A stretch of 20,029 nucleotides of DNA from a virus, in IMG/VR virus record IMGVR_UViG_3300050136_000008, positions 1 to 20,029 of that record. One strand, written 5' to 3'. Below are positions 1-20,029 of this stretch, piece by piece; positions within the stretch are counted from its first letter, which is position 1; each line of letters starts with the position of its first letter. A program made the translations under genes and the position numbers. Under the pieces are notes generated by a model, which ran no database searches, was not told the DNA's origin, and worked only from the letters and a program-made list of their open reading frames with translations.

Positions 1-649
1 GGCCATTCTTAAAAAATTTCGGCTCGGGCCGCGAAACCTCCCCGCGCCCCGGCGGCCCGCCCCACTTCAACTCGTAATACCGGATGTCGGAGCCGCCGCG
101 AGCGCGAAACTGCGTGCGGTAGTTGAACAGCGGGTCGGCCTTGATCGAGGACGAGCCGTGGTGGACTATGCCGTCACTGAGCCCGCTGTTGAGTTCTCGC
201 CAGCCGGCGCAGCGCAGGGTGCGGTAGTAGTCAACGTCGGCCGTGTACTGGAAGTACATCGGGTCCCATGGCCCCACATCTCGCACGGCAGTCATGTTGA
301 ACGCGGCGAGCACGTCGTAGTGTGACAGGATAAGGCCCCACTTCTTGTCGTCGCCGTCGAACGCGCGCTGCGTGTAGTCCAGGAACTGCTTGGCGATCCC
401 CGGCTTCGCGATGGCGTCGTTGTGGCAGAGAAACATCACGTCGTCGTCCCACGACTCCTTGATGCAGATGTTGATAAGCGAGACGATGCTGACCAATCCC
501 ATCTCGTGCCGCGTCACATCGGCGATGTCGTCCGGGCACGGGATGCCGTCAGCCCACAGATGGATGTTGCCGATGTCGCGAACACCCTCGACCGCTTCGC
601 GTAGCAGATCGACGCGGCTGCCGAATGGCATGTGGAGCCGATACTTCAC
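1..649 (-). CDS. GT2-like glycosyltransferase, 3' end beyond the window
   Basis: The minus-strand frame is open from a GTG codon (AAAGTGAAG) to the window edge, 216 codons. The N-terminus reads like a GT-A enzyme (KYRLHMPFGSRVDLLREAVEGVR), followed by WDDDVMFLCHNDA near residues 70-82. Later comes a GPWDPMYFQYTADVDYYR block with AGW and VHHGSSS, which matches the acceptor-side pattern of GT2 rhamnosyl/glycosyltransferases (G-x-D...DxDY..R...GW...H). By family it would transfer a sugar from a nucleotide-sugar donor, for example onto phage structures or host glycans; the substrate is unknown. The tnpB element ends 6 bp upstream of the start codon, so the native ribosome binding site and promoter have been displaced. 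The GTG start is chosen because the frame meets a stop inside the element just upstream. The family call is made by eye. Confidence 0.68.
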   Translation of the reverse strand, partial: MKYRLHMPFGSRVDLLREAVEGVRDIGNIHLWADGIPCPDDIADVTRHEMGLVSIVSLINICIKESWDDDVMFLCHNDAIAKPGIAKQFLDYTQRAFDGDDKKWGLILSHYDVLAAFNMTAVRDVGPWDPMYFQYTADVDYYRTLRCAGWRELNSGLSDGIVHHGSSSIKADPLFNYRTQFRARGGSDIRYYELKWGGPPGRGEVSRPEPKFFKNG

Positions 650-655
650 TTTACG

Positions 656-760
656 TGCTTATCCGGTTGACACCCACAACCTCTTTATCTTGGGTCATGC
701 GGCCCTCCGGCTTTCGTCTCCACGACGCTGAGCACTCAGCGCGAGAATGTTCCGTGCGGC
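656..760 (-). ncRNA. Predicted omega-RNA (reRNA) 3' domain of the tnpB element
   Basis: TnpB nucleases use an RNA that covers the 3' end of tnpB, runs to the element's right end and takes its guide from the flank. Here that stretch folds into ordered hairpins on the minus strand. They are a 7-bp stem CGCTGAG/CTCAGCG (726-741), a GGG-N8-CCC stem (692-705) whose loop contains the tnpB stop codon, and GGTTG/CAACC (665-681) next to the end. The first two recur in the tnpB-less element at 4314-4577, with a T-A to A-T swap in the first stem. The guide would be read from positions 655 down to about 635, just inside the glycosyltransferase start. The 5' end is unknown and expression is inferred. Confidence 0.6.
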
Positions 761-1750
761 ATTTGTGTCACGGTCATGAACCGCTCCACATTCGCCACAT
801 GTCCACTCCCTTATTCCAAGCTGTGCGATACCTTTAGGGCCACAACGCGCACCGCACGTTGAACACAGTTGGGAAGTCCATCGTTCATCGGCCTCAATGT
901 ACGTCGCCCCGTGCCTGCTGGCCTTGTAGCGGAGCGCCGACCGGAACGAAGCCCAAGAGGCATCGAGCACGGATTTAGCCATCCGCGTTCGGGCCATCTG
1001 CGCCGCGTTCACATTGCCGACGACGATCAGGCGATTGTCCGCAGCGATGCGGGCCGTCGCCTTATGGATGTGATCCTTTCGGGCATTGGCGATCTTGGCG
1101 TGAATTGCCTTGACGCGCTTGCGATTACCGGCGCGCTGCGCCGCGGCAAGTGCCCGTTCATATTTGCGGTAGTGGCGGAGCGCGGGAACCGATGTGCCGT
1201 CGCTGCACGCCGCAAGAGTTTTCAACCCCAAATCAATGCCGATTTCGCCAGTGCCCATAGGCAAGTCGGGAACCTCGACATGGAAGCACACGTACCAGCG
1301 TCCACGCGCATCCTCAACGAACGCACCGCCCTTCGCGGTAGGCGGCAGGGGGCGTCGCGCTTGCCAGAAATGGTAAACCTTGCCGAGATATGTGATCGTA
1401 TTCGCCGATACCTGACGGCTCTGACCCTGAAACGGTATCCAGCCCAAAGCGCGCGATCCGCGCCAGCGCAATGAGCGCTTTGCCTTGTCGCGACTCCGCG
1501 CATACTGCTCGCACACAGAGCCGACCGTCTGCGCATGAATGCCCAAGTCCTTCGACGTGCCTTTGGTCACCCGTTGTAGGTCGAAATGCGACGGCCATTT
1601 GCGCTTCGGCGACCCATCGCGGTAGCGCGCCTCGATGTCGTGCTGTACCTCGTTGCAGTAATTCCAGACGACGTTGCACGCTTTCGCATGCCGCCGAAGG
1701 GTCTTTTTGGCGGAGCGGTCCTTGATGCGATAGTGGTAAGTCAAGATCAT
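695..1750 (-). CDS. tnpB: TnpB RNA-guided nuclease, 351 aa
   Basis: TnpB is the RNA-guided RuvC-like nuclease of IS200/IS605- and IS607-type elements and the ancestor of Cas12. The length is typical of compact TnpBs. RuvC-I is IGIDLGLKTL with D173. The zinc ribbon uses C296/C299 and C318/C321 (TSQLCSTCG ... WTCGECG). RuvC-III is HDRDTNAARNIL at 325-336. The canonical RuvC-II glutamate is absent: the site reads LIVVGNVNAAQM (241-252), while glutamates lie about 40-44 residues later in YIEADERW (E286, E289). This matches a known TnpB lineage with a relocated acidic residue, so it is not by itself evidence of inactivity. The N-terminus MILTYHYRIKDRS is a normal start, but the Shine-Dalgarno is weak. 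The frame is intact. Confidence 0.93.
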   Translation of the reverse strand: MILTYHYRIKDRSAKKTLRRHAKACNVVWNYCNEVQHDIEARYRDGSPKRKWPSHFDLQRVTKGTSKDLGIHAQTVGSVCEQYARSRDKAKRSLRWRGSRALGWIPFQGQSRQVSANTITYLGKVYHFWQARRPLPPTAKGGAFVEDARGRWYVCFHVEVPDLPMGTGEIGIDLGLKTLAACSDGTSVPALRHYRKYERALAAAQRAGNRKRVKAIHAKIANARKDHIHKATARIAADNRLIVVGNVNAAQMARTRMAKSVLDASWASFRSALRYKASRHGATYIEADERWTSQLCSTCGARCGPKGIAQLGIREWTCGECGAVHDRDTNAARNILALSAQRRGDESRRAA

Positions 1751-1856
1751 CTAGGTTTAGTACCTGTGGGTATCAACCGGATAAGCATGCTTCGAAGCAT
1801 ACACGCGGCCGCGCCCAGGTCCAGCGCGAAGTGCTGTGGTGGTTAACGCGATGGTC

Positions 1857-1890
1857 TAAAACGTCGGATGAAACACTGCCGTATCCGACG
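1857..1890 (-). terminator. Rho-independent terminator, minus direction
   Basis: A perfect 8-bp inverted repeat CGTCGGAT (1862-1869) and ATCCGACG (1883-1890) encloses a 13-nt loop. On the minus strand it is followed directly by TTTTAG. It would stop minus-strand transcripts before the tnpB element and the glycosyltransferase. The U-run is short, so efficiency is uncertain. Confidence 0.5.
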
Positions 1891-1926
1891 ATTCGTATCA
1901 ACCAAAAAGTAACCATGACTCCAAAT

Positions 1927-1970
1927 ATCCCGAGTTGCTCGTGTCAGGACTCGGGATTCCATGCTATAGT
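1927..1970 (+). promoter_or_regulatory. Plus-strand promoter overlapped by an operator-like inverted repeat
   Basis: An extended -10 element TGCTATAGT (TATAGT at 1965-1970) lies 18 bp after GTGTCA (1941-1946), a 4/6 match to TTGACA. The -35 sits in the 13-nt gap of a perfect 9-bp inverted repeat ATCCCGAGT (1927-1935) / ACTCGGGAT (1949-1957). A dimeric repressor bound there would block the promoter. Transcription would begin near 1977 and run toward the terminator at 2605-2636. Confidence 0.5.
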
Positions 1971-2088
1971 GTTTGGAGTAAACAGGGCACGGAGCCCCTG
2001 ATAAAGCCTCCGGTCTGGCGCGTAGGACTCCTTCGGGAAGAACTGGTTTCGCGCAGACTGCTATAGGTCGAAACGGCCGCACCGCGAG
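1971..2088 (+). other. Untranslated leader of the plus-strand unit
   Basis: No reading frame with a usable start spans this stretch in either direction. Just after the predicted transcription start, GGGC/GCCC (within 1983-2000) can form a hairpin, and TCC-TTCG-GGA near 2030-2040 can form a small UUCG stem-loop. The rest of 1788-1970 holds only the terminator and promoter described separately. Confidence 0.3.
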
Positions 2089-2244
2089 GTGATCGCAGAC
2101 GATGATACCCAAGACCGCCCCGACGATAAAGACTGCGGTTTCTGGCCGTCGAAAGACCCAGAGGCCGCAGGATATGTAGGCGGCCAACTCTTTCTCGTCC
2201 TGAACCTCGGCGAGGAATGTTGCGTCGTGCCGTATGCTGGTTAG
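2089..2244 (+). CDS. Possible small acidic protein, 51 aa
   Basis: A plus-strand frame from GTG to TAG encodes an acidic N-terminal half (ADDDTQDRPDDKD) followed by a hydrophobic stretch with a cysteine pair (QLFLVLNLGEECCVVPYAG). The same frame is open about 20 codons further upstream to a TAG, but has no better start there. No good Shine-Dalgarno precedes the GTG. It lies in the plus-strand transcription unit upstream of the 67-aa gene. I do not recognise it; it may be a real small gene or a decayed one. Confidence 0.35.
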   Translation: MIADDDTQDRPDDKDCGFWPSKDPEAAGYVGGQLFLVLNLGEECCVVPYAG

Positions 2245-2327
2245 GCCAGTACCGATGAGACCTGTTAACCATGATCGGAGATACTTGTCGCCGGCACGAG
2301 ATTGCACTAGGTGCCACGAGGCATCCG

Positions 2328-2336
2328 TGCTATCCT
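2328..2336 (+). promoter_or_regulatory. Possible extended -10 element of the 67-aa gene
   Basis: TGCTATCCT resembles the TGnTATAAT extended -10 and lies 44 bp upstream of the ATG at 2380. No good -35 hexamer is found at normal spacing. It shares TGCTAT with the stronger promoter at 1962-1970, which could drive the gene instead. Confidence 0.3.
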
Positions 2337-2379
2337 GAAACTGTCGTGGGCATCCCGCCCGCGATAAAGGAGAACGACA

Positions 2380-2583
2380 ATGACCGTACGAATGGTTGCT
2401 ATGAGCTTCGACGGCAACGATGCCAATCCTGGCACAGTCCGCGCGATCCTGGGCGCCACCTGTCAAGTGGCAGTGCCGCCCGGCGAGCGTACCGATCGAT
2501 TGGCGATGCTGATCGAGGACCAGACTGGTGCCAAGAAGGTGGCTATCGCCGCCGCTCCCGGCAACAACAGCGATCATAAGTAG
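2380..2583 (+). CDS. Moron-like small protein, 67 aa, function unknown
   Basis: This is the one well-supported plus-strand gene among minus-strand phage genes. ATG follows a strong Shine-Dalgarno (AAAGGAGAACGACA), and the stop is followed 21 bp later by a strong terminator. The protein starts MTVRMVAMSFDGND, has no membrane segment, and ends in a small polar tail (APGNNSDHK). It matches no family I can name. A single gene on the opposite strand with its own signals is the classic layout of a phage moron, which often encodes host-fitness, superinfection-exclusion or anti-defence functions; that role is inference from layout only. Confidence 0.75.
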   Translation: MTVRMVAMSFDGNDANPGTVRAILGATCQVAVPPGERTDRLAMLIEDQTGAKKVAIAAAPGNNSDHK

Positions 2584-2604
2584 AGGAGGAGAACTGATAA
2601 GATG

Positions 2605-2636
2605 AGCCCCCGGAGCGAAAGCTCCGGGGGCTTTTT
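2605..2636 (+). terminator. Strong rho-independent terminator, plus direction
   Basis: A perfect 12-bp stem AGCCCCCGGAGC / GCTCCGGGGGCT closed by a GAAA tetraloop runs into TTTT on the plus strand. It ends the 67-aa gene transcript. On the minus strand there is no U-run after the stem, so it serves the plus strand. Confidence 0.93.
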
Positions 2637-2644
2637 GATTCGTA

Positions 2645-3283
2645 CTACGCGCCTTCGTCGTTGGCCGAATCGTCTTCCTCGCGGCCGCTCGGGCGATCCT
2701 CGTACACGCGCTCGGGCGATCGTGTGCGGTCGGGCCATTCGGGACCTTCCCGGCGGCTATCGCCAAGCGGCGGCAGCGCAGTCGCCTCGTCCAAGTCCTG
2801 TTGCGTGATACCCTCCGGCAACGCGCGCTCGGGCGTCTCCTTGAAGTCGCTGGGTATGCCGGCGTCGTGCGCGCTGCCATGTTCCTCGGCGAACTTCGTA
2901 TTTGACTCGCGCTCCATCGTCGCGAATCTCGCCGCTGCCTCTGCTGCCGACTCGCGCTCGCCGGAGAGCGGGCCGCCGGGTATCCCAGCGCGGGTGTATC
3001 TCGCCTGCTCCTCTTCGAGCGCTTCCCGCTTCATCGCCGCTTCAAGCTCTTCCGCAGTCGGGATCGGCGCGCAGCCGAAGCTCGCGATCGTAACGCCGTT
3101 GGCATTCAGGATATAGGCGTTGCCTTCGAGATCGTACGTCTCCAAGCCTCCGGCGTCGCTATAGACCTCTACCTTGGCACCGCCGCCCTCTCGATAGAAC
3201 TTGACGCTCGTTACGCTATCGATCAACTGAAACGTGCTGCGGGTATCAGTGTCGTCCTCGCCCGTCATCATTTTGAGTAGCAT
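2645..3283 (-). CDS. Hypothetical protein, 212 aa, acidic C-terminal half
   Basis: ATG follows AAGGACAAGTGCT. The N-terminal ~70 residues alternate hydrophobic and charged residues (SVTSVKFYREGG, KVEVYSDAGG, GNAYILNANG), suggesting a small beta-rich domain. The rest is low-complexity and rich in E, A and R, probably helical or disordered (EELEAAMKREALEEEQ...), and ends in a D/E-rich tail (REEDDSANDEG). It is the last minus-strand gene before the convergent plus-strand unit and overlaps its upstream neighbour by 38 bp. I do not recognise the family. Confidence 0.72.
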   Translation of the reverse strand: MLLKMMTGEDDTDTRSTFQLIDSVTSVKFYREGGGAKVEVYSDAGGLETYDLEGNAYILNANGVTIASFGCAPIPTAEELEAAMKREALEEEQARYTRAGIPGGPLSGERESAAEAAARFATMERESNTKFAEEHGSAHDAGIPSDFKETPERALPEGITQQDLDEATALPPLGDSRREGPEWPDRTRSPERVYEDRPSGREEDDSANDEGA

Positions 3284-3422
3284 AGCACTTGTCCTTCTGT
3301 TTGAACTGCATCCAGTCCGTGATGAAATCGAGTTCGGCGTCCTCGCAGATCGAGCGCGTGAGGACCCAGGTCCTGCCGTAGCGCCAGTGGTCGTCCTCGT
3401 GCGTGATGTAGCTCAGCCTCAT
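3246..3422 (-). CDS. Small hypothetical protein, 58 aa
   Basis: The reading frame starts MRLSYITHEDDHWRYGRTWV and ends NDDGRGRH. Its ATG overlaps the preceding stop (ATGA), indicating coupled translation. The sequence is rich in W, Y, H and D and contains two cysteines. It is chosen over the other minus frame here because its codons and composition look like protein, whereas the other gives an R/S/T-rich shadow. Function unknown. Confidence 0.5.
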   Translation of the reverse strand: MRLSYITHEDDHWRYGRTWVLTRSICEDAELDFITDWMQFKQKDKCYATQNDDGRGRH

Positions 3423-3577
3423 CGCGTGAGGATGTAGTGGACCGCGAGCAGGAGGTCCTCGTTGGCGCCGTTGGAGGCGATGCGCCTTTGGGATATCTGA
3501 TGTCCTGGGTCATAGCTCATCCAACTCCACGATTTGATACGCCAGAGGATCACGCACTCTGTCCAGCGCTCGCCCAT
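3419..3577 (-). CDS. Small hypothetical protein, 52 aa
   Basis: The start overlaps the upstream stop as TAATG and the stop overlaps the next start as ATGA. An internal ATG at 3520 (MSYDPGHQISQRR) with GGAG four bases before it is an alternative start giving 33 aa. The N-terminus is W-rich (RWTECVILWRIKSWSW) and the C-terminus is NEDLLLAVHYILTR. Not recognised. Confidence 0.42.
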   Translation of the reverse strand: MGERWTECVILWRIKSWSWMSYDPGHQISQRRIASNGANEDLLLAVHYILTR

Positions 3578-3855
3578 TAGCGGTATCGCTTTCGTTTTGA
3601 TTTTGCGAGCGCCGAAGGCGCTCGCGATTCTTTTGCGGGTTTTTTGGTTTCGAGTCGCGCCGCCTTGGCCGGCGACGGGATAACGGCGCGGCCGGACTTC
3701 GTGATGATCGTATCACCCTTGATGCTGTGACCCGCGCCGTAGGGCGCAGCGAGCAGCGGGCTCTTGCCGACGATCCTGCGGGCCTGGGTCCCGGCGCGAT
3801 ATCCGCGAGCGCGCGCTTCACAGTAGGCGCCGAGCAGTTCATAGATACTGGTCAT
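3577..3855 (-). CDS. Small basic hypothetical protein, 92 aa
   Basis: The start MTSIYELLGAYCEARARGYR overlaps the upstream stop as ATGA. The middle contains GKSPLLAAPYGAGHSIKGD and the C-terminus is strongly basic (KKPAKESRAPSALAKSKRKRYR), suggesting nucleic-acid or structural binding. No known domain is recognised. It is part of the tightly coupled block 4273-2645. Confidence 0.6.
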   Translation of the reverse strand: MTSIYELLGAYCEARARGYRAGTQARRIVGKSPLLAAPYGAGHSIKGDTIITKSGRAVIPSPAKAARLETKKPAKESRAPSALAKSKRKRYR

Positions 3856-4211
3856 CGAATCTTTGCTCCACCTGGGATGACGTGACCTGGGCCGCAATCC
3901 TCATCGATCGTTGCCTTGCGCAGCGGGATGGCGGACGGCTGTCGCGCCGGACCACGTCCAGACTTGAGGGCGAGGGCGGCAGCGTGCGCTTCGAGTTCGC
4001 GCCGGAGTGGAGTCATCTCGTGGTTAACGCCAGCCGGCGCTGACGGCGCGGCCGCTACAGGGGGTTTTGGCGGAGGAGCCGGGGATCGCGGCAGGCGCGC
4101 GAGCTTCTCTTTCATCCGGCTGGCCTGCTCGACGACGCGATCCGGCGACTTCGAGACGTTGGCGATCACGGTGGATCGCATCGGCTGCCCGTACTTCACC
4201 GCGTCCGTCAT
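3852..4211 (-). CDS. Hypothetical protein, 119 aa, proline/alanine-rich linker
   Basis: The start MTDAVKYGQPMRSTVIANV is chosen for the upstream GAGGAAATGC ribosome binding site and its overlap with the preceding stop. A helical segment (SPDRVVEQASRMKEKLARL) is followed by a low-complexity P/A linker near residues 44-65, then another helix (TPLRRELEAHAAALAL). It ends CGPGHVIPGGAKIR. This looks like a small structural or adaptor protein; the function is unknown. Confidence 0.6.
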   Translation of the reverse strand: MTDAVKYGQPMRSTVIANVSKSPDRVVEQASRMKEKLARLPRSPAPPPKPPVAAAPSAPAGVNHEMTPLRRELEAHAAALALKSGRGPARQPSAIPLRKATIDEDCGPGHVIPGGAKIR

Positions 4212-4273
4212 GCATTTCCTCGGATCAGGACGGAGATGATGAAGAGCAGGATAAGAAAACCGAAGATGCTCAT
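4208..4273 (-). CDS. Possible 21-aa single-span membrane peptide
   Basis: ATG to TGA encodes MSIFGFLILLFIISVLIRGNA, essentially one hydrophobic helix with a positive C-terminal end. The stop overlaps the next start as ATGA, like other genes in this block. The upstream ribosome site is weak. Tiny hydrophobic peptides of this type can act in lysis or membrane stress, but nothing here proves it is translated. Confidence 0.35.
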   Translation of the reverse strand: MSIFGFLILLFIISVLIRGNA

Positions 4274-4313
4274 ATCTCATCGACACTCTCTAATCTCGTA
4301 GCCGTTCGTCGCG

Positions 4314-4401
4314 TGCTTATCCGGTTGACACCCAACAGGGTATCACGACCCGGCATTCCTCTACAGGACGCAGAGCACTCTGCGCGATCCGCCGAAGCGG
4401 A
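4314..4401 (-). ncRNA. omega-RNA-like hairpin array in the tnpB-less element
   Basis: On the minus strand this region carries TCCGC-TTCG-GCGGA (4388-4401), then CGCAGAG/CTCTGCG (4369-4384), then GGG-N8-CCC (4338-4351), then GTTG/CAAC (4324-4336). The last three match stems in the tnpB element in order and spacing. The second differs from its partner by a compensating A-T for T-A swap. This supports selection for RNA structure in the absence of a protein. Expression is not shown. Confidence 0.5.
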
Positions 4402-4577
4402 CCTTATTCATCGCCGTTCTACCTCTCGGATTACCTTTCGGCGCGAACGGACAACGGAAACTTGGTCTTTAGCTGCCCCCAATCCATCGGAGGCGATTGT
4501 CGGAACGGAGAAAAGCAAAATTTCAGGCGGTTGTCAAGCGTTGAGCGTACCCGTGGTGGGCGTCAACCGGATAAGCA
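4314..4577 (-). mobile_element. tnpB-less 264-bp derivative of the IS (MITE/PATE-like)
   Basis: It has the same outer ends as the tnpB element: TGCTTATCCGGTTGACACCC at 4314 and GGGCGTCAACCGGATAAGCA at 4577. About 90 bp next to the first end resemble the 3' part of the full element, including its hairpins. The interior (about 4402-4550) lacks tnpB and has no protein-like frame. Such short derivatives are mobilised in trans. It sits between the frameshifted NPW protein and the 21-aa peptide. Confidence 0.8.
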
Positions 4578-4649
4578 TTATCGGACTGATGACCGGATTT
4601 GAACCAGCGTTTCGGCCTCGGCCGTCTCTACGCCGATCGGCTCCGCATG

Positions 4650-5179
4650 TCAACAGCAACGGCGACTGGTCGGCGCGATCCTGCATACCGCCGTACTCAA
4701 AGCTACTGGATCACCAGGAAATGCAATTGCACCTTGCGTAACTGCGAGTGTGTAGATCAGGCCAGCAGCGGGTGTCTCGGTGAAGAAGCCTAGACCTGAC
4801 GCCTGACCCACATCGCTGGGGGCGCCCGTAGCACCGATGAAACGCTTCTGGATGATGACCGTATGGGGCTGCCGCGGCAGTGTTGGCGCGAGCGACGCGA
4901 CCTTCGCACCGGCCTGATGAGCGCGCGCCGTCGCAGCGTCTGCGCCGTACTTGCGAATGAACGCGCCTTGCTTTGTCAGGTCCCAGGTCTCCGGGTCCCA
5001 TGGGTTGATGTCGGCGTTCGGGTCTGCAACGACAATCGCAGCGCCCTCGCGAGCGCGTTGCTCTGCGCGGCGCGGCCATACTTCTCGATCATCTGCCGAA
5101 TGAATAGGCCCTGCTCCCGCAAACTGAACGTATCAGGTGCCCACGGGTTCGGCCCAGGAGGGGATTCGTACGTGACCAT
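4650..5179 (-). pseudogene. Frameshifted phage protein with two NPW...QG motifs
   Basis: The first frame starts MVTYESPPGP after a good ribosome site (GGAGGGCGGC) and contains NPWAPDTFSLREQGLFIR. It ends at 4976. The -1/+1 shifted frame continues with EGAAIVVADPNADINPWDPE and LTKQGAFIRKYGADAATARA, then a neutral C-terminal region (PHTVIIQKRFIGATGAPSD ... FFTETPAAGLIYTLAV), and ends at 4650. The shift falls in the GC-rich stretch near 5060-5075 and the second frame has no start of its own. A sequencing error, a real mutation or programmed frameshifting are all possible; no slippery heptamer is obvious. The same motif occurs at the C-terminus of the scaffold-like protein upstream. Probably head-related; exact role unknown. 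Confidence 0.55.
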
Positions 5180-5201
5180 GCCGCCCTCCAAATGTGAGTG
5201 A

Positions 5202-5227
5202 GCAGCCGGGCATACTCGCCCGGCTGC
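5202..5227. repeat. 10-bp perfect hairpin with 6-nt loop
   Basis: GCAGCCGGGC and GCCCGGCTGC enclose ATACTC. In minus-strand mRNA it lies between the scaffold-like gene and the NPW gene, 23 bp upstream of the latter's start. No U-run follows, so it is not a standard terminator; it may shape mRNA stability or partial termination. Confidence 0.8.
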
Positions 5228-5253
5228 CGATATTTACTGCGCAGTAAATATCG
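5228..5253. repeat. 26-bp perfect palindrome
   Basis: CGATATTTACTGC is followed directly by GCAGTAAATATCG. It abuts the hairpin at 5202-5227 without a gap and lies 13 bp after the scaffold-like stop. A perfect, loop-less dyad is more typical of a dimeric DNA-binding protein or recombinase site than of an RNA terminator. The binding factor is unknown. Confidence 0.85.
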
Positions 5254-5265
5254 CGTCCGCGTAAA

Positions 5266-6138
5266 TCAGGCTGCCTTGGCCGCTGCCGGGTGCGATGCGG
5301 TGAGGGAGTTGAGACCCGCTGATCGTGCAGCTTCGAGTGCCTTGGCTTCGCCGTTGGCCTTAAGGAACGCACCCTGCTTCGAGATATTCCAGCCTTCGGC
5401 CGTCCAGGGGTTCTCGGCGCGAGACGGCAAGCCACCGCGGCCGCCGCCGGAGCCACCACCCTGAGATGCCGGCCACCAATGCGGTTTCTTCTCTTGCATG
5501 TCCTTGAGCCACTCCGTTGGAGTGAGTCCAGGGGTCACGCCAGGGGTGTTGTCCTTGGTGAGAATACGACCGTCCTCGGTCACTTCGAACACGTTGACGC
5601 CGTTCATCACGGCATCGTCAATGGCGGTTGCGATGACCTTGCTTCCGACAGCGGCATCGCGCAGCGTGCCCTGAATCTTGCTTGATACGATCGCACCATT
5701 CAGCGCAGCGACTTGCGCCTTTTCAGCGTCAGTTGCCTTGCGGGCGGCATCGAGATCACGTTGCAACTGCGTCTTCTCGCGCTCGACGGGACCGAGCGCG
5801 CGACGCACCGCGGCATCGATCGCCTCAGCGTTCTTCGCAGGGTCGATCTTGCCGTCTTTGATAGCCGTCGCGAGTTGCGCCTTTGTCTCTTCCAACTCGG
5901 CGAGTTGGGTGGGGAGAACTTCTGGATCGATATCACCGAACTTGGTGAGCTTGTCTCTGGTAATCTTGTGATCGGCGCGCTCCTTGCGGATGCCCTCGTT
6001 GAGCTTGTCGATGTCGCTCTGCGTCTTGATGCCTTCGACACCAGTCAGTTCGAACTTGCCGCCGCGATCCGCGTAGAGTTCACCGAAGCCGGCCGGGATA
6101 TCCTCTTCCTTGTCGTACGTAGTCTTGAGTTTCGGCAT
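5266..6138 (-). CDS. Capsid scaffold-like protein, 290 aa
   Basis: Scaffold proteins assemble with capsid subunits inside the prohead and then leave. The start MPKLKTTYDKEEDIPAGFGELY has a good ribosome site (GGAGAAGTGTC). Residues ~45-170 form a long charged helical/coiled-coil region (ITRDKLTKFGDID, EELEETKAQLATAI-like, REKTQLQRDLDAARKATDAEKAQ). A hinge and a glycine-rich linker (SQGGGSGGGRGG) follow, then a C-terminal NPWTAEGWNISKQGAFLK motif. This architecture is typical of phage scaffolds encoded after the portal. A major capsid gene would normally follow, but none is seen here. Confidence 0.75.
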   Translation of the reverse strand: MPKLKTTYDKEEDIPAGFGELYADRGGKFELTGVEGIKTQSDIDKLNEGIRKERADHKITRDKLTKFGDIDPEVLPTQLAELEETKAQLATAIKDGKIDPAKNAEAIDAAVRRALGPVEREKTQLQRDLDAARKATDAEKAQVAALNGAIVSSKIQGTLRDAAVGSKVIATAIDDAVMNGVNVFEVTEDGRILTKDNTPGVTPGLTPTEWLKDMQEKKPHWWPASQGGGSGGGRGGLPSRAENPWTAEGWNISKQGAFLKANGEAKALEAARSAGLNSLTASHPAAAKAA

Positions 6139-6193
6139 GACACTTCTCCGTCTTTCCCAGGCGACCATTCGCTCAGGCGGCTCCCATGAGCCC

Positions 6194-6520
6194 TTAGTTC
6201 AAGCAGGCTTCCAGCGCCGAGATCGTTGCAGCGGACAGCCCGAACTCTTTGGCAGCGGCGATCACTCGCGCCTTTTTATAAGTGCGTACGATTGCCGGTA
6301 TGAACCCACAGTCGGCTCCTGATTTGGTTTTGACGCTCTTCGGCTTCTTGGCTTCAGGCTCCGGCACCGGCTTTTCAGTCTTCTTCGGCCGTTCAACATG
6401 CGTTGAAACCGGCGTAGGCGGTGAAACCGCGACGGGTGCCTGATGGAAGTGGCTGCTCAGGACGAGGATCGCGACGAACGCGATGGCGGCAGCGATGAGT
6501 CCCCAAGTGTTTCCGGTCAT
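6194..6520 (-). CDS. Membrane-anchored hypothetical protein, 108 aa
   Basis: The N-terminus contains one transmembrane helix (WGLIAAAIAFVAILVLSS, about residues 6-23). A P/E/K-rich linker (SPPTPVSTHVERPKKTEKP...) and a small C-terminal domain with two cysteines (SGADCGFIPAIV ... LEACLN) follow. No lipobox is seen. The start overlaps the previous stop as ATGA. The layout recalls a periplasm-spanning or inner-membrane spanin-like protein, but there is no diagnostic motif and no paired lipoprotein gene. Confidence 0.6.
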   Translation of the reverse strand: MTGNTWGLIAAAIAFVAILVLSSHFHQAPVAVSPPTPVSTHVERPKKTEKPVPEPEAKKPKSVKTKSGADCGFIPAIVRTYKKARVIAAAKEFGLSAATISALEACLN

Positions 6521-6789
6521 TGGATGGGTTTCCTTTGGGCAGGATGGGTAGCCCCAATATGGTTAATAGTCAAGCGGGCCTTTAACGCTGCCCTGGCGAA
6601 GTGCTGATTTGCTTCGAGCAGAGGTCGTGATCCGTAAGTCTTAACACCCGGCTGCATCCCGGCGGCGAGCACGTTAAGTTGCTGCCGGGTGTAGCCAAAA
6701 CGCCTGTGCAGAACGGTCGCATACCGCGCCTTTACCTTCGCGGCCGCAACGAACTTCGCGAGCGCTTGATTGTGAGCAGTAGGTGCCAT
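6517..6789 (-). CDS. Small basic hypothetical protein, 90 aa
   Basis: It starts MAPTAHNQALAKFVAAAKVK just after the portal stop and ends by ATGA overlap with the next gene. It is helical and basic in composition (RYATVLHRRFGYTRQQLNVLAAG). The ribosome site is weak, suggesting coupling to the portal gene. Not recognised; it may be a small head protein. Confidence 0.55.
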   Translation of the reverse strand: MAPTAHNQALAKFVAAAKVKARYATVLHRRFGYTRQQLNVLAAGMQPGVKTYGSRPLLEANQHFARAALKARLTINHIGATHPAQRKPIQ

Positions 6790-6792
6790 TGC

Positions 6793-8439
6793 TTAGCTCG
6801 CGGCGGACGCGCCCTTCTTGCCGACCTTGCGCTTCAGCGGGACCGGCGACTTACGAGTGTGCGGCTTGATCGGGACGTTGCTGTTCAGTGGGATCGTCGG
6901 CGCAGGGTCAGCCGGCGGGATATTTCCCGGATTATCTGGGTCAGGCGGATCGACCGGAGGGACATCGTCGAAGCTCTCATCGGTGTCGTCAGGAGGACTC
7001 CCGTGAACCATCGCGCCGATCAACGTCTCAGCTTCCTGTTCGATCTGCTCGTTCTCCGCGTCGAAGTCCATCTCCGTCATGTCGTTCAACTGCATCATGC
7101 GGTGCATGGACTTGAGCGACAGCGGCAAGCCGAGTTGCTTGGCCTGCATGAAGGCCAGGAGTGCAGCGCCCGCGACGTTCTGGTCCGCGAAGTCGGTCTG
7201 CGGAGTAACGCTGACATCGTCCGGGTTCTCGCCGACCCATGTCGCGCACATCTTGAGCGCCTGTTCGAGCCCGGCTCCGGCGGCTTGCGCAATGGCCGAG
7301 ATCGTTGTCGTGCGCGCGGCGACACGGATACGGAGCGCCTCACCCGACTCGCCGCGTGCGTTGCCCACATCCATGAAGGCGACGCCGGCAGCGGCAGCAT
7401 TGTCCTGGTCATTCTTGAGGGACTGCCGCATCTCGCCGAGGCCCGACGCGGATGCGCCGATGTATTTGGCATCGCCACCGATGCGGACGGAGATCAAGCC
7501 CTTGGCGCCGACGCGCAACTCCGAGTCCTCATCGCCGGCAGGCCCGATGATGACGAGCGTGTTCTGTCCCTGCATGAAGAGCGTTTGGCGGTAGTCCGCC
7601 TCAGCCCGGTAGATTGCGAGGCAGAGGTTGCTCAGGCCAAGAAGTGGGGGGACTTCCGGCTCGGGGACAAGGTCGGTTGCACCAATAAACACGAACGGAA
7701 TCTCTTGCAGGTAGCGACCGGCGATCTGCGGGTTGATGAAGTCGGCCGGGATCGGCATCGACATATCGTTGACTTTCACGCACACCGCGAAGTTGTCGGC
7801 CTCGGCCGGTCGCGTCCAGCCGCTCTCAAGCGCTTCAGGAATGCCGCGCGCCAAGATGCGATGCTTGCGCTCATTGACCCAGGTGAAGCCCTCCCGCTGG
7901 AAACCGCTCTCGTCGAGCACGACAAGCTCAAGCTGATTGCGTCCCTCGTCGCGGCGTCCGGCATCCCAGTTGATGATGCGCTCAGGTTCGTAAAATGAAA
8001 GGTAAGGAATCGCCTTGGCTGGATCGACTCCAGTCGGCGCGTCCACGAGCAGTCCGCAGCGACCGTAGACGAACTGCGCCTCATTGATGCGACGCAGGAG
8101 CATCTGCAAGCCCTCGCCCTGGATCGTCGCCCTGTCCATCATTGGCGCGAGCCGAGGCGTCAACTTGATGACGGCGGGCTTCATATGTACGATCCCGACC
8201 ATTGCCTTGACTGCGTCGCGCAGATGATCGTGGAAGTAGGCGCGGGTCAGATACGCCTCGTAATCCTTCCAGCCCGGCGAAGTCGGCGTGGTCATACCAT
8301 CCTGCATCATGCTTTCGGTGGGCGGAAGGTAATCGAGGCGCTTTTTCTTGACTGCTCGCTCACCCGCGTAGGTGTCGCGAAGTTGGAGCCACTCGCCGAG
8401 GCGCTCGACGTAGAGCGGATGTCTGTCATCGACGGCCAT
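6793..8439 (-). CDS. Portal protein, DUF4055-like, 548 aa
   Basis: The portal forms the dodecameric DNA channel at one capsid vertex and docks the terminase. The start MAVDDRHPLYVERLGEWLQL follows GGAGAAGTGAC directly after the HNH stop. Family-like blocks include WKDYEAYLTRAYFHDHLRDAVKAMVGIVHMKP near residues 60-90, VYGRCGLLVDAPTG, PYLSFYEPERIINWD, and GLSNLCLAIYRAEADYRQTLF near the middle. The C-terminus is a D/P-rich tail (VPPVDPPDPDNPGNIPP) ending in a basic stretch (KRKVGKKGASAAS). Position after the terminase fits the role. Called from memory of the DUF4055 pattern. Confidence 0.85.
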   Translation of the reverse strand: MAVDDRHPLYVERLGEWLQLRDTYAGERAVKKKRLDYLPPTESMMQDGMTTPTSPGWKDYEAYLTRAYFHDHLRDAVKAMVGIVHMKPAVIKLTPRLAPMMDRATIQGEGLQMLLRRINEAQFVYGRCGLLVDAPTGVDPAKAIPYLSFYEPERIINWDAGRRDEGRNQLELVVLDESGFQREGFTWVNERKHRILARGIPEALESGWTRPAEADNFAVCVKVNDMSMPIPADFINPQIAGRYLQEIPFVFIGATDLVPEPEVPPLLGLSNLCLAIYRAEADYRQTLFMQGQNTLVIIGPAGDEDSELRVGAKGLISVRIGGDAKYIGASASGLGEMRQSLKNDQDNAAAAGVAFMDVGNARGESGEALRIRVAARTTTISAIAQAAGAGLEQALKMCATWVGENPDDVSVTPQTDFADQNVAGAALLAFMQAKQLGLPLSLKSMHRMMQLNDMTEMDFDAENEQIEQEAETLIGAMVHGSPPDDTDESFDDVPPVDPPDPDNPGNIPPADPAPTIPLNSNVPIKPHTRKSPVPLKRKVGKKGASAAS

Positions 8440-8440
8440 G

Positions 8441-8938
8441 TCACTTCTCCATCCATTCGGCAATCGCGCGGTGATCCGCAGCGGTGCCGTCGCTCTTCAA
8501 CATATTGGCGCGCAAACTAATAACGAGCACATTTCCTGGAACATAACCTTTAGAGTTATCACGTCGATCAAGAGAGGCGAGCGCCCATTTATCGCGTGAG
8601 CGAAGATTTTTCCCACGTAAACCACCGTATTGAAGTTCAATATTTAGCACCGGGCAACGCGTCGGAAGAGGCATCAAATCAGCCTCCGTAATATTGAATA
8701 CCAAGTCTCGTTGTTTGGCGCGAGCTTTTGCAGTTTGAAGTAACCGCTTCACAGGATTCGCATACCGCCAAGTCCGACGTGCCTCGCGATGCGCTTCCGT
8801 ATTTCGCGAGTGATAATCTCTCATCGTAATGAGGTGACGACCCGGATGCCGCTCACGATAGCGGACTGCTATCTCTGCATCGGTGAACCGACCGCGCAGT
8901 CGCTCAACTCTCGGAGTTGTCCACTCTTGCAGCGCCAA
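8441..8938 (-). CDS. Free-standing HNH-type endonuclease, 165 aa
   Basis: The C-terminal half carries CPVLNIELQYGG, then ASLDRRDNSKGYVPGNVLVI and SLRANMLKSDGT. This is the phage HNH-like family pattern (CPVLG...SLDRID...GYVPGNV.VIS.RAN..K). The N-terminal ~70 residues are basic (EIAVRYRERHPGRH, VKRLLQTAKARAKQRD) and probably bind DNA. Start is TTG with AGGGAG eight bases upstream. It is inserted between the terminase large subunit and portal, a common place for homing endonucleases in phage packaging modules. Catalytic residues were not confirmed. Confidence 0.75.
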   Translation of the reverse strand: MALQEWTTPRVERLRGRFTDAEIAVRYRERHPGRHLITMRDYHSRNTEAHREARRTWRYANPVKRLLQTAKARAKQRDLVFNITEADLMPLPTRCPVLNIELQYGGLRGKNLRSRDKWALASLDRRDNSKGYVPGNVLVISLRANMLKSDGTAADHRAIAEWMEK

Positions 8939-8998
8939 AGCACGTACTCCCTATCCCTGCGGGCGGTCATTAACCATACTTCCGCCCAAATAGCAACC

Positions 8999-11539
8999 CT
9001 AACGAAGCTTGTCGCCGATGCGACCACTTCGGGCTCCGCCACCCTCCCAGCGCAACCTATATCTAGTTTCGTCGCCGGCATGGTCCTCAGCCTCGGTATT
9101 ACTTGACAGTATACCGTTGGCGTAGAACAGATGCGCGTCAGCAATGGTGAGGTTATAGACTAGCTTTTTCTCTGCGGAGCGCCCAACCGCAACTATATGA
9201 ACAGGTGCGGACTTCCTTGTAGCTATGCGATTTAGCCAAGAACTTGCTCCCGCAAACCGGACACCGCTTCTTAATGCAGCCGACAGCCCCGGCGGCGTAA
9301 GAGCACTGATCCGAGCAATAGAGTTTCGTAGGATGTCGAGTTTCAAAAGAACGCCCACAATAACCGCACGCAAGTTTGCGTCGTGGTGCGCCCGCGAGCA
9401 TCTTTTGGCTGTTGGCCCGGAGAACGTGCTGACCTCTGGGGCTTCTACTCCAGGCCCGCCATGCGGCGACCATGGTGGGTCGCCGGCGCTCAAGATGGTA
9501 TCTCGCGTGCTCTCCGGGTGGTAGGCACTTAAAGTTTTGGAGTACGTTGCGGTCGTGATTGTCATCCTTGTGGTGGACATGCCAACCAGCAGGGATTTTT
9601 CGTCCCGCATCGAGCCATATTTTTCGATGAAGGCTTGTGCCGCCCGCCGCCAAGATAGTACCGTTTGGAATGTAGTAAAGCCGTCCTGGATACCGGCGAT
9701 AAGTGACACCACGATAGATAATGCGCTTGACGCGAGCCATGTGATCCTCTCCTGAGGCGTCATGTAGCACGCTACCTCTGACAGCGCAATGAGGCCGCGT
9801 CCATGTATTTGAATCGGGTGGTGCGGTGTGCCCTCTAATATCCGGCCGTCAGAAAACTTGACAAGCTGTGTTTCGCTCGGCCCTGAGACATAGGATTTCA
9901 GAACTTCGCGAGGGCCAAGTGGGGTATCGACATAACTTCCCGCTTCAACTTCCTCGATCGGGCGCGCCCCATCCGGCGTATCAATCAGTGTGCCGGCCAC
10001 CCAGCAGTCAACGTCATCAATCTTCTTTTCATCGCGCGGCAGCACTGGAACTGTCGCAGCCCACTGCGGACATCGCGACTCGACAATGAAGAGGCCCGGT
10101 GTCTCGCGGTACATGTTCGGCGGCCGCTTGGTGGCCTTGAGCCGCTGGCGTGCCTTCTCCCAGCCTTGCTCGCGGGAGCCGGGACCTTTAACCGCCTTCT
10201 CCCAGATGAGGCCGCGATACTTGATCCCATTTATGATGACCGGCTTCTCGAAGTCCTCGGCTACACACGCGCCGTTCACTTCGTCGAAGATCGCACTATC
10301 GGCTGGGCCGCTCTTGGCCCGGCTCTTGCCGCTCTGGACATCTCGCCAACCGCGCTCGATCTCATATGAGATGATCTTCTTGGTGATGTCGGGAACGGGC
10401 AGCCGCAGACCCTCGTTGCGCTGACCAGTCCATCCGTAGACCTCGCCGATGCGGAACAGGTCGTGCGGCAGCGTCGCCCTGACCGAACCATCCTCAAACA
10501 CGAGGTCAGTTCCATCACTCTCGGCGTAGTAGCCGACCGAGAATGGCTTGGATGAGCCGTGGTCGTATGCGCGCGTGATGCGCCAACCCGGCGGCGGATC
10601 GAAGTCCTTGACGTAGATAGCGTCGCGGCAGTCGGCGAAGATGTCGTCGAACATGCCGCCTGCGGTGATATCCCACGACCCGAAGACCCACGCTCTACGT
10701 TCGGACTCGTTGCGTGCGGCCAAGCTGATGTTCGCGATGTAGTCAGGGTCCGACTTCTTCAGCAGCAAGTTCTCAGCAAGGTCGCAATGGATCACGCGGC
10801 GATCCGGGTCCTTGAGCTTCGTCTTTGGGTTTTCCTTGCCCTCGATCAGCGGCCCGAGAATGGTGCCGTCCCACTTCCCGTCTGGACCGATGCGCGGCCA
10901 GTTGCGGAGATTGTACCGCGACATGACCCAGTTGTGGCCGACGCCGTAGGGGTTAGTCGTTGCCAGCACGCGACGCGGCATGCCCGGCATCGTGGAGCGC
11001 AGGCACGAGAACATCTGGTTGTAGAAGTCCGGCGTCGCCCAACGAGTCAACTCTTCCCAGCATATCCAGGCATAGCTATGGCCAATATACGCGTCGAAGT
11101 CCGACGCCGTTTCGAAGTGCGAGAAGTATAGCCGCTCGCCCTCGGGAAACTCCCAAAAGTATTTGATCTCGTTGTAGAACGCAGTGGGGTGGATTCGCTT
11201 GATCCATTTCTTGCTACGCTCGATCACGTCACGCAGCATCGGATGCGTCTGCCGGAACAGAACGCCGCGCCACTCAGCGCCGAACCCTCGACCGACGTTC
11301 TGGACGAAGTCCATAAGCGCGACATCAGTCTTGCCGCTGCCCCGGTTTCCCTCCAGGAGAACTTCGATAGTATCGCAAGCGAGAAAGATCGTCTGCGATC
11401 CGGGCATCGGCGCCCAAGCCACTTCCTGCTCGTCGCCATCCATGTTAATGACAACTGGGTAGTATTCGCCATTGCGTAGCCGAAACTTGGCAACAGAAGG
11501 CGATGGTGTCTTACCGGGTCGGGTCATTTTCGACCTCAT
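8999..11539 (-). CDS. terL: Terminase large subunit interrupted by an intein
   Basis: TerL is the ATPase motor and nuclease that packages DNA. Walker A is GNRGSGKT (64-71), Walker B is YAWICWEE (156-163) and the coupling motif is TTNP (194-197). The RNase H-like nuclease has AYDHG (D326) and PADSAIFDE. The last nuclease motif is split: DDVD (508-511) is followed by a 303-aa intein, then TEAEDHAGDETRYRLRW. Splicing would join DDVD to TEAEDH, giving a 543-aa protein of normal TerL size. The first ATG is used because GAGGAA precedes it; MTRPGK four codons later is an alternative. The start overlaps the small-subunit stop. Confidence 0.93.
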   Translation of the reverse strand: MRSKMTRPGKTPSPSVAKFRLRNGEYYPVVINMDGDEQEVAWAPMPGSQTIFLACDTIEVLLEGNRGSGKTDVALMDFVQNVGRGFGAEWRGVLFRQTHPMLRDVIERSKKWIKRIHPTAFYNEIKYFWEFPEGERLYFSHFETASDFDAYIGHSYAWICWEELTRWATPDFYNQMFSCLRSTMPGMPRRVLATTNPYGVGHNWVMSRYNLRNWPRIGPDGKWDGTILGPLIEGKENPKTKLKDPDRRVIHCDLAENLLLKKSDPDYIANISLAARNESERRAWVFGSWDITAGGMFDDIFADCRDAIYVKDFDPPPGWRITRAYDHGSSKPFSVGYYAESDGTDLVFEDGSVRATLPHDLFRIGEVYGWTGQRNEGLRLPVPDITKKIISYEIERGWRDVQSGKSRAKSGPADSAIFDEVNGACVAEDFEKPVIINGIKYRGLIWEKAVKGPGSREQGWEKARQRLKATKRPPNMYRETPGLFIVESRCPQWAATVPVLPRDEKKIDDVDCWVAGTLIDTPDGARPIEEVEAGSYVDTPLGPREVLKSYVSGPSETQLVKFSDGRILEGTPHHPIQIHGRGLIALSEVACYMTPQERITWLASSALSIVVSLIAGIQDGFTTFQTVLSWRRAAQAFIEKYGSMRDEKSLLVGMSTTRMTITTATYSKTLSAYHPESTRDTILSAGDPPWSPHGGPGVEAPEVSTFSGPTAKRCSRAHHDANLRAVIVGVLLKLDILRNSIARISALTPPGLSAALRSGVRFAGASSWLNRIATRKSAPVHIVAVGRSAEKKLVYNLTIADAHLFYANGILSSNTEAEDHAGDETRYRLRWEGGGARSGRIGDKLR
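9098..10006 (-). other. Intein in TerL, 303 aa, overlapping an HNH gene in another frame
   Basis: The N-terminal splicing block is CWVAGTLIDTPDGARPIEEV with catalytic Cys1. Block B is GRILEGTPHHPIQIHG (TxxH type). Block F is KLVYNLTIADAHLFYANG and the end is ILSSN followed by Thr as the +1 nucleophile. The penultimate residue is Ser rather than the usual His. The insertion point is inside the nuclease motif DDVD/TEAEDH, a conserved site typical of inteins. Between blocks B and F, where an endonuclease domain would sit, the intein frame is open for about 200 codons but has no recognisable domain. The other frame there encodes an HNH protein. Confidence 0.9.
9153..9740 (-). CDS. HNH endonuclease nested out-of-frame in the intein, 195 aa
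   Basis: The gene has its own ATG with a strong Shine-Dalgarno (AGGAGAGGATCAC) and stops at a TAA that overlaps intein block F. HNH core: LHRKIWLDAGRKIPAGWHVH followed by HKDDNHDRNVLQNFKCLPPG and EHARYH (about residues 37-81). The C-terminal half has cysteine pairs like zinc ribbons (CGYCG, YCSDQC, CPVCG, TCSYSC). It is read in a different frame from the TerL-intein coding frame and the two overlap completely. By family it would nick or cut DNA, probably at intein-free terL alleles. The whole gene fits exactly where an in-frame intein endonuclease domain is usually found. Confidence 0.85.
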   Translation of the reverse strand: MARVKRIIYRGVTYRRYPGRLYYIPNGTILAAGGTSLHRKIWLDAGRKIPAGWHVHHKDDNHDRNVLQNFKCLPPGEHARYHLERRRPTMVAAWRAWSRSPRGQHVLRANSQKMLAGAPRRKLACGYCGRSFETRHPTKLYCSDQCSYAAGAVGCIKKRCPVCGSKFLAKSHSYKEVRTCSYSCGWALRREKASL

Positions 11540-12263
11540 CGGTTACTTCCTCGAACTCGACATCCTGGACTGGCTGCTTGCCGCCGAAAGCAGCATCCAA
11601 CTCCTTGGCGCCCATCTTGGCCGGAACAAACACGACGCCGCCGCGCACGCTCACATCAACCTTATCGCGCCGCCCCCAATCATCCGGGCGGCGACGTTCC
11701 ATGATCCAGCGGATCATCTCGGGATCGCGCCGGAAGATGGTTTCAGGAATAGGCTTGCCAGTATTCTTGTCGTACAACCAGCATAGCGGGTCGTCCTGAT
11801 GAATCCCGAGCTTGACCATGTCCGGATCGAGTTTGAACTTGACGCGGCCGTGGTGATGAAGCGGCTCCTCGTAGCCGGTCGCCATCTCGTATGCGGCCTT
11901 CTCCACGCGATCGACACCGTCTTTGAGCGCATTCCTGAAAAGAATATGGAAGCGCTCTGTCTGACCATCTTCATCGTTGGGTATTTGCAGATCGAAGCCG
12001 TCGCCCTTGGTGCCGCGCTCGCTCTTCTTGAGCCAATACTCCAGAGCCGTGCGCGAGCACGTTGCGCGCCGTAGAACATCGGCGACGACCGGAACCTCAG
12101 CGATGCATTTGATGATGAAGAGGAGACGCCTCGGGGAGTATTTGCGGCCGACGAGTCGATTGTTCTCACCGAACTGTCGGTTCAGCATAATCTCCCGGCC
12201 GCCCTTGCGATGGATTTTCGGCAGCGGCGCACGCGGGGGTGTATTGACGTTATCCGGGTTCAT
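11511..12263 (-). CDS. terS: Terminase small subunit, 250 aa
   Basis: TerS recognises phage DNA and regulates TerL. An N-terminal helix-turn-helix-like segment (SPRRLLFIIKCIAEVPVVAD ... CSRTALEYWLKKSERG, residues ~43-79) is followed by a helical middle part. A C-terminal portion with IMERRRPDDWGRRDKVDV matches the R.P..WG.+..V element common in small terminases. The start has AGGAGGCGGGTT upstream. The gene overlaps terL by 29 bp and precedes it, which is the usual order. Confidence 0.85.
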   Translation of the reverse strand: MNPDNVNTPPRAPLPKIHRKGGREIMLNRQFGENNRLVGRKYSPRRLLFIIKCIAEVPVVADVLRRATCSRTALEYWLKKSERGTKGDGFDLQIPNDEDGQTERFHILFRNALKDGVDRVEKAAYEMATGYEEPLHHHGRVKFKLDPDMVKLGIHQDDPLCWLYDKNTGKPIPETIFRRDPEMIRWIMERRRPDDWGRRDKVDVSVRGGVVFVPAKMGAKELDAAFGGKQPVQDVEFEEVTDEVENDPTR

Positions 12264-12320
12264 AACCCGCCTCCTATAGCTCTCAGCAGCCCATGCCGCT
12301 GCGCACGCCCATGCGTGCCG

Positions 12321-12530
12321 TTACGCGTCTTTAATCAGCTTCGCGATCTCGTCCATTGTCTCCAGGACTTCTTGGCGTTGTCCGTCGATCATGAGAACCG
12401 TCTTGCCCTTCGGGTTGTCACCCGCTGCGATCGTCTCCGGCGTGACGGGCCAGCGCATGCCGACGTGCTCGGGCCGAACTGCGATCGGCTTGTTGATGAG
12501 GTTGTGAACGATGATTATCCCGTCTTTCAT
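12321..12530 (-). CDS. FlbD-like small protein, 69 aa
   Basis: The pattern is IIIVHNLINKPIAVRPEHVG, then a variable loop, then KTVLMIDGQRQEVLETMDEI and AKLI. This order of strand, short loop, NPxxV-type segment and GQ..EV.ET.DE.. helix resembles FlbD-type small proteins and related phage proteins. The start has GGAGGCAGTC upstream and overlaps the preceding stop as ATGA. Function in phages is unknown; the similarity is by eye. Confidence 0.5.
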   Translation of the reverse strand: MKDGIIIVHNLINKPIAVRPEHVGMRWPVTPETIAAGDNPKGKTVLMIDGQRQEVLETMDEIAKLIKDA

Positions 12531-12895
12531 GACTGCCTCCGTGGTGTGGCAGCACCCCTGTCCGCCGCGTCCCGTAGTTCCTGGGTCGGCAGACCTTCCT
12601 TGAAGGTCCGAAGTTGCTGCGACCGTCCATTCGGATAGCCGCTATTCATGATCCGAAACCCAGCCGTCGTAGCCTCATCGGCTGTCGGAACCGCCTCCGC
12701 GATAGCCGTCTGGTGTGCCGCGAGCTTTGCCGGATCAGGACCGTCGCCGCTGTCCCACCGAATGGTGCGCGCGGTCTTCGTATCCGGAAGAGGACCGTTC
12801 GAATCACCGGTCCCCCAGAAAAGCTGCCACGCAGTCGGCTCCCAGCCGACGCTGTCGCCGCGTGCGTTGCTACCGTGTCCCTTCGCGTCCTTCAC
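12527..12895 (-). CDS. GHGS-tagged protein, 122 aa
   Basis: Begins VKDAKGHGSNARGDS at a GTG start (AGGAGGGCGCC upstream). It later has LAAHQTAIAEA, the HQxxI motif shared with other members of this cluster. The middle is W- and polar-rich (WEPTAWQLFWGTGDSNG), and the C-terminus is charged (AADRGAATPRRQS). It is the member nearest the terminase genes. Not assigned to a known family. Confidence 0.7.
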   Translation of the reverse strand: MKDAKGHGSNARGDSVGWEPTAWQLFWGTGDSNGPLPDTKTARTIRWDSGDGPDPAKLAAHQTAIAEAVPTADEATTAGFRIMNSGYPNGRSQQLRTFKEGLPTQELRDAADRGAATPRRQS

Positions 12896-12909
12896 GGCGC
12901 CCTCCTGTG

Positions 12910-13188
12910 TTAGGCGTTGAACATCCCGTGGGTCGGAGTGCCTCGTTTGAGAGGGCTTGCGGACTGGTGAGTCCCTATGGACTCAGTCCCGCCGTGCGCC
13001 ATGACCGGCGGCCGATCGGGCGGTTGCGCGAGCGGTGCAGGCGTCGCGGGCGGTGGGACCGGAGGTCCCATGTTGAGCGCGGCCGGTGCGCCGGCAGTCG
13101 TCGAGGCGGCGCTCGCGTTGGCAAGCGTCATCTTGGCCTTGGGAGCCGGGGCAGCGGGCGCGGCAGCGGATTGAACGGGGAAGGCCAT
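12910..13188 (-). CDS. Alanine/proline-rich small protein, 92 aa
   Basis: Starts MAFPVQSAAAPAAPAPKAKM with AAAGGATCGCTGAC upstream. Low complexity, rich in A, P and T (AALNMGPPVPPPATPAPLAQ), ending GTHQSASPLKRGTPTHGMFN. Probably disordered. It contains THQS, faintly like the HQ motif of its neighbours. Function unknown. Confidence 0.55.
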   Translation of the reverse strand: MAFPVQSAAAPAAPAPKAKMTLANASAASTTAGAPAALNMGPPVPPPATPAPLAQPPDRPPVMAHGGTESIGTHQSASPLKRGTPTHGMFNA

Positions 13189-13215
13189 GTCAGCGATCCT
13201 TTACATTCCACGATG

Positions 13216-13476
13216 TCACCTGTTGCGCGGTGATCGCTGTGTCATCCCGAACGAGGGTTGCACATTCGACTTGCCGACATCGCGCGTCTGATCGACAAAG
13301 ACCACCTTGGGGTTGGGGAAAAGCTTGACGCTCATCGCGCTACGCGTCGGGTTCTTGAGGTCGGTATCCGAACTCGCACCCTCGTAGCCGTTCTGCCCGT
13401 AGCCCGTCTTCGTGTTGTCGGCAGGCTCCGGGATCGAGAAATCTCGCATCCTTGAGCCAACGATTTCTTGTGCCAT
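13216..13476 (-). CDS. Hypothetical protein, 86 aa
   Basis: Starts MAQEIVGSRMRDFSIPEPAD with a strong ribosome site (GAGGAGCGTACC). Polar and glycine/asparagine-rich first half (TGYGQNGYEG), then SAMSVKLFPNPKVVFVDQ and a basic tail. No domain recognised. Separated from its neighbours by short gaps of about 30 bp. Confidence 0.6.
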   Translation of the reverse strand: MAQEIVGSRMRDFSIPEPADNTKTGYGQNGYEGASSDTDLKNPTRSAMSVKLFPNPKVVFVDQTRDVGKSNVQPSFGMTQRSPRNR

Positions 13477-13503
13477 GGTACGCTCCTCTATGCAGACGAA
13501 ACT

Positions 13504-13683
13504 TTATCCCTCAATAGGTCTTCCAAATGTTTTCCAGCCGAGCAGGCCGAACAGCAGGAACGTAATCAGGCCGGTGCCGCCGACGAAGACGTGGGTGTAC
13601 GGCCCGTAGTAGAACGCGAAGCCGCCGATCACGCCCAGCGCGCACAGCAGCATCAGAATCCAGAACAGCAATCGCATTGTCAT
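13504..13683 (-). CDS. Small two-span membrane protein, 59 aa
   Basis: MTMRLLFWILMLLCALGVIG is a first transmembrane helix with a short FAFYYGPYTHVF link; VGGTGLITFLLFGLLGW is a second. The C-terminus is short and polar. The start overlaps the upstream stop as ATGA and has a strong AAAGGAGG upstream. Size and two helices are holin-like, but holins cannot be recognised by sequence alone and no endolysin is nearby. Confidence 0.6.
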   Translation of the reverse strand: MTMRLLFWILMLLCALGVIGGFAFYYGPYTHVFVGGTGLITFLLFGLLGWKTFGRPIEG

Positions 13684-14093
13684 GGCACGTAGCCTCCTTT
13701 GGGATTGGTCACGATCTCCGGCGACTCGCCTCGGTTCTTTCCATTCGGCGAGCGTGGCGCTTCGCCGTCTGGCGAAACTGGATTCGCATCACTTGCCGTT
13801 CGGAATAGACCAGGGCGGAGACCTGGATGGATCGGCACGTTGCGCGAGCCATCCGGGGCTTCGTCGGTCAGGGTCATGTGCATCGCGTTCACGGCGCCGG
13901 GCGGCGTGTTCGGGTTCTGCGCTTCCTTCGCGGCCTTCGAGCTACTCCACTGCGACGCGCCGCCGACGAACGCAGTAACCCCGCCGGGAGCGGTCCCGCC
14001 GAGGTTCGTGATGTCGCTCTCTTGGCGCTGGGTCGGCTTCGTCGAGTTCAGCCCGTTGAAGCCGCCCGCGTAGACGCCATTACGTTTCGTCAT
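13680..14093 (-). CDS. Small protein with GSRNVPIHP motif, 137 aa
   Basis: Starts MTKRNGVYAGGFNGLNSTKP by ATGA overlap. Contains an AVNAMHMTLTDEAPDGSRNV and PIHPG block near residues 67-92, paralogous to a block in the gene at 14215-14520 (TMHDDLSDDAKKLANGSRNV). G/N/P-rich throughout, likely disordered. Function unknown; belongs to the small-protein cluster. Confidence 0.6.
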   Translation of the reverse strand: MTKRNGVYAGGFNGLNSTKPTQRQESDITNLGGTAPGGVTAFVGGASQWSSSKAAKEAQNPNTPPGAVNAMHMTLTDEAPDGSRNVPIHPGLRPGLFRTASDANPVSPDGEAPRSPNGKNRGESPEIVTNPKGGYVP

Positions 14094-14218
14094 CCAGTTT
14101 CACTCTTCACGAAGCGCCGAGCTTGATCGACGAGAGCAGCGCCCCAGCCAGCCATTCGGCCGACGCGCTGAACGCCCGCTTGATGCGCGTTGCTCCCGTG
14201 GCCCATCGCGTCTTTCAT
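14090..14218 (-). CDS. GHGS-tagged protein, 42 aa
   Basis: A complete short gene MKDAMGHGSNAHQAGVQRVG ... RRFVKSETG. It joins the GHGS tag and the HQxGV motif with almost nothing else, making it the minimal form of the family. Both ends overlap neighbours by ATGA, and AGGGG lies eight bases before the ATG. Confidence 0.65.
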   Translation of the reverse strand: MKDAMGHGSNAHQAGVQRVGRMAGWGAALVDQARRFVKSETG

Positions 14219-14520
14219 GTTCCGAACCCCTGGCCTGTCGGATCGTGCTGCGCGGCATCGCCGCCCCATCCCTGCTTGTCGGACCCTTCGGTTGCGACCT
14301 GTGCTGGATGGATCGGCACATTCCGCGATCCGTTGGCGAGCTTCTTCGCGTCGTCGGACAGATCGTCGTGCATTGTGGCGGCCGCATCTTGCGGCGAGAT
14401 AGACTTGAAGCCGGGCGAGGCTGTCGCCTCGGCCGACTTCGAACCTTTTGGGATGAACCCCGGCGGAAGATTAGCCTCGGCCGCCCGCGTGTTCTGCCGA
14501 GCGCCGTCGAATCGCGGCAT
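14215..14520 (-). CDS. Small protein with GSRNVPIHP motif, 101 aa
   Basis: Starts MPRFDGARQNTRAAEANLPP at a TGATG overlap. Contains DAAATMHDDLSDDAKKLANG and SRNVPIHPAQVATEG, the paralogous block shared with 13680-14093. Ends QGWGGDAAQHDPTGQGFGT. Polar and probably disordered; function unknown. Confidence 0.58.
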   Translation of the reverse strand: MPRFDGARQNTRAAEANLPPGFIPKGSKSAEATASPGFKSISPQDAAATMHDDLSDDAKKLANGSRNVPIHPAQVATEGSDKQGWGGDAAQHDPTGQGFGT

Positions 14521-14957
14521 CACGCATAGGGGTCTTTGGGAGACGCCCCACTATCCTTCACGAGAGACGGACTACCCGGCAGCTTGCTCGATCCCGAGAG
14601 GATCGCCTCGCCGAGCACTGCGCCCGCGCCGGGATTACCGGAGTGCGTGACGCCGTTGCCGTTCGCATCCTTCATGTTGCCCCAAGGGGTCTGAAGAATG
14701 GCAGCCTGACGCTTCAGATTCTTGACCCGAGGCTCCGCGTCGAGCGGATTGGGAGACGAAGCATCGGGACCGGTGCCCGGATTGGCCGGCGAGAGACCGG
14801 CGGTGTTGCCGCTCTCGACCGTCTGATCCTTCATGCCCCACTTCGTCGGGAAGGAGGTCTGCGGATGCTTCGCGGCGCCGGAGCGCGCGTCATACTTGGT
14901 CTGATCGACCATCGTGGGGTCGGGACCTTTTCCGATTCCTGAGCCTTTCACAGCCAT
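14520..14957 (-). CDS. Hypothetical protein with an internal KDAxGxG tag, 145 aa
   Basis: Starts MAVKGSGIGKGPDPTMVDQT with a strong ribosome site (CAGGAGGGTGCT). Glycine/serine/proline-rich, probably disordered. Near residue 95 it contains NMKDANGNGVTHSGNPGAG, an internal, degenerate form of the GHGS tag, suggesting descent by fusion with a tagged gene. It may be the first gene of a transcript starting near 15 kb. Confidence 0.6.
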   Translation of the reverse strand: MAVKGSGIGKGPDPTMVDQTKYDARSGAAKHPQTSFPTKWGMKDQTVESGNTAGLSPANPGTGPDASSPNPLDAEPRVKNLKRQAAILQTPWGNMKDANGNGVTHSGNPGAGAVLGEAILSGSSKLPGSPSLVKDSGASPKDPYA

Positions 14958-14993
14958 AGCACCCTCCTGGAGACAGCGCGGATTATTCGGCCA

Positions 14994-15033
14994 ACCTTAG
15001 CCGCGATTAACCATGTTGGCAATAGGGATTTAG
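14994..15033 (-). promoter_or_regulatory. Possible promoter with a 15-bp repeated motif
   Basis: On the minus strand CTAAATCCCTATTGC is followed by TTGCCA (overlapping the TTGC), 17 bp, then TAAGGT. The same 15-mer, with the same TTGC-to-TAA spacing, lies at 17426-17465. Placed between a stop codon and a gene with a strong ribosome site. The -10 is a poor match to the consensus. Confidence 0.28.
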
Positions 15034-15036
15034 AGG

Positions 15037-15336
15037 TCAGACAACGGGGCCGACAAAATCAACAGTGAGGTTACCGGTGGAGACCTCGTAACTGTTCGAG
15101 CCGTTATTGCAGAGATGGCCGACAGCCTTGACGTGAATGAGTTGTACCAGCTTGCCGCCGATGTACTTGCCAGCGCTATCCTCGCGCCGATCGTACGTCT
15201 CCGCGCGAAGATTCCGAACTCCCGTCAGGAGGAAGGTCGCAACTTCGATCGGAATCGCATCCGCCGATTGCAGCCGTAGAATCTCGGCGATGGCGTTCTT
15301 CTTATCGGTTGCGTAGAACTCGATCGAAAAGGACAT
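15037..15336 (-). CDS. Conserved-looking phage hypothetical protein, 99 aa
   Basis: Starts MSFSIEFYATDKKNAIAEIL after AGGAGCCTGAC. Ends with KAVGHLCNNGSNSYEVSTGN and LTVDFV, a GHL...YxVST...V pattern I associate with small phage proteins of unknown function that accompany structural genes. Mixed alpha/beta composition, no membrane segment. One of the few folded-looking proteins in this cluster. Confidence 0.62.
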   Translation of the reverse strand: MSFSIEFYATDKKNAIAEILRLQSADAIPIEVATFLLTGVRNLRAETYDRREDSAGKYIGGKLVQLIHVKAVGHLCNNGSNSYEVSTGNLTVDFVGPVV

Positions 15337-15361
15337 GTCAGGCTCCTGATGTTGACCGCGC

Positions 15362-15520
15362 TTACTCGCGCAGTAGAGATGCGCCGCTCGCGTTCTGGTC
15401 TTTCTGGTTCCAGGAGGTCGGGACGTTGCCGGTGGCCTTCGGGTGACCTTGCGCGAGAACGCCGGCTGCGTCCTTGTCGTTGCAGACTGCTGGGCAGTCA
15501 CTTTGAACTGTCTTTGCCAT
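15362..15520 (-). CDS. Small protein with GHPK motif, 52 aa
   Basis: Starts MAKTVQSDCPAVCNDKDAAG after AGGAGCAACCC. Contains QGHPKATGNVPTSWNQKDQN, related to NGHPKSAPVPVHAG in the gene at 16066-16341. Two cysteines (CPAVC). Function unknown. Confidence 0.55.
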   Translation of the reverse strand: MAKTVQSDCPAVCNDKDAAGVLAQGHPKATGNVPTSWNQKDQNASGASLLRE

Positions 15521-15875
15521 GGGTTGCTCCTGCTGGTTTCTTGACGCTGCCTTTATCGGCCTTGAGTGAAATCTCCAACGAGTGTTTCTGCTGGGCGCCG
15601 GCCGGCGGCGCAACTGGCGCTGCGGGCTTGGTGATCTTCGGCATCGGCTTCGGTGGAGGCTTGTCGCCGATCCACGCGTCGCGGCCGTCTTTTATCCCGA
15701 GCTTCGCGCCTGGGCGCCCCAGGAACCTGGAAGCTGTTACCTCTGTTGCCTTCGATCCGACGTGGCCGCGCATATTTCCTTTGTGATCGAAGACAGGGAT
15801 ACGGTTCAGCGGTGCCTCACCGGGCTTCCGCTCTTTTGCTTTCACGACCTCAACCTTGGGGCTCGTCACTTCCAT
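15498..15875 (-). CDS. Hypothetical protein, 125 aa
   Basis: Starts MEVTSPKVEVVKAKERKPGE. Central block APLNRIPVFDHKGNMRGHVG and TASRFLGRPGAKLGIKDGRD looks folded; the C-terminal 50 residues are K/P/A-rich (PPPKPMPKITKPAAPVAP) and disordered. GGAGG lies unusually close to the ATG, so the start is uncertain by a few codons. Overlaps both neighbours. Confidence 0.55.
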   Translation of the reverse strand: MEVTSPKVEVVKAKERKPGEAPLNRIPVFDHKGNMRGHVGSKATEVTASRFLGRPGAKLGIKDGRDAWIGDKPPPKPMPKITKPAAPVAPPAGAQQKHSLEISLKADKGSVKKPAGATHGKDSSK

Positions 15876-16069
15876 GCCTCCCCGCGCTGCTGTGCGGCCA
15901 TCTTGGATTGCGCATTGCCGACAGCAGCCCGTTGCTGCTTGGAGATACCGACCAGAGTTTCGTCGTCGGCGTTGCGCGCCATACGTGAAACAGTGAGCGC
16001 TGCCGCGATACCAGCTTGGTGCGCGGCGAGGCTGCGTCCATTCGATCCGTGACCCTGAGCGTCCTTCAT
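15866..16069 (-). CDS. GHGS-tagged protein, 67 aa
   Basis: Begins MKDAQGHGSNGRSLAAHQAG and continues IAAALTVSRMARNADDE, so the tag and the HQxGI motif are adjacent. The rest is helical and ends QSKMAAQQRGEAWK. The start overlaps the upstream stop as ATGA. Confidence 0.65.
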   Translation of the reverse strand: MKDAQGHGSNGRSLAAHQAGIAAALTVSRMARNADDETLVGISKQQRAAVGNAQSKMAAQQRGEAWK

Positions 16070-16341
16070 GGGAATCCACCGAAGTTGACGCGCCCAGCCG
16101 CACCGGCATGAACCGGCACCGGGGCAGACTTCGGGTGACCATTGGCAAGGTCAGCGGCTGCGGCCATATTGGCAGCGGCGCCCGACACAGCCTGGAGCTT
16201 GGCAAGGCGCGTCGCCATGTTGGGGAAGTTCGTCTGGTGGCGAGCATCCACGCGGCGGCCGTTGGCAACTGTCTCATGAGCGCGGTTCGTCATGCTCGTG
16301 CCGCCTCGTGCGTCGCTGCCGTGTCCCAATGCGTCCTTCAT
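16066..16341 (-). CDS. GHGS-tagged protein, 91 aa
   Basis: Begins MKDALGHGSDARGGTSMTNR. Later VDARHQTNFPNMATRLAKLQ (HQ motif) and LANGHPKSAPVPVHAGAAGR (GHPK...VPVH motif). It links the tag with a second motif class in one small protein. The start has AAGGGA upstream. Confidence 0.65.
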   Translation of the reverse strand: MKDALGHGSDARGGTSMTNRAHETVANGRRVDARHQTNFPNMATRLAKLQAVSGAAANMAAAADLANGHPKSAPVPVHAGAAGRVNFGGFP

Positions 16342-16342
16342 G

Positions 16343-16576
16343 TCACGATCCCTTCTGTGCAGCGGCAAGGAAACGTCCCTTGTCGAATGTCGGGTTGGTG
16401 CCGGCGAGCGTGTCGGCAAACTTTGACACGAGAGCCGCGTGAGCCAACGAGGCTTCGGGACTCCCGTGTAAACTGGCGCCGTGCTTCGCGAGCGTGCTCG
16501 CGATCAACTCGAAGTTATGCTTCCCCATTCTCTTGCCGATATGACCGACGCCGATTTGATGAGCCGCGCCCTTCAT
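16343..16576 (-). CDS. Divergent cluster member without the full tag, 77 aa
   Basis: Begins MKGAAHQIGVGHIGKRMGKH: KDAxGHGS is reduced to KGA, and the HQIGV motif follows at once. Helical remainder (LIASTLAKHGASLHGSPEAS, ALVSKFADTLAG). The ribosome site GGGAGGG is strong. It supports HQxGI being a separable unit. Confidence 0.6.
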   Translation of the reverse strand: MKGAAHQIGVGHIGKRMGKHNFELIASTLAKHGASLHGSPEASLAHAALVSKFADTLAGTNPTFDKGRFLAAAQKGS

Positions 16577-16577
16577 G

Positions 16578-16805
16578 TCACTTCCCTCCCAGGAAGTTCT
16601 TGATCCCCTGCATCAGTCCGGTGGCATGGCCCTCACCCGGTGTACTGCGAAGCCGAGTGCGCAGATCAGCGATCGTGCGCGCTGTATCACTTCGCGGCTG
16701 CGGCCCCTTCATTCCTGAACTGAGATGCACGCCGGGCGCGATGCCAAAACTCATGTTGTGGCTATTCGCTCGCGCGCTGCTCCCGTGGCCTCGTGCGTCC
16801 TTCAT
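16578..16805 (-). CDS. GHGS-tagged protein, 75 aa
   Basis: Begins MKDARGHGSSARANSHNMSF. Has no clear HQ motif. Polar middle (GVHLSSGMKGPQPRSDTART), then a short helix and GLMQGIKNFLGGK at the end. GAGGGTGTC precedes the start. Confidence 0.62.
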   Translation of the reverse strand: MKDARGHGSSARANSHNMSFGIAPGVHLSSGMKGPQPRSDTARTIADLRTRLRSTPGEGHATGLMQGIKNFLGGK

Positions 16806-16812
16806 GACACCC

Positions 16813-17169
16813 TCACGACTTGCTGGCCTGCTTCTGGTTGGCGAGTCCTGTGAGCAGCCGGCGCTCTTGACTTCGGCCGGTCGGCCCCCTGGTTTTTGTG
16901 AACTCCGCGAGCCGAGCTTTCGCCTCGTTCGTATTGACGAGGTGGCTCACGCCCATATCCTGTTCCTCTGCGTCCCACTTGCCAGCCATGAGCGCGCCGT
17001 GAACCTTATCCATCACTGCGCGGATGCCTGACTGATGCGAGGCCGGTGCGTACAGCGTGGGCTTCGCATCAGCGGCCCGCTGCGCCATTTGCGTCGCCAT
17101 TGCAGCCGACAGCGGCCCCATCTCGGCACCGCCCTTCTTGTTGCTGCCGTGCCCCTTGGCGTCCTTCAT
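16813..17169 (-). CDS. GHGS-tagged protein, 118 aa
   Basis: Begins MKDAKGHGSNKKGGAEMGPL. Contains YAPASHQSGIRAVMDKVHGA, the HQxGI motif followed by a helix, then a charged helical C-terminal half (NTNEAKARLAEFTKTRGPTG). It is the longest folded-looking member apart from the copy at 12527-12895. The tag start has GAGGGTGCC upstream. Confidence 0.65.
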   Translation of the reverse strand: MKDAKGHGSNKKGGAEMGPLSAAMATQMAQRAADAKPTLYAPASHQSGIRAVMDKVHGALMAGKWDAEEQDMGVSHLVNTNEAKARLAEFTKTRGPTGRSQERRLLTGLANQKQASKS

Positions 17170-17176
17170 GGCACCC

Positions 17177-17398
17177 TCAACCGTGGTAGGTGGAATCCGT
17201 CTCGCCGAGTACGGCGTCTGCGCGGTGTCGAACCTTGGCGGCTTGTTCTGGGGTGATGTTGCCGACCGCGAGGGATCGGCTGGCACCGGACAGCGCGAGC
17301 TTGGCGTGCTTCGAATCGTTTACAGGGAAGTGCTTGCCGGGCAGAGCGTACTCGCTCTGCGGCATGTTCTTGCGCTGTTTGGCGCTGAGTGAGGACAT
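17177..17398 (-). CDS. Conserved small phage protein, 73 aa
   Basis: The sequence MSSLSAKQRKNMPQSEYALP followed by GKHFPVNDSKHAKLALSG resembles small phage proteins with the pattern LS.K.RK.LP.S.FAlPGK..yPi.D..HA..AL. Helical C-terminus (TPEQAAKVRHRADAVLG). These sit among structural genes of many phages but have no assigned function. AGGAG precedes the start. Confidence 0.7.
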   Translation of the reverse strand: MSSLSAKQRKNMPQSEYALPGKHFPVNDSKHAKLALSGASRSLAVGNITPEQAAKVRHRADAVLGETDSTYHG

Positions 17399-17425
17399 AG
17401 CGGTCTCCTGAAACTAGGATCGCTA

Positions 17426-17465
17426 TGTTTAACGCAGATTCCAGATCGCCGCAATAGGGATTTAG
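17426..17465 (-). promoter_or_regulatory. Possible promoter with the same 15-bp motif
   Basis: CTAAATCCCTATTGC overlaps the upstream gene's TAA stop. TTGCGG, 17 bp and TAAACA follow, then the 73-aa gene with AGGAG. Identical 15-mer and spacing to 14994-15033. It would start transcription of the GHGS cluster. Weak -10. Confidence 0.28.
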
Positions 17466-17713
17466 CGGCCGCGTGAAACTCCGCGAGCCTCGCGAGCTTT
17501 AGCGAGATTGGTCATGTACTCGCTGTGCCGCGCTACTGCGGTAATCATCTGCCGGAAGGACACGCGCATTTGCTGTGCCGGGCCACTGAAGAACGCCCGG
17601 AGCCCTGCCGGCAACTGATATCGGACGGCTGGGACCCACGAGCGCCCCTGTGCAGCTTTGCGTAGCTTGGTGCGTCTCCTGGAACGAAAGCATCTACCGT
17701 TTCGATTTGACAC
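17462..17713 (-). CDS. Small basic hypothetical protein, 83 aa
   Basis: GTG start chosen because GGAGG sits seven bases before it, inside the end of the preceding gene. Protein is basic at the N-terminus (RCFRSRRRTKLRKAAQGRSW), then PAVRYQLPAGLRAFFSGPAQ, and ends helical. The competing frame that starts ATG right after the upstream stop gives a compositionally poor shadow. Not recognised. Confidence 0.55.
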   Translation of the reverse strand: MSNRNGRCFRSRRRTKLRKAAQGRSWVPAVRYQLPAGLRAFFSGPAQQMRVSFRQMITAVARHSEYMTNLAKAREARGVSRGR

Positions 17714-17981
17714 TGGACTTCCTCCGGATTGGGAACGCAACGACATACCAGCCGTCGCGCGTTCGGTAAAGCTCTTTCTTGAAGCGCCGCACAGTAGCAG
17801 TCGCTCGGTCGGCGCGCTTGATGCGACACCAGATGGTGAGTCCCTTGCCGCGCGTCGTCGGGACTATCTTGAACTCGTACTCATGAGTGAGGCCGCAATC
17901 GCAGCACGCGAAACGATTACAATGCGGCGGCAGCGAAAGCTGAAACCACTTGCCGCCAGTCCCGTGCTTATACTTCGCCAT
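17694..17981 (-). CDS. Small protein with zinc-ribbon-like cysteines, 95 aa
   Basis: Starts MAKYKHGTGGKWFQLSLPPH. Contains CNRFACCDCGLTHEYEFKIV (CxxC knuckle) and later WCRIKRADRATATVRRFKKE, with a basic tail. The start is two bases downstream of the preceding stop. Could bind metal or nucleic acid; only one clear CxxC pair is visible. Confidence 0.6.
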   Translation of the reverse strand: MAKYKHGTGGKWFQLSLPPHCNRFACCDCGLTHEYEFKIVPTTRGKGLTIWCRIKRADRATATVRRFKKELYRTRDGWYVVAFPIRRKSSVKSKR

Positions 17982-17982
17982 G

Positions 17983-18108
17983 TCAGGTCGAGAACGGGGT
18001 GTTGTCAACCTCGCCCAGGCCCCTCTTGTGATATCGCTTGATCGCTTTTCGCAGCGCCTTCTTCGCGCGCTTCTTGATAAGGCGGACCTTCTTTTTCTTG
18101 CGCTTCAT
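17983..18108 (-). CDS. Very basic 41-aa protein
   Basis: MKRKKKKVRLIKKRAKKALR, then KAIKRYHKRGLGE and a short acidic/polar tail VDNTPFST. It has a strong ribosome site AAGGAGGAGATTATA. More than a third of residues are K or R, so it could bind DNA or RNA or be a structural peptide. Function unknown. Confidence 0.55.
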   Translation of the reverse strand: MKRKKKKVRLIKKRAKKALRKAIKRYHKRGLGEVDNTPFST

Positions 18109-18121
18109 TATAATCTCCTCC

Positions 18122-18253
18122 TTATCGCGCTGAGAGCCAGAGCCGCATACAGTGCCGACTGAACCGCATGCTCGCGGTGTAGACGAGCCAACCGAGAGCT
18201 TCGAGCTTCACGGACAGCCGAGCGAGTTGGTACTTCATTGTGATTGTGCCCAT
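18122..18253 (-). CDS. Small amphipathic protein, 43 aa
   Basis: MGTITMKYQLARLSVKLEAL, then GWLVYTASMRFSRHCMRL. GAGG seven bases before the ATG supports the 18253 start; an ATGA-overlap start at 18238 gives 38 aa. A short hydrophobic core with basic ends. Not recognised. Confidence 0.42.
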   Translation of the reverse strand: MGTITMKYQLARLSVKLEALGWLVYTASMRFSRHCMRLWLSAR

Positions 18254-18828
18254 CTCATTGCCTCGACCGTGGCGTGGAGTACGGAGCCCTTGGTCACCGG
18301 GTCGAGATTGCCCCATACAGAATCGAGAACTTCGGTGGCCTTGATGACGAACTTCCGCACCTCAGCTTCGGCGTGCCTTTTCTGCTCCGCCTCGTGCCTC
18401 GCCCGTACACGATCGTTGCGCTTCCTGATTACGTCGGGCGAGACTAGGAGCTTCTCGTTTATCAGTTCGCTGACAGTGGCGTCCAGGCGCGCGGCGAGCG
18501 GCGCCGGACGCGGACCTTTCTTGCCGTCATAGAGCCATCGATGATAGACGTGATTGTCGCTCCACACCTCCACTGGATGTTTATCTTTACCCCTGATCTC
18601 TTCATTGCCGGGCTGTTGCCGGAATATGTAGCATGTCCCGTGGCTGCCGTGGCGGCGCATGATGATCGTGCCCCACTCGACGCCGCCGACCATGATGCGC
18701 TTCCAGCCCTCGAACGGGCCGTACTTCTCGGTGCTGTACGGCACAATCTTGCGAATGGGCTTCCCGGATTGCTCAGCGTAAAGTGCCAGGGCATCACCTT
18801 CGCTGTTGAGGTAGCCACCGTTACTCAT
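18235..18828 (-). CDS. Hypothetical protein, 197 aa
   Basis: Starts MSNGGYLNSEGDALALYAEQ overlapping the upstream stop (ATGAGTAA). The first ~110 residues look folded, with G/W/Y-rich strands (KYGPFEGWKRIMVGGVEWGT, IIMRRHGSHGTCYIFRQQ). The second half is a long charged helix (RKRNDRVRARHEAEQKRHAE). Unknown family. Confidence 0.65.
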   Translation of the reverse strand: MSNGGYLNSEGDALALYAEQSGKPIRKIVPYSTEKYGPFEGWKRIMVGGVEWGTIIMRRHGSHGTCYIFRQQPGNEEIRGKDKHPVEVWSDNHVYHRWLYDGKKGPRPAPLAARLDATVSELINEKLLVSPDVIRKRNDRVRARHEAEQKRHAEAEVRKFVIKATEVLDSVWGNLDPVTKGSVLHATVEAMRWAQSQ

Positions 18829-19060
18829 GCTGGGCACCGACTTCGATCGTTAGTATGGTGCCAGCGGGGAGTTCGATGACGGTCTTCTGCTGATCGTAGC
18901 TATAGCTCTCCCCGGTGCGCAAGTTGGTGGCTACGGTCCCGGTCTTGATGTAGACATTTGACGGGTCCCAGGGATTCAGCGCATGAAAGAAAGCGCCGCG
19001 AACGAGGCACCGGTATTCGGTCCCACTGGGTTTTCGATCGATGCTTACTTTGTTCGTCAT
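18821..19060 (-). CDS. Small beta-rich hypothetical protein, 79 aa
   Basis: Starts MTNKVSIDRKPSGTEYRCLV after AAAGGA. Alternating strand pattern (TGTVATNLRTGESYSYDQQK, TVIELPAGTILTIEVG) with LNPWDPSNVYIKTG near residue 28. The NPWDP echoes the motif in the 4650-5179 protein, though in a different context. Function unknown. Confidence 0.6.
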   Translation of the reverse strand: MTNKVSIDRKPSGTEYRCLVRGAFFHALNPWDPSNVYIKTGTVATNLRTGESYSYDQQKTVIELPAGTILTIEVGAQHE

Positions 19061-19062
19061 AT

Positions 19063-19458
19063 CTAAAATCCTTTCTTGGTTTCGGGTTCTGCACTTCCGT
19101 CGTCTTCCAGCGATACGATGTCGGTCGGCAGAAGCCGCATGAGCCGCGCCTCGTCCATTGACACGACGATCGGCGGCGGAGGATCGAGCTTCGCCAGATC
19201 GACGAGCGCCTGAATGATCGGCCTGACTCGTCTCTGGTACTCAACGAACTCCCGATCGAGTTGCGCTTGGAGGTCCCGGCGAACCCTGTCGTCGAGCGCC
19301 GGCATCGTGTTTCTATCGAACTTGTTCATGCGCGCTTTGGCAGCGGTATCGGCATTGCCGCGCGCCCTGGCGCGGATATCCTGCGCCCGCTGACAATGTT
19401 CGGGATCGGAGAGGCAGCCCTGCTCCCTGCACTCGTCGTGGATGTCACACGTTGGCAT
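19063..19458 (-). CDS. Hypothetical protein with cysteine-rich N-terminus, 131 aa
   Basis: Starts MPTCDIHDECREQGCLSDPE, giving four cysteines in the first 25 residues (also HCQRAQD), a pattern that could bind metal. The middle is helical (DRVRRDLQAQLDREFVEYQR) and the end is acidic (SLEDDGSAEPETKKGF). The ATG overlaps the preceding gene by 14 bp and has a weak AAGGTG upstream. Confidence 0.6.
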   Translation of the reverse strand: MPTCDIHDECREQGCLSDPEHCQRAQDIRARARGNADTAAKARMNKFDRNTMPALDDRVRRDLQAQLDREFVEYQRRVRPIIQALVDLAKLDPPPPIVVSMDEARLMRLLPTDIVSLEDDGSAEPETKKGF

Positions 19459-19588
19459 GGCGCACCTTGGAGTGGAGCACATGATTGCGTTTGGCGCCGC
19501 GATACGACGCTGCCGCCCGAGCCTTGCTGCCCGTCTTTGGCTTGAGGTCTTTCTTGCGGTAGACCTTGTGGTCGTAGGTCGATTTCAT
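19445..19588 (-). CDS. Basic 47-aa protein
   Basis: MKSTYDHKVYRKKDLKPKTG, then SKARAAASYRGAKRNHVLHS and KVRHANV. It has a perfect AAGGAGG Shine-Dalgarno seven bases before the ATG and overlaps both neighbours (ATGA upstream). K/R/H-rich, likely binds nucleic acid or structural partners. Unknown. Confidence 0.62.
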   Translation of the reverse strand: MKSTYDHKVYRKKDLKPKTGSKARAAASYRGAKRNHVLHSKVRHANV

Positions 19589-19851
19589 GTCAGTACCTCC
19601 TTGATAAGTTCGGTGAGCTTGGACGATGCCTCGTACACGGCGTCTCTGTCCGCGAACTCGGCTGCCGCTGAGGCGCTGGCAGCGGCGTAGTCGATCTCCG
19701 CGCGCACAAGCTCCTGGACCGCCTCGACCACGAGATCGGGCAACTCCAAATGGCGCTCCCTGGCGGCGTCTGCGGCCTTCACCGCGCGCTCGCGCTCATC
19801 CCTGAGCGCGCCCGCGCTCTCAGCCTGCCGCTGTGCCTTTGTCTTATCCAC
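19585..19851 (-). CDS. Helical hypothetical protein, probably interrupted by the IS
   Basis: A GTG start with GGAGGGAG seven bases upstream gives 88 aa, mostly one long helix (QAESAGALRDERERAVKAAD ... LVVEAVQELVRAEIDY). The frame stays open upstream of the GTG up to the IS boundary at about 19930, and there reads ARDQANAWFDGYVNRAKQNG and WREFTVDK, which looks like protein. The native gene was probably longer and lost its 5' part to the IS. Confidence 0.55.
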   Translation of the reverse strand: MDKTKAQRQAESAGALRDERERAVKAADAARERHLELPDLVVEAVQELVRAEIDYAAASASAAAEFADRDAVYEASSKLTELIKEVLT

Positions 19852-19930
19852 GGTGAACTCCCTCCATCCGTTCTGTTTTGCGCGATTGACATACCCGTCG
19901 AACCACGCGTTAGCTTGGTCTCTCGCACCG

Positions 19931-20029
19931 TGCTTATCCGGTTGACACCCACAACCTCTTTATCTTGGGTCATGCGGCCCTCCGGCTTTCGTCTCCACGA
20001 CGCTGAGCACTCAGCGCGAGAATGTTCCG
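19931..20029 (-). mobile_element. Right end of a second tnpB element, cut by the window edge
   Basis: From 19929 to the end of the window, 101 bases match 654-754 exactly: the outer end, the end hairpin, the GGG-N8-CCC and CTGAG/CTCAG stems and the last codons of tnpB. Orientation is the same as the full copy. The flanking sequence differs, so it is a different insertion point. Confidence 0.8.

Follow-up and report, generated by a model that had tools for sequence, protein, structure and literature searches.

A tnpB-less IS1595-type element in a phage genome probably encodes an omegaRNA that TnpB uses in trans

The closest described systems are the TnpB-omegaRNA (OMEGA) systems of IS200/IS605 and IS607 elements. 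In the window, by which we mean the whole 20,029-nucleotide stretch analysed here, a virus contig of 20 kb that bears genes of tailed phages, a short element without tnpB and a full element carrying it share with these systems the TnpB clade, the AAAGGTA...GAATAAG core, stems 1 to 3, the GTCAA end, and intact RuvC residues. Unlike those systems, they have IS1595-type inverted repeats and lack an IS605-type left-end hairpin, no adjoining tnpA could be found, and the first 13 bases of the predicted guide are constant; in a related phage, G001, RNA-only copies outnumber tnpB copies. Trans-acting IscB-type omegaRNAs, reportedly described by Altae-Tran et al. in 2021 at loci without an adjacent nuclease, likewise consist of an omegaRNA locus with no neighbouring nuclease, whereas here the protein is TnpB, the genome that of a phage, the locus a mobile IS1595-type element, and the guide apparently fixed. 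The elements resemble IS1595 transposons with passenger genes, and MITEs, in their inverted repeats, 8-bp duplication, and IS1595 transposase of autonomous relatives, but the cargo here would be a guide-RNA gene and the window copy has no duplication. TldR proteins are phage-encoded repressors derived from TnpB (PMC13418256); the present system is also phage-borne, TnpB-derived, and possibly of fixed guide, but its RuvC residues are intact, in contrast to the nuclease-dead TldR. The system is thus of a known kind, TnpB-omegaRNA; as far as checked, what is new is the combination: the carrier is of IS1595 type, RNA-only copies are mobile, and the guide seed would come from the transposon end. 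A search of the literature library consulted, for TnpB together with IS1595, found nothing relevant.

The short element contains no ORF of at least 40 amino acids. On its minus strand, a promoter-like motif is followed in order by hairpin A, ATGAATAAGG, a UUCG hairpin, stems 1, 2, and 3, GTCAA, and the repeat tip. These parts, and those of the full element, are as follows.

4314..4577: tnpB-less element, 264 bp, with inverted repeats on both sides and no target duplication in the flanks
4553..4577, minus strand: LE terminal inverted repeat, RNA 5' end, outer dinucleotide degraded
4509..4537, minus strand: promoter-like TTGACA-N17-TTTTCT, pointing into the RNA (from sequence and alignment)
4412..4443, minus strand: hairpin A, CGCCG...CGGCG, containing the AAAGGTA motif, which also occurs in TnpB-linked RNAs
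4402..4411, minus strand: ATGAATAAGG motif, corresponding to GGAATAAGG/A in TnpB-linked omegaRNAs
4388..4401, minus strand: hairpin B, TCCGC-UUCG-GCGGA, 14 nt, at the position of the Zn-finger codons of the tnpB copy
4369..4384, minus strand: stem 1, CGCAGAG-TG-CTCTGCG, with covariation and a covariance model match
4357..4368, minus strand: stem 2, TCCT-GTAG-AGGA, with covariation and a covariance model match
4326..4345, minus strand: stem 3, TGATACCC-TGTT-GGGTGTCA, adjoining the scaffold end GTCAA (4329-4325)
4312..4334, plus strand: RE terminal inverted repeat, RNA 3' end, CG-TGCTTATCCGGTTGACACCCA
4312..4324, minus strand: constant tip CCGGATAAGCACG of 13 nt, predicted to form guide positions 1-13 (boundary placed from homology with L131 and L180-L194)
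4296..4311, minus strand: flank, guide positions 14 onward if the scaffold boundary is as predicted
656..1787: full element with TnpB, with the same inverted repeats as the short element and no target duplication
695..1750, minus strand: TnpB, 351 aa
667..753, minus strand: 3' half of the full-element omegaRNA, with stem 1 at 741-726 (CGCTGAG-TG-CTCAGCG), and stem 2 at 724-715; constant tip beyond it at 666-654
19931..20029, minus strand: third copy of the full-element right end, interrupted by the contig end

Judged by their ends, the window elements are not of IS200/IS605 type but of IS1595 type, a family of DDE transposons: inverted repeats lie at both ends, and the left-end hairpin is absent from the window element. 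The repeat, TGCTTATCCGGTTGA, was found in at least 118 viral-contig stretches, frequently as inward-facing pairs 0.2-2.6 kb apart, and 76 elements were extracted from such stretches. Most of those of 1.3-2.6 kb code for a transposase, about 340-350 aa long and recognisably similar from one to the next, and frequently hold a passenger gene, e.g., a methyltransferase (by eye), and smaller ones have one small ORF or none. The one transposase tested, from L038, belongs to the IS1595 family (NF033547, E 1e-55), and another autonomous IS1595-type relative with the same repeats, at 8174-10419 of G001, has a transposase and its own duplication. An 8-bp target duplication lies immediately outside CA/TG in 51 of the 65 other elements with good ends and around 5 of the 9 stand-alone copies that have both ends, these five being in G001; at the window short element, the two 8-bp flanks differ by 5 mismatches. 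Compared to those 51/65, none of eight tnpB-bearing repeat elements has the duplication (Fisher p 2e-5; window 656-1787, G001 93229 and 15710, G002 31249, G035 42875, G036 4329, L270, and L271). The tnpB-bearing elements may have taken a different route of movement or rearrangement, and one might speculate that DNA breaks at the repeats are one cause of the missing duplication. Among the IS1595-type elements of phages (L008-L125; e.g., L038 1507-3231, L067 3981-5873, L040 1819-2663), each has one passenger gene, the passengers being methyltransferases and many small unknown ORFs, and a promoter-like TTGACA often lies inside the repeat.

Relatives of the window TnpB, encoded by bacterial plasmids and phages, are 43-48% identical to it, and the RuvC residues D173, E289, and D326/D328 are invariant among seven aligned proteins. 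The omegaRNAs of these relatives have the layout AAAGGTA...GAATAAG...stem 1...stem 2 (loop mostly GNNG)...stem 3...GTCAA, with unique flank directly after, and the short element holds every one of these parts in the same order. We built a covariance model, R1, on 17 TnpB-linked RNAs, leaving short elements out, and searched with filters off. R1 matched the short element at 4325-4390 on the minus strand (35.4 bits, E 1.4e-8), one of three places found in the window, the others being the two TnpB right ends; the next unrelated match had an E of 1.3. Because TnpB ends from the same repeat family are among the training RNAs, this test is not fully independent. In 88 loci with other repeat elements, R1 gave three weak matches (E 0.04-0.14) besides TnpB copies (L010, L030, L046, L086, and L103) and one G001 stand-alone copy (in L010). 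A search of Rfam with the sequence returned no omegaRNA-like match.

In 18 gap-free sequences, including TnpB-linked RNAs, 100% of the cells of stems 1 and 2 are paired (shuffled mean, 64.5%), 7 of the 8 pairs are changed on both sides, and covariation is 0.881, compared to 0.189 in shuffled and 0.04-0.14 in slid versions. Because the two stems are invariant within the short copies, this covariation stems from the comparison with TnpB-linked RNAs. Between the most distant copies, which are 68-69% identical upstream, stems 1 and 2 are identical (30/30; naive p ~1e-5), and among the short copies 8 pairs in hairpin B and neighbouring stems are altered on both sides; the G001 counterpart of hairpin B, for example, is TCCAT-UUCG-GUGGA. 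The RNA strand of the short element folds at -76.5 kcal/mol (z = -4.1), a value equalled by 0/200 shuffles, and the promoter-like motif is retained across nearly all copies in the alignment.

These results bear on what had been read from the two window copies at the outset. The compensatory change from CGCTGAG/CTCAGCG to CGCAGAG/CTCTGCG in stem 1 is exact to the letter (741-726 versus 4384-4369); stem 2 contains a second, CGT/ACG in the tnpB copy versus CCT/AGG in the short element, and the upstream core AAAGGTA...GAATAAGG is likewise common to both. A covariance model and a covariation test had been proposed as a check; in the analyses above, stems 1 and 2 covary and the TnpB-only model finds the short element. 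Three hairpins in a common order had been described; stems 1 and 2 hold, and the third is the stem immediately before GTCAA rather than GGG-N8-CCC. The latter is present in the letters of both copies, but L083, G001 15710, and the bacterial relatives lack it, and we rejected it as a conserved stem; in the full copy it sits within a stretch, GGAGGGCCGCATGACCC, that resembles a ribosome-binding site and start codon. The UUCG-capped stem is present at 4401-4388, although it was not merely added, as it replaces the Zn-finger codons. Selection for RNA structure in the tnpB-less element, as read from sequence comparison, is well supported by the covariation, the TnpB-only model, the 30/30 identity, and the copy in phage G035 described below; that it followed a loss of tnpB, as had been supposed, is one possible origin.

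Stand-alone copies were found in three phages: that of the window, G001 (IMGVR_UViG_3300050119_000104, 117 kb; its portal gene and that of the window share 75.5% DNA identity; G005 is the same phage), and G035 (IMGVR_UViG_3300021077_000161). Besides 13 such copies, G001 carries four TnpB genes of this clade, of which three lie in repeat elements. R1 scored its stand-alone copies at 24-33 bits, and the whole core is retained in 11 of the 13, g115 being truncated and g111 having lost its core. One TnpB gene of this clade, at 46232-47275 of G001 (L170 6232-7275; 59% identity), has a more canonical IS605-like right end, with GTTAA and no repeat tip. In G035, the stand-alone copy is AT-rich and has no left repeat. 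Its core motifs are retained in the usual order with stem 2, and its end reads CTAA-CCGGATAGGCACG; its match to R1 is weak (17.4 bits, E 0.028). Another 28 records of the phage group, found by portal protein, had neither TnpB nor RNA. No match to the short element was found in annotated phages, and a TnpB alignment search of genome contigs returned nothing. In looking for the empty site of the short element, we found no counterpart of the neighbouring gene at 3852-4286 in viral contigs, and none of its relatives has the same flanks. A palindromic IS605-type empty site, TTGAY-CCGGATAAGCA, was also sought in viral contigs and was rejected, its single match (L179) lying inside coding sequence, as expected by chance. 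The 18-mer GTCAACCGGATAAGCACG had three matches across 84,980 species genomes, which is chance level, and no host was found.

The position of the scaffold end determines what the guide would be. The first-pass annotation had taken the guide to be simply the flank. In relatives, the scaffold stops at GTCAA. The repeat elements have CCGGATAAGCACG, which makes up the final 13 bases of the repeat, between GTCAA and the flank; with the scaffold end placed at GTCAA by homology, guide bases 1-13 would be this constant tip. In the 117 kb of G001, CCGGATARGCACG occurs 16 times, and each occurrence is the right end of an element with TnpB or of a tnpB-less one. The G035 version of the 13-mer, with an A-to-G change, occurs three times, once at each of two TnpB right ends and once at the stand-alone RNA, and nowhere else in that contig. 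As the G035 copy retains the tip with the matching change despite its missing left repeat, the guide looks fixed rather than determined by the insertion site. Consistent with this, 8 copies have a left end that is missing or degraded, compared to no copy for the right tip (p 0.008, in a set partly found via the right end); among G001 copies, free of that search bias, the ratio is 5:0 (p 0.06). The TnpB of L128, which has no left repeat, keeps CCGGATAAGCGCG and not GTCAA. Conservation of the tip may be due in part to transposase binding. In ISDra2, about 12 TAM-proximal guide bases decide and suffice for targeting (PMC10097598); if this rule holds here, all copies would have one guide in common. 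Left ends of multicopy bacterial relatives hint at a TAM that may end in CG.

Altogether, we consider it probable from these sequence comparisons that the short element encodes an omegaRNA and that TnpB uses this RNA in trans. The element would be a stand-alone gene carried as a non-autonomous IS1595-type transposon, and its own promoter would drive leftward transcription of an RNA about 200 nt long, which the resident TnpB, with its intact RuvC residues, would bind in trans. With the scaffold ending at GTCAA, guide bases 1-13 would equal CCGGATAAGCACG, and TnpB and the stand-alone copies within one phage would all have a single fixed specificity, TAM plus CCGGATARGCACG. The stand-alone copies would then boost the dose of one guide instead of supplying many, and would spread via an IS1595-family transposase supplied in trans. 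A bolder proposal, which we regard as possible but doubtful, is that phages made TnpB a fixed-guide nuclease whose seed is the IS1595-type terminal repeat, common to the TnpB copies and the dose-raising omegaRNA genes, and which cuts one class of sequence, namely sites that resemble transposon ends and have a TAM, whether in competing elements, in phages, or in the host.

That the element is a dead, MITE-like remnant, amplified passively by an IS1595-type transposase in trans with its RNA parts as functionless leftovers of a TnpB element, appears unlikely. The terminal repeats with 8-bp duplications at five G001 copies and the decayed copies g111 and g115 fit such a remnant, and the close relationship of most G001 copies means that recent amplification accounts for their likeness; yet the most distant copies agree at all 30 positions of stems 1-2, hairpins are compensated, a compacted hairpin B and a promoter-like motif are unlike a plain deletion, and the G035 copy was retained without its left repeat. 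An RNA that is made but acts as decoy or regulator, keeping TnpB occupied with a guide for which there is no target and so shielding the phage from cleavage, would suit the numerous copies with one common guide and the confinement of the 13-mer to element right ends in G001. We regard it as improbable, since the RNA of TnpB itself carries the same tip, leaving no competing guide visible, and the RuvC residues of TnpB are intact. The scaffold could instead run through the repeat tip, with the flank as guide and each copy homing to its own empty site, as the usual flank-derived guides of IS200/IS605 and the varied flanks of the copies might lead one to expect. This is quite improbable in view of the unique flank that follows GTCAA directly in relatives, the lack of a common TAM-like motif before the duplications of g102, g95, g32, g15, and g14, and the tip retained in G035 without a left repeat. 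If the short element is indeed an omegaRNA gene serving TnpB in trans, a TnpB system would have been uncoupled from the IS200/IS605 life cycle with a DDE transposon as its carrier, and guide-RNA genes without a nuclease would be mobile, their seed fixed by the transposon end; such elements would plausibly stand midway between omegaRNAs bound to a transposon and guide-RNA loci that stand alone.

Several minor features were observed in the same sequences. At the right ends of tnpB elements, the stretch resembling a ribosome-binding site and its ATG open an outward ORF (MTQDK..VGVNRIST) across the repeat tip, at 698-654 and 19973 of the window (both minus strand) and at 93271 (minus strand), 16801, and 19627 of G001; at G001 93271 it continues as a 200-aa ORF. 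A 35-bp piece that is 94% identical to window 675-709, the corresponding stretch at the TnpB right end, lies directly after the portal gene in other phage contigs (L170 2875-2909, i.e., G001 42875-42909; L216 1700-1734; L217 3990-4024), where the repeats are absent. Within the window, the ORF at 8999-11539 has a weak Hint (intein-like) match, and ORFs nearby (8441-9770) look homing-endonuclease-like by eye. Finally, a direct repeat of about 50 bp (TGTCCC..GCGTCCTTCATG) occurs at least six times between 12853 and 17179; on the minus strand it reads MKDA.GHGS, close to ORF starts.

Follow-up and report, generated by a model that had tools for sequence, protein, structure and literature searches.

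A terminase intein of a virus with an HNH endonuclease gene nested out of frame within it, and its recurrence in other viruses

Inteins are currently described as full-length, mini and split forms, with the endonuclease being an in-frame domain of the full-length version (2023 review, PMC10663303). The locus considered here raises the question of whether an endonuclease and a splicing domain can be encoded as separate proteins by one and the same stretch of DNA, and if so, what selection maintains in each of the two reading frames. The window, by which we mean the whole stretch of DNA that was analyzed, is a complete viral record of 20,029 bases, in which the gene for the large terminase subunit (terL) contains an intein, while the DNA of the intein in turn contains an HNH endonuclease gene in a different frame (Table 1).

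Table 1. Features of the terL locus, with positions counted along the window
Feature	Positions	Strand	Remarks
terL, large terminase subunit	8999-11539	-	single uninterrupted 846-codon ORF, intein inside
TerL N-extein, C-terminal end ...DDVD	10007-11539	-	empty-site relatives align across the junction DDVD/T
Intein, 303 aa, Cys1 to Asn303	9098-10006	-	TerL aa 512 (Cys) to aa 814 (Asn), then Thr
N-terminal splicing (HINT) part, single-coded	9741-10006	-	predicted fold and pN/pS
Stop-free filler in the intein frame, about residues 90-267	9206-9739	-	translated; predicted disordered; not conserved as protein
C-terminal splicing (HINT) part, blocks F and G, VYNLTIADAHLFYANGILSSN	9098-9205	-	TIGR01443 and AlphaFold
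TerL C-extein, first residue Thr (+1 nucleophile), TEAEDHAGDETRY	8999-9097	-	ORF translation and empty-site relatives
Shine-Dalgarno-like AGGAG	9749-9753	-	8 nt upstream of the HNH start codon
HNH endonuclease gene, 195 aa and TAA	9153-9740	-	ATG 9740, TAA 9153-9155, +2 (= -1) frame relative to terL

The translated ORF (846 aa) matches terminase families (phrog_979 at 2e-28 and phrog_2 at 9e-25), and the insert within it meets the end criteria of a class 1 intein, with Cys1, Asn303 and a Thr at the +1 position. These catalytic ends, namely Cys1, a last Asn/Gln and a +1 Cys/Ser/Thr, are kept in all 67 non-redundant inteins that were delimited, and T60 and H63 of HINT block B are invariant in an alignment of 46 inteins. 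The N-terminal part matches Hint_2 (PF13403) with an E-value of 9e-5, which is under the Pfam cut-off, and the C-terminal part matches TIGR01443 (intein_Cterm) with 22.1 bits against an NCBI cut-off of 15.6. When the PDB was searched with a profile of 46 relatives, the gp41-1 intein was recovered at 4e-19. The AlphaFold model predicts residues 1-88 and 268-303 with a pLDDT of about 97 and the middle linker with about 45-65, and in Foldseek the structured part matched the solved inteins 6bs8, 6qaz and 2lwy with a probability of 1.0. The TerLs of RDJL3, DLP4 and Donnerlittchen have an empty site, with DDVD and T being contiguous. By its ends, its predicted HINT fold and these empty sites the insert is a class 1 intein, and the first-pass annotation, which had been made from the sequence alone, was right to regard the splicing blocks at both ends as intact and to place the intein at exactly 9098-10006 (Cys512 to Asn814); the splicing activity itself is inferred. 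A match to TsaD in the intein frame (E 0.04) was below the cut-off and was taken as noise. A group I intron was rejected because the host frame is open and no match to an Rfam family in the window passed the gathering score.

The start codon of the HNH gene lies 1799 nt downstream of the TerL start and hence in the +2 (equivalent to -1) frame; across the gene the TerL frame is open throughout, and the third frame is interrupted 10 times. The product matches HNH_3 (PF13392) above the gathering score (26.0 versus 24.8 bits) and phrog_15471 at 7e-20, and is predicted to fold into an ordered HNH core with two zinc ribbons C-terminal to it (mean pLDDT of the AlphaFold model, 94). Residues H38, H54, H56, H57, N65, N69 and H78 are invariant in the family, and most cysteines of the zinc ribbons are kept. 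In Foldseek the model comes closest, albeit weakly, to the homing endonuclease I-HmuI; no PDB entry was matched by a profile made from the HNH alignment. The protein thus meets the motif and metal-binding criteria of an HNH homing endonuclease, with cleavage of the intein-less allele being inferred, and the earlier description of an HNH gene in another frame with a Shine-Dalgarno sequence, ATG and stop of its own is confirmed.

We then have to ask whether this arrangement is peculiar to the window. A tblastn search of phage genomes with the HNH found matches beneath the annotated terminase genes of Tetrasphaera phage TJE1, Acinetobacter phage Highwayman and Rhodobacteraceae phage MD07, each with the HNH at +2 and the terminase frame open through it. 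A first scan of viral contigs yielded three loci with an identical layout in all, and a scan with the HNH alignment yielded 80 viral loci (the best 80 of 558 hits) and 28 prokaryotic ones. The two closest relatives of the window intein (L129 and L130) have the nested layout, as does a haloarchaeal plasmid, that of Halobacterium GSL-19, and the hosts of nested cases include a Thermoplasmatales archaeon, Bacteroides, Parabacteroides, Methyloceanibacter, Nitrospiraceae, Simkania, Patescibacteria and Elusimicrobia. The host gene was terL in 10 of the 10 diverse nested loci for which it was tested. In one relative (L017, after position 2770) the N-terminus of a second intein is found in the same TerL, a few residues past the first intein.

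The phase of the HNH was determined by searching profiles of the N- and C-terminal splicing parts, trained on nested loci, in the three forward frames of each locus without assuming openness. Both splicing parts were recovered around the HNH in 89 of 115 loci and both lay at +2 relative to it in 82 of the 89, of which 80 are open end to end and two (L103 and L110) are broken, the viral loci in these counts being from the best 80 of 558 hits. Among the other flanked loci, four have the N part at +1 and the C part at +2, and two have both at +1; all six are broken and fractured, with one terminase ORF ending behind the N part and another opening with the C part. The sole in-frame HNH among the 89 flanked loci resides in a ribonucleotide-reductase intein (L120), and no HNH in frame within a terminase was found among them (viral loci, best 80 of 558 hits). 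The check proposed in the first-pass annotation, a search for related phages with the same dual-frame layout, is answered by the 82 loci at +2 (viral ones again from the best 80 of 558), and homologues with an ordinary in-frame HNH domain, which it had named as a refutation, did not emerge among TerL inteins. The HNH set was gathered with a single motif, G[WYF]H[VI]HH[KIM]D, and of the 558 viral hits the best 80 alone were kept, so that these proportions are valid for this HNH family and not for all TerL inteins. With this qualification, comparison of the sequences indicates that the nested layout is common to about 70 other, mostly distantly related, viruses of bacteria and archaea, always in the same frame.

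The open intein frame had been considered rare by chance, but this does not hold for the window by itself. Under a null model in which synonymous recoding of each HNH follows the codon usage of the respective locus, the window is expected to have only 1.9 stops, and 12% of the recodings are open (p=0.12); the case is made by the comparison of homologues. In 70 non-redundant nested loci the recoding predicts 329 stops in the intein frame, and none is observed, whereas the third frame has 1301 against 1181 expected, and 25 non-nested relatives that served as controls have 218 against 215 (viral loci in all three counts are from the best 80 of 558 hits). Since "nested" was defined in the 70-locus count by openness itself, the zero is true by definition, and it is the expectation, together with the flank-based count, that carries the argument. 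One could still suppose that the HNH lies in an intein whose frame is coincidentally open, or that compensating indels in an assembly have created the layout, and the value for the window alone would permit this. Nevertheless, the layout recurs in one phase in scores of independent assemblies and in complete phage genomes, the deficit of stops is wholesale, and many AT-rich nested loci are individually at p 0.001 or below, so that the homologues refute chance or artefact, whose likelihood we regard as practically negligible. Assembly error is ruled out by the many independent records with the same layout, which also dispose of compensating indels, the other refutation that had been envisaged. 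The expected number of stops per nested gene is 4.7 at +2 versus 16.9 at +1, which makes +2 the cheap phase for this HNH protein and suggests a reason for the use of a single phase.

A frame that is open need not be a frame that is conserved. Computed on the same bases, pN/pS ranges from 0.13 to 0.51 for the HNH frame and from 0.72 to 1.45 for the intein frame; the single-coded N-terminal splicing part gives 0.21-0.63 (0.24-0.48 when the window is compared with its two closest relatives). The differences between close relatives are mostly at third positions of HNH codons, which are the second positions of intein codons. Identity in the intein frame, over the HNH outside its end, hardly differs from identity in the unused third frame, and the similarity of the linker among distant relatives is at the level forced by the HNH (recoding null, z ~0.25). 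The end of the gene behaves differently: in the last 20 codons the closer relatives show host-frame similarity above that expected (z 2.4). The HNH overlaps the C-terminal splicing block by a median of 15 codons across loci, and in the window the initial 16 or so codons of the C-terminal HINT part double as the end of the HNH gene. This overlap is genuine dual coding. It might be argued from these two observations that both frames are selected for their sequence throughout, for instance with the linker forming a folded or regulatory domain of the intein, but elsewhere the host frame is no more alike than the third frame, its pN/pS is around 1, the hydropathy of the linker has no bias, and AlphaFold gives it no confident fold. 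Full functional dual coding is thus already largely refuted, and we hold it to be highly unlikely. The HNH frame is under purifying selection, and the intein frame, apart from the block overlap, is selected only to lack stops. The claim that roughly 590 bp are dual-coding accordingly stands in so far as both frames are open, and falls in so far as amino-acid selection acts only in the HNH frame, the overlap with block F excepted.

The means by which the endonuclease is made can be addressed from the surroundings of its start codon. Shine-Dalgarno sequences of at least 5 nt precede 35% of the HNH starts versus 5% of control ATGs; as the remaining 65% lack one of 5 nt, internal initiation is clear only in a minority of loci and is unexplained in the rest, where the signal is weak. 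The HNH being exactly in the -1 frame of terL at every nested locus also brings to mind -1 ribosomal frameshifting, by which it would be made as a fusion to the N-terminal part of the intein without internal initiation. Upstream of the start, however, the HNH frame is open for a median of just 5 codons, and a slippery heptamer in phase within the reachable stretch is present in only 9 of 68 loci. On account of this short upstream opening and the rarity of phase-correct slippery sites internal initiation is preferred, and with the enrichment of Shine-Dalgarno sequences also speaking against it, frameshifting appears scarcely credible.

The empty-site relatives are consistent with a mobile insert, with homing being inferred from these sequences; Highwayman and BP10 were discarded as a further empty-site pair, as their TerLs are only 27% identical. 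Mobility has to be weighed against a role of the HNH in packaging, in which the terminase would need the protein and its site within terL would serve co-expression rather than homing. HNH proteins are reportedly partners of some terminases (Kala and colleagues, in 2014), all 10 nested host genes tested are terL, and free-standing relatives of this HNH adjoin terminase genes in Yuavirus phages and others. Yet the whole insert is absent from close TerL relatives, the family resembles homing HNHs in its zinc ribbons and in its best, if weak, structural match to I-HmuI, and a related HNH is in frame inside the ribonucleotide-reductase intein; a packaging function is hence unlikely, and we retain homing as the inferred role.

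Other states of the element are also found in relatives. The TerL of vir335 (L135, a Methanomassiliicoccales virus) has, from position 1801, an HNH-free mini-intein (about 131 aa) in the same region of the nuclease domain. Six to nine relatives are fractured (viral loci, best 80 of 558 hits), and a fractured TerL with this HNH family is seen in L045, L060, L077, L104, L105, L114 and Vibrio phage 1.245.O. In Brochothrix phage BL3 (L125, positions 2196-2417) the fractured TerL intein has only a 74-aa HNH remnant, seemingly an endonuclease that decayed once the host frame broke. Nested, split and free states are intermingled in the HNH tree, which implies 15 changes, 5 of them forced by well-supported branches. 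The constant phase fits a single origin followed by losses, and repeated gains could also be favored by the cheaper +2 phase; the number and direction of origins are unresolved.

Several known systems resemble the window in part: 1) Canonical full-length inteins (of the PI-SceI type, or HNH inteins such as that in L120) likewise have HINT blocks at the ends and an endonuclease between B and F, but the window encodes the endonuclease in another frame, as a polypeptide of its own. 2) Fractured genes and split inteins with a free-standing endonuclease, which Dassa and colleagues are said to have described in 2009, also have a separate endonuclease gene between the intein halves, but in the window the host gene is not broken into two ORFs, so that splicing would be in cis. 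The first-pass annotation had correctly set the unbroken frame of 846 codons apart from both of these. 3) In mini-inteins, as in the window, the HINT parts alone are conserved and folded; the window differs by a linker of about 180 aa, whose presence is explained by the HNH gene, of which it is the shadow. 4) Arsenault et al. 2025 (PMC11855218) have published phage methylases with an out-of-frame HNH, in which the host frame is open and a splicing element is absent. Their example from Mycobacterium phage ShiLan (gp65; L121) is, like that of the window, a zinc-finger HNH of about 195 aa at +2 in a host gene whose frame is open, and its authors detected no ribosome-binding site. It differs in the methylase host, in its HNH subfamily (order Zn-HNH-Zn) and in lacking the HINT blocks present in the window; as there is no splicing element, the filler remains in the host protein.

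The out-of-frame HNH without an intein is therefore already published, and there is a real chance that the intein version was described earlier elsewhere. PMC11855218 cites Gosselin et al. 2025 (bioRxiv 2025.01.02.630785) and Gorbalenya 1998 ("Non-canonical inteins") for overlapping reading frames, and these may already contain an intein whose endonuclease is out of frame. We found no such description in the literature, with preprints and most subscription journals being outside the scope of the search.

With considerable confidence we interpret the locus as a splicing-competent terminase intein with a nested, independently translated HNH homing endonuclease. The anatomy, recurrence, phase, stop avoidance, selection on the HNH frame and empty sites are established by sequence comparison, and the folds of both proteins are predictions; splicing, translation and activity of the HNH, cutting of the empty site and homing are inferred, without experiment, from what is established about inteins and homing endonucleases. 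The intein in the nuclease domain of the phage terminase would functionally be a mini-intein, its halves joined by a stop-free stretch of some 180 arbitrary residues, which exists because the same DNA encodes the HNH in the other frame. Ribosomes in the terL frame would produce a precursor, from which splicing yields TerL, and other ribosomes would start inside the gene, at an internal ribosome-binding site in the -1 (+2) frame, and produce the free-standing HNH. The latter may cut intein-less terL alleles, upon which repair would copy in the whole cassette. The endonuclease and the splicing domain would thereby travel as one element with two polypeptides, and selection would retain the HNH protein sequence and a stop-free intein frame.

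The nested layout is a stable and overlooked way to build an intein. Going further, we lean slightly toward viewing the nested out-of-frame intein as a fourth organization beside the full-length, mini and split forms, namely a TerL element that is old and widespread among viruses of bacteria and archaea, with the HNH locked in the -1 frame and selection only purging stops from the intein frame, from which split inteins and free-standing endonucleases were derived by loss of that frame. In either case, an endonuclease and a splicing domain made as separate proteins from one stretch of DNA recur across phyla, including archaea, and the HNH has been missed by annotation even in isolates such as TJE1 and Highwayman. 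The loci are natural test cases for gene overlaps in which the sole constraint on one frame is to stay open, and the nested intein is a possible intermediate between contiguous and fractured inteins. The implied tolerance of about 180 arbitrary residues between the halves of an intein could be useful for protein engineering.

Other features of the window may be recorded here. Directly after terL is a second endonuclease gene, an endonuclease VII-like gene (8441-8938, minus strand; phrog_3322, 9e-29) that overlaps the start of the portal gene. Six 42-nt repeats between 12859 and 17174 are the starts of six related minus-strand genes for small proteins beginning MKDA-GHGS, which constitute a short paralogous family with a common leader and unknown function. 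A TnpB/IS605 OrfB-like gene is present at 695-1750 on the minus strand (PF07282, 8e-22; PF01385), and just outside it is a 31-nt element with two further inverted copies (1765-1795, 4305-4334 and 19923-19953). An exact direct repeat of 101 bp occupies 654-754 and the very end of the record (19929-20029); along with the 31-nt element, it suggests several element ends or a contig that ends within a second copy.
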